Below are positions 1 through 64,000 of a stretch of 64,000 nt of DNA, piece after piece; the first letter of the stretch is position 1; every line of letters begins with the position of its first letter. The position numbers and the translations under genes are program-made. Source of the stretch: Chelatococcus sp. YT9 (GTDB lineage Bacteria; Pseudomonadota; Alphaproteobacteria; Rhizobiales; Beijerinckiaceae); contig NZ_JAHBRW010000001.1 of the NCBI RefSeq assembly GCF_018398315.1, positions 248,001-312,000 on the forward strand, written 5' to 3'. The notes beneath the pieces are model-generated. The model saw only the letters and a program-made list of their open reading frames with translations. It did no database searches and was not told the origin of the DNA.

Positions 1-1856
1 CGCGCGCCAAGCGCACGTGCGATTTCGCGAAAGGCATTGCGCTCGTTCGTCGAAAGCGATGGCCGCTGCGGCGCGCGCGCCTCCGCCTCGCCCCCGTTGC
101 CGCGAGCGGGATCCACCACGCGCAAGGGAACCACCTTTGGTGCCCCGAGCGTGGCGCGGACTTGCCCGCGCACCGCCGAGAATTGCCCCGGGGGCTCGAC
201 TTCACTGGGCGGCGACGCTGCTTGGCCGCTGTCCGCCGCGGTCTGGTCATTAGCGGGCGGATCGGTCGGCCGTACCGGCTCGACACGGGCCTCCGGCGCC
301 GTTTGCTCGTTGGCATCCGGTGGCGGGACAGCTTCGTCGTCAGACGCATCGGCATCAGCTTTGCTGCTGAATGCGTCCTCCGACGAGGACCCATTCTCAA
401 CGACCGCCTCCCCGGCAGACGCCGCGATAACGACGGGTGCTTCCGGGACCACGTCCTCAGCGGCAGGCTCTTCCCCCGCCAACCTTTGGTCAGATGCTGG
501 CTCGGGAGACGCTTGCCCGGGCAGATCGGTCTGGACCACGTCCTCGGCCGCAACGCCCTCGATGGTGTCGGCCTCGGCGGCTGCCACCTCGACCGTGACG
601 ACCTCCAGCTGGTCGACGTCGGGCGCGACGCAGACCCCCTCGTCATCCAGCGCGTTCGTTTGCGCCAAAACCTGTACCGTGTCGGGCGGCGGCGCCTCCC
701 CAGCCGGTTCCCAAGGCAGCGCGCTCGCAACCTCCGCCGTTTCAGCGCGCGCCTCGTCAGGCTCTTCGGTCGGCATGCCACCGGGCTCCTGCACGGGGGC
801 GAGGGGCTCATCGGCCGCGGTGTCCTCGGCGACCATCGTCAAAGGTTCACTCTGGATGCGCGTTGACGCCGCATCCCGTCCCTCTTCCCCATCGCTCCCG
901 GCGCCGAGGTCGCTCTCGTCCTCGAAGCCGGTGTCCCGGAGTTCGGTTTCTCGAGGCTTGAGGTCCGGAACTTCGGAAGAGTGGAGCGCAGAGGCTCGGA
1001 GTTCAGAAGACTGGCCCTCGGAGAACTGGCTCTCGGAGGCCTTCAACCCGTGCAGACGGCACAACCCGTAGCCCTGGAAGATCGGCTCGCCATCGGCAGT
1101 CACGACGAGCGCCCCCAGCTCCACCGGAAGCAGTGCCTCGCCGGTTCCGACCTGCCACAGAACCGAAGAACGCGACCAGGTCTGGCGACGCGCAAGGGCT
1201 GCCGCGATATTCCCTTCCGGATCATGGACGACAGAGCCGATCAGATCGTCCCAACGCCGCCCGACGATATCAGCCGCCACGGGCCCGACCACCGTCGCGA
1301 GTTCCGGCGAAACCTTGAGGAGGCGGCCTGCGATATCGGACGCCCAAACGAAACGCAGGCTTCGGCGCGTCTTCGCAAGCGCGCGGATATAGGCTGGCAG
1401 GTCACGGGGCTGTTTGGAAATCTCCGCCGCCGAGAGCTCTCCCCCGGCAAGGCGGCCGGGCTCATCGGCCTCCGGCTCGGGGACCATGGAAGCCAGGCTG
1501 GCCGCCATTGCGCGCGGCAGCGCACCGACGACAACCGTGACAAGCAAGGTTTCGCCGGCGCCCGCGGCAACGGGACGGCAGGCCAGCGTCACGATGTCGC
1601 TTTGGCGGCCACTATTGATGCGCCACCGCTCGAGGCGGACGCCATGTGCCGGCATATGGAGGGCAAGCCGCGCAAGCCGGCTTGCCGTTTCAGGGGTCAA
1701 GGCCCCAGTCTGATCGTCAGAGAGAGCGGCAATAAGCGGCCTGGCCTCGGCCGAGGCCCAGATCACACGGGGCTCTGCCACTGACCATACGATCACTGCC
1801 GTCCTGGACTTCAGGAACGGCGCCAGCGATGTGTCTCGCCGTAGATCGGCTATCAC
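1..1856 (-). CDS. PAS-domain sensor protein (probable sensor histidine kinase), N-terminal part, runs off the left edge
   Basis: The minus strand is open from 1856 to the window edge (618 codons, no stop), so this is the N-terminal part of a larger protein. I chose GTG at 1856 because AAGGAG lies at 1866-1871, 9 nt upstream; an in-frame TGA lies shortly before. Residues about 1-150 are mixed and carry no motif I recognise. Residues about 155-270 look like a PAS fold (SLRFVWASDIAGRLLKVS through GEPIFQGYGLCRLHG). Residues about 270-600 are a disordered linker very rich in Glu, Asp, Ala and Pro. At the left edge the sequence STNERNAFREIARALGA resembles the segment just before a further PAS/kinase region in PdhS-like rhizobial cell-cycle kinases. 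The kinase core is outside the window, so histidine kinase identity is inferred, not seen. Confidence 0.75.
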   Translation of the reverse strand, partial: MIADLRRDTSLAPFLKSRTAVIVWSVAEPRVIWASAEARPLIAALSDDQTGALTPETASRLARLALHMPAHGVRLERWRINSGRQSDIVTLACRPVAAGAGETLLVTVVVGALPRAMAASLASMVPEPEADEPGRLAGGELSAAEISKQPRDLPAYIRALAKTRRSLRFVWASDIAGRLLKVSPELATVVGPVAADIVGRRWDDLIGSVVHDPEGNIAAALARRQTWSRSSVLWQVGTGEALLPVELGALVVTADGEPIFQGYGLCRLHGLKASESQFSEGQSSELRASALHSSEVPDLKPRETELRDTGFEDESDLGAGSDGEEGRDAASTRIQSEPLTMVAEDTAADEPLAPVQEPGGMPTEEPDEARAETAEVASALPWEPAGEAPPPDTVQVLAQTNALDDEGVCVAPDVDQLEVVTVEVAAAEADTIEGVAAEDVVQTDLPGQASPEPASDQRLAGEEPAAEDVVPEAPVVIAASAGEAVVENGSSSEDAFSSKADADASDDEAVPPPDANEQTAPEARVEPVRPTDPPANDQTAADSGQAASPPSEVEPPGQFSAVRGQVRATLGAPKVVPLRVVDPARGNGGEAEARAPQRPSLSTNERNAFREIARALGA

Positions 1857-1983
1857 CGCGCTGAACTCCTTCAACTCAGCCTTGATCCGCTTTGATACCG
1901 ATCGTGCCAAACGCTCGATAGCTAACGAAGCCTTAATAACAGGCCCCGCACCAGGCCGTCACGGCACGCAACCGACCTATCCG

Positions 1984-2002
1984 CACTAACCTGATGTTAG
2001 TG
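1984..2002. promoter_or_regulatory. 7-bp perfect inverted repeat between sensor gene and phasin
   Basis: CACTAAC (1984-1990) and GTTAGTG (1996-2002) form a perfect dyad with a 5-nt centre. It lies in the 312-bp spacer between the two divergent genes, about 130 bp upstream of the sensor start codon, and could be an operator. No regulator can be assigned. Confidence 0.3.
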
Positions 2003-2110
2003 TTAATGCGGCGGCTGGCAAGATGGCATAGTATGGACGACAGTTTCCTTAAGAAGGCTGATCAGCACAGCAGAAACCAGCTCCAGCTGCCCTGGCGCAC
2101 CTTGCGCTTG

Positions 2111-2133
2111 TGCACTGCAACATGTATATTGCA
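2111..2133 (+). promoter_or_regulatory. TGC-rich dyad upstream of phasin, candidate PhaR-type operator
   Basis: TGCAA (2116-2120) and TTGCA (2129-2133) form an inverted repeat with an 8-nt centre, and a second TGCACTGCA near-palindrome overlaps its left arm. Repressors of the PhaR family in alphaproteobacteria bind TGC/GCA-rich dyads in front of phasin genes. The site ends 35 bp before the phasin start codon, so it would overlap the promoter. The assignment is inference from position and base pattern. Confidence 0.4.
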
Positions 2134-2168
2134 TCGCACAAACCGATATAAATCCCAAGGAGCATACC

Positions 2169-2585
2169 ATGAGCCAGTCCAATTTCCCGCATTATGAGAT
2201 CCCCGCCGAGTTTCGCCAGTTTGCCGAGCAGGGCGTGGAGCAAGCCCGCAAGGCTTTCACCGGCTTCCTCGATGCGGCGAACAAAGCGGTTGATACCTTC
2301 GCCGCGCCGAATTCATTCAATGCCGGGGCGGGTGATGTGACGCGCCGGACGCTCGCCTACGCCGAGCATAATGTGACGGCAGCCCTGGATCTCGCGCAGA
2401 AGCTCGTGAAGTCGAAGGATGTCAGCGAGGCCATGAAGCACCAGGCCGACTACCTGCAGTCCCAGGTTGCCTCCTTGCAGAACCAGCTGAAGGACTTCAC
2501 GGCCGCGGTCCAGAAGGCCGGTGAGGACGTAACGCAAACAGCGACCAAGCCCGCCGGGAAGAATGGAACATCCAAGGCTGGCTGA
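2169..2585 (+). CDS. Phasin family protein (138 aa)
   Basis: A small alpha-helical protein of the phasin family, which coats polyhydroxyalkanoate granules. The N-terminal FPHYEIPAEFRQFAEQGVEQA motif region, the FxGFLDAANKAVDTF segment and the heptad-like C-terminal helix (SQVASLQNQLKDFTAAVQKAG) match the short rhizobial phasins in length and pattern. There is no signal peptide or membrane segment. AAGGAG lies 6-7 nt before the ATG. A second, much longer phasin-like gene follows 336 bp downstream on the same strand. The TGC-rich dyad just upstream suggests granule-responsive repression. Confidence 0.88.
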   Translation: MSQSNFPHYEIPAEFRQFAEQGVEQARKAFTGFLDAANKAVDTFAAPNSFNAGAGDVTRRTLAYAEHNVTAALDLAQKLVKSKDVSEAMKHQADYLQSQVASLQNQLKDFTAAVQKAGEDVTQTATKPAGKNGTSKAG

Positions 2586-2921
2586 TCTTAGGCATAGGAT
2601 TATTCCCGCTCTATCGGGATGGATGCGTTTTCCGAACGGGAGATCGGCCAAACACAAGTCTCCTCACCGGGTGACTGAGGCCGAACTTCCGGTTCGATAC
2701 CCGGTAAGCTGCACAGGAAGATGCAAGCCCGCGCAGACGGGTTGGCCCAGATCCCTCTCGAAGGTCGACCTGTCAGAAGTCACGAGATGCAAATGGCCGT
2801 CCTGGCTGTACTCCGTGGGAGGCCAGGGCCGGCTTACCTGGTTGTCGGTATGGCGGATGCGGGAACTCACGGCCCGGCATGACTGGGATCCTATTCCATT
2901 CGCCCATGAGGAGTTGTACCC
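2586..2921 (+). other. Intergenic region without a supported gene
   Basis: These 336 bp separate the two phasin genes. I see only a weak 5-bp hairpin (TCCCG/CGGGA, 2604-2619) without a T-run, and a GAGGAG ribosome binding site at the right end. A reading frame crosses it but has no ribosome binding site and runs into the second phasin out of frame. Confidence 0.5.
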
Positions 2922-3953
2922 ATGGACAAACGCAAGTCACCTGACACATCTTCATCCGCTAAGACCGCTCCATCCGGCAGGGCCGCGGCCGATGGCGCGG
3001 CCACAGCCAAGCCACAGGTCGGCACGCCCAAGACCACAGCCAGGCAGGGGCAGCCTGAGCAAAAAAAGGTGAGCTCGACCGAAGCAGCCACCTCAAACTC
3101 CCAAAGCAGTGCAAGCCAGAAGGCGTCCGCGGGCTCCAAACCAGGCGCGCCCCAGAGCGGTGCCAATGCCACCGCGAAGCCTCAGGCAGGCCAACCCGCT
3201 CCCGTTTCAGGGAAAGAGGCCGAGGCCAAACCGTCAACAGCGTCAGGCCCAAAGGCAGCCTCGAATGGCCCGACGGCCGATCAGACGAAGCCCGCGTCCG
3301 GGTCCAAGGCCGCTGTCGAGACGAAGCCTGCCGCGGCGTCCAAGCCCGTCTTGGCCAAACCTGAAAAAATCGCGTCGCCATCCTCCGCGCCTACCGCTTC
3401 GAAGAAGCCCGTGACTTCTCCCGAGCCCGTGGCGAAGGCCGACGCCGCCGCGCTGGCGGCACAGGCCGAGGCGACGCTTCGCCAGACCGAGGAGCTTGCG
3501 AAACTTGCAGAAGAGGCCGTGGCGGCCTCGCTCAAGGTATCGCGGGCATCTGTCACTCAAGCTCAATCCGGTGGCCGCCAGGAGAACTCCTCTTTTGCCG
3601 CGATCGCCGAGAGCGGCTTGCAGCAGGCGCGAAAGGCTTACGCGACGGCGCAGGAGCAGCGGGACACGTGGAACCGCAGCGTGATCGCTAACGCGAACGT
3701 GGCCAGCCGGGCTGCGAACGAGATCAACGGCAAAATCCTGGACCTTTTGCGCAGCCAGACGGATGCGACGTTCGGCCTATGGCGCTCGCTGATGAACGTG
3801 AGCTCGATGGCGGAAGCCGTTGAACTGCAGACGCGGGAATTGCGGCGGCAGTACGAGGATGCGACGGCGCGCGTTCGGGATATCGCCGAGACCGCGACAC
3901 GCTACACCAATGACGTGGTGGCGACTGCCAAAGAGGCGAACCGACATCGGTAA
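2922..3953 (+). CDS. Phasin-like protein with long Ala/Pro/Lys-rich N-terminal linker (343 aa)
   Basis: Residues 1-160 are low-complexity, built of Ala, Lys, Pro, Ser and Thr and presumably disordered. Residues about 165-205 form an Ala/Glu helix (AALAAQAEATLRQTEELAKL). Residues about 220-340 form a phasin-type helical domain (FAAIAESGLQQARKAYATAQ, then ILDLLRSQTDATFGLWRSL). The linker resembles the Lys/Ala/Pro-rich tails of granule proteins that also contact DNA, so granule-nucleoid bridging is possible, but that is inference. GAGGAG precedes the ATG. The protein is more than twice the usual phasin length. No terminator is evident immediately after it; a 10-bp hairpin lies about 130 bp downstream. 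Confidence 0.75.
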   Translation: MDKRKSPDTSSSAKTAPSGRAAADGAATAKPQVGTPKTTARQGQPEQKKVSSTEAATSNSQSSASQKASAGSKPGAPQSGANATAKPQAGQPAPVSGKEAEAKPSTASGPKAASNGPTADQTKPASGSKAAVETKPAAASKPVLAKPEKIASPSSAPTASKKPVTSPEPVAKADAAALAAQAEATLRQTEELAKLAEEAVAASLKVSRASVTQAQSGGRQENSSFAAIAESGLQQARKAYATAQEQRDTWNRSVIANANVASRAANEINGKILDLLRSQTDATFGLWRSLMNVSSMAEAVELQTRELRRQYEDATARVRDIAETATRYTNDVVATAKEANRHR

Positions 3954-4086
3954 GGCCGAGGGGAAGCGGCGGCTTTGCGCACCACAGTTGTGGATTGTCG
4001 TGAGATTTAGCAGTGGGTGGAGGAGCCTGCGGGACGCGCCTCCGCCGCGGCCCTGCGCCACGAGCGCGGGGCTTATTCGCGTAATA

Positions 4087-4112
4087 CACGGGAAAACATT
4101 GTTTTTTCCGTG
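4087..4112 (+). terminator. 10-bp hairpin downstream of the long phasin gene
   Basis: CACGGGAAAA (4087-4096) pairs with TTTTTCCGTG (4103-4112), one G-T wobble, loop of six. The A-rich and T-rich arms would let it act as a weak terminator or processing signal. It is 133 bp after the phasin stop codon. Nothing else is visible between 3954 and the tRNA. Confidence 0.35.
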
Positions 4113-4252
4113 CCATCGATGGATTGGGAAGCGGGGACATCCCACCATTTAATTCGATGCAACGTGGATCTTGCATTCGCGCGTGGTTGCGCATAGTTTC
4201 CCGCTCGCTGATGGATATGCACGCCCTCGCCGGGCGCTTATCATGGATCTGC

Positions 4253-4329
4253 GCAGCTGTAGCTCAGTTGGTTAGAGCGCCTGATTGTGGATCAGGAGGT
4301 CCCCCGTTCAAGCCGGGGCAGCTGTACCA
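4253..4329 (+). tRNA. tRNA-His (GTG), CCA encoded, no G-1
   Basis: A full cloverleaf can be folded. The acceptor stem is GCAGCTG/CAGCTGT with a G1-U72 wobble, followed by A73 and an encoded CCA. The D-arm is GCTC...GAGC, the anticodon stem CCTGA/TCAGG with loop TTGTGGA (anticodon GTG at 4287-4289), and the T-arm CCCCG-TTCAAGC-CGGGG. The base before position 1 is C (4252), so the near-universal G-1 of tRNA-His is not encoded. Loss of G-1 together with A73 is known from a large alphaproteobacterial clade with an adapted histidyl-tRNA synthetase, which supports the taxonomic placement. Confidence 0.97.
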
Positions 4330-4373
4330 TCCTCCGGCCGATCGAAATCCGCATAGTCTCGACGGCAAAAATA

Positions 4374-4399
4374 CCGGCTTCCTCTCGGGATGAAGCCGG
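4374..4399 (-). terminator. Hairpin terminator-like structure after tRNA-His
   Basis: CCGGCTTC (4374-4381) pairs with GAAGCCGG (4392-4399) around a 10-nt loop. Read on the minus strand it is followed by TATTTTTG, so it would terminate leftward transcription and shield the tRNA. Confidence 0.45.
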
Positions 4400-4517
4400 C
4401 GCTGTAAGATTCGTGCGAAGCTCCTCCCGACGAGATGCGGAAGGAGTGCATCCGAGCTACATCTGCCGCCAGCCGCTGCAGATCGCCCAGTGCTTGACTG
4501 ATTACCCAGACCGAAAG

Positions 4518-4547
4518 AAGGCCCAGGCGCGATGCGCCTGAGGCTTT
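4518..4547 (-). terminator. Terminator of the small secreted-protein gene
   Basis: AGGCGC-GAT-GCGCCT (4525-4539), extended outward by GCC/GGC and AAG/TTT pairs, lies about 20 bp after the stop codon at 4566. On the minus strand it is followed by CTTCTTTCGG, a moderate T-run. Confidence 0.5.
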
Positions 4548-4565
4548 CCTTGCTGCTCTGGCAGG

Positions 4566-4982
4566 TTATTGAGCGCTCGGTGCTGCCTGCGGATTGTTTG
4601 TGGCAGGCTTATCCGCCGTTACGCGTGACTGCACCCGGTCAAACAGCACCAATGCTGCGTCCACGCAGGAGCGCATCGTCTCCCGGTCACCGCAACGCAC
4701 GGCAAGACGTGTATCGCCGCTTCGGATCAGAAAGCCGCTGCCGCCTCCATGGTCTTCGTCATCATGGTCATGATCGTGCATCTCATGCATGGAACTGCGC
4801 CAATCCCGCTGCTCGTCACGGTCCTCACGATCAGCTCGGTCTCTGCGGTCGTCCCGGTCTGAGTGCCAGTCCCGACTGTAGCCGCGGCGGTCATCCCAAT
4901 CACGCTTTCCAGTCATGTCCTGGGCAACAGCGGGAATTGTCGTAAGGGCGAGAACAGCTCCAATGATCAATGGCAACCGCAT
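4566..4982 (-). CDS. Small secreted protein with Asp/Arg/His-rich segment, function unknown (138 aa)
   Basis: The start ATG at 4982 has GGGAGG 7 nt upstream and gives a clean Sec signal peptide (MRLPLIIGAVLALTTIPAVAQ, cleavage after AVA-Q). The mature part opens with a stretch almost entirely of Asp, Arg, Glu, Trp and His (RDWHSDRDDRRDRADRED), then HEMHDHDHDDEDHGGG, then a small fold-like segment (SGFLIRSGDTRLAVRCGD, then MRSCVDAALVLFDRV) with two cysteines. The acid/His run could bind metal ions, but that is inference. I do not recognise a family. The gene diverges from the SulP transporter, with about 340 bp between the start codons. Confidence 0.75.
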   Translation of the reverse strand: MRLPLIIGAVLALTTIPAVAQDMTGKRDWDDRRGYSRDWHSDRDDRRDRADREDRDEQRDWRSSMHEMHDHDHDDEDHGGGSGFLIRSGDTRLAVRCGDRETMRSCVDAALVLFDRVQSRVTADKPATNNPQAAPSAQ

Positions 4983-5321
4983 GACCAAACCTCCCACATT
5001 TTCATGCTCTAGCCACCCGCAGTCGGGCAGCGCGACGAAGGACGCTTTCGCGAGGGATCGTCCCCCTAGAACGCCGGAGCCAATCTCACAGTTCCGCGTC
5101 GTCCGAAGACTGAATGAGGAGGACGTGCCCCGCAGGTCCTCTTGCGCGGTGACATGAACCGTTGCTAGAGAGGGGCATTCGACTGGACCCGGTGAAAATC
5201 CGGGTGGCTCTTTCGGCCGCCGATCCGCCGGACCACGCAAAAGACAATCAGGCTGCGCAGCACGGCTTCCTCGCCGATGCATGCCTTTCATTGTGCGCCT
5301 CCTTTGCGGAACACCTTGCCC

Positions 5322-6806
5322 ATGCTTTCCACTTCTTCGATCCGCCGCGAATGGTTCGGCAATATCCGCGCCGATGTGCTCTCAGGCATTGTCGTTGCCC
5401 TGGCGCTTATCCCTGAAGCGATCGGCTTTTCCGTCATCGCCGGCGTCGACCCGAAGGTCGGCCTCTATGCGTCCGTCGTTATCGCATGCGTGATCGCCTT
5501 CACCGGAGGCAGACCCGCCATGATCTCGGCCGCGACCGCCGCAACGGCCGTGCTCATGGCAGATCTCGTGAAGGAGCACGGTGTTCAATATCTCTTCGCC
5601 GCCACCATCCTGATGGGTGTTCTGCAAATTCTGGCAGGGCTCCTCAAACTCGGCCGGCTCATGCGCTTCGTGTCCCAATCAGTGATGACGGGATTTGTGA
5701 ATGCGCTGGCGATCCTCATTTTCATGGCGCAGCTGCCGGAACTCATCAATGTGCCGCCGGCGACTTACGCGCTCATCGCCCTGGGGCTTGCCATCATTTA
5801 TCTCCTGCCAAGGATCACGCGCGCTATCCCCTCCCCGCTGGTGGCCATCCTCGTGCTGACGGTGATCACGGCGGTATTTGGCCTGGAAGTTCGAACGGTT
5901 GCACATCTTGGAGAGCTGCCTTCGACACTGCCGGTTTTCGGCCTGCCGGATGTGCCTTGGACCTTCGAAACGCTTGCCATATTGCTGCCGGTGGCCGCTC
6001 CGCTCGCGGCTGTCGGCCTTCTCGAGTCGCTGCTGACGGCGCAGATCGTCGACGACATGACCGATACGCCCAGCAACAAGAATCGTGAGTGCGTCGGCCA
6101 AGGCACCGCCAATATCGCATCCGCCTTCTTTGGCGGAATGAGCGGCTGCGCGATGATCGGCCAGTCGGTGATCAACGTCTCATCCGGCGCCCGCGGGCGG
6201 CTTTCCGCACTCACCGCGGGGATATTCCTGCTCGTACTGCTCATCGCACTGCAGGATCTACTCGCCGTCGTTCCCGTGGCGGCGCTCACGGCCGTGATGA
6301 TCATGGTCTCGATCAACACATTCTCCTGGCGCTCCCTTGCTCGCCTCAGGGCGAACCCGCTGCCTTCGTCCGCGGTCATGCTCGCGACCGTCGCAACGGT
6401 CGTGGCAACACACGACCTCGCCAAAGGCGTCCTTGTTGGCGTCCTTCTGTCCGGCGTGTTCTTCGCCGGGAAAGTGGCGCGCCTCAGCCGCGTCACGTCA
6501 GTCCTGTCACCCGATGAACGGACACGGACCTATTATGTGGAAGGACAGATCTTCTTCGCCACGGCGAACGCCTTCTTCGACGCGATCGACCTTCTGGAGC
6601 CTGTCAAGGCGATCATCATCGATGTCAGCAAGGCGCACTTCTGGGATATCTCCGCGGTGGGGGCGCTCGACCGGATCGTCCTGAAAGCGCGGCGCCATGG
6701 TCTTGAGGTGGATGTCATTGGCCTCAATGAAGCGAGCGCTACGATGGTAGAGCGCTTCGGCACCCATGATAAGGAACCCACGATCAGACCGGCCGCTCCG
6801 CATTGA
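5322..6806 (+). CDS. SulP family inorganic anion transporter with STAS domain (494 aa)
   Basis: An inner-membrane anion transporter of the SulP/SLC26 family (sulfate, bicarbonate or similar; substrate not predictable). The N-terminus shows the family signature [20 protein letters not shown] with [12 protein letters not shown]. About ten to twelve hydrophobic segments follow. The cytoplasmic STAS domain begins near residue 410 ([39 protein letters not shown]). The start at 5322 gives the usual family N-terminus; an in-frame ATG at 5277 would add 15 residues without a better ribosome binding site. It is monocistronic. Confidence 0.88.
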
Positions 6807-6895
6807 AGATCCGAACTGCTCAGAAGAAAGGCGGATCTCGCCTATCTCGTAAGCATCGCATAAAATAGCATCTTTTTTTGGCGCATCCCTGCGCA

Positions 6896-6959
6896 ATGCT
6901 TGTGCTGCTCCTGCTGTCTGATTATGCAGACGCGTGCCCTCACTCATACAGCAGGAGCA
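6896..6959 (+). promoter_or_regulatory. RBS-sequestering leader hairpin with Leu-rich leader ORF before the dehydrogenase
   Basis: TGCTCCTGCTGT (6906-6917) is perfectly complementary over 12 bp to ACAGCAGGAGCA (6948-6959), and the right arm contains the ribosome binding site CAGGAG of the gene starting at 6963. An alternative hairpin GTCTG (6916-6920)/CAGAC (6927-6931) overlaps the left arm. An ATG at 6896 opens a frame, different from the downstream gene, whose first residues are MLVLLLLSDYADA; translating it would unzip the left arm. This is a plausible translational attenuator. The structure is seen; the function is inferred. Confidence 0.5.
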
Positions 6960-6962
6960 ATC

Positions 6963-8228
6963 ATGTCCGAAGGCAGCCTTCTCGATTACGCACTCGTTCG
7001 TCTGGACGAAGCCGCCGCCCATCTCGCCATTGATGCGGACGTGATCGAGAAGCTCAAATTTGCACGCGAGACGACGAAAGTCCGCCTGATGATCCGTATG
7101 GATGATGGATCGCGAAAATCGTTCCTGGCCTGGCGCTGTCGCTACGATGATACGCGCGGCCCGACAAAGGGCGGGATCCGTTTCCATCCCGATGCGACGG
7201 CTGACGAGGTGGAAACGCTCGCCTTCTGGATGACCTTCAAATGCGCCGTCATGAACCTGCCCTATGGTGGCGGCAAGGGCGCCGTTCAGGTTGACCCGCG
7301 TAAACTGTCCAAGGCCGAGCTGGAGCGTCTCTCCCGCGCCTATATCCAGGCCTTCTCACGCATCATCGGCCCGGACCGCGACATTCCCGCGCCTGATGTC
7401 TACACCAATGCCATGATCATGGGGTGGATGGCCGATGAATACGCCCAGATCGTCGGAGAGGCGGCACCCGCAGTCATCACTGGAAAGCCGCTTGCCCTTG
7501 GCGGGTCGCTCGGGCGGGGGGATGCGACGGCGCGCGGCGGCTATTATCTGACGCGACACCTCGCAGCGGATCTCGGGCTTGGCCAGACGTTGAAGGTCGC
7601 CGTCCAGGGCTTCGGCAACGCAGGCCAGCATATTGCACGCCTTCTCGCTGCCGATGGCCACAAGATCGTCGCGGTCTCGGACTCCGAGGGAGCCGTCTAC
7701 GCGTCCGGCGGGCTTGACATTCATTCCTTGCTGGTCGCGAAGGAACGGGGGCAATCGGTGGTGTCAACCGTCGGCTCCCATGGCCATCAGGCTCTTGCCG
7801 CTGAGCAACTCGTCGGCGTGGACTGCGACGTGCTGGTGCCGTCAGCCCTCGAAAACATGATCCACGAGGGAAATGCGGAGACCATCAAGGCGAAGCTCAT
7901 TCTAGAGCTCGCCAACGGCCCGGTCACTCCGACCGCGGACGCGATCCTGGCACGCAAGAACGTCATCGTCCTGCCGGACATCCTCGCCAATGCCGGCGGC
8001 GTCACCGTTTCTTATTTCGAATGGGTGCAGAACCGTCAGGGCTATTACTGGACACTCGAGGAAATTCACGAGCGCCTGCGCGTGATCATGGAGCGCGAAG
8101 GCCGGGCGATCTGGAACACCGCCCGCGAAAAGGGCGTATCGGTGCGGACTGCCGCCTATGTCCACGCGTTGAATCGCCTCGCCGAGGCCATCGAAGCGCA
8201 CGGCACGCAAAATTTCTTCGCAAGCTGA
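6963..8228 (+). CDS. Glu/Leu/Phe/Val dehydrogenase (glutamate dehydrogenase family, 421 aa)
   Basis: Oxidative deamination of an amino acid, most likely glutamate, with NAD(P)+ in the cytoplasm. The substrate domain has RGPTKGGIRFHP, the Lys-containing loop LPYGGGKGAV and the catalytic Asp segment DRDIPAPDVYTN. GGSLGRGDATARGG follows, then the Rossmann motif VQGFGNAGQ near residue 215. The C-terminal ELANGPVTP and LPDILANAGGVTVSYFEW are typical. The length matches the hexameric family (about 420 aa). ATG at 6963 is chosen for CAGGAG just upstream; a longer frame begins inside the leader. A strong terminator follows. Substrate preference among Glu, Leu, Phe and Val is not decided by sequence reading. 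Confidence 0.93.
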   Translation: MSEGSLLDYALVRLDEAAAHLAIDADVIEKLKFARETTKVRLMIRMDDGSRKSFLAWRCRYDDTRGPTKGGIRFHPDATADEVETLAFWMTFKCAVMNLPYGGGKGAVQVDPRKLSKAELERLSRAYIQAFSRIIGPDRDIPAPDVYTNAMIMGWMADEYAQIVGEAAPAVITGKPLALGGSLGRGDATARGGYYLTRHLAADLGLGQTLKVAVQGFGNAGQHIARLLAADGHKIVAVSDSEGAVYASGGLDIHSLLVAKERGQSVVSTVGSHGHQALAAEQLVGVDCDVLVPSALENMIHEGNAETIKAKLILELANGPVTPTADAILARKNVIVLPDILANAGGVTVSYFEWVQNRQGYYWTLEEIHERLRVIMEREGRAIWNTAREKGVSVRTAAYVHALNRLAEAIEAHGTQNFFAS

Positions 8229-8253
8229 GACGATATAAATTCGGGGGGAGCGA

Positions 8254-8288
8254 CATCACCGGCGATCTCATTGGGATCGCCGGTGATG
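8254..8288 (+). terminator. Strong hairpin terminator of the dehydrogenase gene
   Basis: A perfect 14-bp stem (8254-8267 with 8275-8288) around a 7-nt loop, 26 bp after the stop codon. The T-run is weak (ATGACATTTCG), so it may act bidirectionally or with Rho. Confidence 0.8.
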
Positions 8289-8417
8289 ACATTTCGAGTA
8301 ACTTTTGAAAATCTCGCAAGAATTTGAAACCAAAGGCAGTTTCCACAGGCGTTCCGCCCTTGCGTTAACCTGGCAGCTCGCGTAATCCGCGCCGTTGCAA
8401 TGGTGGGGGAAGCATCA

Positions 8418-10535
8418 ATGGCCACAGAGATTCATTTGCTCTATCAGGAGCTGCTGTTTCGCTCGCCGAACATAGCAGAAGAAGGGTATTGGAATAGCCT
8501 GCTGGGGAGCGGCCGTTCAATCGAAGCCATCCGCCAGGATTTCATCACCTCATCTGAATATACCCTTATTCACAACGAGATCTTGCCGACGCTCGCGCTG
8601 TACCAGGGGGCCTTTGGACGTGCGCCCGATGCAGCTGGTTTCACGTTCTGGTCTGACGTCTATACCGGCGGCCTTCTCTCATTCAGCGCAATCATGGACG
8701 AGTTTGCGGGTTCGGCGGAATTCAAGGCCTTGCACCCGGAAATCGGCGGAGAGGTCTCTGCCGGAGAACTTGTCACGCTGTTCTACCAGAACCTGCTCGG
8801 GCGTGGGCCTGACCAAGCCGGTCTCGCCTATTGGACGCAGGCCTTCGAAAACGGGCAGCTCAACGGCCCAGAACTCGCCAACGCCTTCTTTGCCTCGGCA
8901 GAATTTCGGGCAGCTCATGGCGGGAACCTCGGTGCATTCATCGCTGACGCGCTAGATGGGACGCTGACCCAGCCCCACGGCTCGATAACAGACATACCGA
9001 TTGCAAGGTTCGATGACGGCGTTCTCCATCTAACCTTGCCAGGCGAATATACTTTTGGCGCGGGTAACGGCGCCTACCATCTTTATCATGGTGACAAGAC
9101 GCTAAGCTGGAGCTTCGACGATCTCAGATACCTGAAGGGGTTCGACGTACCACCCGAGACTGCGGTCGAAATCGGCTCACTCATGTTACTATTCCCCCTC
9201 ACCCTTACGGGAGGTGGGAGCGTTCACCTTGGCGCAGGCGTTAGGGAAGCTGCCCTCTATCGTGGTCCCTACCTCGAAGGAGTCAGTGGCGTATTCGTGG
9301 AAGAGGGAATGCACTTCACCCTTCCCGGCGCCACCGTCAATGGCCTCGCCTCCTCCTCTGAGGGGAATGGCTTTGTGGCACGCTGGATTTCTCTCAACAA
9401 TGAATATGATTACCTCTCGAGGTTGCATGGTGGCACGCTTGCTCTGACAAACGATGGCCCACTGGGATATGACGATCCGACCGCGCTGGATCACGAGGTC
9501 CTCGGGACCGTTACACTCGGCGCAGCTGCTGAGGCCGTCAACGTCGCATTTGTCCGCCTCGCTGCAGAGTATGCTCGCTATTTGGAGAACGGCGGCGCTC
9601 CGGTGGACGATTTCACAGGCAGGTTTGCGCCCGGTCTCGACCAGTCCGTCCACGACATCCTCCTTGGAAAGGGTTCCGTCGCGGACATGGCAAGCCGCAA
9701 TTTCGATGCGGACCTCCTAGCCGATCTGCAACAATTGATGCCCGATTGGGTTGAGGCCCGCCCAGTCTATTCGGGGCTTGAGAGCGATAGAGCAACTTAT
9801 GAAGCGACACTCTCCTATGATTGGGAGCAGGGCATCGCTCGCGCCGGTCAGCGCAACCACGAAACAGACGCTACCATCGACAGTGCAGGATATGATCCCG
9901 CCACTGGTGATCTATACCTTGGCCCCGGCCACACTCCGAACGATTTCAGCCTCGTCAGGAACGACTATGCGGGTATCGAGCTTGCGCTAAAGGCGTCCTA
10001 CAACGGGAGCGACGAGACAGTTGTACGAAGCCTTGACGCGACTGGGCGTGTACAGTTCACCGTCGACTCGGGAAGCCAAGTCGCCGGCGTGCACGGCGCG
10101 ACCGAAACGCGCAGTGAGCTGGCGGCCTGGTCTATCGATTTTTCTGTACTGACCGGCTTGGACGGTCAGGGCGGACGACTTGAAGATTATCGCTTCACGC
10201 TTCAGATCGACGTTGATCTGAGCTTCAGCCGCAGCTACATCGATCTAAGCCTCAGCGCATCGAATGGCGCGACCGATTGGCTGGATCAAGCTGATATTGT
10301 CCGCTTTACTGATGCTGACGGCGATAACGCTCATCTGGCCCAGGGAACCATCAATATTGGCTCCGATTTTATCTTAAGTGAAATTAACAAAATCGCTCAA
10401 GGCTATTATGGCGCGCCTCCATATAATTTCACACCCTATACAGACTTCGATTTTGTTCTCTCCGCTTATACTCCGGATGACGTTCTCGTAGGAACCAACC
10501 ACATTACCGTTCATGTGGTGGCGCCCGCCATCTGA
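8418..10535 (+). CDS. Large DUF4214-repeat protein, probably exported (705 aa)
   Basis: The N-terminal 180 residues hold three tandem DUF4214-type units: LYQELLFRSPNIAEEGYWN, LYQGAFGRAPDAAGFTFWS and FYQNLLGRGPDQAGLAYWT. Each is followed by a helix ending in an SAEF-type motif. The remaining 500 residues are beta-rich, Gly/Asp-rich and without any domain I recognise. There is no Sec signal; DUF4214 is common in surface and type I-secreted proteins of alphaproteobacteria, so export by a C-terminal signal is possible. ATG at 8418 has GGGGGA upstream and is preferred over a GTG at 8400. Base composition looks lower in GC than its neighbours, which may indicate transfer. A second DUF4214 protein lies at 17391-19964. 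Confidence 0.8.
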   Translation: MATEIHLLYQELLFRSPNIAEEGYWNSLLGSGRSIEAIRQDFITSSEYTLIHNEILPTLALYQGAFGRAPDAAGFTFWSDVYTGGLLSFSAIMDEFAGSAEFKALHPEIGGEVSAGELVTLFYQNLLGRGPDQAGLAYWTQAFENGQLNGPELANAFFASAEFRAAHGGNLGAFIADALDGTLTQPHGSITDIPIARFDDGVLHLTLPGEYTFGAGNGAYHLYHGDKTLSWSFDDLRYLKGFDVPPETAVEIGSLMLLFPLTLTGGGSVHLGAGVREAALYRGPYLEGVSGVFVEEGMHFTLPGATVNGLASSSEGNGFVARWISLNNEYDYLSRLHGGTLALTNDGPLGYDDPTALDHEVLGTVTLGAAAEAVNVAFVRLAAEYARYLENGGAPVDDFTGRFAPGLDQSVHDILLGKGSVADMASRNFDADLLADLQQLMPDWVEARPVYSGLESDRATYEATLSYDWEQGIARAGQRNHETDATIDSAGYDPATGDLYLGPGHTPNDFSLVRNDYAGIELALKASYNGSDETVVRSLDATGRVQFTVDSGSQVAGVHGATETRSELAAWSIDFSVLTGLDGQGGRLEDYRFTLQIDVDLSFSRSYIDLSLSASNGATDWLDQADIVRFTDADGDNAHLAQGTINIGSDFILSEINKIAQGYYGAPPYNFTPYTDFDFVLSAYTPDDVLVGTNHITVHVVAPAI

Positions 10536-10614
10536 CAATCCAGGCTGACGGCGTGGGCGTCTTTTAGTTTCGCAGGCGGGATCTTACCCCCTCATGGCAA
10601 AGGTTCAGTGTGTC

Positions 10615-11016
10615 ATGGTCACCCAGCACTCGCATCTCGCCCGTGACGAAGCCATCGCGCTTCTGGAGCATTACTTTCGCTGCGTCGATGGGAAGGACAT
10701 TGATGGCTTGATGGCGATCCTCACTGAGGACTGTCGGTTTCGCATCGAGACCGACCAGCTCGACCACACCGGCCGGGACGCCGGCGTGCGGGCGATGTTC
10801 GAGCGGCTTTTCGGCCGCTATGCGAAGATCTGGCACGGAAACTTTTCGTGGGTGTTCGACGCGGAGGTCCAGCGCATCGCCTGCCAGCTCGACGTCATCA
10901 ATACCGAGCCCTCCGGCCGCGAGCACCACAAGCACAACGCCTCATTCTACCATATCAGGGATGGCAAGATCGCCTTCGCAGGGATATACATGAGCGGCGT
11001 CAACGCATTGGTATAA
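10615..11016 (+). CDS. NTF2-like (SnoaL-type) protein (133 aa)
   Basis: A small single-domain protein with the cone-shaped NTF2/SnoaL pattern: an N-terminal helix (DEAIALLEHYFRCVDGKDID), then LMAILTEDCRFRIET, and the terminal strand with RDGKIAFAGIYMSGV. Members are isomerases, hydratases or ligand binders, and the reaction cannot be read here. ATG at 10615 has AAAGG upstream; an alternative ATG at 10594 would add seven residues and has no ribosome binding site. It converges with the operon that ends at 11142 and may belong to the same metabolic theme. That link is inference. Confidence 0.75.
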   Translation: MVTQHSHLARDEAIALLEHYFRCVDGKDIDGLMAILTEDCRFRIETDQLDHTGRDAGVRAMFERLFGRYAKIWHGNFSWVFDAEVQRIACQLDVINTEPSGREHHKHNASFYHIRDGKIAFAGIYMSGVNALV

Positions 11017-11141
11017 CTGCCGCGGCCGCACCCCGGCCGCGCTCCTGAGGGTACACTGCGAGCCTCGTGCGGAAGGCGGGCGACTTTGCGACCCGCTTTC
11101 GGCGCATCGCCTCCTGCCGCGTCACGTCACCCACTCCGACG

Positions 11142-11816
11142 TCAGCGGGCGAAATCGGTGAGGCAATATTCCAGACGATAAAGGCCCCGCACCGGCTCCT
11201 CGATCGCGCCGTGCGCGACGAGCCCACCATGCAGCAAGTGGTCCGTGGCGGCGTCCACCGCTGCCGTCTCGGATCCCTCGATCATGACGATCCAGTTCGG
11301 CACGCCGACCTCGCGTCCTTTCTTCTCCGCGGTCTCGATGCCGCTCGCCGCCGCATCGGCGATGCACAGATGCACGCCCGAGATCGCGTAATGGCCGGAG
11401 ACTTCGCCAAGGCGCTTTCCCAGGTAATCCGAGAGAGATTCGCGTTTCTCCGCTTCGGCATCGAAGCGCAAGGTCATCATCACGCCTCCGTCACCAATGC
11501 CTTTCGAAAAGACGGTCTCGCAGACCCCACGCGTGGTGTTGCGGAAGGCAGATGTCGCCTCCTTCGTCCAACGCGTTGGATTGTTCAGGCGCTCGAGATA
11601 GTCCTTGCCGACGAGAACGCCCGCATCCTCCGCCTCGTACAACGTGTAGTAGGCCGGGTCGCCGTAGTAAGCGTCGTAGCGTCGCCCGCGCAGGAAACCC
11701 GGGATCCCTACGCGCTCGGGAATATGCTCGCGGTTGTGCCACTCGATGAAGTTGGCTTTCCCCTCCGGCAGGATATCATTCCAAATCGCGACAACGGCGC
11801 GTCCCAGCAATGCCAT
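11142..11816 (-). CDS. Dimeric alpha/beta-barrel type protein, last gene of the IclR-linked operon (224 aa)
   Basis: Two ferredoxin-like halves can be seen: ANFIEWHNREHIPERVGIPGF, then DPAYYTLYEAED in the first, and PNWIVMIEGSETAAVDAATD with RGLYRLEYCLTDF in the second. This resembles EthD/DUF4286-like barrel proteins, which often act as small-molecule enzymes or chaperones in catabolic operons. The start at 11816 has GAGG 9 nt upstream. Ten nucleotides separate it from the SDR gene, so the two are co-transcribed. The specific reaction is unknown. Confidence 0.7.
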   Translation of the reverse strand: MALLGRAVVAIWNDILPEGKANFIEWHNREHIPERVGIPGFLRGRRYDAYYGDPAYYTLYEAEDAGVLVGKDYLERLNNPTRWTKEATSAFRNTTRGVCETVFSKGIGDGGVMMTLRFDAEAEKRESLSDYLGKRLGEVSGHYAISGVHLCIADAAASGIETAEKKGREVGVPNWIVMIEGSETAAVDAATDHLLHGGLVAHGAIEEPVRGLYRLEYCLTDFAR

Positions 11817-11826
11817 GACATGTACC

Positions 11827-12594
11827 TCAGTAAGTCGCCCGGCCGCCCGACAGGTCGAAGACGGCGCCAGTGCTGAAACTGCATTCGTCGGAGGCGAGCC
11901 AGGCGATCATCGCCGCCACCTCGTCCGGTTGGAGAAAACGACGCATCGGAATGCGCGCCAGGATATCCGCCAGCCGCTCCGGCGGCGCATCGATGCTCAT
12001 CGCGGTGAGCGAAGCGGCCGGCGTGATGGCGTTGACGAGAATCCCCTCCTCCGCCAGTTCCTTGCCGAGGCTCTTCGTCAGCGCCACGAGGCCGGCCTTT
12101 GCGGCGCTATAGGCGGCGGCATTGTGCATGCCTTCCTTCGCTTGAATGGAGGCGACATTGATGATCCGCCCCCGCCGCTCGGCCATGTCCCTCGCGAGCA
12201 TCAACGGCACGACCGCGCGACAGACATGGAAGGCACCCACGAGATTGACGTCGACGATACGGCGGAATTCGTCGACCGGGATCTCCCACGTGCGACGCAC
12301 CTCGCCAACGATGCCGGCATTGTTGACAAGGATGTCGGGCACACCGAAACGCTCGGCAAAATCAGCGGCGGCTGCCTCGACACTCACCGCGTCCGTCACG
12401 TCCACTGGCTGCGCGGCATGGGAGAGCTCCCCGGCCCGCGAGAGCGAGGCCGGCAAATCCCACAGCACCGGGATCGCCCCACATCCGGCAAGACGCGCGG
12501 CGATCGCCTGGCCGAAACCACCCGTCCCGCCGGTGATGATGGCGACCCGCCCTGTCAGATCATACTGTGCGACCATCGCGTAACCGTCATTCAT
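11827..12594 (-). CDS. SDR family NAD(P)-dependent oxidoreductase (255 aa)
   Basis: A classical short-chain dehydrogenase. The cofactor motif is TGGTGGFGQAIA near residue 21, NNAG near 92, the active-site Ser in NVASIQA and YSAAKAG near residue 160, and the C-terminal loop DEVAAMIAWLASDECSFSTG. It would oxidise or reduce a hydroxyl/keto substrate in the cytoplasm. An alternative start at 12576 removes six residues. It lies 48 bp after the NMT1-type binding protein and 10 bp before the barrel protein, so it probably acts on the imported compound. Confidence 0.9.
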   Translation of the reverse strand: MNDGYAMVAQYDLTGRVAIITGGTGGFGQAIAARLAGCGAIPVLWDLPASLSRAGELSHAAQPVDVTDAVSVEAAAADFAERFGVPDILVNNAGIVGEVRRTWEIPVDEFRRIVDVNLVGAFHVCRAVVPLMLARDMAERRGRIINVASIQAKEGMHNAAAYSAAKAGLVALTKSLGKELAEEGILVNAITPAASLTAMSIDAPPERLADILARIPMRRFLQPDEVAAMIAWLASDECSFSTGAVFDLSGGRATY

Positions 12595-12642
12595 TTCGGT
12601 TCAAGATGATCCGCCGCATGCGTGATGCGGCGGATCGCGCTG

Positions 12643-13638
12643 CTACTTCTTGACGAATTCGTTGGTGTAGAAGCTCTCGGGTGTCATGGTCGTGGAAACG
12701 TCCTGATAGGACTTCATCAGGTCGAGCGTGCGCGTCCAATCGGCCGGTGCCATTTCGCCGATCGGCAGATTTGGCGCCTCCGGCGAGGGGATCAGATTGA
12801 TCGAGGCCAGAAGCTGAGCTTTCAAGAGGCCCTTGTCGGCCTCGGGGCGTGCCTTCATGGCCGCCGCCACGGCCGCGTCGGGATCGGCCTTGGCGGCTTC
12901 CATCGCCTTCACCGTGGCGCGAACGAAGCGCTGCACGAGGTCCTTCTTGTTCTCGATGGTGTTGTTGCTGGCGACGATCGTCAGCCCCTGCGTGTTCACA
13001 CCGAGCTCGGCGAAGGAGAACACCTTCTGGTCGAGCCCACGCTGCTCCAGGATTATGACCTGGCCTTCGAGGCCCGCCAGAATGCCGTCAGCCCGCTTCT
13101 CGAGGATCGCCACGAGCTTGCCCGGGCCATCGACGTTGAGGATGCGAACCTTGCTGGGATCAATGCCGTTGTTCTTCCAGATGGCCGGCAGGAGCGCCAT
13201 GGAGGCTTCACCGGCGGTGGCGCCGATCGTCTTGCCTTCCACGTCCTTGATGGTCTTGACGCCGGAGTCCGCCCGGAAAGACATGCCGTAAGGCGAGGTG
13301 TTCATGATGCCGAGCACGGACTTGACCGGCGCGCCGCGTGTCGCGGCGGCGATCACGCTGCCGCCATCGGCCACGCCGAACGTATCGCCGCCAGTCGCCG
13401 TCACCTGCACCGCGCGCGCCGAGCCCTGTCCCTCGCCGATGGTGAGGTTGATCTTCTCGTCGCTGTAAAAGCCTTTGTCGACGCCGTAATAGAAAATCGA
13501 ATGAACGCCGCTGAGCAACCAGTTCAGGCGCAGGCTCACGGCATCCTGTGCGGCGGCCGGCGAGATCGCTGCCGCACCCATGCCCATACTTATGGCTAGC
13601 GCGATGATCCCGCGCCGTGTGTGCTTCATCATCCCCAT
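12643..13638 (-). CDS. ABC transporter substrate-binding protein, NMT1/THI5-like (331 aa)
   Basis: A periplasmic binding protein of the SsuA/TauA/THI5-like fold. The start at 13638 has AGGGAG upstream and gives a signal peptide (KHTRRGIIALAISMGMGAAA, cleavage after AAA-Q). The mature protein opens with VSLRLNWLLSGVHSIFYYGV, typical of the family, and carries GEGQGSARAVQV and GVADGGSVIAAATRG. The ligand could be a sulfonate, a pyrimidine precursor or an aromatic compound and cannot be named. Its permease lies upstream on the same strand and its ATPase on the opposite strand. Confidence 0.9.
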   Translation of the reverse strand: MGMMKHTRRGIIALAISMGMGAAAISPAAAQDAVSLRLNWLLSGVHSIFYYGVDKGFYSDEKINLTIGEGQGSARAVQVTATGGDTFGVADGGSVIAAATRGAPVKSVLGIMNTSPYGMSFRADSGVKTIKDVEGKTIGATAGEASMALLPAIWKNNGIDPSKVRILNVDGPGKLVAILEKRADGILAGLEGQVIILEQRGLDQKVFSFAELGVNTQGLTIVASNNTIENKKDLVQRFVRATVKAMEAAKADPDAAVAAAMKARPEADKGLLKAQLLASINLIPSPEAPNLPIGEMAPADWTRTLDLMKSYQDVSTTMTPESFYTNEFVKK

Positions 13639-13836
13639 AACGTATCTCCCTGAATTTATATCTGTGACTCTGAACATAGACCGTCACCGGTCTGAAATTC
13701 TGGGTACATCGCGGCCGTCGAGTTGCTCGCCTCGCCCAGTGCTTCGCTACACCTGCCCCTTATGCCTGAGCCTTCTCACGGACGACGACATACATCGCCG
13801 GCTCACTTCAAAGGCTGCGGCACGGATCGCTGGCGC

Positions 13837-14634
13837 TCACACCCCGCTCTTTCCGACCGTAAAATCATCACGACGCTGCGACACATGCCATGGAATGGCC
13901 CACCGCTCGATGAGCTCCACAACACCATAGAGAATAAGCCCAAGGAGGCTCAGCACCAGAATGACGGCAAAGGTCATGCTGGTGTTGAGGTTCCCGTTGT
14001 AGTTCAGCAGCAGGTAGCCGAGGCCATTGTCCGAGGCCACGAACTCGGCAACGACCGCCGCAGTCGCGGAGAGCGCGGCAGCCACCTTGAAACCCGCGAA
14101 CAGCGAAGGCAGTGCGCTCGGCAGCTCCACCCGCCAGAAGATCTTGAGCCTGCTAGCTCGATAAGACTTTGCGAGGTCATAAACGTCGCTCTCGATGGAT
14201 TTGAAGGCAACGATCGAATTCACGACGATCGGGAAGAACGACAGCAGGAAGACGAGCAGTACTTTCGATGGCAGCCCGAAACCGACCCAAATGATGAAGA
14301 GCGGCGCGATCGCGATTTTCGGGATGATCTGCAGCACAACGAGCAAAGGATAGAAAATCCGTTCGAAAAGATGCGAATAGACCACGAGCAGTGCAAGCAG
14401 CACACCCAGCACGACCGCGACAAGGAAGCCGAGCACCATTGGCTGCATGGTATAGTAGGAGGCCGGCAGCACGGCCGCATAGTTCCGGAACAGGTCGTAC
14501 AGCACCTTGCTTGGCGCGGGCAGGATATACTCCGGTGTCTTGAAGACGCGCACCGCCAGTTCCCATGCCAGAACGGCACCGACGAGGCTCGCCGCCGTCT
14601 GCAGCTGGCGCATCCAACCACCCATCGCTTTCAA
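13837..14634 (-). CDS. ABC transporter permease, SsuC/TauC type (265 aa)
   Basis: An inner-membrane permease with about six membrane segments and the family EAA-loop YDLAKSYRASRLKIFWRVEL followed by PSALPSLFAGFKVA. It pairs with the NMT1-type binding protein 198 bp downstream. The predicted start is TTG at 14634 with GGAGG 6 nt upstream; an in-frame ATG at 14625 would be 15 nt from the same site. It is the first gene of the left arm of a divergent locus whose right arm starts with the ATPase. Confidence 0.9.
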   Translation of the reverse strand: MKAMGGWMRQLQTAASLVGAVLAWELAVRVFKTPEYILPAPSKVLYDLFRNYAAVLPASYYTMQPMVLGFLVAVVLGVLLALLVVYSHLFERIFYPLLVVLQIIPKIAIAPLFIIWVGFGLPSKVLLVFLLSFFPIVVNSIVAFKSIESDVYDLAKSYRASRLKIFWRVELPSALPSLFAGFKVAAALSATAAVVAEFVASDNGLGYLLLNYNGNLNTSMTFAVILVLSLLGLILYGVVELIERWAIPWHVSQRRDDFTVGKSGV

Positions 14635-14686
14635 ATTTTTCCTCCCGAGCGCGCCGTTTCGTCATCGAAGGGCTTGACCTATTGCT

Positions 14687-14716
14687 GGAACATAGTTCTG
14701 TTTGGAACAACGTTCC
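14687..14716. promoter_or_regulatory. Two tandem GGAAC-N3-GTTCY dyads, candidate IclR operator
   Basis: GGAAC-ATA-GTTCT (14687-14699) and GGAAC-AAC-GTTCC (14704-14716) lie 17 bp apart, centre to centre, in the 130-bp divergent spacer between permease and ATPase. Half-sites of this kind with a short centre are typical IclR-family targets, and an IclR gene ends the right arm. The pair probably controls both arms. Operator identity is inferred. Confidence 0.6.
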
Positions 14717-14764
14717 GTCAAGTTAATTTTCGCGCCGCAGGTCGCGGCCAAGGGAGGATAGTGG

Positions 14765-15610
14765 ATGAGCGATGCCAGCACGCGTGATGCCACGACGAGC
14801 GCGGGTGCAGTTCCTGCGGGCACGCCCTATCGTCCTGGCGTTACGCTCGAGGGGGTTACGAAAACCTTCGGCACGGCAGGCGCCCCCGTTGTTGCGCTCG
14901 AACGCGTCGACCTCACTATCGGCGACGGTGAGTTCGTCGCCGTCGTCGGGCCTTCGGGCTGTGGCAAATCGACCATGCTGCGGCTGATTTCCCGTCTGTC
15001 CCTGCCCACCACCGGCAAGATCACCGTTTTCGACGATACCTCGACCAAACCGCCCTCCGGCATGAGCATCGTGTTCCAGAATCACGTCCTGCTCGCCTGG
15101 CGCACGATCCTGGAGAACGTTCTTTTTCCCGCCGACATGGTGGGCCAGAGCAAGGCACCGCTGCGCGCCAAGGCCTTGGAGCTCCTGAAAAGCGTGGGGC
15201 TCGCCGATTTCGTCGAGCGCTATCCTCACGAACTGTCGGGCGGCATGAAGCAGCGCGCGTCGATCGCGCGCGCCCTGCTTCTACAGCCGCGTCTTCTCCT
15301 GATGGATGAGCCCTTCGGCGCGCTCGACGCGCTAACACGCGAACAGATGCGCGTCGATCTGGAAGCGCTCTGGCTGAAGCACCGCATGACCATCCTGTTC
15401 ATCACCCATTCCATTGACGAGGCGGTGCTGCTCGCCGATCGGGTGATCGTGATGACGCCGCGCCCCGGCCGCATTGAGCGCATCATGGAGATCAACATGG
15501 CGCGCCCGCGCGGCCTGGCAGCCCGCCGCGATCCGGAGTTCCTTGAGAAAACCGAGGAAATCACCGAAATCTTCCTGTCGCGCGGCGTGTTGCACGGCGA
15601 GGCCCATTAG
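14765..15610 (+). CDS. ABC transporter ATP-binding protein, SsuB/TauB type (281 aa)
   Basis: The energy subunit for the importer whose permease and binding protein lie on the opposite strand. Walker A is GPSGCGKST near residue 66, the Q-loop VFQNHVLLAWRT, the signature LSGGMKQR, Walker B LLLMDEPFGALDA, and the H-loop FITHS. The C-terminus TPRPGRIERIMEI matches the NitT/TauT family. GGGAGG lies upstream of the ATG. The IclR gene follows after 2 bp. Confidence 0.93.
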   Translation: MSDASTRDATTSAGAVPAGTPYRPGVTLEGVTKTFGTAGAPVVALERVDLTIGDGEFVAVVGPSGCGKSTMLRLISRLSLPTTGKITVFDDTSTKPPSGMSIVFQNHVLLAWRTILENVLFPADMVGQSKAPLRAKALELLKSVGLADFVERYPHELSGGMKQRASIARALLLQPRLLLMDEPFGALDALTREQMRVDLEALWLKHRMTILFITHSIDEAVLLADRVIVMTPRPGRIERIMEINMARPRGLAARRDPEFLEKTEEITEIFLSRGVLHGEAH

Positions 15611-15612
15611 CC

Positions 15613-16434
15613 ATGACGGCGCTGTCTGGAAAAACAAGCCTCTGGAAATCCGGCTCGATCCAGGACATCGGTCGCGAGCCACCCAGCGGACCGGTCGACC
15701 GCGTGCTGGCGATGCTGGAGCTTCTGGCGCTTGCGGAAGAGCCCATCCGGCTGTCGGATATCGCCCATCGACTGAATATCCCCAAAAGTGCTGCGCACCG
15801 GATCCTAACGTCTCTCGTGGACAATGGCTGGGCCGATCAAAGCCAGGAAAGCGAGTGCTATAGCCTGACGCTGCACATGGCGCTGATCGGCCAGCGTCTT
15901 CTGACCCATCTCGATCCGGCGAACCTGCGGCAGCCGATCCTCGACGACGTGGCGCAACGCACCAAGGAACTGGTGCGCCTGACCACCGTGCAGAACGAAA
16001 CGCTGGTCTGGACGGCGTCTGCACGCGGGCGCCGGGCCGGGCTCGTCTACGAGCCGGACATGGGCGAGCGCATCGTTCCCTTCGCGACGGCGAACGGAAA
16101 GGTCTGGCTCGCGACGCTGTCGCCGGAGGACGCCGCGCGAATCGCCATCGCGTCAGGCCTCGGCAAATGGGCGGATGCGCCGCCCAACACCATTCGCAAC
16201 CTCGCCGACCTCACGCGCGAGCTCGACGAAACGCGACAGCGCGGCTATGGCCTCGCCCGCGAGGAGGCCGAAGTCGGCGTGGGCGCCGTCGCCGTTCCGA
16301 TCTTTCGCGAGGATGTCTTCGTCGGTTCCATGAGCGTAGCGGCGCCGATATCACGGCTTCCGCCCGAACGCATCATCTCGCTCGTGGGGCTCCTGCGCAA
16401 AGCGGCAGCGGACATGGCACTGGCCTGGCCGTAA
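15613..16434 (+). CDS. IclR family transcriptional regulator (273 aa)
   Basis: The N-terminal winged helix-turn-helix spans residues about 28-85 (IRLSDIAHRLNIPKSAAHRI, then LTSLVDNGWADQ). The C-terminal effector domain runs to the end (VWTASARGRRAGLVYE, EREEAEVG-like AREEAEVGVGAVAVPIF). Length is normal. It is 2 bp after the ATPase and so co-transcribed with it. The tandem dyads at 14687-14716 are its likely target, making the split transporter substrate-inducible and self-regulated. Confidence 0.92.
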   Translation: MTALSGKTSLWKSGSIQDIGREPPSGPVDRVLAMLELLALAEEPIRLSDIAHRLNIPKSAAHRILTSLVDNGWADQSQESECYSLTLHMALIGQRLLTHLDPANLRQPILDDVAQRTKELVRLTTVQNETLVWTASARGRRAGLVYEPDMGERIVPFATANGKVWLATLSPEDAARIAIASGLGKWADAPPNTIRNLADLTRELDETRQRGYGLAREEAEVGVGAVAVPIFREDVFVGSMSVAAPISRLPPERIISLVGLLRKAAADMALAWP

Positions 16435-16482
16435 TCCGGGCAGCCGCATGAGCCTGCCCGAATCATGGGCCTGGGCAATGCA

Positions 16483-16566
16483 TCAATCCATGTGGAACAG
16501 GAACCGGAAAACCATGACGAAGGCGGCAACCACCAGGGGAAGGCCGAGAAAGAGTTCCCACTTCAT
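16483..16566 (-). CDS. Possible 27-residue membrane miniprotein
   Basis: A short frame encodes MKWELFLGLPLVVAAFVMVF followed by RFLFHMD and a stop: one charged start, one hydrophobic helix and a short polar end, a pattern common among single-span bacterial miniproteins. The ribosome binding site is weak (GGGATG about 9 nt upstream). It converges with the IclR gene. Only composition supports it, so it is tentative. Confidence 0.35.
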   Translation of the reverse strand: MKWELFLGLPLVVAAFVMVFRFLFHMD

Positions 16567-16902
16567 AACGTAAGCATCCCAGAGCGCACACACTCACGCT
16601 CGAACGCCAGCGGATTGCGTTTCGCGTGCGGCCTGTTCATACGCCCGCCCGGGCGATTTGGCAGTGGCGCGTTGCGTCGCAGCCGGCGGACGCCCGGCTT
16701 TTCCGATCGTCCACTCGCGGATAAGCCTGCACCCTGCCCCTCGCGCGCGGCCCAGGCGCGGCCGTGAGCGGGGACCCGAGCGCAGCGATGTGCGCGCATT
16801 GCGATTTCGCCCGCGACATACCAGATTGAGAGCAACCCGACGCCGACCCCGAATTTTCGTTTTCCGGGAACGGCGTCTGATGCCTGATCCAGGAGGTCAT
16901 TC
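16567..16902 (+). other. Intergenic region without a supported gene
   Basis: 336 bp between the possible miniprotein and msrB. A frame on the minus strand crosses it but turns into Arg/Pro/Gly-rich antisense-like sequence, and no convincing start site is seen. CAGGAGG, the msrB ribosome binding site, lies at the right end. Confidence 0.5.
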
Positions 16903-17316
16903 ATGGCGAGCACCCACTTCCCAGTCACGCGGACGGAGGCCGAATGGCGGGCGCTGCTCACGCCCGAGCAGTATTACATCATGCGCGACCACGGCACCGA
17001 GCGCCCCGGCAGTTGCGCCCTGCTCCACGAAAAACGCGCCGGCACGTTTTCCTGCGTGGGTTGTGACCAACCCCTGTTCGAATCAAGCCTGAAGTTCGAA
17101 AGCGGCACGGGCTGGCCAAGCTTCAACGATCCCGTCCCCGGCAGTGTGGAGACGTCGGTCGATCACAGCCATGGGATGACTCGAACGGAAGTGCACTGCG
17201 CGCGCTGTGGCAGCCATCTCGGCCATGTGTTCGAAGACGGCCCGCCCCCAACCTACTTGCGCTACTGCATCAACGGCGTGGCGCTCAAGTTCATGCCCGC
17301 TCACGCGAGTGTCTGA
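16903..17316 (+). CDS. msrB: Peptide-methionine (R)-S-oxide reductase MsrB (137 aa)
   Basis: Reduces methionine-R-sulfoxide in proteins in the cytoplasm. The two zinc pairs are visible (CVGC near residue 47 and CARC near 96), along with FESGTGWPSF and the catalytic RYCINGVAL near the C-terminus. LTPEQYYIMRDHGTE at the start is the family's usual N-terminal helix. AGGAGG precedes the ATG. No MsrA gene is nearby. A strong terminator follows directly. Confidence 0.96.
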   Translation: MASTHFPVTRTEAEWRALLTPEQYYIMRDHGTERPGSCALLHEKRAGTFSCVGCDQPLFESSLKFESGTGWPSFNDPVPGSVETSVDHSHGMTRTEVHCARCGSHLGHVFEDGPPPTYLRYCINGVALKFMPAHASV

Positions 17317-17317
17317 A

Positions 17318-17351
17318 AAAAGCCCGGCGGATCGAGATTCGCCGGGCTTTT
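17318..17351 (+). terminator. Rho-independent terminator after msrB
   Basis: AAAAGCCCGGCG (17318-17329) pairs with CGCCGGGCTTTT (17340-17351), a 12-bp stem with A and T tails on both sides, 2 bp after the stop codon. Because of its symmetry it can also end the convergent gene that stops at 17391. Confidence 0.88.
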
Positions 17352-17390
17352 CCAAGATGGGCCACGAAATGGCCAAGAACGGCCGGAAGC

Positions 17391-19964
17391 TCAGACTGAG
17401 AAACCGAGGCCGTCGGCAAGTGTGTCGACGTTCTCCGCAGTCAACCAGCGGGTGACACCAACGATGTTCTTGAAGTACCAGGTCTCGGCGTCGAACTGCC
17501 GGATTTCGACGCCGTTGGGGTAGTACTGACCGTTGCTGTCGTATGACTCGCTGCCCGTGGAATCGATCACGAAATTGCCGCCGCCGCCGGCGAGCTGCGC
17601 GTAGTCGCCCATCCAGGTGATCGCATGACTCGCCTGGCCAGGCGTCGCATGGCTCGGATCACCATTCACAGGGGTCGGCGAGATATAGAGGATGTCGCCT
17701 GGCTGCAGCGTGGCCTCTAGATAGGCCTGGATCTCGGCATCGGTGGCCTGTCCGTCCGCACCATAGATATCCGTGGCCACTGCCACGCGTTCGGCGGTCA
17801 GCGTCTTGCCGAGCCAGCCCACATCGACGGTGAGTTGGTTGGCCTGGATCTGGGTATCCGAGTTGATCCAGAAACCGAACGCAAAGTTGTAGTACCAGCT
17901 CGTGAAGTCGGTGCAGTCCATGCCCTGGGTGTGGAAGCCGGATACACTTGCGCCCCAGGCCACCTGCGGCAGCATCCCCTCATCCGATCCCGGCTCATAC
18001 GCATACCAGGTGGGAGCGTGGTGATGCTCATAGGCGATGCCGTAGTTCATCAATGCAGACGCCATCACGCGGGCCTGGAACAGTTCCTGGACCGATTCCG
18101 TCGCCCCTTCCGGCAAGGTGAAGCTCGGCGTGAACAGATCCGAAGGCATGGCGTCCGGGTTCGATGCGCCCGGAGGCAGCGGTCCCCAGGAGTTGACGTC
18201 AGCAGTGGGGCTCGTGATGAATTTCTCGTTCCAGGCCTCGGTTGCCGTGATGGCACCCTGGAAGTGAGACTGGAAATCGGACGTCAGCGAAGCGAGTTCG
18301 TCGGCCGATACTGACCCGAAACTCACCACATAGGGGGAATGGTAAGAGACCTGGTCAACCTGGACGAGGCCGTATTTGGTACGCGTCGAGGATGACTGTT
18401 CGACAGCGCCTGGTCCCCATGGATTCGTCCAGGCCGTTTCCCCATCGACCACGTTGCTCGAATTATCGACGGTGACCCAGGCGCCACTCGTGTTGTCGTA
18501 GCGCATGAGTGAAACCTCGGTCCCGCCGAAACCGCCGGTGATGAGGATGGGTGACGCCGACCCGCCGGGAAGGATCGGGTTGGCGCCGGAGCCGGCAGGA
18601 GGCTGCGGGAACAACACGCCGCCCCCAGCGAAGACCGGAAGGCTCGTCCCATCCCACGGAATGGCGCGGGTGCTGCCGTCTGCCAGGATCTCGAGTGGAT
18701 TGGCATTGAGATCATTGGCGTGGACGATGAGCGCGCCCGGTACACCGGCTCCGCGGAGAAGGGCGTCCGTCGGCCCAATGTTCGGCAGAGCCCACTCTTC
18801 GAGCGTGGAAGAGCTAAGCCCGTCCGGATACTGGATGATCGTCTGCTGCGCACTGATCGCGGTCGCAACGACGCCGCCTGTGAATTCGCTGCCGTAAGGC
18901 TGGAGCAGGCGTGTGCCCACGACGGAGAGATCCTCGGGATTGACGGTGACGACCGCGAGATCGGCGCCGGAAAGATCCCCCAGAATGATCTCGCCGAATC
19001 CGTTACCATCGGTGTCACCCATGGCGGCGGACAATCCATGACCGGCCACGTACCAATCGCCGAGGAGACCGCTCGGTGTCACGTCGGTCGGGCCGCCGTT
19101 GCGGCCCGCGTCGAGCTGGAGGAGTTGAACCGGCGACGTCTCGCCCGAAGTCGGATCTGTCTGTGTGAGGAGGATCTCGGCGCGACCATCGCCATTGAGA
19201 TCGCGCACGGCGACCATCATGCCACCGCCATATGTGCCCGAGAACGCGGCAAAAGATGTGAAAGTCAGGTTGGGCGCGCCATATGCCGATCCCGTGTAGG
19301 CATAATCGGCCCCACCGAACAGCACTTGAACCTGGCCGCCGCCGTTCGCGCTGGGTGAAACAGCAACAATATCATCGAAGCCGTCACCATCAACATCGCC
19401 GCTGGCCACTTCCACACCATCGACGTTATCGGCGCCGAACGGCAGCCACGTCTGGAGCACGGCGCCGTTGTTGCCGTCAAAGACCGTGACGTAGGAGAGA
19501 GGACCGGCTGCCGAACCGACAACAAGATCGGGAATGCGATCGGCATTGATGTCGCTCAGCGTCATCGTGCCAAGGGCGGCCGACACGCTCGCAGCTTCCG
19601 AGGAAGAGGCGAAGGCGACGCCCACCTGCGACGCAGGCATGCCTGACTGCATCGCGCTGAGCCAGAAGTCGAGGCCGGCCTGATCGGGGGCGCGGCCGAA
19701 TGTATTCTGGTAGAGCGCTGTCAAAAAAACTGTGTTGTCGGTATCGACGCCCGGATGCTGCTGCTGAAATTCGGGGCTTTCGAAAAACGCGTTGGAAATG
19801 TCGTTGATCGACACTCCGTCGTTATACAGATCCATCCAGAATGAAAGCCCGGCCGCATCCGGATCGCGCCCGACATACACATTGTAGAGTCGAGCCACCT
19901 GTTCGACCGCGAGAATACCCGCGGGCGTTGTCAAATCTATCACGCCACCATCTGAAGTCGCCAT
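17391..19964 (-). CDS. DUF4214 + FG-GAP repeat protein with NlpC/P60-like C-terminal domain (857 aa)
   Basis: Residues about 10-130 contain two DUF4214 units (LYNVYVGRDPDAAGLSFW and LYQNTFGRAPDQAGLDFW). Residues about 135-450 hold FG-GAP/VCBS-type repeats with calcium-loop signatures (INADRIPDLVVG, VDGDGFDDIVAV, LNGDGRAEILLT, TDGNGFGEIILG), suggesting a beta-propeller. The last 200 residues carry MDCTDFTSWYYNFAFG (Cys near 682), LQPGDILYIS, SHAITWMGDY (His near 781) and VIDSTGSES, the order and spacing of an NlpC/P60 papain-like peptidase. ATG at 19964 is the natural start; longer frames add a stretch with no homologous look. No Sec signal is seen, so type I or another non-classical export is likely. 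Peptidase activity is inferred. Confidence 0.8.
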   Translation of the reverse strand: MATSDGGVIDLTTPAGILAVEQVARLYNVYVGRDPDAAGLSFWMDLYNDGVSINDISNAFFESPEFQQQHPGVDTDNTVFLTALYQNTFGRAPDQAGLDFWLSAMQSGMPASQVGVAFASSSEAASVSAALGTMTLSDINADRIPDLVVGSAAGPLSYVTVFDGNNGAVLQTWLPFGADNVDGVEVASGDVDGDGFDDIVAVSPSANGGGQVQVLFGGADYAYTGSAYGAPNLTFTSFAAFSGTYGGGMMVAVRDLNGDGRAEILLTQTDPTSGETSPVQLLQLDAGRNGGPTDVTPSGLLGDWYVAGHGLSAAMGDTDGNGFGEIILGDLSGADLAVVTVNPEDLSVVGTRLLQPYGSEFTGGVVATAISAQQTIIQYPDGLSSSTLEEWALPNIGPTDALLRGAGVPGALIVHANDLNANPLEILADGSTRAIPWDGTSLPVFAGGGVLFPQPPAGSGANPILPGGSASPILITGGFGGTEVSLMRYDNTSGAWVTVDNSSNVVDGETAWTNPWGPGAVEQSSSTRTKYGLVQVDQVSYHSPYVVSFGSVSADELASLTSDFQSHFQGAITATEAWNEKFITSPTADVNSWGPLPPGASNPDAMPSDLFTPSFTLPEGATESVQELFQARVMASALMNYGIAYEHHHAPTWYAYEPGSDEGMLPQVAWGASVSGFHTQGMDCTDFTSWYYNFAFGFWINSDTQIQANQLTVDVGWLGKTLTAERVAVATDIYGADGQATDAEIQAYLEATLQPGDILYISPTPVNGDPSHATPGQASHAITWMGDYAQLAGGGGNFVIDSTGSESYDSNGQYYPNGVEIRQFDAETWYFKNIVGVTRWLTAENVDTLADGLGFSV

Positions 19965-20210
19965 ATGCCCACCCCTGCCCGCATTGTCCCATGGGGACCA
20001 ATGCGACAGTAGTGGCAGAACATGACAGTCCGTCCAGCAGAAAAACTGTACTTGATGTAATATTATGCGCGGAAGCGACCCGAACGTCACAATGGTTAAT
20101 AGAAGTTGGGCGCCGTGGCCGTCGCTTTTAAAGAGATAGACTTGACCTGCGCCATTGCAGAGCGTCGCTCGCAAGCGGAATAGCGGGGCGGAAGCCCCGC
20201 CGTCTCACCC

Positions 20211-21425
20211 TCAGGCGAACAATGGCCCCACGTCCGGCGTATAGCGGCTGAGCTTCTCGCGATCGATGGTGACCCCGAGGCCGGGTAGATCCGGGATCGT
20301 CAACCAGCCCTCCGCATCGAGGACGAAAGGTTCCGCGAGGATGCCATCCACATAGGGGCTGCCACCGATGAATTCGACGAGATCGGCGCTGGGGAACGCC
20401 GATGCCATCTGCAGGTCCGCGGCAAGGCCAAGCGCGGTGTTCCAGCCATGGCCGATGTATTTGACGCCGAAATCGTCCGCCATCCAGGCGATACGGCGCT
20501 GCTCGGAAATGCCGCCGACCTTGGTGACATCAGGCTGCACGATGTCGACGGCGCCGCGCGTGAGCCAGGGTATGAAGGCTTGGCGCCGCGTGATGACCTC
20601 GCAACCGGCGATTGGCACCGGGGAGCACCGGCGCAGCTCCCAATAGTCATCGATCGCATCCGGCCGCACGGGCTCCTCAAACCAGCCCACGTCAAACTGC
20701 GCCAACATCTCTGCCGTCCGCTTCGCCCATTTGAAGCCGTGCGGCCATTGCGCATCGCTGGCGCCAGCGTCTACGAAAAGCTTGGCCTTGTCGCCCGCTG
20801 CCTCGCGCGCAGCCCGCACGATCGCTTCGTCCAGACGTGTATCGAGGGCGCGACCGAAGGGTCCCCAGCCGATCTTGAAGGCCGTGAAGCCCTTCTCGCG
20901 GTAGGTGGCGATGACATCGCGCATCGCCCCAGGCTCTTCCATCAGCAGCGAGCAATAGGGCTGCACGCGCCGCCGGTAGCTGCCGCCGAGAAGGCGGCCA
21001 ACGCTGAGGCCTGTCGCCTGGCCAAGGATGTCCCACAGCGCGATGTCGATGCCGCTAATGGTGTGGGTCAGCGTGCCGCCGCGGCCCATCCAGAATGTAT
21101 TCTGATGCAGCTTCTCGCTGACGAATTCTGGGGAGAGCGCATCCTCGCCAAGGAACAGCGGTTCCAGCACCTTGAGGCCCGCCTGCACAAGCCGGCCATC
21201 CGTGAACGAACTGCCATAGCCCGTCACGCCCTGGTCGGTATGGACCGCAATGATCGCGTGGATCGAGTCGTCCGGCCGGATCTCGGCCGACCAGCCGCCC
21301 TTCGGGCTTTCGCCGAACAATGGAGCGGCTTCTATGCGGGTGATCCGGAAAGGCGGCAGGGCCGCGGGGCGTGCTACGGATGTGGAAGGCACGGGCATGG
21401 AACGAGACGTCTCCCTGTTGGTCAC
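20211..21425 (-). CDS. Enolase-superfamily enzyme, mandelate racemase/muconate lactonizing type (404 aa)
   Basis: A cytoplasmic Mg-dependent enzyme that abstracts an alpha proton from a carboxylate (dehydratase, racemase or cycloisomerase). The capping domain opens with FRITRIEAAPLFGESPKGGW. Metal ligands are seen as VDAG (Asp), FEEP (Glu) and AGCEV (Glu), with the acid/base pair in VQPDVTKVGG and YIGHGWNT (His). Instead of the usual KxK it has FKIGWGPFGRA (Lys-x-Gly). The general look is closest to D-galactarolactone cycloisomerase-like members. It overlaps the GntR gene by 4 bp (ATGA), so the two are co-translated. Confidence 0.88.
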   Translation of the reverse strand: MTNRETSRSMPVPSTSVARPAALPPFRITRIEAAPLFGESPKGGWSAEIRPDDSIHAIIAVHTDQGVTGYGSSFTDGRLVQAGLKVLEPLFLGEDALSPEFVSEKLHQNTFWMGRGGTLTHTISGIDIALWDILGQATGLSVGRLLGGSYRRRVQPYCSLLMEEPGAMRDVIATYREKGFTAFKIGWGPFGRALDTRLDEAIVRAAREAAGDKAKLFVDAGASDAQWPHGFKWAKRTAEMLAQFDVGWFEEPVRPDAIDDYWELRRCSPVPIAGCEVITRRQAFIPWLTRGAVDIVQPDVTKVGGISEQRRIAWMADDFGVKYIGHGWNTALGLAADLQMASAFPSADLVEFIGGSPYVDGILAEPFVLDAEGWLTIPDLPGLGVTIDREKLSRYTPDVGPLFA

Positions 21426-22171
21426 TGTTCTTCCCTCTCGGCACGCCGGCGAGCGATGATCGCCTCATAATCCATGGCGTGGTTCATCACGGTGATATGG
21501 TCGTCCAGTGTCGCGCTGATCGCCGCGATATCCCCGGCTTCGAAGATCGCGAGCAGCTCCTGATGTTCCTCGACGACCCCGAACATAGGCTTGCCGAAAG
21601 TGGCGAGGCCGAAGATGATCGTGAACTGGCGGGCCAGCGTTTCCCAAAGGTCGAGCGTCACGCTGTTGCCGCCCAGCAGACAGAGCGCTCGATGAAACCT
21701 GGTGTCGGCAACCGCGACGCCATAGGCGTCGCCGCGCGCGGCCATCAACTCCATCTCGCCGACCGCGCTGCGCAGCAAATCAAGATGAGCCCCGCGATTG
21801 CGCCCGCCCGACACCGCGCGGGCGGTTGCGCTGGCCTCCAGCGCGATGCGTGCCTCGATGAGATCCGACACGCGTTCGTTGGTCACGGGACGCAGGCGAA
21901 TGCCCTTGTATGGCTCGTTGACGACAACGCCCTGGCTTTCGAGGAGCCGCAGCGCTTCCCGCACGGGCACCCGGCTGACCCCGAGCTTGCGCGCGAGTTC
22001 GGCCTCCACGATGCGATCGCCCGGCAGGATGAGGCCGGCGGACGCTCCAGCAATGATCGCCTCGATAGCGAGATCGACAAGGGTTTGCGGCTGAAGCCGC
22101 TGCCAATCCGCATTGGCCGTGTCGGCCGGCCGCATGGGCTCCGTAACCGCGCTCGTCCTCGTATGTTGCAT
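21422..22171 (-). CDS. GntR family regulator with FCD domain (249 aa)
   Basis: Winged helix near residues 28-95 (LILPGDRIVEAELARKLGVS, then RVPVREALRLLESQG) and an FCD ligand domain after it (EARIALEASATARAVSG, DTRFHRALCLLGGN, EEHQELLAIFEAGD). FCD members usually bind small organic acids through a metal site. The gene is divergent from the operon starting at 22257, and the palindrome between them is its probable operator. It is coupled to the enolase gene behind it. Confidence 0.92.
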   Translation of the reverse strand: MQHTRTSAVTEPMRPADTANADWQRLQPQTLVDLAIEAIIAGASAGLILPGDRIVEAELARKLGVSRVPVREALRLLESQGVVVNEPYKGIRLRPVTNERVSDLIEARIALEASATARAVSGGRNRGAHLDLLRSAVGEMELMAARGDAYGVAVADTRFHRALCLLGGNSVTLDLWETLARQFTIIFGLATFGKPMFGVVEEHQELLAIFEAGDIAAISATLDDHITVMNHAMDYEAIIARRRAEREEQ

Positions 22172-22200
22172 CGTACCCCGGTAACTGCTCGATCGCTCAC

Positions 22201-22251
22201 TTGACTTATCGTAGAATCGTATACGATGATACGATTATAAGAGCAAGGAGG
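22201..22251 (+). promoter_or_regulatory. GntR operator and promoter of the deacylase operon
   Basis: ATCGTATACGAT (22216-22227) is a perfect 12-bp palindrome, overlapped by a larger dyad AATCGTAT-N6-ATACGATT (22215-22236). A GTATAC core is typical of FadR-type GntR sites. A possible -35 TTGACT (22201) and -10 GATGAT (22225) would put the palindrome inside the promoter, giving repression by exclusion. AAGGAGG at 22245-22251 serves the GTG start at 22257. Confidence 0.65.
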
Positions 22252-22256
22252 GCAAT

Positions 22257-23294
22257 GTGGGGACGTCCACTGAAAGCCGCATTCGATGTGACATTGATCT
22301 CGACGCAACGGGCAGACAAGCGGGTTACCTGAGGGCGCCGCTTTCGCGGAACACCTCCGGATGGGGCACTGTCGAAATTCCGATCGTATCCGTCAAGAAT
22401 GGCTCTGGACCGACCGTGCTGTTCACGGGCGGCGTGCACGGGGATGAATACGAAGGCCAGATTGCCGTATCCCGACTGGCGCGCTCACTCGATCCCAGCA
22501 CTATTCAGGGGCGCGTCATCATGATTCCGGCCCTCAATATGCCGGCCGTAATGAATGATACGCGCTTATCACCTGTGGATAACCGTGACATGAACCGGTG
22601 CTTCCCCGGTAATCCGCGTGGAACATTCTCAGAGATGCTGGCGCATTTCGTGGATGCGATCATCCTACCACATGTCGATATTTCCGTTGACTTGCATACC
22701 GCTGGTCATTCGGGCGATTCCGCCTTGTCCACCAACATGCACTACGTTAAAGATGGAGCGCTCCGCGACCGCACCATGGCGGCGGCATCGGCTTTTGGCG
22801 CTCCTTACAACGTCGTGTTCTGGGGTGTCGACGAAGGCGCGACCCTCACCTCATCAGTGGAGCGGCGCGGCATCCTATCCCTCGGCACGGAGCTCGGTGG
22901 CTGGGGACGCGTGAATGTCGAGGGCGTCCGCATCGCCGATCGCGCACTCACCAATATCCTCAAACATTTCGAACTTATGGATGGTCAACCGGATACCCGC
23001 CAGCGCGATGGCTCGCCGCGCACCCGCCACATGATGGTTCGTGACGCGGCCGGCTACAGCTTTGCCCCGGCAAACGGGCTGTTCGAGCCGCGGCATGTCG
23101 TGGGCGATGTCTGCAAGGCGGGCGAGCTCGCCGGCCTCCTACACTTCGTAGAAGATGTCGATCGGGCGCCCATCGAGGTCCGTTATAAACTCGATGGGGT
23201 CTTGTGGATGTCGGCGGGGCCGGGCCGCGTACAGCGGGGTGATGCGGTGGCGGTCCTTATGGAGGATTACGACGAAGCCCGCGCAGCAGCTTGA
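22257..23294 (+). CDS. Succinylglutamate desuccinylase/aspartoacylase family protein (345 aa)
   Basis: A zinc-dependent hydrolase of the M14-like aspartoacylase family that removes acyl groups from N-acyl amino acids, in the manner of DoeB. The zinc site is GGVHGDEYEG (His, Glu near residues 61-64) and DLHTAG (His near 147), with NRDMNRCFPGNP between. GTG at 22257 is the start, 5 nt after AAGGAGG. It is the first gene of the right arm after the GntR operator and is followed 41 bp later by a peptide-type binding protein. A paralogue opens the ABC operon at 37982. Confidence 0.88.
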   Translation: MGTSTESRIRCDIDLDATGRQAGYLRAPLSRNTSGWGTVEIPIVSVKNGSGPTVLFTGGVHGDEYEGQIAVSRLARSLDPSTIQGRVIMIPALNMPAVMNDTRLSPVDNRDMNRCFPGNPRGTFSEMLAHFVDAIILPHVDISVDLHTAGHSGDSALSTNMHYVKDGALRDRTMAAASAFGAPYNVVFWGVDEGATLTSSVERRGILSLGTELGGWGRVNVEGVRIADRALTNILKHFELMDGQPDTRQRDGSPRTRHMMVRDAAGYSFAPANGLFEPRHVVGDVCKAGELAGLLHFVEDVDRAPIEVRYKLDGVLWMSAGPGRVQRGDAVAVLMEDYDEARAAA

Positions 23295-23335
23295 TGTCAT
23301 CGGCGCAAGAGTACGACCAGAAGGGGAACATAAAC

Positions 23336-24874
23336 ATGAGAAGGCGAAGCATTCTCGGGGCAGCCGCAGTCGCGGCCGTGCTCATGTCTTTCCAAACCAT
23401 GGCGGTCGCACAGACGAAGGGAGGCGATATCGTCATTGGCATCAGCCAGGCACCGCCATCGCTTGACGCGCAGATTACATCGGCGCAGGCGGCGCGTAAC
23501 GTAACCTTGCACATCTTCGAGACGCTCTATGCGCGGGACGAGAACGCCAAGCCGGTCCCGGAGCTGGCGGAAGGGGTGACCATTTCGCCCGACGGCAAGA
23601 CTTATGTCTTCCCCATCCGCAAGGGCGTGAAGTTCCACAACGGCAAGGAGCTCGACGCCAACGACGTCGTGGCCTCCATCGAGCGGTACCGCAAGATCGG
23701 CGCGTCACCGGCGCTCGTCTCAGCCATCGAAAGCATCAAGGCGACGGGGCCGCACGAGGTCACCATCACGCTGAAGAATGTTCAGGCCACGTTCCTGGAC
23801 AATCTCTCGTCACCCCGCGCGCCGATCGCCATTTATCCAGCAAGTGAAGCGGCCAAGGAAGCCGGCAAGATCGAGATCATCGGCACGGGTCCGTACAAGT
23901 TCGTTGAATACAAGCCCGACAGCCATGTGAAGATAGCGCGCTATGACGGCTATAGCCCGAATCCGAAGGGAACAGGGCGCGATGGCTTCGCGGGCAAGAA
24001 GGAAGCCTTTCTCGATACTGTCACGTTCCGCTTCATGCCTGAAGCCGGCGCGCGGACGGCGGCGCTGGAGTCGGGTGAGATCCAGTTCAACGAGACCGTC
24101 GATGGCCCGACGGCGAAACGCCTTGCGGAGGACAAGCGCTTCACGGTCGAGAAGGTGGTGCCGTTCGGTCTCCAGGTGATCAAGTTCAATCAGGGTGCCG
24201 CGCCCGGGAACGACAAGAACTTCCGGCTGGCCGTCCAGGCGGCGCTCAACATGGAAGATATCATGAGTATTGCCTACTCGGATATCTACCAGATGGATCC
24301 GAGCTGGCTTTATCCGGGCTCGGCCTTCTATACGACAGCCGGCAGCGACAAGTATAACAAGGGCGATCTCGAAGCAGCCAAGGCCTTACTCGCCAAATCC
24401 GGCTATAAGGGCGAAAAGCTGACCTTCATCGTCGACAATTTGCGCGCGAATATCGACACCGCGACCGTGTTACAGGAGCGGTTGAAAGATATCGGCGTCA
24501 ATGTCGACATCTCGGTCGCGGATTGGCCGACGGTGTCGAAGATGGGCTTCACGCCGCAAGGCTGGACCTTCTGGACCCACGGCTTTGGCATCGAGCCCTA
24601 CGAGGGACCCGGTTCGGTGATGGCGCCGTGGGTCAACGGTCTGTCACAACAGGCCAAAGATCCCGTCATCGATGAACTTGCCATCGCCTTCAACGCCGAA
24701 ATGGACGAAGGCAAGCGCAAGGCCATCTTCGACAAGTTCCAGGCCCATATGTACGACAACGCGGTCGCCATGAAGGCCGGCAACTACGGTGTGTTCCAGG
24801 CGAGCACGTCGAAGCTCAAGAACTTCAAGCCTTACCGCATCCCGCGGATGTGGGGTGTCTGGCTCGAACCGTAG
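23336..24874 (+). CDS. ABC transporter substrate-binding protein, peptide/family 5 type (512 aa)
   Basis: A periplasmic DppA/OppA-type receptor. ATG at 23336 (AAGGGGA upstream) gives a signal peptide ending AVA-Q. The mature protein starts GGDIVIGISQAPPSLDAQ, with the family motifs AEGVTISPDGKTYVFPIRKGVKFHNG and IIGTGPYKFVEY (quoted in parts). Ligands of the family include peptides, opines and glycosides. It sits between the deacylase and two cognate permeases. No ATPase gene follows. Confidence 0.92.
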   Translation: MRRRSILGAAAVAAVLMSFQTMAVAQTKGGDIVIGISQAPPSLDAQITSAQAARNVTLHIFETLYARDENAKPVPELAEGVTISPDGKTYVFPIRKGVKFHNGKELDANDVVASIERYRKIGASPALVSAIESIKATGPHEVTITLKNVQATFLDNLSSPRAPIAIYPASEAAKEAGKIEIIGTGPYKFVEYKPDSHVKIARYDGYSPNPKGTGRDGFAGKKEAFLDTVTFRFMPEAGARTAALESGEIQFNETVDGPTAKRLAEDKRFTVEKVVPFGLQVIKFNQGAAPGNDKNFRLAVQAALNMEDIMSIAYSDIYQMDPSWLYPGSAFYTTAGSDKYNKGDLEAAKALLAKSGYKGEKLTFIVDNLRANIDTATVLQERLKDIGVNVDISVADWPTVSKMGFTPQGWTFWTHGFGIEPYEGPGSVMAPWVNGLSQQAKDPVIDELAIAFNAEMDEGKRKAIFDKFQAHMYDNAVAMKAGNYGVFQASTSKLKNFKPYRIPRMWGVWLEP

Positions 24875-24903
24875 CCACCTCGATATTCGGGAACAATCCC
24901 TCG

Positions 24904-24956
24904 GTCATCCCGGGCTCGTCGCAAAACGATGAACCCGGGGCATCGCTTAGCGATGA
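24904..24956. repeat. REP-like palindromic element (two hairpins)
   Basis: CCCGGGcTCgTC (24909-24920) mirrors GAtGAaCCCGGG (24928-24939), and CATCGC-TTA-GCGATG (24941-24955) follows. It starts with GTCATCCCGG, as do other intergenic palindromes in the window (near 44505). It lies between the binding protein and the permeases and could act as a processing or partial termination site. Confidence 0.6.
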
Positions 24957-24977
24957 CGCACCGACCATGAGCATGCC

Positions 24978-25922
24978 ATGACAGCTTTTCTCATCCGGCG
25001 GCTTGCGGGGGCATTCGTCGTCCTTGCGCTCGTCTCGCTGATGTCGTTCGCCCTGATTTGGCTCGTGCCGGGCGACACGGCGGCCGCCTTCCTCGACGCC
25101 TCGGCGACACCGGAGCAGATCGCCAAGCTGCGCACGGCGCTTGGGCTCGATAAGCCACTGCCGCTGCAAATGATGGAGTGGTACGGGCGCGTGCTGAGTG
25201 GCGACCTGGGGCAATCCATCCTCCTCAACAGGTCGGTCACCGGCGCGCTCATGGAGCGCCTCCCCGTCACCCTCGCCCTTGCGGGCTTTGCTCTGGTGAT
25301 CGCGATAGTCGCCGGCATCGCAGCAGGCGTCGTTGCCGCTGTCTATCACAATCGCTGGCCGGATCAGGCGCTGATGACGACGGCGCTGCTCGGGCTCTCC
25401 ATTCCAGACTTCTGGCTCGGCCTCGTCATGGTGCTCGTCTTCGCAGTCTCGCTCGGCTGGCTGCCGAGCGGCGGCTTCACGCCCTTCACCACCGATCCGC
25501 TGGGCTGGCTCAGGACGGTTATCCTGCCGGCGTTGACGCTGGGGCTCGTCCAGGTCGGGTTCATCGCACGCATGGCGCGGGCGTCGATGCTGGAAACGCT
25601 GAACCAGGACTTCATCCGCACCGCCGATGCCAAGGGTCTGTCGCGTCTCGCCATCGTGCTGCGCCACGGCCTGCCAAATGCCATGATCCCTATTCTTACC
25701 GTGATCGGCATTGTCGCCGGCGCATTGCTTGGAGGCACAGTCATCATTGAACAGGTCTTTTCCATACCAGGTATCGGCCGCCTGATCGTCGGCGCCATAG
25801 CTTCCCGTGACTTTCCCGTCTTGCAGGGGGGCCTTCTTTTCCTTGCCGTCGTCTATCTCTCCATCAACCTTATCGTCGATATTCTTTATGCGGTGGTTGA
25901 CCCACGCGTGAGGCTGTCCTGA
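24978..25922 (+). CDS. ABC transporter permease, DppB type (314 aa)
   Basis: An inner-membrane subunit with six segments. MTAFLIRRLAGAFVVLALVS is the canonical DppB N-terminus; LGLDKPLPLQMMEWYGRVLS and GDLGQSI follow, and the EAA-loop is TADAKGLSRLAIVLRHGLPN. It overlaps the next permease by 1 bp (TGATG). It serves the binding protein upstream. Confidence 0.93.
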   Translation: MTAFLIRRLAGAFVVLALVSLMSFALIWLVPGDTAAAFLDASATPEQIAKLRTALGLDKPLPLQMMEWYGRVLSGDLGQSILLNRSVTGALMERLPVTLALAGFALVIAIVAGIAAGVVAAVYHNRWPDQALMTTALLGLSIPDFWLGLVMVLVFAVSLGWLPSGGFTPFTTDPLGWLRTVILPALTLGLVQVGFIARMARASMLETLNQDFIRTADAKGLSRLAIVLRHGLPNAMIPILTVIGIVAGALLGGTVIIEQVFSIPGIGRLIVGAIASRDFPVLQGGLLFLAVVYLSINLIVDILYAVVDPRVRLS

Positions 25923-26794
25923 TGGCTGAGGTCGCCATTCCCATCGAGCGGCCAAGCGTCAGTCCGGGGCAAGCGAGCCTCCGCCGCCTCCTGCGCAGCC
26001 GCTCGTTCATGGTTGGCGCGGCGCTCGTCATCCTTATGGCGCTCGTTGCCATCTTCGCCGACGTCCTTGCGCCCTTCGACCCCCTGCGCAGCAACGCCCG
26101 CATGCGGCTTACCGCGCCCAACAGCGTGTATTGGTTCGGCACCGATCACTTCGGTCGCGATATCCTCTCTCGCGTCATGGTTGGTGCCCGGATCTCACTC
26201 GCCATCGGCGCGATGACTGTCGTTCTCACCGGCATCATCGGCACCGTCATCGGCGCGATCTCGGGCTTCTTTCCCCGTCTGGACAATCCGATCATGCGTC
26301 TCATGGATGCGCTGATGGCTTTCCCATCAATCGTGCTCGCCATGGTGGTCAGTGCTATTCTCGGCGCATCGCTGACAAATGTCGTCATTGCGTTGTCGAT
26401 CGCGACCATGCCGCACACGGCGCGCATCGTCCGCGCCTCCGTGCTCGTCGGCCGGGAGCTTGACTATGTGGATGCCGCCCGCTCGCTGGGGGTCGCCGAA
26501 CTCACCATTCTGTTCCGCCATGTGCTGGTGAATGCCACCGGGCCGCTGATTGTGCGCCTGACCTATGTCTTCGCCATTGCGATCCTCGCGGAAGCCGCGC
26601 TCTCCTTCGTTGGTGCTGGCCCGCCGCCGCCCTCGCCGTCCTTCGGCGCGATCATTGCGCAGGGGCGGGATTTCATGCGCGAGGCCCCATGGATCACCGT
26701 CTTCCCTGGGCTCGCCATCATCCTTTGCGTGCTCGGCCTCAACCTTCTCGGCGACGGCCTACGCGATGCCTTCGATCCTCGCTCGAAACTCTGA
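25922..26794 (+). CDS. ABC transporter permease, DppC type (290 aa)
   Basis: The second permease of the peptide-type importer. It has the DppC pattern of FADVLAPFDP, FGTDHFGRDILSRVMVGARI near residue 75, and the EAA-loop VDAARSLGVAELTILFRHVL. The start codon overlaps the previous stop. Normally DppD/DppF ATPases follow; here an M81 peptidase gene follows after 54 bp, so ATP-binding subunits must come from elsewhere. Confidence 0.93.
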   Translation: MAEVAIPIERPSVSPGQASLRRLLRSRSFMVGAALVILMALVAIFADVLAPFDPLRSNARMRLTAPNSVYWFGTDHFGRDILSRVMVGARISLAIGAMTVVLTGIIGTVIGAISGFFPRLDNPIMRLMDALMAFPSIVLAMVVSAILGASLTNVVIALSIATMPHTARIVRASVLVGRELDYVDAARSLGVAELTILFRHVLVNATGPLIVRLTYVFAIAILAEAALSFVGAGPPPPSPSFGAIIAQGRDFMREAPWITVFPGLAIILCVLGLNLLGDGLRDAFDPRSKL

Positions 26795-26848
26795 CACGCC
26801 CGGCGCGACGACGCCGGCGATTCCTGCCGCCTATTTCGGAGACCGGTC

Positions 26849-28351
26849 ATGAAACGCATTCTTGTGGCTGATTGCAAACAGGAGATCTCCTCCTTCAATC
26901 CCCTGCCGTCGGGCTATGAAAACTTCCATATCCGGCGGGGTGACGCACTCTACGAACAGCGCGGGACCAACCAGGAGCTTGGAGGGGCCTTCGCGGTCTT
27001 CGAGCGACGTGCAGATATCGAGGTCGTGCCCTCCATCGGCGCACGCTCCGGGAGCGCCGGCATCCTCTCGGCCGCAGGCTGGAAGCGCCTGTCGGATGAG
27101 ATTCTGGACGCGATCTTCGCCAAACTCGACGGGATAGACGGGATCTATTTTTCGCTGCACGGCGCCATGGCGGCTGAAGGAGAGCTTGACCCCGAAGGCT
27201 ATCTCCTGAAGAAGCTCCGCGAGCGTGTCGGCCCCGACATGCCCATCGTCATCTCGCTAGACCTGCATGGCATCCTCACCGACCGCATGTTGCGCCAGGT
27301 CAACGGTTTCACGATCTACTGGACCTACCCGCATGTCGACTTCGCCGATACGGGCCGGCGCGCTGCGGAACTTCTTCTGAAGATCATGGACAATGACCTC
27401 AAACCTGTGGCAGCGCGAGTCGTCATGCCCGCGCTCGTGCGAGGCGACGAGCTGATCACCAAGACCGGCTGCTACGGAGACCTCCTGCGCGACTGTCGCC
27501 GGCTGGAAGAGGAGGGCAAGGCGCTTGCCGCCGGCATCATGATCGGCAATCCATTCACCGACGTGCCGGAACTCTGCTCGCAGGTGCTGGTCCTGACCGA
27601 CGGGGATGCCGCTACCGCCGAGCGCGAGGCCGTGCGCCTCTCGGAAGAATTCTGGCCGCAGCGCTTCCGCATGCAAGGCAAGCTCATCAGTCTCGAGCGG
27701 GCGATCGCCCAAGCCAAGGCGATGCCGGGGCCGCTCATATTCACGGACGCTGCCGACGCGACGTCCTCGGGCGCATCGGGAGACAGCAACGCCATCATCG
27801 CGGCGCTGAGCGCAGCCGGCTATGACAAGAAGGTGCTGGCGCCGATTGTTGATGAGAAAGCGGCAGCCGCCGCCCATGCCGCCGGCGTTGGTGCGACGAT
27901 CGAGGTCACGCTCGGCGGCACCGTCGATCCCAAGCGCTTCACGCCCATGCCGGTGAAGGCCCGAGTGAAGCTGCTGTCCGATGGCGAGGCACAGCTCGAG
28001 ACCATGAAGGCGCCGCTCTCGGCCGGCCCGACGGCGGTACTCACCTTCGATAATTTCACGGTGGTGGTCATGAGCCGCTCGGTCAGCCTGTTCGACAGGG
28101 CGATGTACTACGCCAACGGCCTCGACCCGCTTGACTTCGACCTGATCGTCGTGAAGTCACCTCACACCGAATATCACATGTTCGAGGAATGGTGCGAGCA
28201 CAACTTCAACATCGATGCGCCTGGCGCAACCTCAGCGAACCTCAAGAGTCTTGGGCATACTATCTGTGCTCGGCCGATGTACCCGATGGAGCCGGATGTG
28301 ACGTTTTCCCCCCACCCTGTCATCTATAATCTCAAAGGACAAAACACGTGA
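26849..28351 (+). CDS. M81 family metallopeptidase, MlrC-like (500 aa)
   Basis: A cytoplasmic zinc enzyme of the MlrC/microcystinase C family, members of which cleave unusual peptides or amide bonds. The visible family features are KRILVADCKQEISSFNPLPS at the N-terminus, YFSLHGAMAAEG, ISLDLHGILTDRM (Asp, His) and YPHVDFADTGRRAAEL (His), followed by a C-terminal domain with SPHTEYHMFEEWC. Length is usual for the family. It overlaps the downstream enolase gene by 4 bp. Next to a peptide-type importer and a deacylase it probably hydrolyses the imported compound. Confidence 0.9.
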   Translation: MKRILVADCKQEISSFNPLPSGYENFHIRRGDALYEQRGTNQELGGAFAVFERRADIEVVPSIGARSGSAGILSAAGWKRLSDEILDAIFAKLDGIDGIYFSLHGAMAAEGELDPEGYLLKKLRERVGPDMPIVISLDLHGILTDRMLRQVNGFTIYWTYPHVDFADTGRRAAELLLKIMDNDLKPVAARVVMPALVRGDELITKTGCYGDLLRDCRRLEEEGKALAAGIMIGNPFTDVPELCSQVLVLTDGDAATAEREAVRLSEEFWPQRFRMQGKLISLERAIAQAKAMPGPLIFTDAADATSSGASGDSNAIIAALSAAGYDKKVLAPIVDEKAAAAAHAAGVGATIEVTLGGTVDPKRFTPMPVKARVKLLSDGEAQLETMKAPLSAGPTAVLTFDNFTVVVMSRSVSLFDRAMYYANGLDPLDFDLIVVKSPHTEYHMFEEWCEHNFNIDAPGATSANLKSLGHTICARPMYPMEPDVTFSPHPVIYNLKGQNT

Positions 28352-29526
28352 CGACGATCGACGCCGTCGACTTCTTCTATCTTTCCATGCCCGAGGTCAC
28401 CGACGAGGCGGACGGCAGCCAGGACGCGCTCATCGTCCGAGTCGTCGCGGGTGGCCATATTGGCTGGGGGGAATGCGAGGCGGCTCCCCTGCCCTCCATC
28501 GCCGCCTTCATCTGCCCGATGTCCCACGGCGTTTGCCGGCCTGTGGCCGACTCTGTCCTGGGCAAGCGGCTCGAGGATCCTGCTGACATCGCGCGCATCT
28601 CCGCCGATGTCGCCTACAACTCGATGGACCTGCTGCAGGCTCCCCATACGCTGTCGGGCGTCGAGATGGCCTTGTGGGACGCGCTTGGCAAGATGCGCGG
28701 CCAGCCGGTCTGGCGGATGCTTGGCTACGACGCCGGCTACGCCAAGACGCCCTACGCGTCCGTGCTCTTCGGCGACACCCCGCAGGAGACGCTGGAGCGC
28801 GCGCGAGACGCCCGGGCGCGCAACTTCCGTGCGGCCAAGTTCGGCTGGGGGCCGATCGGCCGCGGCAGCGTCGCGGTGGACGCGGAGCATTTCGTCGCGG
28901 CGCGCGAAGGCCTTGGAGCGGATGGCCTCCTCCTCGTCGACACCGGCCAGATCTTTCTCGAGGACGTTGAGAGAGCGGCCGCCCGCCTTCCCGCGATGGA
29001 AAAGGCTGGTGTGCTATGGTTCGAGGAGCCGTTCCAGGCGAGCGCCATTGACGCCTATGCTGCGCTGGCGCGAAAAGGCTCCAAGGTTCGTCTCGCCGGC
29101 GGCGAAGGCGCTCACAACGTGCATATGGCCAAGCAGCTGATCGACCATGGCGGTGTCGGCTATGTGCAGATCGATTGCGGACGCATCGGCGGCATCGGTC
29201 CGTCGAAGGAGATCGCCGACCACGCAGTCGCCAAGGGCGTGACCTTCGTCAACCACACCTTTACGTCACATCTCGCCTTGTCAGCCTCGATCCAGGCCTA
29301 CGCCGGGCTGAAAGACCACGTGATCGCGGAATATCCGGCCATGCCGAAGCCGCTAGCGCTCGCTTTTACGGCCAACCATATCGAGCGCGATGCCAACGGT
29401 GAAATCCGCGCGCCGGATGCCCCTGGCCTCGGCATCGATATCTCGCCCGAGGGCGCGCGGCCCTATCTCCAAGATGTCGAGATCAAAGTGAACGGCAGGG
29501 TGCTCTACACGACACCGACCTTTTGA
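28348..29526 (+). CDS. Enolase-superfamily enzyme, mandelate racemase/muconate lactonizing type (392 aa)
   Basis: The second enolase-superfamily enzyme of the cluster. GTG start overlaps the M81 stop (GTGA). Metal ligands are LLVDTGQ (Asp), WFEEPF (Glu) and AGGEGAHN (Glu), with FVNHTFTSH supplying a His near the end of the barrel. As in the first enolase the lysine strand reads AKFGWGPIGRG, Lys-x-Gly instead of Lys-x-Lys, so the two are probably related in mechanism. The substrate is unknown. It is the last gene of the operon, followed by an inverted repeat. Confidence 0.88.
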   Translation: MTTIDAVDFFYLSMPEVTDEADGSQDALIVRVVAGGHIGWGECEAAPLPSIAAFICPMSHGVCRPVADSVLGKRLEDPADIARISADVAYNSMDLLQAPHTLSGVEMALWDALGKMRGQPVWRMLGYDAGYAKTPYASVLFGDTPQETLERARDARARNFRAAKFGWGPIGRGSVAVDAEHFVAAREGLGADGLLLVDTGQIFLEDVERAAARLPAMEKAGVLWFEEPFQASAIDAYAALARKGSKVRLAGGEGAHNVHMAKQLIDHGGVGYVQIDCGRIGGIGPSKEIADHAVAKGVTFVNHTFTSHLALSASIQAYAGLKDHVIAEYPAMPKPLALAFTANHIERDANGEIRAPDAPGLGIDISPEGARPYLQDVEIKVNGRVLYTTPTF

Positions 29527-29582
29527 GGATGTGACCCACCAGGTGCGCCGCCGGGAATGCAGCGGGAGAACCGCCGCCGATC

Positions 29583-29602
29583 CCTTCCCCTTCAGGGGAG
29601 GG
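29583..29602 (+). terminator. Hairpin after the catabolic operon
   Basis: An 8-bp stem with one G-T pair closed by TTCA (CCTTCCCC-TTCA-GGGGAGGG) lies 57 bp after the enolase stop codon. There is no T-run; similar C/G-rich repeats occur elsewhere in the window, so it may be a repeat element rather than a true terminator. Confidence 0.4.
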
Positions 29603-29669
29603 AGCGGCGCGGTGCCCACGGGGACCAGCATGACGGCCAAAACTTGCCCCTGACAGCGTTATGTGCAAT

Positions 29670-29687
29670 TGTCATTATATAGTGACA
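29670..29687 (+). promoter_or_regulatory. TGTCA-N8-TGACA dyad in front of the XRE gene
   Basis: TGTCA (29670-29674) and TGACA (29683-29687) flank an AT-rich centre TTATATAG that could serve as the -10 element. It ends immediately before the ribosome binding site AGGAG of the gene at 29698, a good position for autorepression by the XRE protein. Confidence 0.5.
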
Positions 29688-29697
29688 GGAGCATATC

Positions 29698-30000
29698 TTG
29701 CCTGCATCTTTTATTACAGGCCCGCAGCTTCGGGCCGCGCGTGCGTTGCTGAACTGGACTGTTCGTGATCTCGCCGACCGCTCGCATGTCCACCGCAATA
29801 CGATCTCCGCCTTCGAAAGCGAAAAGACCTTTCCGAACGCATCGACCTTGGCCGCCCTTATTCGGCCGCTGGAACAGGGGGGCGTCGTGTTCATGGATGA
29901 GAACGCGTCGAGCCCAAGCGGTGGTCCGGGGGTACGGCTCAGGCCGCAGCCGGCGGGCTGGCTCCGACCCGACGAATTATCCGCCGAGAATGACGGGTGA
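29698..30000 (+). CDS. XRE family helix-turn-helix regulator (100 aa)
   Basis: A single HTH of the Cro/CI type: ITGPQLRAARALLNWTVRDL, ADRSHVHRNTISAFESEK and STLAALIRPLEQGGVVFMDE. Small proteins of this form are frequent and usually autoregulatory in Rhizobiales. The start is TTG with AGGAG 6-7 nt upstream; no ATG gives a complete domain. The C-terminal 30 residues are Gly/Pro-rich and probably flexible. Targets beyond its own promoter are unknown. Confidence 0.8.
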   Translation: MPASFITGPQLRAARALLNWTVRDLADRSHVHRNTISAFESEKTFPNASTLAALIRPLEQGGVVFMDENASSPSGGPGVRLRPQPAGWLRPDELSAENDG

Positions 30001-30173
30001 TGATCGGGCAGCGCATGCCTTGACGGCATACGGTGGCGCCGTGCTATGAAGGGCTTGCGTCTTCGGGGGCGCATCCCGGTCCACGGACAGAGTTGAACTC
30101 ACCCCGTCGCAACGATGCCATCCGGCTTTTTCCGAACCCTCACAGTGGACCATGGGGTTGTCACGGAGAAAGC

Positions 30174-31769
30174 ATGATGTCGACTGACCGCTCTCCCTCA
30201 CCCATCGAAGCGCCCGGAGAAGGCGATACGGCCCGCCGCAGCCGGCCGACCGGCGACCGTTTCAATATCGATTATCTCAAGAAGACGGCAAAAGACCTGA
30301 AACGCGCGGCGCGCGGGGGCGATGCCGTAGCCACGGCACGGCTAGCCACTGTTTGTGGAGAGGGCGCCGAGCCCAAATTGTCCAATTGCCTCCATGTCAT
30401 AGCTGTTGAGGCCGGTTTTGCGAGCTGGCCGCGGCTGCTTCAGGAGGTGGAGATACGGCAGGCAAGCCTCCAGCAGTTGCGGAGCACGCTTGGATCCGCG
30501 CTTTATCACGGCCGGCTACGGCAGGCCGCGCGCATCCTTGAGGAGGCACCCGGCCTCGCCGAGACATCGCTCGCCCTGCAGCTTGCGCTCTATGACGAGC
30601 CGCGCATCAGTGCGCGCCTCGACGCAGATCCTGCGGCGCTGCTGGCTCCCCAGAAGGAGATACGCGGCGGCGATCCGGTGTTCGACTGCCTGCCCCGCCT
30701 CGTGACCTCCCAGTATTTCCGCCTGCGCCCGGATCTGCTCTACGCGCAGATTCGGCTCGTGAAGCGCTTCATCGCACTCGGCGCTGACCCCAACGCACGC
30801 TACCACGAGCCCGATGAGAACACGCCGCTGCCGTTGCTCTATGGCGCGATGCGTATCGCCGGCAATCTCGCCGTCGCCGAAACTCTGCTGGAGGCGGGCG
30901 CGGACCCGAACGACAATGAATCCGCCTATCACGCGTGCGAGATGGAAACGCTGGACGGACTCAGGCTGCTGATCCGTTATGGCGTGCGCTTTCCCGGCAC
31001 CAACGCGCTCTTCCGCATGCTCGATTTCGATAATCTGGAAGGCGCCGGACTCATCCTCGCCCACGGCGGCGATCCCAATGAGGGCATGCCGCAATTCGGC
31101 AATGCTCTCCACCATGCCATCCGGCGAGGACGGGACGCGCGCTTTCTCGACCTGCTGCTACGCCACGGCGTTGACGCGACGGCCCGCGTCAACGGCCGTT
31201 CAGCCTACGCGCTGGCGGCGGTCCATGGCAACCGCTCCATGATGGAGGGGCTTGCCGCCCGCGGGCTCGCTGGCGACCTGAACATGGCGGAGCGCTTTCT
31301 TCTCGCTGTCCTGTCGGGCGATCGTCGGGAAGCGCTCGCGCGTTGGGCGGAAGCGCCGGATATCGTGTCACGTCTATCTCGGTCCGAACAATGCATGCAT
31401 GTCGAGCTGGCGCGGCAGCGGGGCCGTCTCGATGTGCTCCGCCTGATGGACGACGTCGGCTTCGATCCGCAAGCTGTGGACCGGGAAGGCCTCACACCGC
31501 TGCAATCCGCCGCCTGGTACGGCTTCAGCGACTATGTCGCCTTTTATCTCGAACGACCGCACGATCTCACGCATCGCAATGCTCACGGTGGCACGGCTCT
31601 GGACACGACGCTGCATGGCGCCAAGAACTGCCCCCAGCGACCACGCGGGGACTATGCCGAGACGGTACGCCTGCTCGTCGCGGCAGGTGCCAGGCTCGAC
31701 CCGAAACAACCCTTCTCCGCCATGGATGACGACATTATTGAAGCCTTCGAGGACCAGATGGAGGCGTGA
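30174..31769 (+). CDS. Ankyrin-repeat protein (531 aa)
   Basis: After a basic N-terminus with DYLKKTAKDLKRAARGGD the protein shows degenerate ankyrin units: VKRFIALGADPNARYHEPDE, ETLLEAGADPNDNESAYHAC, LILAHGGDPNEGMPQFGNAL, FLDLLLRHGVDATARVNGRS and TPLQSAAWYGFSDYVAFYLE. It has no signal peptide. Ankyrin proteins mediate protein contacts, and no partner is evident here. ATG at 30174 follows GGAGAAAGC; an upstream frame start at 30033 lacks a ribosome binding site. It is monocistronic. Confidence 0.82.
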   Translation: MMSTDRSPSPIEAPGEGDTARRSRPTGDRFNIDYLKKTAKDLKRAARGGDAVATARLATVCGEGAEPKLSNCLHVIAVEAGFASWPRLLQEVEIRQASLQQLRSTLGSALYHGRLRQAARILEEAPGLAETSLALQLALYDEPRISARLDADPAALLAPQKEIRGGDPVFDCLPRLVTSQYFRLRPDLLYAQIRLVKRFIALGADPNARYHEPDENTPLPLLYGAMRIAGNLAVAETLLEAGADPNDNESAYHACEMETLDGLRLLIRYGVRFPGTNALFRMLDFDNLEGAGLILAHGGDPNEGMPQFGNALHHAIRRGRDARFLDLLLRHGVDATARVNGRSAYALAAVHGNRSMMEGLAARGLAGDLNMAERFLLAVLSGDRREALARWAEAPDIVSRLSRSEQCMHVELARQRGRLDVLRLMDDVGFDPQAVDREGLTPLQSAAWYGFSDYVAFYLERPHDLTHRNAHGGTALDTTLHGAKNCPQRPRGDYAETVRLLVAAGARLDPKQPFSAMDDDIIEAFEDQMEA

Positions 31770-31880
31770 GGCTCTCAGCTTGCCTGAAACGGGCAGAGCC
31801 TCCGTCCCACAGGCAAGGACAGACCGACTTCCCTAGGCTCCTTGTCAGCACACAGGGTATGACGGGAACCGCCACGATGC

Positions 31881-31983
31881 TACCTCTCCCAATGGAGAGG
31901 CCGGGGTGAGGGAGAAACAATCCCCTGCAAGCGTCCCCTCACCTGCGCCTTTGGCGCGACCTCTCCTCGTCGGGGAGAGGTAG
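31881..31983. repeat. Nested inverted repeat element, TCTCCC/GGTGAG family (103 bp)
   Basis: CTACCTCTCCC (31881-31891) is mirrored by GGGAGAGGTAG (31973-31983), and an inner pair GGGTGAGG/CCCTCACC lies between. The gap 31770-32090 contains this element and no gene. A related element lies at 61411-61510. Non-coding repeats of this style are common in Hyphomicrobiales; there is no transposase. Confidence 0.65.
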
Positions 31984-32090
31984 GCGCGTCGAGCGTTCCG
32001 TAGCGTTCCTCTCCGCAGAGCGCGCCTGCACGGGACGGCTATCCATCGCCGATCGGCGGCGCTCCTTCGACCTTCGCCATGATTGCAAAG

Positions 32091-32930
32091 CTACTTAGGC
32101 ACACCGTTGATGACGAACAATGCCTTGATGAACTGGTCCGGTGGAAAGCTACCGAAGCTCCGCGCGTAGATTTTCTTGACGCGGTCGGTACGGTAGAGCT
32201 CAGCCAGGGTAGCATCGGCAAGCAACCGCAACTTGTCATCCCCGCGCGGGAGGGCAAGAGCGTAGGTTTCAAAGGTGAAATACTGGTCGGAAAGCTTCAG
32301 CCCGGCAGGGTTTCTGCTATTCAGCAGGTGATAGTTGAGGATGCCTCGGTCGGCGAAATAGGCGTCGATCTTGCCATCCGTCAGCTGACGAACGCCGGTG
32401 GGATGATCCGGCATCGGGACGATCTCGGCCTCGATTCCGAGCTGCGCCAGCGTCGCGCGCAAGGTTTCCTCGGTCGTCGTGCCCTGCAGCGCGCCGATCT
32501 TCTTACCCCGCAGATCCTCCAGGCGATGCACGTCATTGACCCGGTGGAGAACCCCGGCACCATCGATGAAGGTTGGCAGCGAGAAATCAACGAGAGCTCG
32601 GCGCGACATGGTCATCGATGTGGGATCGCAGAGAATATCGATCTTGCCGTCGCGAAGCGCCTCGAAACGCGTCTTGGATGTCACCTCGACGTAGTCGATC
32701 TTGAGGGACGGGATATTTTGCGCATTCTTTACCCCGCTCGCGACTTCGCGGCAGAGATCAACGATATAACCTGAGGGATCTCCGTTCGCAGCACGATAGG
32801 AATAGGGCGGCGCGTCCACGCGGAAACCCAGCCGCAGCGCGCCAGTCTCGCGTGCTCTCTCCAAGGTATCCGCCGCTAGCGCCGCGGAAGAGATCGCCAT
32901 GGACAATACGGCGATAAAAAAGGTCCGCAT
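32091..32930 (-). CDS. ABC transporter substrate-binding protein, polar amino acid type (279 aa)
   Basis: A periplasmic receptor of the family 3 type. ATG at 32930 (GAGGGGG upstream) gives a signal peptide MRTFFIAVLSMAISSAALA-A. The family pattern ETGALRLGFRVDAPPYSY, then PSGYIVDLCREV, IDILCDPTSMTMSRRALVDF and LRGKKIGALQGTT is clear. Family members bind polar amino acids. No permease of the His/Glu type lies next to it; the ABC genes upstream on the same strand are of another (polyamine) family, so it may be an orphan receptor. Confidence 0.9.
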   Translation of the reverse strand: MRTFFIAVLSMAISSAALAADTLERARETGALRLGFRVDAPPYSYRAANGDPSGYIVDLCREVASGVKNAQNIPSLKIDYVEVTSKTRFEALRDGKIDILCDPTSMTMSRRALVDFSLPTFIDGAGVLHRVNDVHRLEDLRGKKIGALQGTTTEETLRATLAQLGIEAEIVPMPDHPTGVRQLTDGKIDAYFADRGILNYHLLNSRNPAGLKLSDQYFTFETYALALPRGDDKLRLLADATLAELYRTDRVKKIYARSFGSFPPDQFIKALFVINGVPK

Positions 32931-33093
32931 GGTCTCACCCCCTCTTTCGTCACGGGGGTGCACGATAAGCCAGTTTTATGTTGAGTGTAACTCAGAGAAG
33001 TTCCATCAGCGCATGGCTCGAATAATCAAGATACGGCTGCGACGCGGTCGTCCCGGAAGAACGCATAACTCCATTTTCCGGGACGGCAGGTGC

Positions 33094-34161
33094 TCACGCT
33101 GCGAACAGCGTCAGATCCTGAGCCTTGACGTTGAGGTCAACGGACTTCCCGACTTCGAGGCCGGCCAGCTCTCGCCCATGGCGCTCGACGAGCATGGTGC
33201 GGTCCCCGTCGCGCAGCTTCACGAAGATATGCGCGGAAGATCCCTGATAGGATATCGTCTCGATCGTCCCGAGGCCCGCTTCCGCGGCAGCGGGATGGAT
33301 GGCAACGCATTCCGGGCGTACCATCAGGGTCACAGGCTTGCCCTTATCAAAGCCCTGTCCTTCAGCGGGCAGCACCGTGACGCCGAGCCCATGGCGGAGC
33401 GTGACGACACTACCGTCGCGCGCTTCGACGGTCGCGGGCAGGAAATTGGCGCTGCCGATGAAGTCGGCAACGAAACGCGTCTTCGGCCGCTCATAGATGT
33501 CGACCGCCGCGCCGATCTGCTCCACCGCGCCGCCGTTCATGACGGCAATGCGATCCGCGATGGCCATCGCCTCGTTCTGGTCGTGAGTCACGAAGATCGA
33601 GGTCAGCCCGAGCTCGCGCTGGATGCGGCGCAGTTCCAATCCCGTCGATTCACGCAGCTTGGCGTCCAAATTCGAAAACGGCTCGTCAAGCAGCAGGATC
33701 GACGGGTTGATGACCAGCGCCCTGGCCACCGCCACGCGCTGCTGTTGTCCGCCGGAGAGCTGGCGCGGCAGGCGGTCGGCAAGCCCGGTGAGCTGCATTG
33801 TCGCGATCATCTGAGCCACACGCTTCTCACGTTCGGCTGCCGGCACGCCGCGCCGGCGCAGGCCGAAGGCGATGTTTTCCGCAACCGAGAGATGCGGAAA
33901 GAGGGCATAGTTCTGGAAGACGAGACCCGTGTCGCGCTTGTGAGGCGGCAGGCCCGTGAGGTCCCGGCCGCGCACGACTATGCGCCCGGCCGACGGCTTG
34001 ATGAAACCTGCGACCATCCGCAATGTCGTCGTCTTGCCGCAGCCGGAAGGCCCGAGAAGCGCAACCATCTCGCCCTTGTCTATCGTGACGCTGAAGTCGC
34101 GCACCGCATGGGAATTGCCGTAGACCTTGGCGAGGTTCTCGATAACGATTTCCATGATCAA
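33094..34161 (-). CDS. ABC transporter ATP-binding protein, PotA type (355 aa)
   Basis: Walker A GPSGCGKTT near residue 37, Q-loop FQNYALFPHLSV, signature LSGGQQQRVAVA, Walker B ILLLDEPFSNLDA, H-loop VTHDQNEAMA. The C-terminal 120 residues form a TOBE-type regulatory domain. It overlaps the permease gene before it by 4 bp and ends the operon that begins at 37982. Family members import polyamines, iron or sugars; the permease type points to a small organic cation or similar compound. Confidence 0.93.
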   Translation of the reverse strand: MIMEIVIENLAKVYGNSHAVRDFSVTIDKGEMVALLGPSGCGKTTTLRMVAGFIKPSAGRIVVRGRDLTGLPPHKRDTGLVFQNYALFPHLSVAENIAFGLRRRGVPAAEREKRVAQMIATMQLTGLADRLPRQLSGGQQQRVAVARALVINPSILLLDEPFSNLDAKLRESTGLELRRIQRELGLTSIFVTHDQNEAMAIADRIAVMNGGAVEQIGAAVDIYERPKTRFVADFIGSANFLPATVEARDGSVVTLRHGLGVTVLPAEGQGFDKGKPVTLMVRPECVAIHPAAAEAGLGTIETISYQGSSAHIFVKLRDGDRTMLVERHGRELAGLEVGKSVDLNVKAQDLTLFAA

Positions 34162-34949
34162 TCCCTCACGGCGCCGAAGATGTGATAGATGACCATCAGC
34201 GCCATGGTCAGCAGAACAAGCAGTCCCGACACCGCCGCCACCGACGGGTCGAAGCCAAGCTGCACGGCCGAATAGATCGTGACCGGCAATGTCGGCGCGG
34301 ATGGCTCGGCCAGGAACAGCGCTAGCACGACTTCATCGAAAGATGTGATGAAGGCCATGACGGCGCCGGCGATGATAGCCGGACGCACGACCGGCAGGAG
34401 CACCATCAGGAAGCTCTGCAGAGGTGTTGCACCCAGGTTCTGGGCCGCCTCCTCCAATGTCCGGTCGAACCGCTGGAAGACCGGCAGGCTGACGCGGATG
34501 ACATAGGGCGTGCAGACGATGACATGGGAGGCGGCAAGCCGCGCCGTGCCGGTCAGCAACCCCGTTCGGGAAAAGAAGATCGACAATCCCACCGCCAGCA
34601 CCAGGGTGGGCAGGATCAGCGGCGACAGGAAAAGGGCCTCGATGAACTTGCGCCCGCGAAAGTCGTAGCGCGTAAGACCATGCGCCGCGAGAATCCCGAT
34701 GACCGTCGAGACGATGGCCGTGATCGTCGCGACTTTGAGGCTGGTGAGGAAGCTGCCGACATAACGCATGTCGCCGACAGCCGCCTGGTACCACTTGAGC
34801 GTTAATCCCTGCGGCGGGAATGAGAGATAGCCGGTGTTGCCGAGCGGCGCGACGACGATGACGAGGATCGGCAGCAGGAGATAACAAAATGCGATGATCG
34901 TCAGCGCCAGGAGAAGCGCCCCGAAGGGCGATTTCAGGTCGATGGTCAT
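34158..34949 (-). CDS. ABC transporter permease, PotC type (263 aa)
   Basis: Six-segment inner-membrane permease with the EAA-loop EEAAQNLGATPLQSFLMVLL and the sequence FITSFDEVVLALFL typical of PotC. The start ATGACCATCGACCTG overlaps the stop of a 25-codon frame just upstream (ATGA), which is a partial duplicate of the other permease's end. It pairs with the permease at 35020-35919. Confidence 0.92.
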   Translation of the reverse strand: MTIDLKSPFGALLLALTIIAFCYLLLPILVIVVAPLGNTGYLSFPPQGLTLKWYQAAVGDMRYVGSFLTSLKVATITAIVSTVIGILAAHGLTRYDFRGRKFIEALFLSPLILPTLVLAVGLSIFFSRTGLLTGTARLAASHVIVCTPYVIRVSLPVFQRFDRTLEEAAQNLGATPLQSFLMVLLPVVRPAIIAGAVMAFITSFDEVVLALFLAEPSAPTLPVTIYSAVQLGFDPSVAAVSGLLVLLTMALMVIYHIFGAVRD

Positions 34950-35023
34950 GATCGCGCCTCCATCTGCTCATGTCCTTCCAGAACCTGGGCGTAGACACGC
35001 GCCAGCACCAGATCGACGGTCAT
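34946..35023 (-). CDS. 25-codon duplication scar between the two permease genes
   Basis: The frame encodes MTVDL followed by VLARVYAQVLEGHEQMEARS. Its first five codons match the start of the downstream permease (MTIDL) and its last twenty match the end of the upstream permease (VLALVYGRVLEGRGQTEARS). It is joined to both by ATGA overlaps. It is best explained as an old tandem duplication of about 75 bp. It may be translated as part of the coupled operon but is unlikely to have a function of its own. Confidence 0.6.
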   Translation of the reverse strand: MTVDLVLARVYAQVLEGHEQMEARS

Positions 35024-35919
35024 GAGCGCGCCTCCGTCTGTCCGCGCCCTTCCAGGACCCGGCCGTAGACGAGCGCCAGGACCAGCACGAAAACGAGCAG
35101 GATGGACGACAGCGCCGCGGCGAAGGGCCAGTTCAAAAGCTCGATGGTCTGCTCATAGATCGCCGTCGACATCACATGCGCCCGCGCGCCGCCGACCAGG
35201 CTCGGCGTGGCGAAAGTGCTGATGGCCAGCGAGAAGACGAGAAGAGATCCCGCCAGAATGCCGCCTCGCGCAAGGCGGAGTGTCACAAGCCAAAGTGCTA
35301 GCGAGGGCTTGGCGCCGAGACTCATGGCCGCGAGTTCGAGGTCGCGATCAATGGAGCGGAACACGCCGTAGAGCGTCAGCACCATCAGCGGCAGAAGAAC
35401 CTGCGCCAGCGCGATGACCACGCCGCTCATGCTGTACATGAGCTGGAACGGCGGCGAGGCAAGCCCCAGCGCCACGACCAGCTTGCTGATGAGGCCATCC
35501 CTGAAGAACAGCACCATCCAGCCGAAGGAACGCACGACAGCGCTGACGAGCAGCGGAAAGGTGGTGATGACCAGCAGAAAGCCCGCCCAGCGGGATTGCA
35601 TCCGCGCCAGAAGATAAGCGACCGGCAGCCCGAGAACGAGTGTAATGACAGTCGTTATCACGCCAAGGAACAGCGTCCGCCCCAGCAACTCCCAGTAATA
35701 GCTGTCACCGAGAAAACGTTGATAATGCGCGATCGACCATTGATTGCCATCGACGAAGCTCGTTGCCAGCAGCGAGAGCTGCGGCCAAATGAACAGGATG
35801 GCGTAAATGATGAAGCACGGCGCGAATAGAAGAACGGGCACGTAAGGAATGAGGCGCGGCGACGAGGCCGCCGCGCCATGCGTGCCCGGCGCGTCGAGGA
35901 CCGGGCGGACCGCGGTCAC
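35020..35919 (-). CDS. ABC transporter permease, PotB type (299 aa)
   Basis: Inner-membrane permease with about six segments (VLLFAPCFIIYAILFIWPQL at the first) and EAA-loop ELAAMSLGAKPSLALWLVTL. GTG at 35919 overlaps the stop of the binding-protein gene (GTGA); a start at 35940 is possible and would overlap by 25 bp. The last twenty codons are duplicated in the 25-codon frame that follows. Confidence 0.9.
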   Translation of the reverse strand: MTAVRPVLDAPGTHGAAASSPRLIPYVPVLLFAPCFIIYAILFIWPQLSLLATSFVDGNQWSIAHYQRFLGDSYYWELLGRTLFLGVITTVITLVLGLPVAYLLARMQSRWAGFLLVITTFPLLVSAVVRSFGWMVLFFRDGLISKLVVALGLASPPFQLMYSMSGVVIALAQVLLPLMVLTLYGVFRSIDRDLELAAMSLGAKPSLALWLVTLRLARGGILAGSLLVFSLAISTFATPSLVGGARAHVMSTAIYEQTIELLNWPFAAALSSILLVFVLVLALVYGRVLEGRGQTEARS

Positions 35920-36959
35920 CGCGCGATCTCGCGGTTCCAACGCTCCGTCCAGGCAGCGCGGTTGGCGTTGATCTTCGCGCGGTCGAGCTGCGCGAGTTGC
36001 TTGACGTCCGGAACGTCCTTCGCGAGCTCCGGTGGCAGCTTCGTGTTCACGTTGGACGCGGTCCAGCGCATGCCCTCGGCAATCGCGATCTGCGCTTCCG
36101 GCTTCAGGAGATAGTCGATGGCACCGTTGGCGACGTCGGCATTCTTGGCGCCTTTGGCGATGCAGGACGTGATCGGCACGGCGGGGCTACCCTCCTGCGG
36201 GGCTGCGAAGGCCACTGGCAGACCGCTCTGCGCCGTCTTGAAGGCATTGCCGGTGTCATAGGGCATGATCCAGATATCGCCCTGGCCGAAGAGGCCCGGC
36301 AGATCGGATGCAGCCTTGAAGATCGTCTCGTTCTTCAGCTTCGCCATGGCCTCGAAGCCGGGATCGATATTGTCCTCACCACCGCCGAAGGTCCGCGCCA
36401 GCATCACGAGAAAGTCCATGCCGAAGCCATTGGTAATGGCGGGAAACGCGATGTGCCCCTTGTACTCCGGCTTGAAGAAGTCCTTGTAGCTGGTCGGCGG
36501 CGTCGAGATCTTGTCCTTGTTATAGACGATGCCCTCGGCGATCACGGCCCAGGTCACCCAGTGGCCATCGGGATCCTTGAGGCCATCCGGCACATTGGCG
36601 AGGTTCGGGACCGACTTCAGAGGCTCGGTCAGTCCCTCGCTCTTGGCCTGGGCCTCCTGCCCGCCCGAGAACTGATACATGTCGATCTGCGGGTTGCCGG
36701 CTTCCGCCTTCATGCGCGCCAGCGCCGCGGCGGACTGCATCGGGACCTGCGTGCTCTTGGCGCCCGTGGCGGCATCGAAGGGATCGAACGCCGCCTTCTG
36801 GATGATGTCCATCGTCGAGCCGCCAAAGCCCGACGACAGGAGCTGGCGTCCCTTGAAGCTGGCGTCCTGCGCCTGTGCAAAAGACGGCAGCAGCGAGCCG
36901 GCGCCGACGGCGGCAAGCGCCGCCATGAATGCGCGGCGGTCCAATTGATCCAGACTCAT
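35916..36959 (-). CDS. ABC transporter substrate-binding protein, PotD/polyamine-like (347 aa)
   Basis: A periplasmic receptor with a twin-arginine-like leader (LDRRAFMAALAAVGAGSLLP, cleavage after AQA). The mature sequence has GFGGSTMDIIQKAAFDPFDA, MYQFSGGQEAQAKSEGL, IVYNKDKISTPPTSYKDFF and WIMPYDTGNAFKTAQSGLP, matching the extracellular solute-binding family that includes PotD. It lies between an aspartoacylase-type gene and the two permeases. A homologous receptor starts the mirrored operon at 40627. Confidence 0.91.
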   Translation of the reverse strand: MSLDQLDRRAFMAALAAVGAGSLLPSFAQAQDASFKGRQLLSSGFGGSTMDIIQKAAFDPFDAATGAKSTQVPMQSAAALARMKAEAGNPQIDMYQFSGGQEAQAKSEGLTEPLKSVPNLANVPDGLKDPDGHWVTWAVIAEGIVYNKDKISTPPTSYKDFFKPEYKGHIAFPAITNGFGMDFLVMLARTFGGGEDNIDPGFEAMAKLKNETIFKAASDLPGLFGQGDIWIMPYDTGNAFKTAQSGLPVAFAAPQEGSPAVPITSCIAKGAKNADVANGAIDYLLKPEAQIAIAEGMRWTASNVNTKLPPELAKDVPDVKQLAQLDRAKINANRAAWTERWNREIAR

Positions 36960-37010
36960 GGCAAACCCCTGTGTTTTTCTATGTTGAGTATTTCAAATGA
37001 TATCGAGGCC

Positions 37011-37982
37011 TCAGGCCTCCCGCGTCCCGACGAGCTCGAAGACCTGGTCACCGTTGTAGATCGGCATGTGAGGGCGGCGGATGGAGCCGACCCAGGCACG
37101 CTCGATCGGGCAATGCACCGCCTGAACCACGTCACCATAAAGGTCCACGATATCGGCGATATGCTGGCCGCGCACGACATCGTCACCGGGGGCCACGAAC
37201 GGCAGGAACAGGCCGCCGCGGGTTGCTTTCATGTGGATGGCGTCAGCGCCGAGACGATAGCGATCGAGCTTCGGCGGCTGTCCGGGAAGCATCTTCATTT
37301 CCTTGAGGACACCGAAGATCGCCTGGGTCAGGCGAGCGATGTCCTCCTCCGTCACGCGGGCGCCTCCACCGCTCTCGACGATGAGCGCCGGCTTGCCACG
37401 CTTCGTATAGGCCGCGAAATGCGCGCCGGCCAGCGAGGGCTCGAGCGAGTTCCAGACGTTCGGGGTACCCGTCGCATAGGCCAGGCGCTCTGAGGCGGCG
37501 CCCTGCGGAGAGCCGTCATTGTGGAACAGCGTGTAATGGCAGGTGATGGTGAGATCGCCGCCGGAGTGCAGATCAAGCATCGCGTCGCCCGTGGCGAGCG
37601 AAACCTCGAGCAGCTTATGCGCGAGCTGGTAGCTGTAATGCCCCTCCGGATCGCCGGGGAACACGCGGTTGAGGTTATAACCGTCCTGGGGCGTGAGGCG
37701 GTTGTAGCCGCGGAAGCCGAGCGGATTGGCCAGCATCAGGCATGCGACCGTGCCCTTGAGCTGGTTGAGATCGACAGTTTTCAGAAAGCGCTGGATAGCG
37801 AGCGGACCAACAACCTCCGGACCGTGGATGCAGGCCTGGAGCCACAAGACAGGTCCCGGTTCAGCGCCCGATGCGATGACAACAGGCGAACGGATCGCGC
37901 CATCGGGATACTCACCAAGGTCCAGGTGCCCACGCGTGATCTTGCCACGCTCACCAATTGCTGTACCGACCGCCGTGCTCAT
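37011..37982 (-). CDS. Succinylglutamate desuccinylase/aspartoacylase family protein (323 aa)
   Basis: The first gene of a five-gene ABC operon. The zinc site reads ACIHGPEVVGP (His, Glu near residues 53-56) and MLDLHSGGDL (His near 139), with NPLGFRGYNR and GYNLNRVFPGDPEGH between. The C-terminal part (GLFLPFVAPGDDVVRGQHIA) is a lipoyl-like beta domain found in this family. It would deacylate an N-acyl amino compound; coupling with a polyamine-type importer suggests an acylated amine substrate. A paralogue lies at 22257. Both are next to ABC importers. Confidence 0.88.
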   Translation of the reverse strand: MSTAVGTAIGERGKITRGHLDLGEYPDGAIRSPVVIASGAEPGPVLWLQACIHGPEVVGPLAIQRFLKTVDLNQLKGTVACLMLANPLGFRGYNRLTPQDGYNLNRVFPGDPEGHYSYQLAHKLLEVSLATGDAMLDLHSGGDLTITCHYTLFHNDGSPQGAASERLAYATGTPNVWNSLEPSLAGAHFAAYTKRGKPALIVESGGGARVTEEDIARLTQAIFGVLKEMKMLPGQPPKLDRYRLGADAIHMKATRGGLFLPFVAPGDDVVRGQHIADIVDLYGDVVQAVHCPIERAWVGSIRRPHMPIYNGDQVFELVGTREA

Positions 37983-38146
37983 GCTGACCTGCTCACCTGG
38001 AAAGAGGAAATCACCTGATCATGCCGTTATTTCACGAGGATCAGTGCAGACGGTCACGAGGCTGTTGGGATATGCATCCCCCCTGGAACCGCCGACTCTC
38101 CTCGATTGACGATCTATCAAATCGCGATGTGTCACATGTGTCAACA

Positions 38147-38167
38147 TCGTTCGTCCAAATGGAACGA
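38147..38167 (+). promoter_or_regulatory. TCGTTC-N9-GAACGA dyad upstream of IclR gene
   Basis: TCGTTC (38147-38152) and GAACGA (38162-38167) form an inverted repeat whose centre is itself TCCA-aa-TGGA. It lies 6 bp before ATG 38174 in the divergent spacer to the operon at 37982. IclR autoregulation is plausible. Confidence 0.45.
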
Positions 38168-38173
38168 TCCGCA

Positions 38174-38938
38174 ATGAGCTCCCTCGAGAACGGTCTTAAA
38201 ATCTTGTCCCTGATCGCCGAGGACCGCACCGTGCTGCGCGTCAGCGAAGTCTGTCGCGAGCTCGACATTCCGAAGGCATCGGTATCCCGCCTCCTGCGCA
38301 CGCTGGCGGATTTTCACCTGCTGGAGCGTGATGACCGCGACAGCAGCTATGTGGCCGGTGGGCTGACGCTCGATCTCGCACGCGCGTATCTGGCGCGGCA
38401 CGGCCTGATGGATCTTGTCGAGGAGGCCGTCATCGCGCTTGTCGAGGAGTTCGGCTTCACCGGCCACGCCGGTATCGTCGTCGGCGACGAGCGCGTCCTG
38501 CTGGTCGCGCGACAGGGATCATTCCCGCTGCAACACATCGCGCCGGTGTCGGAGCGTCGACCAGCTTTCCAGTCCATCATCGGCCGTGCGATCCTGGCGC
38601 GCTCGCCCGACGCCGGCATCCTGGCACAACTGCGGTATCGAGCGCCTGACGAAATGCGCCATGGCTTCAGCGGACACCAGATACTCTCGGAAGTGCGCGA
38701 GATCCGGCGCACACGCATATCGCATTCACTGAGCCTCATGACACCCGGCATCGGCTCGGTAGGGGCGGCTGTCGCCGATCCCGGCCGTGGGGAGATCATG
38801 GGCTTTTGTCTATCCTACCCATCAGCCGCGACCGATGAAGCACTTCGCCAGCGCATGGCCGAGGCCGTCTTCCGCCATGCCAGCGCCATCGGGACAAAGC
38901 TGCGCGATCCGCACTGGACGAGTGATCCGCCGCCATGA
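38174..38938 (+). CDS. IclR family transcriptional regulator (254 aa)
   Basis: Winged helix near residues 5-65 (ENGLKILSLIAEDRTVLRVS, EVCRELDIPKASVSRLLRTL), then the effector domain (HAGIVVGDERVLLVARQGSF, GRAILARSPDAG, FCLSYPSAATD). ATG at 38174 lies directly behind a dyad that would overlap any earlier start, so earlier in-frame starts (38159, 38021) are less likely. It diverges from the deacylase/ABC operon and overlaps the LysR gene by 4 bp, a rare pairing of two regulator types in one transcript. Confidence 0.88.
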   Translation: MSSLENGLKILSLIAEDRTVLRVSEVCRELDIPKASVSRLLRTLADFHLLERDDRDSSYVAGGLTLDLARAYLARHGLMDLVEEAVIALVEEFGFTGHAGIVVGDERVLLVARQGSFPLQHIAPVSERRPAFQSIIGRAILARSPDAGILAQLRYRAPDEMRHGFSGHQILSEVREIRRTRISHSLSLMTPGIGSVGAAVADPGRGEIMGFCLSYPSAATDEALRQRMAEAVFRHASAIGTKLRDPHWTSDPPP

Positions 38939-39849
38939 AACTGGCCAACTTCGAGACGTTCGTTCTCCTCTCGCGGCTACGCCACTTCGGCCGTACCGCC
39001 GACCAGCTCCACACGACCCAGCCTGCCATCTCCTCGCGCATTGCAGCGCTCGAGCAAGAGCTTGGCGTCCGCCTCATCGAACGGGAAGGACGCAAGTTCC
39101 ATCTCACGCCCGCCGGACATGCGGCGTTGCCGGTCATTGAGAAGCTACTCGCCGACTACGAGCGTCTCAAAGCCGGCTTCGCCGACCCCGATCAATTCGC
39201 TGTGACACTGCGCATTGGCGCGATCGATGCGATCGTGCAAACCTGGCTGCCAAGCTTCTATCAAAAACTGCGTGACGCCTTCCCCCGCGCCCAGATCGAC
39301 ATCATCGTCGATACAACGACCAATCTGCTCTCTGGCATGCGCGACGGCGAGATCGACCTGAATTTCTGCCTCGATCCCGTCCTGGAGGAGGGCTATCGCA
39401 GCTTTGTCGTTTGCACCTATTCCATGTCCTGGGTTGCCAGTCCGAAGCTCGCCCAGCCGGGCCGCGTCTATTCGGTGGCCGAGCTCGGCGCCATGCCGCT
39501 CATCACCTTTCAGCGGCACACACCGCCCTATCGGACGATTGCCCCTTATTTTCAGGACGAGAGCGTGCTCGCCTCACAATTGTCCTTCTCGAACTCGCTT
39601 CCGGCCATGATCCGGCTCGCGATCGATGGGTTCGGAGTCGCCGCCGTTCCCACGCTCTGTGTGGCCCGCGACATCGAGGCCGGCCTGCTTGTCGACATGG
39701 ATGTCGTCAAGCCCCTTCCACCGATGCAGTTTATCGCGAACTATCATCCCGCCCCCGGCAGCGTGTTGATCGAGCGCGTGGTTTCCCTTGCGAAGGAAAC
39801 GGTTTCAGAATTCTGCTCATCGATCGATCCAACGAAAGCCTGGGCATAA
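38935..39849 (+). CDS. LysR family transcriptional regulator (304 aa)
   Basis: N-terminal HTH (FGRTADQLHTTQPAISSRIA, ALEQELGVRLIEREGRKF) and periplasmic-binding-like effector domain (LRIGAIDAIVQTWLPSFYQK, GEIDLNFCLDPV, IDGFGVAAVPTLC). Length is standard. The start codon overlaps the IclR stop (ATGA). It precedes the DUF3830 gene and a polyamine-type importer that it may activate; 143 bp separate it from DUF3830. Confidence 0.91.
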   Translation: MKLANFETFVLLSRLRHFGRTADQLHTTQPAISSRIAALEQELGVRLIEREGRKFHLTPAGHAALPVIEKLLADYERLKAGFADPDQFAVTLRIGAIDAIVQTWLPSFYQKLRDAFPRAQIDIIVDTTTNLLSGMRDGEIDLNFCLDPVLEEGYRSFVVCTYSMSWVASPKLAQPGRVYSVAELGAMPLITFQRHTPPYRTIAPYFQDESVLASQLSFSNSLPAMIRLAIDGFGVAAVPTLCVARDIEAGLLVDMDVVKPLPPMQFIANYHPAPGSVLIERVVSLAKETVSEFCSSIDPTKAWA

Positions 39850-39992
39850 TTTCTGGAATTTTCATTAATAAATTTTATCGATGGAATAGAGAACAACGAT
39901 TGGACAGGCCGCTCGGCCCGGCGCAATTTTAGTATCCAGTTAACGATTGCGGCCGTCGCGGATGATACGGTCGTGGCACTGGGAGCCCTTTC

Positions 39993-40472
39993 ATGGCATC
40001 GAAGCGTTTCTACCTGACCTTTGTCGAAAAGAATGTCCGCGGCATCATCGAGCCCTATTGGGACAACGCGCCGGTGACCTGCGAGACGATCTGGAACGCG
40101 CTCGCCAAACCCATCCGCGTGCCTGCCTCCCATGCGATGTTCGCTGGTCCCGAGATCATGACCGGCCTGCCGAAGGAAGCGCAGAACTTCGACCCGCGCG
40201 GTGTTCCCGCCGAGAACCAGACCTGCTTCCCTATCGCGGGCGAATGCTTGTGGTTCTATCAAGCGCCTAACCTGATGAAGGGCCTGACCGACGAGTTCTG
40301 GGAAATCGGTATGTTCTATGACAACGGGGGCCGCATTTTCGGACCGCTCGGCTGGACGCCCTGCAATATCTTCGGCCGCATGACCGAGGGCCTCGAGGAA
40401 GTTGCCGAGGCTTGCCGCTCGATCCGTGTGGAAGGCATCAAGACCGTCGAGATAGGCCGTCTCGAAGGCTGA
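39993..40472 (+). CDS. DUF3830 family protein (159 aa)
   Basis: A small soluble protein of the cyclophilin-like DUF3830 family: APVTCETIWNALAKPIRVPA, SHAMFAGPEIMTGLP, PAENQTCFPIAGECLWFYQA and WEIGMFYDNGGRIFGPLGW. Its biochemical role is not known. Family members are repeatedly found beside ABC importers and amidohydrolase genes, as here (154 bp before a binding-protein gene), so a part in handling the imported compound is inferred. Confidence 0.82.
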   Translation: MASKRFYLTFVEKNVRGIIEPYWDNAPVTCETIWNALAKPIRVPASHAMFAGPEIMTGLPKEAQNFDPRGVPAENQTCFPIAGECLWFYQAPNLMKGLTDEFWEIGMFYDNGGRIFGPLGWTPCNIFGRMTEGLEEVAEACRSIRVEGIKTVEIGRLEG

Positions 40473-40626
40473 GGCTGACAACTGCATCTGGAAGCCGGGA
40501 GCGACGAGATTTCGCTCCCGAGCCATCTGAAGACCTTCCGATCCCAACACCGAGCGATTTTCCTGTTGGGGTGGCTCCACGCCATGCACATCTTGCCTGA
40601 ACGATAAACGAGAGGGGATCTCATCG

Positions 40627-41685
40627 ATGTCAAAGATTGTAGCGACGAGACGGGTTGTCCTGAATGTGGGCCTGGGCCTCACCATGGCATTGGCTGTGAG
40701 CGGTGTGATTTCTCCGGCCGCGGCGCGCGAGAAACTCGTCATCAACTCATACGGGGGCGCCTACGAGCAGATCCATCGCAAGCTCGTGATCGAGCCGTTC
40801 TCGAAGAAATACGACGTCGACGTCCAGGTCATCACGGCCTACTCGGCCGACGCCTTGGCGCAGTTGCGAGCCCAGAAGGCCGCGCCGCAGTTCGATGTCA
40901 TCCATTTTTCCGGCGGTCAGGAAGTCGTCGCGGCGCGTGAAGGCCTGATCGCGCCGATCAAGCCGGACGAACTCACGAACGCCAAGGACCTTTATCCCTT
41001 CGCCATCGAAGGGCTGTCCCGTGGCGAAGGCCCGGTCCATGCGGTGGCCGCCATCGGCCTTCTCTACAACAAGGAAAAGGCCAAGAAACCGGAGAAATGG
41101 GCCGACCTCTGGAACGCGGATTACAAGGACCACGTCGTCCTGACGGACCTGTCGAACAGCTACGGCCTCCTTGGCTTCCTGATGATCAACAAGGTCAAAG
41201 GCGGTGACCTGACCAAGGTTGACCCGGGCTTCGATGCCGTGAAGACGCTGCTCGACAGCGCGGTTGTCGTCGCGACTTCGCCGGAGATGCAACAGAACTT
41301 CGCGCAGAACGACGCGTGGATCGCGCCTTACGCACAGGACTATGCCTATACGCTCCGCAAGGCAGGCCTGCCGATCGAATTCGTGCAAGGCGCGGAAGGA
41401 ACGCCGGCGGTCTATCTCACCGCCAATCTGGTCGCCAACCGCCCGAACCAGGACCTTGCGAAAAAATTTATTGATTTCTCCCTGTCGGCGGAAGTCCAGG
41501 CGGGTTGGGCGCAGGAATTGCGCTACTCACCGACCAATAAAGCCACGAAGCTCGACGAGACAGTGTCTAAGGAAGTGGTCTATGGGCCGGACGCGGTCGC
41601 CGGTCTCGTCCGCTTCGATCCCGTCGCGGTGGATGCGAACCGCGCGGCCTTGGTCGAGCGCTGGAAGAAGTTGATTGCGAAGTAA
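40627..41685 (+). CDS. ABC transporter substrate-binding protein, polyamine-like (352 aa)
   Basis: A periplasmic receptor of the PotD-like family. The signal peptide ends SPAAA-R. The mature part starts EKLVINSYGGAYEQIHRKLV, with VIHFSGGQEVVAAREGL and WIAPYAQDYAYTLRKAGLP matching the receptor at 35916-36959. It is the first gene of a four-gene ABC operon on the plus strand. Ligand is not assigned. Confidence 0.91.
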   Translation: MSKIVATRRVVLNVGLGLTMALAVSGVISPAAAREKLVINSYGGAYEQIHRKLVIEPFSKKYDVDVQVITAYSADALAQLRAQKAAPQFDVIHFSGGQEVVAAREGLIAPIKPDELTNAKDLYPFAIEGLSRGEGPVHAVAAIGLLYNKEKAKKPEKWADLWNADYKDHVVLTDLSNSYGLLGFLMINKVKGGDLTKVDPGFDAVKTLLDSAVVVATSPEMQQNFAQNDAWIAPYAQDYAYTLRKAGLPIEFVQGAEGTPAVYLTANLVANRPNQDLAKKFIDFSLSAEVQAGWAQELRYSPTNKATKLDETVSKEVVYGPDAVAGLVRFDPVAVDANRAALVERWKKLIAK

Positions 41686-41686
41686 T

Positions 41687-42595
41687 GTGGACCGCCGCGT
41701 GAGTCCGTCCACAGACAACGGAGTTGTCGACACGCCGCCCCTCCCCCCTCAAGGCGTGTCGACACGCGTCCTCGGCGGTATCGCCGAGGACGCTACTCTC
41801 TCCGCGCCAGGTGTCTTCCTCATCCTCCTCGCCTTCATCCTGCCCATCGGGCAGATGCTGCTGTTGAGCCTTGAGAATACCACCGGCGGCCTGACGGTGG
41901 AGCATTTCACCCGTTTCCTGGGCGATGGCTATTATCTCGGCATCGTCTGGCGCACCCTGCGCCTGTCGCTTCTCATCACCGTCATTGCCGCCGTCATCGG
42001 CTTTCCGCTCGCCTATGTCATGGCGCATGTCGGGCCGCGACTGAGACTGTGGCTCATTATCCTCGTCATCCTGCCGCTGATGACCAGCGTCGTGGTCCGC
42101 ACTTTCGGCTGGATGGTGCTGCTCGGGCGCGGTGGGCTCATCCCCTTCACGCTCTGGAAGCTCGGCTTCGTCAATCGCAATTTCACCCTGATGCAGACGG
42201 AGAGCGCAATCGTCATCGGCATGGTTCAGGTCCTCCTGCCCTTCATGACGCTCTCCGTGCTCGGCGTCGTCATGAAGGTCGACCGGCGGCTGGAAGAAGC
42301 GGCGCGCACCATGGGCGCGAGCTTCCTCGCGACGCTGCGCACGGTGGTTCTGCCTCTCGCGATGCCCGGCATTGTCGCCGGCTCCCTGCTCGTCTTCACC
42401 CTGTCGGTCAGTTCCTTCATCACGCCCTCGCTGCTGGGCGGCGTGCGCCTGCCGGTTGTAGCCGGCTCGATCTACGAGGCCGCGACGAAGACGCTGGAAT
42501 GGAACTTCGCAGCCGCGCAGTCGGTCATCCTCCTCATTGGCGTGTTCCTCGTGCTCCTGCCTTATCTCAAGCTGACGGGACGCCGGCATGGTTAG
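41687..42595 (+). CDS. ABC transporter permease, PotB type (302 aa)
   Basis: Six-segment permease with EAA-loop EEAARTMGASFLATLRTVVL and SVSSFITPSLLGG typical of PotB. Its likely start is GTG at 41687, 1 bp behind the receptor's stop codon; GTG at 41699 is possible. It overlaps the next permease by 8 bp. Confidence 0.9.
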   Translation: MDRRVSPSTDNGVVDTPPLPPQGVSTRVLGGIAEDATLSAPGVFLILLAFILPIGQMLLLSLENTTGGLTVEHFTRFLGDGYYLGIVWRTLRLSLLITVIAAVIGFPLAYVMAHVGPRLRLWLIILVILPLMTSVVVRTFGWMVLLGRGGLIPFTLWKLGFVNRNFTLMQTESAIVIGMVQVLLPFMTLSVLGVVMKVDRRLEEAARTMGASFLATLRTVVLPLAMPGIVAGSLLVFTLSVSSFITPSLLGGVRLPVVAGSIYEAATKTLEWNFAAAQSVILLIGVFLVLLPYLKLTGRRHG

Positions 42596-43391
42596 AGCCG
42601 TCCCGACCACCGTGCGCATCACGGCGTTTCTCTTCGTCGTGCTGACGCTCGTCTTCGTGCTTGCGCCGCTCGTGGTGGTGGCCGGGGTATCAGTGTCGGA
42701 GAGCCAGTTCATCGCTTTTCCGCCAGCCGGCTTCAGCCTGCGCTGGTACAGCGCCATCCTGACCTCGGGCGCCTATCTCGGCGCCGCCTGGACCAGCCTG
42801 AAGCTTGCTGTTCTCGTGACGATCTGCGCCACCGTCATCGGCGCGGGCGCCGCGATCACGCTGCATCGCCGGCGTCTGCCCGGTGCGGCCTTGCTCGCCG
42901 GCCTTTTCCTGTCGCCGCTCATCCTGCCGACCATCATCTTTGCCATCGGCCTCTTGATGCTCTGGAGCGCGACCTTCGGGCCGGTGTCGTTCACGGCGCT
43001 GTGGATCGGCCACACGGTGGTCGCCTTGCCCTATGTGGTGCGGACCACGCTCGCCGTGCTCGCCGAGTCCGACCCCTTTCTGGAGGAGGCGGCCGCGACG
43101 ATGGGCGCGCGGCGCTGGCAGCGACTCGTGTTCGTGGTGCTGCCCCAGTGCCTGCCGGGGCTCGCCGCCGGCGCCTTCTTCGCGTTCAACATCTCCTTCG
43201 ACGAGGCCGTCGTGGCGCTCTTCCTGCGCACCCCTGACCTCGTGACACTCCCCATCCAGATCTACAACCAGCTCGAGTTCAGTCCCGATCCATCGGTCGC
43301 GGCCGTATCGACCCTCATGATCGGCGTGACCATTCTGCTGATCGTCGTGATCGACCGCCTGCTCGGCATTCAACGTTTTACTGGCGCCTGA
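42588..43391 (+). CDS. ABC transporter permease, PotC type (267 aa)
   Basis: Partner permease with EAA-loop EEAAATMGARRWQRLVFVVL and NISFDEAVVALFLRTPDLVT. It has six hydrophobic segments. The start codon lies inside the end of the preceding gene, so translation is coupled. The ATPase gene begins 1 bp after its stop. Confidence 0.92.
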   Translation: MVRAVPTTVRITAFLFVVLTLVFVLAPLVVVAGVSVSESQFIAFPPAGFSLRWYSAILTSGAYLGAAWTSLKLAVLVTICATVIGAGAAITLHRRRLPGAALLAGLFLSPLILPTIIFAIGLLMLWSATFGPVSFTALWIGHTVVALPYVVRTTLAVLAESDPFLEEAAATMGARRWQRLVFVVLPQCLPGLAAGAFFAFNISFDEAVVALFLRTPDLVTLPIQIYNQLEFSPDPSVAAVSTLMIGVTILLIVVIDRLLGIQRFTGA

Positions 43392-43392
43392 G

Positions 43393-44463
43393 ATGACCCC
43401 GACAGCCTCCCCCGCGGTAAGCCTTGCCGGCATCGAGAAGACATTCGGCCGCACCAAGATCCTGCACGGCATCTCGCTCGATATCCCGAAGGGCACGTTC
43501 CTCAGCCTGCTCGGCCCCTCCGGCTGCGGCAAGACCACGCTCCTGCGCATCGTCGCGGGCCTGGAAAGCGCGACTGTCGGACAGGTCACCATCGCCGGCC
43601 GCGATGTGACCCGGCTGCCGCCGGAAGACCGGGACATCGCCATGATGTTCCAGTCCTACGCGCTGATGCCGCATATGAACGTGCGCGAGAACGTGCGCTT
43701 CCCGCTCAGAATGCGCCGTCGGGGCTCGCGCGAGGAACAGGAGGCGCGTGCCACCGCGGCGCTGGAAACCGTGCAGCTCGGCCATCTCGCCGACCGCATG
43801 CCCCGCCAGCTCTCCGGCGGCCAGCAGCAGCGCGTGGCGCTCGCCCGCGCCATCGTCTCCGACCCCGCCGTGCTCCTGCTCGACGAGCCCCTGTCCAATC
43901 TCGACGCGCGCCTGCGCGAGGACATGCAGGTGGAACTCATCGAGCTGCACCGCCGGCTCGGCCTCACCACCATCTTCGTCACCCACGACCAGGAGGAGGC
44001 GCTCAGCCTCTCCGACCACGTGGTCCTGATGAACGCCGGCCGCATCGAGGAACAGGGGCCACCACTCGCCATCTACGAGACGGCTGGCTCGCGCTTCGCG
44101 GCGAGCTTCATCGGCTCGGCCAATGTGGTGCCGGTCGAGGTCGAGACGGCAGGCGGCGTGGTGACGGCGCGACTGCCCGACGGCAGCAGGCTTGCCGTGG
44201 AGACGCCTGCCCCTCAAGGCGCCAACCACCTAGCCCTACGCCAGGAGGACCTGACGCTCGCTGCGGATGATGCCCCCCGCGCCGAGGGCCGCTCCTTCGC
44301 GGCAACGGTCGAGACCCGCGTCTTTCTTGGCGCCCGTGTACGCTACGTCCTGAAGGTCGGCGACCTCAGCCTGAAGGCGCTGGCGGAGCCGGGCCGCCTC
44401 TATCAGGCCGGCGACCGGGTCCTAGTGACCGTCCCGCCCGGCAAGGCACGTCTGGTGGCATGA
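43393..44463 (+). CDS. ABC transporter ATP-binding protein, PotA type (356 aa)
   Basis: Walker A GPSGCGKTT near residue 41, Q-loop FQSYALMPHMNV, signature LSGGQQQRVALA, Walker B VLLLDEPLSNLDA and H-loop VTHDQEEALS, followed by a TOBE domain. It completes the second polyamine-type importer of the locus. A REP-like palindrome lies about 40 bp behind the stop codon. Confidence 0.93.
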   Translation: MTPTASPAVSLAGIEKTFGRTKILHGISLDIPKGTFLSLLGPSGCGKTTLLRIVAGLESATVGQVTIAGRDVTRLPPEDRDIAMMFQSYALMPHMNVRENVRFPLRMRRRGSREEQEARATAALETVQLGHLADRMPRQLSGGQQQRVALARAIVSDPAVLLLDEPLSNLDARLREDMQVELIELHRRLGLTTIFVTHDQEEALSLSDHVVLMNAGRIEEQGPPLAIYETAGSRFAASFIGSANVVPVEVETAGGVVTARLPDGSRLAVETPAPQGANHLALRQEDLTLAADDAPRAEGRSFAATVETRVFLGARVRYVLKVGDLSLKALAEPGRLYQAGDRVLVTVPPGKARLVA

Positions 44464-44504
44464 GGCGCGGTGCCTCTAACGGTTGAGGAGCAGAGCCTCG
44501 GCCG

Positions 44505-44540
44505 TCATCCCGGAAACCGCAAAGCGGCTGTCCGGGATCC
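44505..44540. repeat. REP-like palindrome
   Basis: ATCCCGGA (44507-44514) mirrors TCCGGGAT (44531-44538), with CCGC-AAA-GCGG inside. It lies between two convergent genes, the ATPase and anmK, and may end or stabilise both messages. It begins with GTCATCCCGG like the element at 24904. Confidence 0.65.
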
Positions 44541-44608
44541 ATGAGCCCGCATCAACTTTAACACACTGATAAATCTTCTACATTCATAGCGCCAAGGCTC
44601 ACATCGCC

Positions 44609-45721
44609 TCACGCGGCGCGGTGCAGCTCGCCGCCAGGCATGGGATGCGACACGCCGGTCGTGGTGGGCAGGCTGAGCGGCAATCCGCGGCGCGCCCGCA
44701 CGGCGAGATAGGCGAACGCCTCGGCCTCCAGAAAATCACCATGCCAGCCGACCGCTTCGACCGGCTCGACGGCGACGCCGAGACGCTGTTGCAGCCGGTG
44801 CATGAGATGCGTGTTATGGCGACCGCCGCCGGTGACGAGCCAGCGCGCCGGCGGCGTCGGAACATGGCGGAGGCTCGCAACCACGGATTCCACCGTGAAC
44901 GCCGCGAGCGTCGCCGCCCCATCGGCGTCGGACAGCGCCTCCACTCCGGCCGCGCGACGGTGAAAGTCGTTCCGATCCAGGGATTTCGGCGGCCTGCGGG
45001 AGAAGAAAGGATTATCCATGAAGGCCGCGAGGAGGGCCTCGTCGACTCGGCCGGAAGCGGCAAGCGCGCCATCCGCATCATAACTCAGGCCGCGCCGGCG
45101 CATCACGAAATCATCGAGGAGTGCGCTCGCCGGGCCGGTGTCGAAGGCGATCGCCGTGTCGCCATCGAGATAGGTCACATTGGCGACACCGCCCAGATTC
45201 AGCACCATCAGCGGCTGCGCAAGCCCCGACGCAAGAGCGCGGTGGTAGAGCGGCGCGAAAGGTGCGCCCTCGCCGCCCGCCTCTACATCCGCATGGCGAA
45301 AGCGATTGACGGTGTCGATGCCGAGCCGGCGCGCCACCTCGGCGCCGAAGCCGAGCTGGCGCGTAAACTTGAGGTCCGGTCGGTGATAGACGGTCTGGCC
45401 GTGGAGGCCGATCAGCGACACGGTGTGGCAATCGATGCCGGCATGGGCCATGAACGTCTCGATCGCCGCGATATGCGCGTCCGTCACCGCCTGTTCGAGG
45501 TCGTCGAGGGGCTCTTTCAAAGCGCGCTCGGCTTCTGCCACGATACCGATCAAGGCGCTGCGCACGTCATCGGGATAAGGGACGGTCAGCCCGGCGCCCG
45601 GCTCAACCTTGAGATCGCCATCAGTGCGAACCACGGCAACGTCGATGCCATCCATCGAGGTGCCGCTGATGACGCCGATTGCCGTGACCACGTCCGGTCC
45701 GCCCAACTCCGTTCCATCCAT
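44609..45721 (-). CDS. anmK: Anhydro-N-acetylmuramic acid kinase AnmK (370 aa)
   Basis: Phosphorylates 1,6-anhydro-N-acetylmuramate from cell-wall turnover with cleavage of the anhydro ring. Family motifs are visible: GVISGTSMDGIDVAV at the start, SLIGLHGQTVYHRP, VLNLGGVANVTYL, AFDTGPASALLDD and LVTGGGRHNTHLM. ATG at 45721 follows GGAGCG; an upstream start at 45805 lies in sequence without family similarity. No murQ gene is adjacent, so recycling genes are scattered. Confidence 0.93.
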   Translation of the reverse strand: MDGTELGGPDVVTAIGVISGTSMDGIDVAVVRTDGDLKVEPGAGLTVPYPDDVRSALIGIVAEAERALKEPLDDLEQAVTDAHIAAIETFMAHAGIDCHTVSLIGLHGQTVYHRPDLKFTRQLGFGAEVARRLGIDTVNRFRHADVEAGGEGAPFAPLYHRALASGLAQPLMVLNLGGVANVTYLDGDTAIAFDTGPASALLDDFVMRRRGLSYDADGALAASGRVDEALLAAFMDNPFFSRRPPKSLDRNDFHRRAAGVEALSDADGAATLAAFTVESVVASLRHVPTPPARWLVTGGGRHNTHLMHRLQQRLGVAVEPVEAVGWHGDFLEAEAFAYLAVRARRGLPLSLPTTTGVSHPMPGGELHRAA

Positions 45722-46090
45722 ATTCGCGCTCCAGCCGATGGGTAGCCTTCTGGCCGTGGCCGTTCTCCGTGGAGAGCGAATCACGCACCGTCCGCGCCGC
45801 CCCAATCCGCCTCAGGCGTAGCGCAAGCCATGAGGCTGGCCAACGGCAATCAGCGTGATTGGCATATCCGCTCTGGCAAGACGTGCACCAAGCCCCCGAA
45901 TCTGGGCATAATCCAGCCGGAAGACGACTCAGCGTGTGCCGTCCCTCAGCCGCGACAGCTTGAGAATGTTCGGCACGCGCTGCATGGGACGGCAAAGACC
46001 GCAGTGCCGTTTGGACCATGATCGCCACGCGCCGGTCAGGCTCCGATGAAAGGACCGGATGGAGCGCGATCTGTTGAGTAGGACATAGCG
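45722..46090 (+). other. Intergenic region without a supported gene
   Basis: 369 bp between the divergent anmK and acyl-CoA dehydrogenase genes. I find no repeat, terminator or convincing small gene; short frames here lack ribosome binding sites. Confidence 0.5.
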
Positions 46091-47245
46091 ATGACCGCAG
46101 TTTCGCCGAAGATCCAACAACCCTCGCCGCCGCCTTCCATCGAGACAATCGTGCAGAGGCTGTCGCTGCAGGCCGCGCGCCGCGCCGAGGATCTCGACGA
46201 CGACGAGACCTTTCCCGCCGAAGACATCGCGGGCCTCGTCGCCGGCGGGATGATCGCGGCGCCCCTGCCGGAGGCGTTAGGCGGACGCGACCTCGGCTTC
46301 GGGCGCGCCGGCGTGCAGCAACTCGCCACCGTCCTCAGCGTGCTCGGGCGGGGCAATCTTTCGGTCGGCCGTCTCTATGAGGGCCATGTCCACGCGCTGA
46401 AGCTCACCCTCACCTATGGCACGAAGGCGCAGCGCGAGGCCGCCGCCGCGGACGCGCATGCCGGCCATCTGTTCAGCCTGTGGACGGTAGACGGCAGGGA
46501 GCCCTTGCGTCTCGGCGATCCCGCGACCGGCGGCAAGCTCACTGGCGCCAAGCTGACCGGTTCCAAGACCCAGGCACCGGGGGCTGGCTATGTCACGCGG
46601 CCGCTCGTTACCGCCCTGCGCAGCGATGGCAGGACGCAGCTCGTTCTGGCCCGGCTGCCGCTCGGCGCCCGGGCCAGCCTTGCCAGCTGGCGCCCCCACG
46701 GCATGCGGGCCTCTGCCAGCGGAACGGTCGACTTCACCGGTTTCGAGATCGACCGCACGGCCCTCATCGGCGAGCCTGGTGCCTTCGGCCGCGAGCCTCT
46801 GTTCTCCACCTCCTCCTGGCGCGTCGCGGCCGTGCAACTCGGCGGAATCGAGGCCTTGTTCGACGCGATGCGCCTGAACACGAGGGGGACTGACGACGCC
46901 CTCCAGCTGGCGCGTATCGGCGAAACCGCGATCGCGGTGGAAACCGCGCGCCTGTGGGTACAGCGCGCCGCGCTGACGGCCGAAAATCCCGAAGGAGACG
47001 CCGAGACGAAGGCCGCCTATGTCCGGCTCGCCCGCCTCGCTGTGGAAAGAGCCGGCCTCGACGTCATCGAAAGAGCCCACCGCGCGGTCGGTCTTGCCGG
47101 CTTCATGCGGCCTCATGTGGTGGAGCGCCTGACCCGCGACCTCGAAACCTACCTCCGTCAACCCGATCCCGATGGTGCTTTGATACGGGCAGCTGCCCAT
47201 ATCGTCGCCAAGGACACCACTCCGGCAGCAGGCTTGTGGCGGTAG
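46091..47245 (+). CDS. Acyl-CoA dehydrogenase family protein (384 aa)
   Basis: A flavoenzyme of the acyl-CoA dehydrogenase fold. The N-terminal helical part (FPAEDIAGLVAGGMIAAPLP, EALGGRDLGFGRAGV), the middle beta domain (LTGSKTQAPGAGYVTRPLV, WRPHGMRASASGTVDFTGF) and the C-terminal bundle (RIGETAIAVETARLWVQRAA, AHRAVGLAGFMRPHVVERLT) are present. The usual catalytic glutamate is not obvious at its normal place, so it may be one of the monooxygenase or desulfurisation-type relatives such as DszC/SfnB. Substrate unknown. It stands alone. Confidence 0.83.
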   Translation: MTAVSPKIQQPSPPPSIETIVQRLSLQAARRAEDLDDDETFPAEDIAGLVAGGMIAAPLPEALGGRDLGFGRAGVQQLATVLSVLGRGNLSVGRLYEGHVHALKLTLTYGTKAQREAAAADAHAGHLFSLWTVDGREPLRLGDPATGGKLTGAKLTGSKTQAPGAGYVTRPLVTALRSDGRTQLVLARLPLGARASLASWRPHGMRASASGTVDFTGFEIDRTALIGEPGAFGREPLFSTSSWRVAAVQLGGIEALFDAMRLNTRGTDDALQLARIGETAIAVETARLWVQRAALTAENPEGDAETKAAYVRLARLAVERAGLDVIERAHRAVGLAGFMRPHVVERLTRDLETYLRQPDPDGALIRAAAHIVAKDTTPAAGLWR

Positions 47246-47353
47246 GGGGCATATACCACAACCGGTACGGTTCATTCGGGGCGCTGCGAGACAGTGAACC
47301 CGGAATACATGGACGACGACGACAGTACTTATCCGGCATCGGCGTGTTCGTGG

Positions 47354-47385
47354 ATTCCCTCCCGTCGCTGCGCGACGCCGGGGAT
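47354..47385. repeat. REP-like palindrome after the acyl-CoA dehydrogenase gene
   Basis: ATTCCC (47354-47359) pairs with GGGGAT (47380-47385) and CGTCGC (47363-47368) with GCGACG (47372-47377). It sits between two convergent genes. Confidence 0.55.
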
Positions 47386-47477
47386 GACACGAGGCGTGGA
47401 CGGCTGACGCCGATCCGTCCCCTGAGGGGAGAGGTCGAAACCATAGCGTCCACAGAAACCCGGTTCAGCGACCTGTC

Positions 47478-47843
47478 CTAAACGCGCTTGTCCCGGAGGT
47501 AATCGACCAATCCGACATGTGTGTATTGGTCGAGTTCCTCAGCGGCCCTGGTGAAGCGGTCCTGCATCGCGAGGAGCGCCCGCACGAGCTGGGCCGATTC
47601 CTGCGGGACACCGAGGCGCATCCAGGCATCGATGGTGCGGATCGGCAGCCCCACCGCGTGGCCGAAGGCATAAACCGAGGAGTAGCCGAGCGCGAGCGCC
47701 GCCGCTTCGAGTTCCGCCGGAGCCATGCGGGGCTCCAGCGCGTGGGCGTGAATGCGATCGAGCACATGACGGATGTCGCGCGGCTGAAAACCGAAAGCAC
47801 GGTCGACGATCCGTCCGAGATCAGGCGGAAAATGGCTGGGCAT
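47478..47843 (-). CDS. Small protein of unknown function (121 aa)
   Basis: ATG at 47843 has GGAAGGAG upstream. The protein is helical: FPPDLGRIVDRAFGFQPRD, RHVLDRIHAHALEPRMAPAE, LEAAALALGYSSVYAFGHAV and ESAQLVRALLAMQDRFTRAA. There is no signal peptide or membrane segment. One segment (ALALGYSSVYAFGHAVGLPI) could be a helix-turn-helix, but this is not certain. It lies 134 bp behind the MBL-fold gene on the same strand and may be the end of that operon. I do not recognise a family. Confidence 0.7.
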   Translation of the reverse strand: MPSHFPPDLGRIVDRAFGFQPRDIRHVLDRIHAHALEPRMAPAELEAAALALGYSSVYAFGHAVGLPIRTIDAWMRLGVPQESAQLVRALLAMQDRFTRAAEELDQYTHVGLVDYLRDKRV

Positions 47844-47977
47844 CGGTGGCTCCTTCCGCGTCGGGTCGTCTACTCTTGAGCGGAGCAAAGTCCGCAACAG
47901 ATGGACTTGCTCCAGCCCTGGCTGAGTTTAGCGGGCTCCGACCGCACGTTAAAGATTACACCGGCGCTCGGCTGCCG

Positions 47978-49132
47978 TCACAAGGCAATGAGATCGCCGG
48001 TACGGGGCTCGGGATCAAGCGTCGGAAGGCGGCCGGCCATGGCCACGAGGCCGGCCCGGTCGCAGGAATGGCCGAGGCTGAGCCGCGCGCCGCTTGCCGT
48101 GACGATGGCCACGTTCTCCGACCAGGTGGGATGCGTCGGCAGGCGCAGCCAGTCCGCCTGCCCCGCTTGGCGGATCGCATGCGCCGGGCTTGCCGCCGGC
48201 ACATGCCCTGTGAACAGCATCGGCAGCCCATCCCGAGCAGCGCGCGGCAGATGATCCGCCGCCGGCCCACCGAGGCCCATTGCATCATGGGTCAGGAGCG
48301 GCCGGTCGGGCCAGCTCTCGCCTTCACTCCAGTCGACGGCTTCTTCGAGCTTGCCGGCTAGCCCGGCCTGCAGACCCGGCCAGAGCCATCGCGCGTCGCC
48401 GATCTGCGCCTTAAGCGCATCACGCAGGCCCGGCGCCAAGGCGAGCGGCGGGAGCAGTGCCAGAAGCTCGAGCGAGCGGCCGGACAGCGGCACGGGCAGG
48501 AGGCAGCGTGGATGCGCGGCAACCCAGTCCACGACCGCCGCGGCCCGAGCGGCCGGCGGTACATCGTCATCGCCGTAGGACGCATCGAAGAGCACCACGT
48601 CGGCAGGCGGTGGCGCGTTATAGGCGAAAACGCTGCTCTTCGGTACGACGTCGCCGCAATAGAGCACCCGCTGTCCTTCCCCGTTGACGAGGCACCAGAC
48701 CCCGCCGACCACATGGCCATTGCGCCCCGTGGTGATGGTGAGATCGCCGATCGTCAACGCCTCGCCCGGCGCGATGAGCGAGATCGGCGCGGCCAGGGCG
48801 AGGGCCGCGTCAGTAGGTTGGGCATAGTCCCTCAGACAGGCCGGCATATCGGCGCGCGTTTCCGCCGTCATCAGGATGCGGCCGCGAAAGCCGTGGCGGA
48901 GGCACCAGCCGAGAGCCCCGAGGTGATCCTCATGGGCGTGAGTGATAAGGAGGGCATCGGCAGTGACCAGATCCGCCGGGCTGATGACAGGATGGTAAGC
49001 GCGCTCCCAATCGACGTCGCGCGGGGCATTGGTGTTGATGCCGACGTCGATGATCAGGCTTGTCGACGCACTCTCGATGCCAAAGCTGGTGCGCCCTTTC
49101 TCACCGAAACCTCCATAGAGCCTGAGCTTCAT
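47978..49132 (-). CDS. MBL-fold metallo-hydrolase (384 aa)
   Basis: A binuclear-metal hydrolase. The metal motif ITHAHEDHLGALGW lies near residue 65, further ligands are in GRNGHVVGG (His near 139) and LYCGDVVPKS (Asp near 159), and GHS near residue 360. The C-terminal half (about residues 180-360) resembles the beta-CASP-like insertions of RNA or phosphodiester hydrolases, but the match is weak. Its start overlaps the ATPase stop by 4 bp, so it is part of the Pho-promoter operon. Hydrolysis of an imported phosphoester or phosphonate-derived cyclic phosphate, as by PhnP, is an inference from context. Confidence 0.85.
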   Translation of the reverse strand: MKLRLYGGFGEKGRTSFGIESASTSLIIDVGINTNAPRDVDWERAYHPVISPADLVTADALLITHAHEDHLGALGWCLRHGFRGRILMTAETRADMPACLRDYAQPTDAALALAAPISLIAPGEALTIGDLTITTGRNGHVVGGVWCLVNGEGQRVLYCGDVVPKSSVFAYNAPPPADVVLFDASYGDDDVPPAARAAAVVDWVAAHPRCLLPVPLSGRSLELLALLPPLALAPGLRDALKAQIGDARWLWPGLQAGLAGKLEEAVDWSEGESWPDRPLLTHDAMGLGGPAADHLPRAARDGLPMLFTGHVPAASPAHAIRQAGQADWLRLPTHPTWSENVAIVTASGARLSLGHSCDRAGLVAMAGRLPTLDPEPRTGDLIAL

Positions 49133-50223
49133 GCGGCGACCCTCGCCCCTGCCGTCGGTATTGCCCAGCCCTGTCCCGGCTTCACCGTGATGGTCACGGC
49201 ATCGCCCACCTCGACGGTGGCCGGCTCCGGCACGTCGAGCGAAAGGATCCGATCGTCTGCGGCGTCCACCGCCGCCTCGACACGGAACAGGCCGCCGCGA
49301 TAGACGACGCGGGTGACGCGGCAGGCGAGGCCTTCGCCGCCTGCATCAGCCAGAGCGAGATCACCGGCGCGCACGCAGAGCTCGCCCTGCCCGGCCGCGC
49401 GTTGGTCCCTGGCGCAGCGGAGCATCAGCTCGCGGCCGAAGAGGCGTGCCCGCGCCCGCCCCTCCCCCTCGGGGAGGATATTGGTGAGCGGCAGCACCAT
49501 GCCGTGGCCGATAAAGGAGGCCACCATGGCATTGGCCGGCTCGCGGTAGAGTTCGCTCGGCGTAGCGAGCTGCATCAGGCGCCCGTGGTCGATCACCGCG
49601 ATGCGGTCGGCGAGTGCCATTGCCTCCGCCTGATCATGGGTGATGTAGATCATCGTGTTGCCCGTGCGGCGGTGGAAGGCCGCGAACTCGTCCTCCATGG
49701 CCGCCCGCAGGTGGACATCGAGGTTGGCGAGCGGCTCGTCGAGCAGGACGAGCGACGGCGCCGCGACGAGGCAGCGCGCGAGCGCCACACGTTGGCGCTG
49801 GCCGCCGGAGAGGTTCGCAGGCCGGCGGTCGCCGAAGCCCACGAGATCGACCAGCGCCAGGGCCTCCTCCACGCGTCGGCTCCTCTCGGCCGGGGGCACA
49901 CCGGCGACGCGCAGGCTGTAGCCGACATTCTCCGCAACGCTCATATGCGGCCACAGCGCATAGTTCTGGAAGACGATGCCGACGCGGCGCAGCTCCGTCG
50001 CGACATGGGCGGCGGCTGAGGAGACCAGGCGATCCCCGATGCGGATCGTCCCGCCGGTCACCTCGTCAAAGCCGGCGATCAGCCGCAGCAGCGTGGTCTT
50101 GCCGCAGCCCGAGGGTCCCAGGACGGCGATGAACTCGCCGTCGGCCGCGTCGAGGCTGACGCGATCGAGCGCCTTGAACGGCCCGAAATCCTTCGTGACG
50201 GTGTCTATGGTCAGTCGCGCCAC
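49129..50223 (-). CDS. ABC transporter ATP-binding protein, Fbp/AEP type (364 aa)
   Basis: Walker A GPSGCGKTT near residue 33, Q-loop FQNYALWPHMSV, signature NLSGGQRQRVALA, Walker B VLLDEPLANLDV, H-loop ITHDQAEAMALA. A TOBE-like C-terminal domain follows. It is the energy subunit of the importer with the binding protein at 51944-52936. It overlaps the permease gene by 13 bp and the MBL-fold gene by 4 bp. Confidence 0.93.
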   Translation of the reverse strand: MARLTIDTVTKDFGPFKALDRVSLDAADGEFIAVLGPSGCGKTTLLRLIAGFDEVTGGTIRIGDRLVSSAAAHVATELRRVGIVFQNYALWPHMSVAENVGYSLRVAGVPPAERSRRVEEALALVDLVGFGDRRPANLSGGQRQRVALARCLVAAPSLVLLDEPLANLDVHLRAAMEDEFAAFHRRTGNTMIYITHDQAEAMALADRIAVIDHGRLMQLATPSELYREPANAMVASFIGHGMVLPLTNILPEGEGRARARLFGRELMLRCARDQRAAGQGELCVRAGDLALADAGGEGLACRVTRVVYRGGLFRVEAAVDAADDRILSLDVPEPATVEVGDAVTITVKPGQGWAIPTAGARVAA

Positions 50224-51915
50224 GGCAGGACTCCAGGAGGAATGCGCTTAGCAAAGGCGAGCGTCGCCAGCATCAGGACCAGCGTGACCAGCACCGTGAG
50301 CACAGCGACCGCCGCCGCATAGTTGGAATCGCCGGCCTGCTCGAAGGAAAAGACGATGACACCCAGGGTTTCCGAGCCCGATGACCACAGCAGGGCGGAG
50401 ACCGTGAGCTCGTTGAAGGCCGTGAGGAAGACCAGCAACGCGCCCGCCGTCGCCGCCGGCGCCACGAGCGGGAAGATCACGGTGCGAAGCCTATAGACGA
50501 GGCCGGCACCCGCCACCTGCGCAGCCTCCTCCAGCGCCCGGTCCACCTGATGATAGCCTGACATCGCGGGGCGCAGGCCGAGCACCAGGAACCGCGCGAG
50601 ATAGGCGAAGAGGATGATCCAGATGGTGCCGTAGAGGCTCACGCCGAGGATGGGCAGCGGCTTGAGGAAGATGAGGATTGCCGCGATGGCCAGCACCACG
50701 CCCGGCAAGGCATAGGGCAGTTCCACGAGGACGTTCAGTGCCCGCAGGAGAGGCGAGCGCCGCCACACCAGGAAATAGCCGAGCGGCACGGACAGGAACA
50801 TGATGACGACAGCCGCGACGGCCGACAGCGAGAAGCTGTTGAAGAAGGCGCGCTTGGCCGCCGCATGCTCGAACAGCACGAAGGCATAGTTGCCAAGCGT
50901 GGCGGTGGTCGCATTGAGCGGCACACCGAACGCCGGCACCAGCGAGGTGAGGAACAGCCCGACCATCGGCAGGACGAGGACGATGAGGGCGATCCCCCAG
51001 AGCGCCGCCTCGACGGGAAGCCGCCACCTCCCCATGGTGAAAGGCCGTGCGGTGATGGACGTCGTTGTGACGGAAGTCGCGCCGGCGCAGCATGACGTCC
51101 TGCAGAATGATGCCAGCCATGGCGATGACGCCGATGAGCATGGACAAAACCGCCACCTCCGACAGGACGGACGGCCCCAGGCCTGAGAGCCGCTGGTAGA
51201 TCAGCGTCGGCAAAACGACATAGCGGCCAGGAATTCCGAGAAAGGCTGGGATGCCGAAGTTACCGATCGAGGAGACGAAGGCGAGCGCCGTGCCCGCGAC
51301 CAGGCCCGGCGTCATCAGGGGCAGGATGATCGTGCGCAGGATGAAGAAGCGGCCGGCGCCGGCCGCCCGCGCGGCCTCCGTGAGTTCGCGCGGCAGACTG
51401 CGCAGGCCGGCGCGCAGCGTCAGGAAGACGAGCGGCGCATATTGGATGCCGAGGAGCAGAATGATGCCCTCGCGCGAATAGAGAGGGTTGCGCGCGCCGA
51501 TAGGCGGGGCAAGGCCAAGGAGCTTGAGCAGCGGACTCGCCGGCCCGACCACCTGCAGCCAGGCAAGCGCGGTCACCTGCGGCGCGATCATCAGCGGGAG
51601 CACGAAGCACAGCACGAAGGCGTTGCGGCCGCGTATGTCGGTGAGCGCAACCACCAGGGCCACAACGGTCCCCAGGACGACGGCGATCACAGTGCCGCCG
51701 ATGGCGGTTTCGAGGCTGTGGAGGGTGGCCGTCCAGGTGTTGGCGTTGGCGAGAGTGGCGGTCAACGCCCTCAGGGACGGCGCGCCGCCCGGCGCGAAGG
51801 CCTCAAACAGAAGCCGCGCCAGCGGCATCAGGGACAAGAGCCCGATGACAACGCAGAGCACCGCGAAGAGAATGCGATCCTGGCGACGTCCCGAATTGTC
51901 CGCAACCAGGCTCAT
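50211..51915 (-). pseudogene. Fused two-domain ABC permease (FbpB/AepW type) interrupted by a frameshift
   Basis: The first half (51915 to about 51066) encodes a six-segment permease domain with EAA-loop TEAARAAGAGRFFILRTIIL. The second half (about 51060 to 50211) encodes another with EEAAQVAGAGLVYRLRTVIF. Such tandem domains are normally one protein of about 550 residues. Here the first frame (VMLRRRDFR) continues without a stop for over 500 bp in the wrong frame, while the correct continuation (TTSITARPFTMGRWRLPVEA) is offset by one base. Dropping one base near 51056-51066 restores a single frame. An ATG at 51035 would allow separate translation of the second half. This is either a genuine frameshift or a sequencing error; programmed frameshifting is less likely. 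Confidence 0.75.
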
Positions 51916-51943
51916 GAAACGAAAGCGCCTCTACTGCTGCTGA

Positions 51944-52936
51944 TCAGCCGCCGAACATCTCGGCGAAGCGCTTCTTATCGGCTTCGGTCGCAGAGAGCAC
52001 GGCCTGAATATCGATCGGCATCAGCTTGATCTCGGTGCCCTCAGGCAACCAAGCGGGGTTAGGAATGCCTTCCTTGGCCGGGATGTAGCCTTGCGACACG
52101 GCGAGCTTCTGGCCGTCGTCGGACAGGATGAAGTCGATGAAAGCCTTGGCGGCCTCGGGGTTCTTGGTGGCCTTGAGAATGGCGACAGGCTCGGTGACCG
52201 CAGGCGCGCCTTCCTTGGGGAAGACGAACTCCACCGGCGAACCCTTGGCCTTTGCATTCAAGGCCATGAAGTCGACGAGCACGCCATAGGCCTTTTCGCC
52301 GCCAGCGACGGACTTCAGCACGGCGCCATTGCCGCGGACGGTGACGGCGTCGTTGGTCTTCAGCGCGTCGAAGAACTTCCAGCCGAGATCGGGACGGGCG
52401 GCGAAAGCCGACAGCATGATGGCGGCAGCGCCCGAATAGAGCGGGCTCGGCGCGACGATCTGGCCCTTCAGCGCCGGATCGGCGAGATCGGTCCAGGAGG
52501 TCGGCTTCTTGGCGGCAGCCGTGTTGTAGGCGATGCCGGTCGTGATCAGCTTGGAGCCGAAATAGGTCTTGTCCTTGTCGAAGGAGCCCGCGCGCAGGCC
52601 GTCGACCTTGGCCGCGTCATATTTCATGAGGCGGTCATCGCGCTTCAGGGCTTCCATGGAAACAGCATCGGCGATGAGCAGTACGTCTGCCCCCGGCTGG
52701 CCGCCTGCGAACTCAGCGGCAAGCTTGGACATCACCTCGACGGTCCCGGAGCGGAAAATGTCGACCTCGACATTCGGGTAAGCCTTCTTGAAGGCTTCAA
52801 CCGTCTTGGCCGCGTCGGCATCCGGCTGTGACGTATAGAGCGTGATCTTGCCCGACTGGGCCGAGGCGGTTCCAGGGCCCAACGCCAGGGCACAGGCAGC
52901 GACGGCCGCGAACAGGGCCGAAAATCTCAGCGACAT
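51944..52936 (-). CDS. ABC transporter substrate-binding protein, Fbp/AEP-like (330 aa)
   Basis: Periplasmic receptor with signal peptide ending ASA-Q and mature start GKITLYTSQPDADAAKTVEA. FRSGTVEVMSKLAAEFAGG, PGADVLLIADAVSMEALKRD and FIDFILSDDGQKLAVSQGYI match the family that contains ferric and 2-aminoethylphosphonate receptors. No adjacent tyrosine pair, the usual ferric ligand of FbpA, exists anywhere in the sequence, which argues against iron. With the Pho-type promoter upstream a phosphonate or organophosphate ligand is more likely. GGGAGA precedes the ATG. Confidence 0.9.
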   Translation of the reverse strand: MSLRFSALFAAVAACALALGPGTASAQSGKITLYTSQPDADAAKTVEAFKKAYPNVEVDIFRSGTVEVMSKLAAEFAGGQPGADVLLIADAVSMEALKRDDRLMKYDAAKVDGLRAGSFDKDKTYFGSKLITTGIAYNTAAAKKPTSWTDLADPALKGQIVAPSPLYSGAAAIMLSAFAARPDLGWKFFDALKTNDAVTVRGNGAVLKSVAGGEKAYGVLVDFMALNAKAKGSPVEFVFPKEGAPAVTEPVAILKATKNPEAAKAFIDFILSDDGQKLAVSQGYIPAKEGIPNPAWLPEGTEIKLMPIDIQAVLSATEADKKRFAEMFGG

Positions 52937-52963
52937 GGATATCTCCCGTCATGATCGTGCCGC

Positions 52964-52998
52964 CTTATACGGCGTTTCGCATTACAGTTTGGCGACAG
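52964..52998 (-). promoter_or_regulatory. PhoB-type promoter (Pho box plus -10) for the ABC/MBL operon
   Basis: On the minus strand CTGTCGC-CAAA-CTGTAAT (52998 down to 52981) matches the 7+4+7 Pho box (CTGTCAT repeated) at 11 of 14 positions. Exactly 11 bp further lies TATAAG (52969-52964), the spacing of classical Pho promoters in which the box replaces the -35 element. The receptor start codon at 52936 is 27 bp beyond. The pattern is directly visible; regulation by PhoB is inferred. Confidence 0.7.
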
Positions 52999-53013
52999 TC
53001 ATCAACCTGTCAT
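52996..53013 (+). promoter_or_regulatory. Second Pho box, facing the oxidoreductase gene
   Basis: CAGTCAT-CAAC-CTGTCAT on the plus strand matches the Pho box at 13 of 14 positions and shares three bases with the opposite-strand box. No good -10 follows at 11 bp, so it may extend the PhoB array rather than drive the gene at 53265. The remaining gap 52937-53264 shows nothing else. Confidence 0.55.
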
Positions 53014-53264
53014 TCAGCCAAGGTGAGCGTGGGGATTGGCGCTGAAGCAGCCCGGTGATTGCCAACAACTAGCGGGTTTGCACAGCAGCCTCCAGACCAA
53101 TCGAGCGCAAAACCCGCATTGACGCGGACCGAATAGGCGGATGAGTGAGGCGGCCTTTGCGTTGCCCTGCCCGTCGTGCCATGGCAGAGCTAAACACGCA
53201 GGCCAACAAAGCATGTCGGTCCAACCGGTGCGGATCACGGCGTGCATGTACAAGGTGTAGACGC

Positions 53265-54623
53265 ATGGGAAGCGCCATGGGGAGTGCCATGACCACGGGC
53301 AAAGCTGATAAGCAAGGCGTCAACGCGGACCTCACGACGGATTTGGCGAAACGCCAGGCGGAGGGGCGGCCGGTACGTGTCGGCCTGATCGGTGCGGGCG
53401 AAATGGGGACGGATATCGTGACCCAGGTTTCGCTGATGCCCGGCATCGAGATCGCCGTTCTTGCCGAGATGCGGACCGACCATGCCTGGCATGCGCTCGA
53501 TGTCGCGGGCCTGTCCCACGACACGGCACGCGCCGCCGACAGCAAAGGCGCCGTGGAAGATGCCATCCGCGCCGGCCGTATGGCCATCACAGGGGACGGC
53601 TCGCTCGCCTGCACCGCCGACCAGGTTGACGTGATCATCGACGCAACCGGCAATCCCGGCGTCGGGGCCGAGCTCGCGATGACCGCCATGCGCCACGGCA
53701 AGCATGTCGTGATGATGAATGTGGAGGCCGACGTCACCGTGGGCGCGTCCCTGCGGCGCGCGGCCGAAGAGGCCGGCGTCCTCTATTCGCTCGGCGCCGG
53801 TGATGAACCCTCCGCCGCCATGGAACTCATCCGCTTCGCGCAGAGCCTCGGCTATCCCATCATCGCGGCGGGCAAGGGCAAGAACAATCCGCTCAAGTTC
53901 GACGCGAAGCCCGCCGAGTACATCGAGGAGGCCACACGCCGCAACATGAACCCGCGCATGCTCGTCGAATTCGTCGACGGCTCCAAGACGATGATCGAGA
54001 TGGCGGCCATCGCCAATGCCACCGGTCTTGTGCCCGACAAGCCGGGCATGCACGGTCCGGCAGCGACCGTGCCGGAACTTGCCAAGACACTGATCCCCAT
54101 TGAGGACGGCGGTGTCCTGTCGCGCACGGGCGTCGTCGACTACTCCGTCGGCAAGGGCGTCGCCCCCGGGGTGTTCGTCGTGGTGAAGGCTCCGCATCCG
54201 CGTATCCATGAGCGGATGCGGGACCTGAAGATGGGGGACGGTCCCTATTTCACCTTCATGCGCCCCTATCATCTCACGAGCCTCGAGGTGCCGCTGACGG
54301 CCGCCTCGCTGGTGCTGCATCATCAGCCCCACATGGTGCCGCTGGAGCGGCCAGTCGCGGAAGTCGGGGCGCTCGCCAAGGAGAACCTCGCCCCGGGCGT
54401 CACGCTCGGCAAGATCGGCGAGGATCACTACCGCGGCTGGATCACCACGGTCGCGGCCGCGCGCGAAGCCCGCCTTCTGCCTGTCGGGCTCGCAGAGCGC
54501 GCAGTCGTGACGCGGCCGATCCAGGCCGGAGACTATCTGACGTATGACAATTGCCGGCCGGACGAGACTATGGAGATCGTGAAGCTCCGCCGCCGTCAGG
54601 ATGAGCTGCTCGGCACGGGTTGA
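53265..54623 (+). CDS. NAD(P)-dependent oxidoreductase with C-terminal SAF domain (452 aa)
   Basis: Rossmann domain with VGLIGAGEMGTDIV near residue 30, VDVIIDATGNPGVGAELAM and HVVMMNVEADVTVG, similar to homoserine-dehydrogenase-like enzymes. The middle domain has GAGDEPSAAMELIRFAQSLG and AGKGKNNPLKFDAKP. The C-terminus (ENLAPGVTLGKIGEDHY to AERAVVTRPIQAGDYLTYDN) is a SAF domain. The start region holds a 12-bp tandem repeat encoding MGSAMGSAM; ATG at 53265 follows AAGGTG, but 53277 and 53289 are possible. The substrate is unknown. It diverges from the Pho-type operon. Confidence 0.85.
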   Translation: MGSAMGSAMTTGKADKQGVNADLTTDLAKRQAEGRPVRVGLIGAGEMGTDIVTQVSLMPGIEIAVLAEMRTDHAWHALDVAGLSHDTARAADSKGAVEDAIRAGRMAITGDGSLACTADQVDVIIDATGNPGVGAELAMTAMRHGKHVVMMNVEADVTVGASLRRAAEEAGVLYSLGAGDEPSAAMELIRFAQSLGYPIIAAGKGKNNPLKFDAKPAEYIEEATRRNMNPRMLVEFVDGSKTMIEMAAIANATGLVPDKPGMHGPAATVPELAKTLIPIEDGGVLSRTGVVDYSVGKGVAPGVFVVVKAPHPRIHERMRDLKMGDGPYFTFMRPYHLTSLEVPLTAASLVLHHQPHMVPLERPVAEVGALAKENLAPGVTLGKIGEDHYRGWITTVAAAREARLLPVGLAERAVVTRPIQAGDYLTYDNCRPDETMEIVKLRRRQDELLGTG

Positions 54624-54664
54624 CCCCCCTTCCGCGTCCCATCGCAAAAAAATCTCAGGTCCAT

Positions 54665-54693
54665 GGGATTAAGGGGCGAGGGCGCTTCGTATA
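54665..54693 (+). promoter_or_regulatory. Candidate ECF-type autoregulatory promoter
   Basis: GGGATT (54665) and CGTATA (54688) are 17 bp apart, the layout of ECF sigma promoters with a GGGA/GGAA -35 and a CGT-type -10. The predicted transcription start falls at or next to ATG 54700, which would make the sigma mRNA leaderless. Confidence 0.35.
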
Positions 54694-54699
54694 TGGGAC

Positions 54700-55299
54700 A
54701 TGACGCGCGATACCAACCGCATGAATGTCCTCGGTCTCCTCCCGGCGCTCCGGCGCTACGCCCGCGCTCTCACGCGCGACGCGGCGAGCGCCGAAGACCT
54801 CGTGCACGACACGTTGGTCAAGGCCTACGAAAAGAAGAGCAGCTTCCGCGCCGGTCGCAACCTGCGTACGTGGCTGTTCGCTATCCTGCACAACCATTTC
54901 GTCGACGGCGTCCGCAAGACCCGCGCCGACACCCTGCGCATCACCAGCGCCACCGAAGCGGCCGAGACAATCATGCCGCCAGTGCAGGAGCATTCCGTCC
55001 GTCTTGCGCAGGTCCGCCAAGCCTTCATGGCTTTGCCGGACGAGCAACGCATGGCGCTTCACCTCGTCGCCATCGAGGGCATGAGCTACCAGGAGGCCGC
55101 CACGACGCTCGGCATCCCTGTCGGCACGCTGATGTCGCGCCTCGGCCGAGCCCGAGCCACCCTGCGCGGTTTTGAGGAAGGCGAGCAGGCGGCTGACAAG
55201 ACCGTCCATTCGGAAGGCAAGGGCCCCACGGCTCCGGCAACGCCGGGACGCCCTGATCATCTGCGCGTAGTGGGAGGAACAGATGATTCGACCCATTGA
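54700..55299 (+). CDS. ECF-type RNA polymerase sigma factor (199 aa)
   Basis: Sigma-70 region 2 is visible as LLPALRRYARALTRDAASAE, DLVHDTLVKAYEKKSSFRAG and LRTWLFAILHNHFVDGVRK. Region 4 is FMALPDEQRMALHLVAIEGM followed by SYQEAATTLGIPVGTLMSRL. The C-terminal 35 residues are a non-conserved tail. It lacks a clear ribosome binding site. It overlaps the anti-sigma gene by 17 bp, the usual arrangement for a regulator pair. The stress signal is unknown. Confidence 0.92.
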   Translation: MTRDTNRMNVLGLLPALRRYARALTRDAASAEDLVHDTLVKAYEKKSSFRAGRNLRTWLFAILHNHFVDGVRKTRADTLRITSATEAAETIMPPVQEHSVRLAQVRQAFMALPDEQRMALHLVAIEGMSYQEAATTLGIPVGTLMSRLGRARATLRGFEEGEQAADKTVHSEGKGPTAPATPGRPDHLRVVGGTDDSTH

Positions 55300-56044
55300 C
55301 CCGATCACGACCTACGACCTTAACGCTTATGTGGACGGTCAGCTCGATATGCACCGCCGCATCGAGGTGGAGGATCATCTGGCGCGGCATCCGGAGGCTG
55401 CTGCGCGTGTGATGGCTGACATGCGCACCCGTGACGAGCTGCGTCTGGCCTTCGCGGAACATTCATCCCTTGCGCGGCCCCAAACCATGGAGACGGCTCG
55501 GCGGCTGGAGCGTGGCCTGGCGAGAGCGCGAGCACTGAGCCGCCTGCGTCGCTTCGCGACCGCGGCAGTGATCGCGGCCGCCGGCTGGATTGCTCACGCC
55601 GAGGTCACAGGCTCTTCGAGCACCGCCGCCCCCATACCCGCGGCCTTTGTGGATGATGCGGTCAAGGCCCATCGGATCGAAGCCGCGCGGATGGCTATGA
55701 CGGTCGCTCCGCCGACCGCGACCTATGATCCAGCCGCGATCCGCGCCTCGACGGCGCTCGCCATGCCTGTCCTGCCGGCTGGCTGGCGCGTGCTCGATAT
55801 CCAGATCCTTCCCGCCGCTGCCGGCTCGAGCGTCGAGATCGTTTTCGATGCCGAGGACCTCGGGCGTGTCTCACTCTTCGCGGCGCGTGCGGACAGCTTT
55901 GCCGTGGTCTCGCCGGCCGCGACACGGCGCAATGCGGAAACCGTCGCCTATTGGCAGATGGGCGACATGGCTTACGCGCTAACCGGCCCCGCCGACCGCG
56001 AGCTCGTCGCGGCGGCGCGGACGCTCGCCAACGCCCTTTATTGA
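55283..56044 (+). CDS. Membrane anti-sigma factor (253 aa)
   Basis: The N-terminal 85 residues form an anti-sigma helix bundle (YDLNAYVDGQLDMHRRIEVE, DHLARHPEAAARVMADMRTR) without a zinc HxxxCxxC motif. One membrane segment lies near residues 92-110 (FATAAVIAAAGWIAHAEV). The periplasmic part (about 115-253) contains LPAGWRVLDIQILPAAAGSS and likely senses the signal. It overlaps the sigma gene, and the Bax-inhibitor gene follows 23 bp later. Confidence 0.87.
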   Translation: MIRPIDPITTYDLNAYVDGQLDMHRRIEVEDHLARHPEAAARVMADMRTRDELRLAFAEHSSLARPQTMETARRLERGLARARALSRLRRFATAAVIAAAGWIAHAEVTGSSSTAAPIPAAFVDDAVKAHRIEAARMAMTVAPPTATYDPAAIRASTALAMPVLPAGWRVLDIQILPAAAGSSVEIVFDAEDLGRVSLFAARADSFAVVSPAATRRNAETVAYWQMGDMAYALTGPADRELVAAARTLANALY

Positions 56045-56067
56045 TTGGTTACCAGGAGACAACCGGA

Positions 56068-56784
56068 ATGAACCCCAATCCCGCATGGCAGACTGGCGCA
56101 GCCCGCGCCGGTGGTGCGATTTTCGACGAGGGCCTTCGGCAGCACATGCTGCGGGTCTACAACTACATGTGCCTCGGGCTCGTTCTCACGGGCATCGTGT
56201 CCTATGTGGTCGGGACAACACCCGCGCTCTACGTGCCGATCTTCCAGACCCCGCTCAAGTGGGTGGTGATGTTGGCACCGCTCGCCTTCGTGTTCTTCTT
56301 CTCCTTCCGCATCGAGAAGATGTCGGCAGCCTCAGCGCAAATGGCCTTCTGGGCCTTCTGCGCGGTGATGGGCCTGTCGCTGGCGTCAGTGTTCCTCGTG
56401 TTCACCGGCACGAGCATCGCCCGCACCTTCTTCATCACCGCCGCGATGTTCGGCGCGACGAGCCTCTATGGCTACACGACGAAGCGGGATCTCTCGCAGT
56501 TCGGTTCGTTCATGATCATGGGCCTTATCGGCGTGATCATCGCAAGCCTCGTGAACCTTTTCCTTGCGTCGAGCGCTCTGCAGTTCGCCATCTCGGTGAT
56601 TGGCGTGATCGTCTTCATAGGCCTGACCGCCTGGGACACGCAGTCGATCAAGGAGCGTTACGCCGAACATTTCAGCGATGAATCGCGGCAGAAGATGGCC
56701 GTTTTCGGCGCTTTCTCGCTCTACCTGAACTTCGTGAACCTCTTCCAGCTTCTGCTGCAGTTCACCGGGCAGCGTGAGGAATAA
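56068..56784 (+). CDS. Bax inhibitor-1/YccA family membrane protein (238 aa)
   Basis: Seven hydrophobic segments with the family pattern: LRQHMLRVYNYMCLGLVLTG, FAISVIGVIVFIGLTAWDTQ and SIKERYAEHF near the end. Members are inner-membrane proteins, some with calcium-leak activity. ATG at 56068 follows AGGAGA. It lies 23 bp behind the anti-sigma gene and may be in its regulon. A strong terminator follows. Confidence 0.92.
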   Translation: MNPNPAWQTGAARAGGAIFDEGLRQHMLRVYNYMCLGLVLTGIVSYVVGTTPALYVPIFQTPLKWVVMLAPLAFVFFFSFRIEKMSAASAQMAFWAFCAVMGLSLASVFLVFTGTSIARTFFITAAMFGATSLYGYTTKRDLSQFGSFMIMGLIGVIIASLVNLFLASSALQFAISVIGVIVFIGLTAWDTQSIKERYAEHFSDESRQKMAVFGAFSLYLNFVNLFQLLLQFTGQREE

Positions 56785-56876
56785 CGACAGGATCCCTGTG
56801 CGATGCCTCGGGATCGTCAAGATCCCGGGCTATCGTCGGGACTGCTTATCCAAATAGTGTCCTTCGGGATGTTGGG

Positions 56877-56903
56877 AGGCACCGCAAGTCCGGTGCCTTT
56901 TTT
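56877..56903 (+). terminator. Rho-independent terminator after the Bax-inhibitor gene
   Basis: AGGCACCG (56877-56884) pairs with CGGTGCCT (56891-56898) around a 6-nt loop, followed by a run of six T. It ends the sigma/anti-sigma/Bax-inhibitor transcript. Confidence 0.9.
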
Positions 56904-56941
56904 GTGGGCGCGCCACCGGCCGCGCCGGAGCACCCTTTTAG

Positions 56942-57631
56942 ATGCATGACCTAAGTCAGGTACCTCGCGACGAGCCCCGCCATCTGGGAAGACTGATCCC
57001 CGTTCCGACCGCCGCCAACGCGACCGCAGAACACGAACCTGTCCGCCTATCGGCTATCCTCAAGGATATCGCCGAGGATGCGTCGCGTGATCGCATTTCC
57101 CTGCGCGATCTTCTGACCATCGGACGAGATCGGGCCTTTGGTGCGCTGCTCTTCATCTTCGCCGTACCCAATGTCATGCCGGCACCGCCAGGCATGTCCG
57201 CGATCCTCGGCCTCCCGCTGCTGTTCCTCGCCGCGCAGCTCATGGTCGGCTATCCCCACCCCTGGCTGCCGAAGATCATCGCGGACAGGTCCATGAGGCG
57301 ACAGGATTTCGCAACCCTCATCAACAAGCTCGCGCCCTGGATCGCCCGTTCCGAGCGCTTGCTCAAGCCGCGCCTCAGCCTTCTTGCGATCACCGAACGC
57401 TTCATCGGCCTTGTCGCGCTCTGCCTTGCGATCATCCTGTTTCTGCCAATTCCGCTCGGAAACATGCTGCCCGCTCTGGCGATCTGCTTCTTTGCGCTCG
57501 GCATTCTGGAGCGTGACGGCATCGCCGTTCTGCTCGGCTATGCGACCACCATCGTGTCGGCCGTTGTGGTATCGGGGGTGCTCTATGCGCTCATCAAGAG
57601 CGCGCTCTTCATCCTGAGCAATGCGTTCTAA
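56942..57631 (+). CDS. exoD: Exopolysaccharide synthesis protein ExoD (229 aa)
   Basis: A membrane protein of the rhizobial ExoD family. Conserved features are ISLRDLLTIGRDRAFGALLF, IFAVPNVMPAPPGMSAILG and ICFFALGILERDGIAVLLGY, with about four membrane segments. Its molecular role is unsettled; in rhizobia it is needed for exopolysaccharide and alkali tolerance. The start ATG lies 39 bp behind the terminator of the previous gene, without a clear ribosome binding site. Confidence 0.9.
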   Translation: MHDLSQVPRDEPRHLGRLIPVPTAANATAEHEPVRLSAILKDIAEDASRDRISLRDLLTIGRDRAFGALLFIFAVPNVMPAPPGMSAILGLPLLFLAAQLMVGYPHPWLPKIIADRSMRRQDFATLINKLAPWIARSERLLKPRLSLLAITERFIGLVALCLAIILFLPIPLGNMLPALAICFFALGILERDGIAVLLGYATTIVSAVVVSGVLYALIKSALFILSNAF

Positions 57632-57700
57632 AGCAAATCCGATATGAGCGAACTCCGTCCAAGCTGCCTCTATCCGGCTCACCCAGGCAGGCATAAGAAA

Positions 57701-57728
57701 ACGGCGACCCGATGTGCCGGATCGCCGT
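57701..57728 (-). terminator. Terminator of the TerC-type gene
   Basis: ACGGCGA (57701-57707) pairs with TCGCCGT (57722-57728), with an inner CCG/CGG pair. On the minus strand it is followed by TTTTCTTATG. It lies 50 bp behind the TerC-type stop codon and can serve exoD from the other side. Confidence 0.75.
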
Positions 57729-57778
57729 AATGTGTATCGGAGGCCGCTCTGAGAAGCCTGACGCTTCCCAGACTTCGC

Positions 57779-58441
57779 TCAGGTTGCCGCCCCGTTGACC
57801 AGCGGCCAGACTTCGAGGGCACCGCGATAGATCATCTCGATCGCGACATAGAGGATGACGGCAAGGCCGACATAAGCGATCCAGCGGAAACGCTGCAGCA
57901 GATTGGCGATGAAGCTCGCGGCAATGCCCATCAGGGCGATCGACAGCGCAAGGCCAAAGACCAGCACGCCCGGATGCTCGCGGGCGGCGCCCGCCACGGC
58001 CAGCACGTTGTCAAGCGACATGGAGACGTCAGCGATGACGATCTGCCAAGCGGCCTGAGCGAATGTCTTGCGCGGCGCTCCGCCGGCGATGGCGCCGTCG
58101 GCGTTGAGATCTTTGTCGGCAAGCGCCTCGGCGGCAGCTTCCTCCTCAGCATGAGGGGTGCGAAGCTCGCGCCACATCTTCCAACAGACCCAGAGCAGCA
58201 GGATGCCGCCCGCCAGGAGAAGGCCAACGATCTGCAGGAGCTGAGTTGTCAAAGCCGCGAAGATGATACGCAAGACGGTCGCGGCGGCGATTCCGATAAG
58301 GATCGCCTTGGCACGCTGATCCTTGGGAAGGCCGGCGGCAGCCAGGCCGATCACGATGGCATTGTCGCCGGCCAGCACCAGGTCGATCATGATAACCTGG
58401 AGCAGTGCGGTAAGAGCTTCGCCCGTAAAGAACTCACTCAT
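57779..58441 (-). CDS. TerC family integral membrane protein (220 aa)
   Basis: Seven or so membrane segments with the family motifs VIMIDLVLAGDNAIVIGLAA and IVIADVSMSLDNVLAVAGAA, both placing acidic residues inside the membrane. Residues about 90-125 form an Ala/Glu/Asp-rich loop. Relatives export manganese or aid metal loading of secreted enzymes. ATG at 58441 follows GAGGA; a TTG one codon earlier is less likely. The 277-bp region upstream shows no riboswitch I can recognise. Confidence 0.9.
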   Translation of the reverse strand: MSEFFTGEALTALLQVIMIDLVLAGDNAIVIGLAAAGLPKDQRAKAILIGIAAATVLRIIFAALTTQLLQIVGLLLAGGILLLWVCWKMWRELRTPHAEEEAAAEALADKDLNADGAIAGGAPRKTFAQAAWQIVIADVSMSLDNVLAVAGAAREHPGVLVFGLALSIALMGIAASFIANLLQRFRWIAYVGLAVILYVAIEMIYRGALEVWPLVNGAAT

Positions 58442-58718
58442 CAATGGTTGTCCTCTTTCGCCTCGCTGGAAAGAGTAGCCAAGGATGATGACGGCATCGC
58501 CAGCCTGCGATCCTCAAAGCCGGGATGGGACAACCCAGCCCTCACTGCTTGATACGTCGCATGAGCTGATGACGAATGTCTCAGGCCACTCCGTTCCGAT
58601 GTCCAGTCCGACATCACAGTCCGTTGACGAACTGCCAGAGGGGCCCGGCCTGGTCGCGAAGCTTTAGCGCACCATGTGCCGACTCTCAAGGCCCGGGGAC
58701 GCTGATCCCGGAGCCGAA

Positions 58719-60014
58719 CTACCGGTTTTGACGCAAGGCATCCGCAGGCGCTTTGGTGAGAAGATCGCCGGTCGATTTCGTGGTATCGGCGAGGTTGTCG
58801 CCGAGCGATTGCATGTGGTTGCCGTAGTTGTCGCGTGTGTTGGGGTCGAGAATGGCAACCGGGGCTGAGATCACAAGCCCCGCCGCCGTCCCGACAGTCG
58901 CCGCCGCGCCCGCCGTCATGCCGATAATGTGGTCGCCGAGCCCGGAACGGGAATCGGTGATCGTCTGACCCGACGCGAGACGCTGGCCGATAAGCTGCAC
59001 AACCTCCGGGCTTTCGGCGAATTTTCCGTGATTGAGGCTATCGCCGCCTTTCAACTTCGTCAGGTCGAGCACGGTGAACTTATAGTCAGCGAATTCTTGC
59101 TTATAGGGGTCAACCTCCGGATTGACCGCGCCCAGGCGGTTGACATTGCCCCATACACGCCGGGAAACGGCAAGAGCCCTGTCGTCCTGCGAGACGAACA
59201 GGGTGAAATTGGGCCGGGGCTTGCCCATGTCCACCATCTGACTGCGGAAGACGTCGACATCGACGTCAGGCGCGGCCAGCATCACATTGCGGATCTTCGA
59301 CGGGATATGCCCGTTGCGAATGGCCATCTGCCTCAGTGCTTCAAGCGTGACCCAGTTGCCCATCGAATGCGCGAGGATCGATATTTCCCCGACGGCCGGA
59401 TCCCGCGCCAACCATTGCAGCAGATTTTCGAGCGCGTTACGCGAATAGTTGCTGCTCTCGCGGTCATAGCCGTAAGCGAGAATGCTGCCACGCGAAGGCC
59501 AGGTGAACAGGACCGGCGTCACGTCCATGTTGGAATCATGGATGATCTGGGCAAAGCGATACACCGCGTCTTCAAAACGGTTGTTGAAGCCGTGAATGAA
59601 GACGAGAACGCGCCGCTTGGGGGTCTTCTTCACCGCACGGCTGAACCAGGCGATGGCTTCTTTCTGCGTCAGCTGCTCAGCCTGCAGGGTCACGAAATCC
59701 GTGGCGGGATTCCCGGGCAGGCTGCGAGGCCACTGCACCTCACCCACCTTGCGGGCGTTCTCCGGCGGGATTGACACGGTGATTTCAGCGAAGGAGGCCA
59801 TCGTGCCCCGTTCACCCGTGAACATGGTGCCCGGATCATTGGCGGCCTGACGAGTCGTGGCAACGATCATCGAGACTTTGGAAGCGCCCGGCACCGTTTC
59901 AGCCACAGGCGCAAGCACGCCTCTCGGGGTCCCGCAGCCAGCCAGAATGACGGCGAGGCCAGCTGCGACGCACAGGCCTCGCAACACAGTGAATGCGTCC
60001 CGCCGTAGATGCAT
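58719..60014 (-). CDS. Alpha/beta hydrolase lipoprotein, DUF900 family (431 aa)
   Basis: ATG at 60014 gives a lipoprotein signal (FTVLRGLCVAAGLAVILAGC, lipobox LAGC). The hydrolase domain has VLVFIHGFNNRFEDAVYRFA, the nucleophile motif LAHSMGNWVTLEAL and VMLAAPDVDVDVF. It is probably attached to a membrane in the periplasm and acts as an esterase or lipase. The C-terminal 90 residues are a Gly/Ala helix (IIGMTAGAAATVGTAAGLVI). Start choice rests on the lipobox; no good ribosome binding site is seen. Confidence 0.87.
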   Translation of the reverse strand: MHLRRDAFTVLRGLCVAAGLAVILAGCGTPRGVLAPVAETVPGASKVSMIVATTRQAANDPGTMFTGERGTMASFAEITVSIPPENARKVGEVQWPRSLPGNPATDFVTLQAEQLTQKEAIAWFSRAVKKTPKRRVLVFIHGFNNRFEDAVYRFAQIIHDSNMDVTPVLFTWPSRGSILAYGYDRESSNYSRNALENLLQWLARDPAVGEISILAHSMGNWVTLEALRQMAIRNGHIPSKIRNVMLAAPDVDVDVFRSQMVDMGKPRPNFTLFVSQDDRALAVSRRVWGNVNRLGAVNPEVDPYKQEFADYKFTVLDLTKLKGGDSLNHGKFAESPEVVQLIGQRLASGQTITDSRSGLGDHIIGMTAGAAATVGTAAGLVISAPVAILDPNTRDNYGNHMQSLGDNLADTTKSTGDLLTKAPADALRQNR

Positions 60015-60272
60015 CGGTGCAGGCTGTCCGCCAACCTTTGCGCAAAGGAAGTCAGCTCGCTTCCGGGTCGACACGATGTTGGCAAGCCACATGACGGATC
60101 GCACTCCACTCGTCGCCGAACAACTCGCAGGTTGAGCTGTCGAGATCAAGCCGCAAAGCGGTGTGGCCTGCGTATCTTCGGAGATGTAGCATACATGCTG
60201 CAGGGAGAACGCGGGCGGACGCGACATGAAGCACCAGCCCATAAAGCACAACCCCGCATTGGAGATGGCCTC

Positions 60273-61337
60273 ATGAATTTTCAGCCTCATGCCAAAGACA
60301 CGCCGATGCCGGTGGTCGATCTCGCCATCGTGGAGGCCAATCTGAAGCGCATGCAGGCCTACTGTGACAAGCATGGACTGAAGCTCAGGCCGCATATCAA
60401 GACCCACAAGATGCCAGGCCTCGCCAAATGGCAGATGGAGCTCGGCGCTGTGGGCATCACCTGCCAGAAACTCGGCGAAGCCGAAATCATGATCGATGCC
60501 GGCATCACCGAGATCCTGATTTCCTATCCGCTGATCGGCCCGGTCAAAGCCGCGCGCCTTGCAGCCTTGGCGCGGAAGGCGAAGCTCGCGGTCGTGGCGG
60601 ACAATCCGCTCGCCATCGACACTGCCGCTGAGGCAGCGCGGGCCACTGGCGCGCCGATCGGTGTCCTCATCGAGTTCGAGAGCGGAGGGCAGCGCGCCGG
60701 CGTGAGCTCCCCCTCCGATGCGCTCGTTCTCGCGAAAAGGATCTCGGACGCGCCGGGCCTCACCTTCGGAGGCCTGATGACCTATCCGCTCGGCCCTGAG
60801 GCGGCCGGGTTCATCGCGAGCGCCAAATCGCTGTTTGCAGCCGAGGGCCTCGCGATCCCGGCCGTTTCAGCGGGCGGCACGCCGCGGGCCTTCCATGCCC
60901 ATGAGGTGCCGGGGGTCACGGAACTCCGGGTCGGCACATACATCTACAATGATCGCAACACCATGGACCAGGGGGCGGCGACTTTGGATGACTGCGCCCT
61001 CCATATCGAGGCAACCGTGGTGAGCCGACCCACCGCCGATCGCGCCATCATTGATGCGGGCTCCAAGACCCTCTCCAGTGACCTGACGCCGGGAGGGGCG
61101 GCGCGCGGCTATGGCCTGATGCGAGACTATCCCGAGGCTGTCATCGTCAAGCTCAACGAAGAACACGGTATCGTTGATCTCTCGGCGTGCACCGGACGTC
61201 CCGAGATTGGCGAGACGGTGCGTATTATTCCAAACCACGTCTGCGTGGTGGTGAACCTGCACGACGAGATTCTCATGACGCGGCCCGGAGCACCGGACGT
61301 CCTCATGCCGGTGGACGCACGGGGTCGGTCACGCTGA
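60273..61337 (+). CDS. D-threonine aldolase/D-serine dehydratase-like PLP enzyme (354 aa)
   Basis: Fold-type III PLP enzyme. LRPHIKTHKMPGLAKWQMEL holds the PLP lysine near residue 43; VTELRVGTYIYNDRNTMDQG and RIIPNHVCVVVNLHDEI (metal-binding His and Cys) follow the D-threonine aldolase/DSD1 pattern. It would cleave D-3-hydroxyamino acids or dehydrate D-serine. GGAGA lies upstream of the ATG at 60273. It diverges from the lipoprotein gene. Confidence 0.9.
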   Translation: MNFQPHAKDTPMPVVDLAIVEANLKRMQAYCDKHGLKLRPHIKTHKMPGLAKWQMELGAVGITCQKLGEAEIMIDAGITEILISYPLIGPVKAARLAALARKAKLAVVADNPLAIDTAAEAARATGAPIGVLIEFESGGQRAGVSSPSDALVLAKRISDAPGLTFGGLMTYPLGPEAAGFIASAKSLFAAEGLAIPAVSAGGTPRAFHAHEVPGVTELRVGTYIYNDRNTMDQGAATLDDCALHIEATVVSRPTADRAIIDAGSKTLSSDLTPGGAARGYGLMRDYPEAVIVKLNEEHGIVDLSACTGRPEIGETVRIIPNHVCVVVNLHDEILMTRPGAPDVLMPVDARGRSR

Positions 61338-61410
61338 TCGCTTGCCATTCCCCCGCTGTGGTGTCGCAGTCATTCTGATCGACCCCGGAAGCCATGTCCC
61401 TACCGATGAA

Positions 61411-61510
61411 CCCTCACCCTAATGGGAGAGGGAACGCTCACCATTCACTTCATGGCAAATTCACCTTTCCTCGCCGGGGTGAGGTCGGGCGCGCAGCGCC
61501 CGGGTGAGGG
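61411..61510. repeat. Nested TCTCCC/GGTGAG repeat element
   Basis: CCTCACCC-TAAT-GGGAGAGG and GGGGTGAGG, GGGTGAGGG blocks recur as in the element at 31881-31983. It fills the space between the two convergent genes at 61337 and 61631; no gene is seen there. Confidence 0.55.
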
Positions 61511-61630
61511 CGCCGGGATCACAAGCCGAAAACCACGTGCCATCCTCGGCGGCGCGCAGCCGGGAAGAGGATCCATGAACACCGACAATCTTCAATGTTC
61601 ACGGCCGGTTAGCGTCTCGCTCCCCTCCCG

Positions 61631-62500
61631 TCATTTCGCCTTGGTCAAGCGCGTGATCAGGCTCGAGGTATCCCAGCGGCTGCCGCCGTTCTTCTGAACC
61701 TCGCCGTAGAACTGGTCGACGAGCGCGGTCACGGGCAGCGTCGCGCCGTTGCGCCGAGCCTCGGACAGGCAGATCGACAGGTCCTTGCGCATCCAGTCCA
61801 CGGCGAAGCCAAAATCGAACTTCCCCTGGTTCATGGTCTTGCCGCGATTTTCCATCTGCCAGGAACCGGCAGCGCCCTTGGAGATGACATCGAGCACCGC
61901 CTCGACATCAAGGCCAGCGTTCTGGGCGAAATGAACCCCTTCGGAGAGGGCCTGCACAAGGCCGGCGATGCATATCTGGTTGACCATCTTGGTCAATTGC
62001 CCGGAGCCCACCGGCCCCATCAGCCGCGAGGCGCGCGCGAAGCTGAGGATCGCCGGTTCGGCCCGCGCATAGGTCTCGCCGTCGCCGCCGCACATGACGG
62101 TCAAAACCCCGTTCTCGGCGCCAGCCTGGCCGCCGGAAACCGGCGCGTCGATGAAGCCGACGCCCTTTTCCGCCGCCTCGGCCCCGATCTCACGGGCGAC
62201 ATCCGCTGATGCTGTCGTGTGATCGACGAGGATCGCGCCCTCCTGCATGGCCGAGAGGGCGCCGTCGGCCCCGAGGATTACGGCGCGCAGGTCGTTGTCA
62301 TTGCCGACGCAGCTCATGACGATGTCCTGGCCGGCAGCAGCCTCCGCCGGGGTCCGGCCCAGACGTCCGCCATTGTCGGCCACCCAGGCCTCGGCCTTTG
62401 CGAGCGTGCGGTTATAGACGGTGACCTCATGGCCCTTCGCGGCCAAATGGCGCGCCATAGGCGAACCCATCACGCCGAGCCCCAAGAACGCGATCTTCAT
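61631..62500 (-). CDS. NAD(P)-dependent oxidoreductase, 3-hydroxyisobutyrate dehydrogenase family (289 aa)
   Basis: A beta-hydroxyacid dehydrogenase. The cofactor motif FLGLGVMGSPMARHLA is at residue 4, FIDAPVSGGQAGAENGVLTV near 120, and GSGQLTKMVNQICIAGLVQA contains the catalytic Lys near 172. FGFAVDWMRKDLSICLSEAR follows. Tartronate semialdehyde or 3-hydroxyisobutyrate are possible substrates. ATG at 62500 follows GGGAG; an upstream start at 62551 is less likely. Confidence 0.92.
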   Translation of the reverse strand: MKIAFLGLGVMGSPMARHLAAKGHEVTVYNRTLAKAEAWVADNGGRLGRTPAEAAAGQDIVMSCVGNDNDLRAVILGADGALSAMQEGAILVDHTTASADVAREIGAEAAEKGVGFIDAPVSGGQAGAENGVLTVMCGGDGETYARAEPAILSFARASRLMGPVGSGQLTKMVNQICIAGLVQALSEGVHFAQNAGLDVEAVLDVISKGAAGSWQMENRGKTMNQGKFDFGFAVDWMRKDLSICLSEARRNGATLPVTALVDQFYGEVQKNGGSRWDTSSLITRLTKAK

Positions 62501-62625
62501 GCTGCACTCCCTCGCTATGGCGGCCGGCGGCATCGCGATGCGCGCGACCATCGTTGCCCATCACTCGACCATAGACATGCGTCAGGTCAAGCCATGGTTG
62601 CGCGGAGTGGCTCGGGCCACGGTGT

Positions 62626-63858
62626 TCAGGCGATGTCGGCCTGCCCCCAGAACGGGAAGGGATCGCGCAGTTGCCGATAGGCGGCGGGATCGAAGCGAAT
62701 GGGATTGGCGGGCCCGACGAGGCAATCGTCCAGGGCGGCGCGAATGGCCGCTTCATCCATTCCCGTTCCGATGAAAACGAGCTCCTGCCGGCGATCGCCC
62801 CATACCGGGCTCCAGTGGCGCGCGAGCAGCTTCTGCCAGTCCGGATGGTCCGGCCAATGCCGCTTGGGAATGGCCGCCCACCAGTGGCCCATGCCGGTCA
62901 CGCGGGCGATGGCTCCCGCGAGCGAGAAATCTCCGACCCATTGGGGCCGTGTGGCAAGCCAGAAATGGCCTTTGGCGCGGATCAGCCCCGGCCAGGTGCG
63001 ATTGATGAAGGCGCTGAACTTCGCGGGATCGAACGGCCGGCGGGCCCGATAGGCGAAGGTCTGGATGCCGTATTCCTCCGTTTCCGGCACATGCGTCGCG
63101 AAGCCGTAGAGCTCCTTGTACCAGAGCGGATGCTGCTTCGCCTTCTCCTCATCGAACAGACCGGTATTCAGGACGGCATCGAGCGGCACCTGGCCGAAAT
63201 CGGCCTCGACGATGCGCGCATCAGCGTTCAGCGCCGTCACGACCTTGCGCACCAGGGCCAGCTGGTCCCGCGAGACCTCGGACTTCTTGTTGATGACCAC
63301 GACATCGGCAAATTCGATCTGCTCGACGAGAAGGTCGACGATCGTCCGGTCGTCATCCTCGCCGGCCGTCTCCCCGCGATCGCGCAGGAAGGCGTTGGAG
63401 CCGTAGTCCTTCAGGAGGTGCGCGGCGTCGACGACGGTGACCATGGTGTCGAGCCGGGCCACGTCCGAGAGGCTCTGCCCGTCTTCGTCGCGGAAGGAGA
63501 AGGTGCTGGCGACCGGGAGCGGCTCGGCGATCCCCGTGCCCTCGATGAGGAGATAATCGAAACGGCCCTCCTCGCTCAGGCGGCGCACCTCCGCGAGCAG
63601 GTCGTCGCGCAGCGTGCAGCAGATGCAGCCGTTGGTTATCTCCACCAGCTTCTCGTTGGTGCGCGAGAGGTCGGCGCCCCCGTCGCGGACGAGGTCGGCG
63701 TCGATGTTCACTTCCGACATGTCATTGACGATGACCGCGACTTTCCGCCCTTCGCGATTGTTGAGGACGTGATTGAGAAGCGTGGTCTTGCCCGCCCCGA
63801 GGAAACCGGACAGCACGGTAACGGGGAGGCGTTGGTCGTTCTGGGCAATCATTCTCAT
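62626..63858 (-). CDS. CobW/COG0523 family GTP-binding metallochaperone (410 aa)
   Basis: A G3E GTPase that delivers zinc or another metal. Walker A is [17 protein letters not shown] near residue 18, the metal site [13 protein letters not shown] near 76, Walker B-like [11 protein letters not shown] and the nucleotide specificity motif NKKSE. The CobW C-terminal domain includes [12 protein letters not shown] and [15 protein letters not shown], as in the ZigA/YciC group. The upstream region holds an AT-rich imperfect dyad. A start one or two codons later is possible. Confidence 0.93.
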
Positions 63859-63928
63859 GGGTTCGATCTTGGTTTCGATCTTGGCTGGGATCTGCAGGGA
63901 TCCGACAGGGATGCCAGCTAAGAAGAAA

Positions 63929-63948
63929 TGTAACGTTATATCGTATCA
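63929..63948 (-). promoter_or_regulatory. AT-rich imperfect dyad, candidate Zur box
   Basis: The arms TGATACG and CGTTACA flank ATATAA (14 of 20 positions symmetric), 70 bp upstream of the CobW-type start. Zinc uptake regulator boxes in alphaproteobacteria are AT-rich dyads with TGTTAT/ATAACA arms, so this is only a partial match. Confidence 0.3.
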
Positions 63949-64000
63949 ATCATTAGCAAGGCGCCCCTTGAGAGGTCAACGCGGGATCCGCCGATGCATT

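Follow-up and report, generated by a model that had tools for sequence, protein, structure and literature searches.

Introduction

The nearest described counterparts of the operon discussed here are the Fbp-type importers AfuABC and P5PAB of Actinobacillus, which serve for the uptake of sugar phosphates and pyridoxal phosphate, respectively. Phosphonate importers of the PhnSTUV/AepXVW kind belong to the same superfamily. A further point of comparison is SMc04316-SMc04317 of Sinorhizobium meliloti, which we take to be the operon named afuAB; its likeness to our locus, as another Pho-controlled importer annotated as iron transport, is one of description. According to the excerpt of that description considered here, the S. 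meliloti operon carries a Pho box, is predicted to function in iron transport and is strongly induced by phosphate stress, and the excerpt mentions neither an MBL-fold protein nor DXR-II (PMC8829014).

Two topics from the MEP pathway also touch on this locus. The DXR-like reductoisomerase DXR-II is scattered in its occurrence, with or without DXR-I, which is described, in the part of the source considered, as redundancy with no linked phenotype except animal pathogenicity (PMC3847144). The cyclodiphosphate MEcPP, as far as the consulted part of a second source goes, is exported by bacteria and plants (in bacteria upon accumulation, if not always), is stable and resistant to alkaline phosphatase, and its exit from and entry into cells are an open question (PMC11192765). 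No description of methylerythritol or MEcPP catabolism, or of the gene set treated below, was found among the listed titles and abstract openings of open-licence papers.

The operon lies in a stretch of 64,000 nucleotides (the window) from the soil bacterium Chelatococcus sp. YT9. Like AfuABC and P5PAB, it encodes an Fbp-type importer; unlike these, it belongs to a gene set that includes an MBL-fold hydrolase and DXR-II as well as, in relatives, a SurE-like phosphatase and a Na/Pi transporter, and it is predicted to be under Pho control. What is new here is the DXR-II identity that we assign, by homology, to the divergently transcribed neighbour of the operon (Table 1).

Table 1. Features of the operon and its surroundings in the window
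Feature	Position	Strand	Remarks
Operon Pho box, CTGTCGC (52998–52992)-CAAA-CTGTAAT (52987–52981)	52981–52998	−	11/14; direct reading, pattern scan, comparison with Chelatococcus
Second Pho box, CAGTCAT-CAAC-CTGTCAT	52996–53013	+	13/14; opposite strand, 3 bp in common with the first box
TATAAG, candidate −10 hexamer	52964–52969	−	11 bp below the operon box
Periplasmic receptor P0005, AfuA/P5PA-like	51944–52936	−	structure matches and alignment of 26 receptors
First permease domain with out-of-frame tail	50491–51915	−	homology at about 51061–51915
Second permease domain, other frame	50211–51035	−	ATG at 51035, end at 50211
ABC ATPase P0002 with TOBE domain	49129–50223	−
MBL-fold hydrolase P0001, CPSF/RNase J-like, 384 aa	47978–49132	−
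Small protein P0007, about 121 aa	47478–47843	−	blastp E 8e-24 to 2e-29
DXR-II P0006 (predicted)	53145–54623	+	divergent from the operon; PF21135; 3upl E 2e-160

Organization of the Operon

The gene order receptor–permease–ATPase–MBL, given in a first-pass annotation made from the letters alone, is confirmed, as is the ATGA overlap coupling the ATPase and MBL genes; the permease, however, is not one intact gene, its two halves lying in different frames, a change that had escaped notice. In three other Chelatococcus genomes, as well as in annotated plasmid loci, the halves are fused in one frame, and the linker in the window is 2 nt shorter than that of the single-frame Chelatococcus relatives.

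Promoter Region and Pho Boxes

Direct reading verified the operon box and its distance of 11 bp to TATAAG. Scored against the pattern CTGTCAT-N4-CTGTCAT, with its 14 half-site positions, this box taken alone is weak, being one of nine matches with three or fewer mismatches in the window, where 3.6 are expected (locally, over its own 250 bp, p = 0.01). A better-scoring second box, overlooked in the first-pass annotation, lies on the opposite strand. Sites of its quality, with at most one mismatch, occur four times in the 6.74-Mb genome, this box included, versus none in the reversed control. One of the others is situated just upstream of pstS (465 bits against a cut-off of 339), between this gene and a PhoR-like kinase that stays below its own cut-off (324.8 against 334.2 bits); another precedes an operon that encodes an ABC permease and includes a GDPD-family gene, and the fourth is inside a branched-chain-type ABC locus.

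Both boxes are found at the same position in all four Chelatococcus genomes, which are close relatives; in the fourth of them they score 12/14 and 10/14, and within the genus the spacer letters of the second box vary more than its half-sites. The comparison of orthologous upstream regions that had been proposed as a check, carried out on 17 loci with shuffles, gave a divided picture: clear boxes are present in Chelatococcus, G062/G022, Nitratireductor and Phaeobacter, borderline ones in G090 and G094, and in Aminobacter only a four-half-site array, but there is no convincing box in G051, G018, G114, G032, Phyllobacterium and Pannonibacter. With two 7-mers 4 bp apart, placed 10–11 bp above a −10 hexamer, a second box of 13/14 abutting the first and a further site at pstS, the phosphate-starvation control claimed earlier is a well-supported prediction.

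The Receptor

Among solved structures, the receptor is nearest to AfuA, which binds hexose phosphates, and to P5PA, which binds pyridoxal phosphate, rather than to AEP receptors (4r72, E 8e-19, and 6wce, E 9e-16, are among the nearest). R62, G64, T65, K129, Y167, S168 and G169 are identical in all 26 aligned receptors, position 222 is D in 23 and E in three, and E242 is kept in 22. As read from the alignment, T65, S168, D222 and E242 are the equivalents of the phosphate-loop Ser/Thr residues, D206 and E229 of AfuA, i.e., the AfuA-type phosphate loop and acidic sugar ligands are present; AfuA H205 is replaced by valine. The structure model of the receptor, for which only three sequences were used as input, reaches a pLDDT of no more than 35. 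The conserved residues support a predicted binder of a phosphorylated organic compound, and the earlier proposal of an importer for such a compound with its own hydrolase finds support.

The MBL-Fold Hydrolase

By sequence and by best structure matches, P0001 is nearest to CPSF/CPSF73, TTHA0252 and RNase J, with which it has in common the N-terminal MBL core with HxHxDH and the later His and Asp motifs (H140, D161). H65, H67, D69, H70, H140, D161 and H334 are kept in all 48 aligned rows, representing 47 distinct loci; H355 is found in 21/21 close rows, and Ala takes its place in 24 of the 27 distant ones. Unlike its nearest relatives, P0001 is 384 aa long, sits in a transport operon and has a low-confidence C-terminal part: in a check of the beta-CASP region, the model proved usable for about residues 1–280, with pLDDT below 50 from residue 283. 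A UlaG-type lactonase was considered for P0001 but gained no support from its seven NCBIfam matches, none of which is UlaG.

The Cassette in Related Bacteria

The importer genes adjoin the MBL gene in 18 of 20 distinct close-MBL loci; in 14 of these 18, a SurE-like gene comes after the MBL gene, and eight have a Na/Pi cotransporter nearby. The relatives' cassette consists of importer and MBL followed by a SurE-like phosphatase, and frequently a Na/Pi transporter as well; the last two, together with DXR-II–E1–E2, had been missed at first. No SurE cut-off is reached by the SurE-like protein tested (126.9 bits at best, against 135.1), and neither a SurE-like nor a SorC gene is present at the window locus. 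Two MBL orthologues come without an importer. G059 possesses MBL, importer and E1-E2 and gave no DXR-II match; there, the importer directly follows E1-E2, without the MBL gene. In Chelatococcus, AnmK is encoded close to the operon, and Nitratireductor has MurQ-AnmK; muramic acid phosphate was therefore entertained as cargo, but was dropped because AnmK occurs in no other compared locus.

DXR-II and Its Linkage to E1/E2

P0006, passed over in the first-pass annotation, is on sequence grounds the MEP-pathway reductoisomerase DXR-II and is predicted to turn over DXP/MEP: it matches PF21135, aligns with DXR-II/DRL of Brucella (3upl) over 428 residues and contains all seven checked residues (E174, F178, K191, K193, T229, R320, Y322). 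Since homology starts near residue 63, translation probably begins at an ATG further downstream than 53145.

In a survey of 149 genomes, with a DXR-II threshold above 440 bits, DXR-II was found in 13 of the 14 genomes with a close MBL versus 17 of the 135 without (p = 9e-10); in 11 of these 14, from five genera, the two genes are no more than 10 kb apart. At 18 of 34 places DXR-II adjoins E1-alpha. Seven of these 18 loci contain the importer-MBL operon, five a glucitol-type PTS (one of them together with the importer-MBL operon) and two a PfkB kinase; six loci have DXR-II, E1 and importer in one string of genes. Clusters with a PTS were seen in Aminobacter, Nitratireductor, Pseudoroseomonas and Terrarubrum, those with a sugar ABC transporter and PfkB in Agrobacterium and Sinorhizobium, and that of Priestia has an MFS transporter and an FGGY kinase, with E1-beta/E2/E3 some kb off. 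Unlike the Brucella enzyme, the DXR-II of many relatives is encoded next to E1/E2 and genes for sugar uptake, in what looks like a catabolic cluster.

All 24 aligned E1-linked DXR-IIs have the complete set of seven residues, compared with none of nine paralogues. DXR-I is present in 9/18 genomes with an E1-linked DXR-II versus 0/12 with unlinked forms only (p = 0.004), which fits a non-biosynthetic job of the linked form; in five of these 18 genomes there is no other DXR. Linked and unlinked forms do not make up two clades in the DXR-II tree (five label changes each), implying repeated gain or loss of the linkage; the placement of the Chelatococcus copies is weakly supported (83/60). The E1-alpha, E1-beta and E2 subunits of one locus (L036) match models of pyruvate and acetoin dehydrogenases, E1-alpha and E2 lying below the equivalog cut-offs and E1-beta passing only a subfamily model.

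The window genome lacks DXR-I and possesses IspG, so that P0006 is probably its housekeeping enzyme and, as seemingly the only reductoisomerase, may simply be biosynthetic there. E1/E2 are missing from the Chelatococcus locus, and the window genome has no close E1-alpha (best E 2.1e-74, whereas the linked type gives 2.5e-133 or lower).

Near DXR-II–E1–E2, IspH-family genes were noted in two genomes of one genus, G043 and G106, the former also having a prenyl synthase; these may be ordinary chromosomal neighbours.

Proposed Function and Alternatives

We propose, with a probability of roughly 40%, that the operon imports phosphorylated methylerythritol (MEcPP or MEP), which relatives would degrade inside the cell via a reversed part of the MEP pathway. 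A PhoB-controlled ABC importer would bring in a small phosphorylated molecule, the likeliest cargo being phosphorylated 2-C-methyl-D-erythritol in the form of the cyclodiphosphate MEcPP or of MEP; the MBL metallohydrolase would open the phosphodiester or the cyclic diphosphate of this molecule, and phosphate would then be freed by a phosphatase, which in most close relatives is SurE-like. In relatives with the whole set, DXR-II may then oxidise and rearrange MEP to DXP, and the E1/E2 complex, acting on DXP in contrast to the acetoin and pyruvate dehydrogenases, may yield acetyl-CoA and glyceraldehyde-3-phosphate. Since the window strain has neither E1/E2 nor SurE at this locus and its DXR-II is probably biosynthetic, the operon there would be a phosphorus scavenger, possibly of MEP too. 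The resemblance of the MBL protein to nucleases and the broken frame of the window permease count against the proposal, as do these gaps at the Chelatococcus locus, the uneven conservation of the Pho boxes, the MBL orthologues that come without an importer, the lack of a DXR-II match in G059, the five E1-linked genomes with no other DXR, the distant cassettes without DXR-II or E1 in the stretches examined, and the sub-cut-off scores of the SurE-like protein, E1-alpha and E2.

It could also plausibly be a general Pho-controlled organophosphate scavenger, taking in either a sugar phosphate or one of the common phosphodiesters (e.g., a glycerophosphodiester), from which the MBL enzyme and phosphatase free phosphate, with the DXR-II neighbour in Chelatococcus being incidental. 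The receptor family and the position of P0006 as sole reductoisomerase found in the window genome agree with this, as do 27 distant cassettes, 14 of which combine the MBL with a phosphatase of the histidine or dual-specificity type and none of which shows DXR-II or E1 in the stretches examined (only about 4 kb in 16 of them). It is, however, at odds with the nearness of DXR-II to the close MBL across five genera and with the six DXR-II–E1–importer strings.

Scavenging of nucleotides or oligonucleotides is unlikely. Here, imported (di)nucleotides would have their phosphodiesters cut by the nuclease-like MBL protein and their phosphate stripped off by SurE, which carries the annotation 5′/3′-nucleotidase; the affinity of the MBL to CPSF73, TTHA0252 and RNase J, the frequent SurE-like gene behind it and a PNKP-phosphatase-like HAD in the Phaeobacter locus would suit this, but the SorC/DeoR/LacI-type sugar regulators, the glucitol-type PTS and the DXR-II/E1 neighbours fit poorly.

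The reading initially favoured, an importer of 2-aminoethylphosphonate or another phosphonate with a PhnP-like enzyme, has become very improbable. Putative AEP families (TIGR03261/03262/03265) and the PhnSTUV/AepXVW importers are indeed among the nearest NCBIfam models, but all scores fall far short of the curated cut-offs, i.e., 158 against 392.75 bits (TIGR03261) for the receptor, 316.6 against 457.7 for the ATPase, and 81 and 70 against 593 for the permease halves. Moreover, none of the seven NCBIfam matches of the MBL protein at E 0.01 is PhnP, and no phosphonatase or C-P lyase product is among the features listed in eight annotated loci.

Least credible is a ferric iron importer, the annotation given in many records, which the Fbp-like fold and the label ‘iron ABC transporter permease’ in 7/8 annotated loci would suggest: judged by the FbpA tyrosine positions as we presume them, the receptor is probably not a ferric one, having V221-D222 and, as claimed earlier, no Tyr pair where AfuA, itself once mistaken for an iron receptor, has H205-D206, in addition to the kept phosphate loop and the Pho box.

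On the reading proposed here, a family of supposed iron importers would have to be re-annotated as organophosphate importers. The conserved DXR-II–E1–E2 cluster with its uptake genes for sugar alcohols or organophosphates makes the questions of MEcPP transport and DXR-II distribution testable. A wider, doubtful extension is that Alphaproteobacteria and a Priestia catabolise methylerythritol compounds by reversal of the first MEP steps (MEP to DXP to acetyl-CoA and glyceraldehyde-3-phosphate, through DXR-II and a dedicated E1/E2 complex), with the window cassette as a Pho-controlled MEcPP branch with a new MBL hydrolase, and that DXR-II is primarily catabolic and was recruited several times for biosynthesis upon loss of DXR-I; such an origin would account for the scattered and frequently redundant occurrence of DXR-II.

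Homologues of the small protein P0007 adjoin the same operon in Aminobacter, Nitratireductor, Phyllobacterium and G051.

Organisation of the operon

The gene order named in the first-pass annotation, i.e., receptor, Fbp-type permease, ATPase and MBL-fold hydrolase, was recovered in the 6.74-Mb genome, and its Pho box lies exactly 11 bp from TATAAG on direct reading. The permease is indeed Fbp-type; however, it is not one intact gene, since a frame change in the linker leaves its halves in different frames. The linker is 2 nt shorter than in the three other Chelatococcus genomes, all single-frame here, and the second half begins with ATG, the corresponding codon being CTG or CTC in those relatives. 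The split may reflect a sequencing error or gene decay, or the permease may work in two pieces.

Coordinates of the features discussed (window positions unless a contig is named)
Feature	Position	Strand	Remark
Operon (receptor to MBL hydrolase)	52936-47978	minus	
Permease	50211-51915	minus	split
Operon's own Pho box	52981-52998	minus	11/14
Second Pho box	52996-53013	plus	13/14
DXR-II (P0006)	53145-54623	plus	divergent from operon
Small protein P0007	47478-47843	minus	
AnmK (PF03702)	44609-45805		anhydro-N-acetylmuramic acid kinase
Second ABC set	41056-44445		
Perfect Pho-box locus, L162	G000:C2:62200-68200		window genome
One-mismatch Pho-box locus, L164	G000:C2:1554400-1560400		window genome
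Second DXR-II cluster, L138	G087:C13:58000-76000		C. asaccharovorans

The hydrolase is 81% identical to that of C. asaccharovorans, which the survey places in the same genus. In sequence and in fold, the enzyme resembles CPSF, TTHA0252 and RNase J. Its H65, H67, D69, H70, H140, D161 and H334 are invariant in 48/48 aligned rows, which represent 47 loci (L034 and L049 being identical), while H355 is kept in 21/21 close rows and replaced by Ala in 24/27 distant ones.

Receptor and cargo

The import of a phosphonate such as 2-aminoethylphosphonate, one of the two cargo classes originally proposed, was not borne out, every NCBIfam cut-off for AEP families being missed by the operon's proteins. The best solved relatives of the receptor are 8x1a, AfuA (4r72) and P5PA (6wce). 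AfuA, a predicted iron receptor, is described as actually binding hexose phosphates, and its homologue P5PA as binding pyridoxal phosphate (PMC4546632, PMC8427247). In an alignment read by eye, T65 falls on the site of AfuA S37 and P5PA T37, S168-G169 on S148-G149, D222 on AfuA D206 and E242 on AfuA E229; in contrast, AfuA H205 is Val here. T65, S168 and G169 are identical in 26/26 aligned receptors. We estimate at about 0.8 the probability of a small, phosphorylated organic cargo.

Much less firm is the further step, by which we infer, with low confidence, methylerythritol cyclodiphosphate (MEcPP). MEcPP is described as exported by bacteria on accumulation, albeit not always and mostly in engineered or stressed cells, and as a chemically stable compound that resists alkaline phosphatase (PMC11192765); its use would require import and a hydrolase of its own. 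Opening of the ring and removal of one phosphate would yield methylerythritol phosphate (MEP), which one MBL enzyme and one phosphatase would match.

Probable phosphate control

The operon's own box is unremarkable in the window, where nine matches with at most three mismatches stand against 3.6 expected. For the second box, the pattern with at most one mismatch occurs at four sites in the whole genome (reversed control, 0). One of the other three precedes pstS (465 bits, cut-off 339) by about 80 bp; another, with one mismatch, precedes an operon of ABC permease genes ending with a GDPD-family gene (L164); and the third, the genome's only perfect match, lies inside a branched-chain-type ABC locus (L162), at the junction of two permease genes and on the strand opposite to theirs.

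The conservation expected of a phosphate-starvation box is partial. Both boxes keep their position in 4/4 Chelatococcus genomes. At 17 loci, comprising two distant ones and 15 of the 18 close importer-bearing loci, the 250 bp upstream of the receptor were scanned with shuffle controls; in G051, G114, G090, G094 and G032 the receptor start that was used did not coincide with a start codon. Beyond Chelatococcus, the scan showed a clear box in Nitratireductor (p 0.003), Phaeobacter (p 0.02) and both G062 and G022 (p at most 0.005). Results for G090 and G094 were borderline, and within these 250 bp nothing convincing was found in G051, G018, G114, G032, Phyllobacterium and Pannonibacter. The best half-site pair of Aminobacter in the same interval was not significant (p 0.21); four half-sites there in 11-bp register (20/28) were equalled in 0/3000 mononucleotide shuffles, by a score picked after seeing the sites. 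This distribution argues that Pho control depends on lineage. Supposed iron importers in a Pho-box operon of S. meliloti are described as strongly induced by phosphate stress (PMC8829014).

A recurrent cassette

Close MBL relatives (E 1.9e-100 or better) occur in 14 of the 149 genomes of the family, and importer genes adjoin them at 18/20 distinct loci (exceptions, L040 and L043). Of these 18, 14 carry a SurE-like gene after the MBL gene, the four Chelatococcus lacking it, and eight a nearby Na/Pi cotransporter. The name SurE-like is an annotation, because the one protein tested misses every SurE cut-off (best, 126.9 vs. 135.1 bits). Of 63 plasmid records matched by the MBL, ten were examined. 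In the distant MBL group (27 loci, 16 of them stretches of about 4 kb), importer pieces adjoin in 24 and weakly in one, and a histidine or dual-specificity-type phosphatase is present in 14. The adjacency in both groups argues for importer and MBL, mostly with a phosphatase, as a recurrent unit. A wider alphaproteobacterial family (L098-L102, L107-L122) combines importer, distant MBL and phosphatase, some with LacI or DeoR regulators.

DXR-II and E1/E2 clusters

The divergent neighbour is a type II reductoisomerase, DXR-II (PF21135; E 2e-160 to 3upl), with all seven residues named for this enzyme in PMC3847144. DXR-II (above 440 bits) was found at 34 places in 30 of the 149 genomes, in 13/14 with a close MBL vs. 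17/135 others (Fisher p=9e-10, an overstatement because related genomes are not independent), and within 10 kb of the MBL gene in 11 of the 14, spanning five genera.

At 18 of the 34 places, DXR-II adjoins one particular E1-alpha type. Of these loci, all fetched, seven have the cassette, five a glucitol-type PTS (G032 both), two a PfkB kinase and five none of these. Cassette, DXR-II, E1-alpha and E1-beta stand together in L035-L039 and L041, with E2 in all except L035, whose stretch ends before that position; G032 holds cassette, DXR-II, E1/E2 set and PTS within about 20 kb. Of the five loci with neither cassette, PTS nor PfkB, that of G097 has an Fbp-like importer, that of G023 is an 8-kb contig ending in a PtsP-like gene, and no transporter was recognised in the stretches of G043, G106 and G128. 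Nine of the 68 DXR-II-bearing plasmid records were examined; E1-alpha directly neighbours DXR-II in six, four with a PTS (Aminobacter, Nitratireductor, Pseudoroseomonas and Terrarubrum, the last being G019 again) and two with sugar ABC and PfkB genes (Agrobacterium, Sinorhizobium americanum). In Priestia, E1-beta/E2/E3 genes lie 5-8 kb from DXR-II with MFS and FGGY kinase genes, and two records from Phyllobacterium show sugar ABC genes and no E1 within the stretch.

These clusters are compatible with methylerythritol catabolism, in which a polyol would be taken up and phosphorylated, then pass through DXR-II and E1/E2 (methylerythritol to MEP, DXP, and acetyl-CoA plus GAP). According to a work cited in PMC3424233, pyruvate and acetoin dehydrogenases reportedly form 1-deoxyketoses, a precedent, in reverse, for the last step.

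If catabolic, an E1-linked DXR-II leaves its owner in need of another reductoisomerase. Of the genomes with E1-linked DXR-II, 9/18 carry DXR-I (TIGR00243), vs. 0/12 of those with unlinked forms only (p=0.004); DXR-I or a second DXR-II is carried by 13/18 vs. 0/12 (p=9e-5, partly built in, as a genome having both a linked and an unlinked copy counts as linked). Against the catabolic direction count five E1-linked genomes (G019, G097, G068, G043, G023) in which neither was found, some being fragmented, G019 not. The seven residues are kept in 24/24 linked DXR-IIs vs. 5/14 unlinked, the rest mostly differing at Y322. Both forms interleave in the tree, which is compatible with repeated recruitment in either direction.

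P0006 is probably biosynthetic, since it is the only DXR-II found in the window genome (E 1e-60 limit); all four Chelatococcus genomes have IspG, and DXR-I was found in none. As the genome search revealed no close E1-alpha, the catabolic reading rests on relatives, and for the window strain the evidence extends to a putative Pho-controlled organophosphate importer adjoining an MEP-pathway gene. The second DXR-II of C. asaccharovorans lies in an E1 cluster (L138) with E1-alpha, E1-beta, E2, a SorC-type regulator, PfkB, SurE-like, histidine-acid-phosphatase-family and phosphopentomutase-like genes and another Fbp-type importer.

Further neighbours

P0007, HTH-like by eye and matched by nothing in Pfam or NCBIfam at E 0.01, belongs to an uncharacterised family whose members lie next to this operon in several genera. 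The nearby second ABC set is related to the operon's (receptor 31%, permease 33%, ATPase 40%). All four Chelatococcus genomes carry AnmK close to the operon, and in Nitratireductor MurQ-AnmK adjoins the operon.
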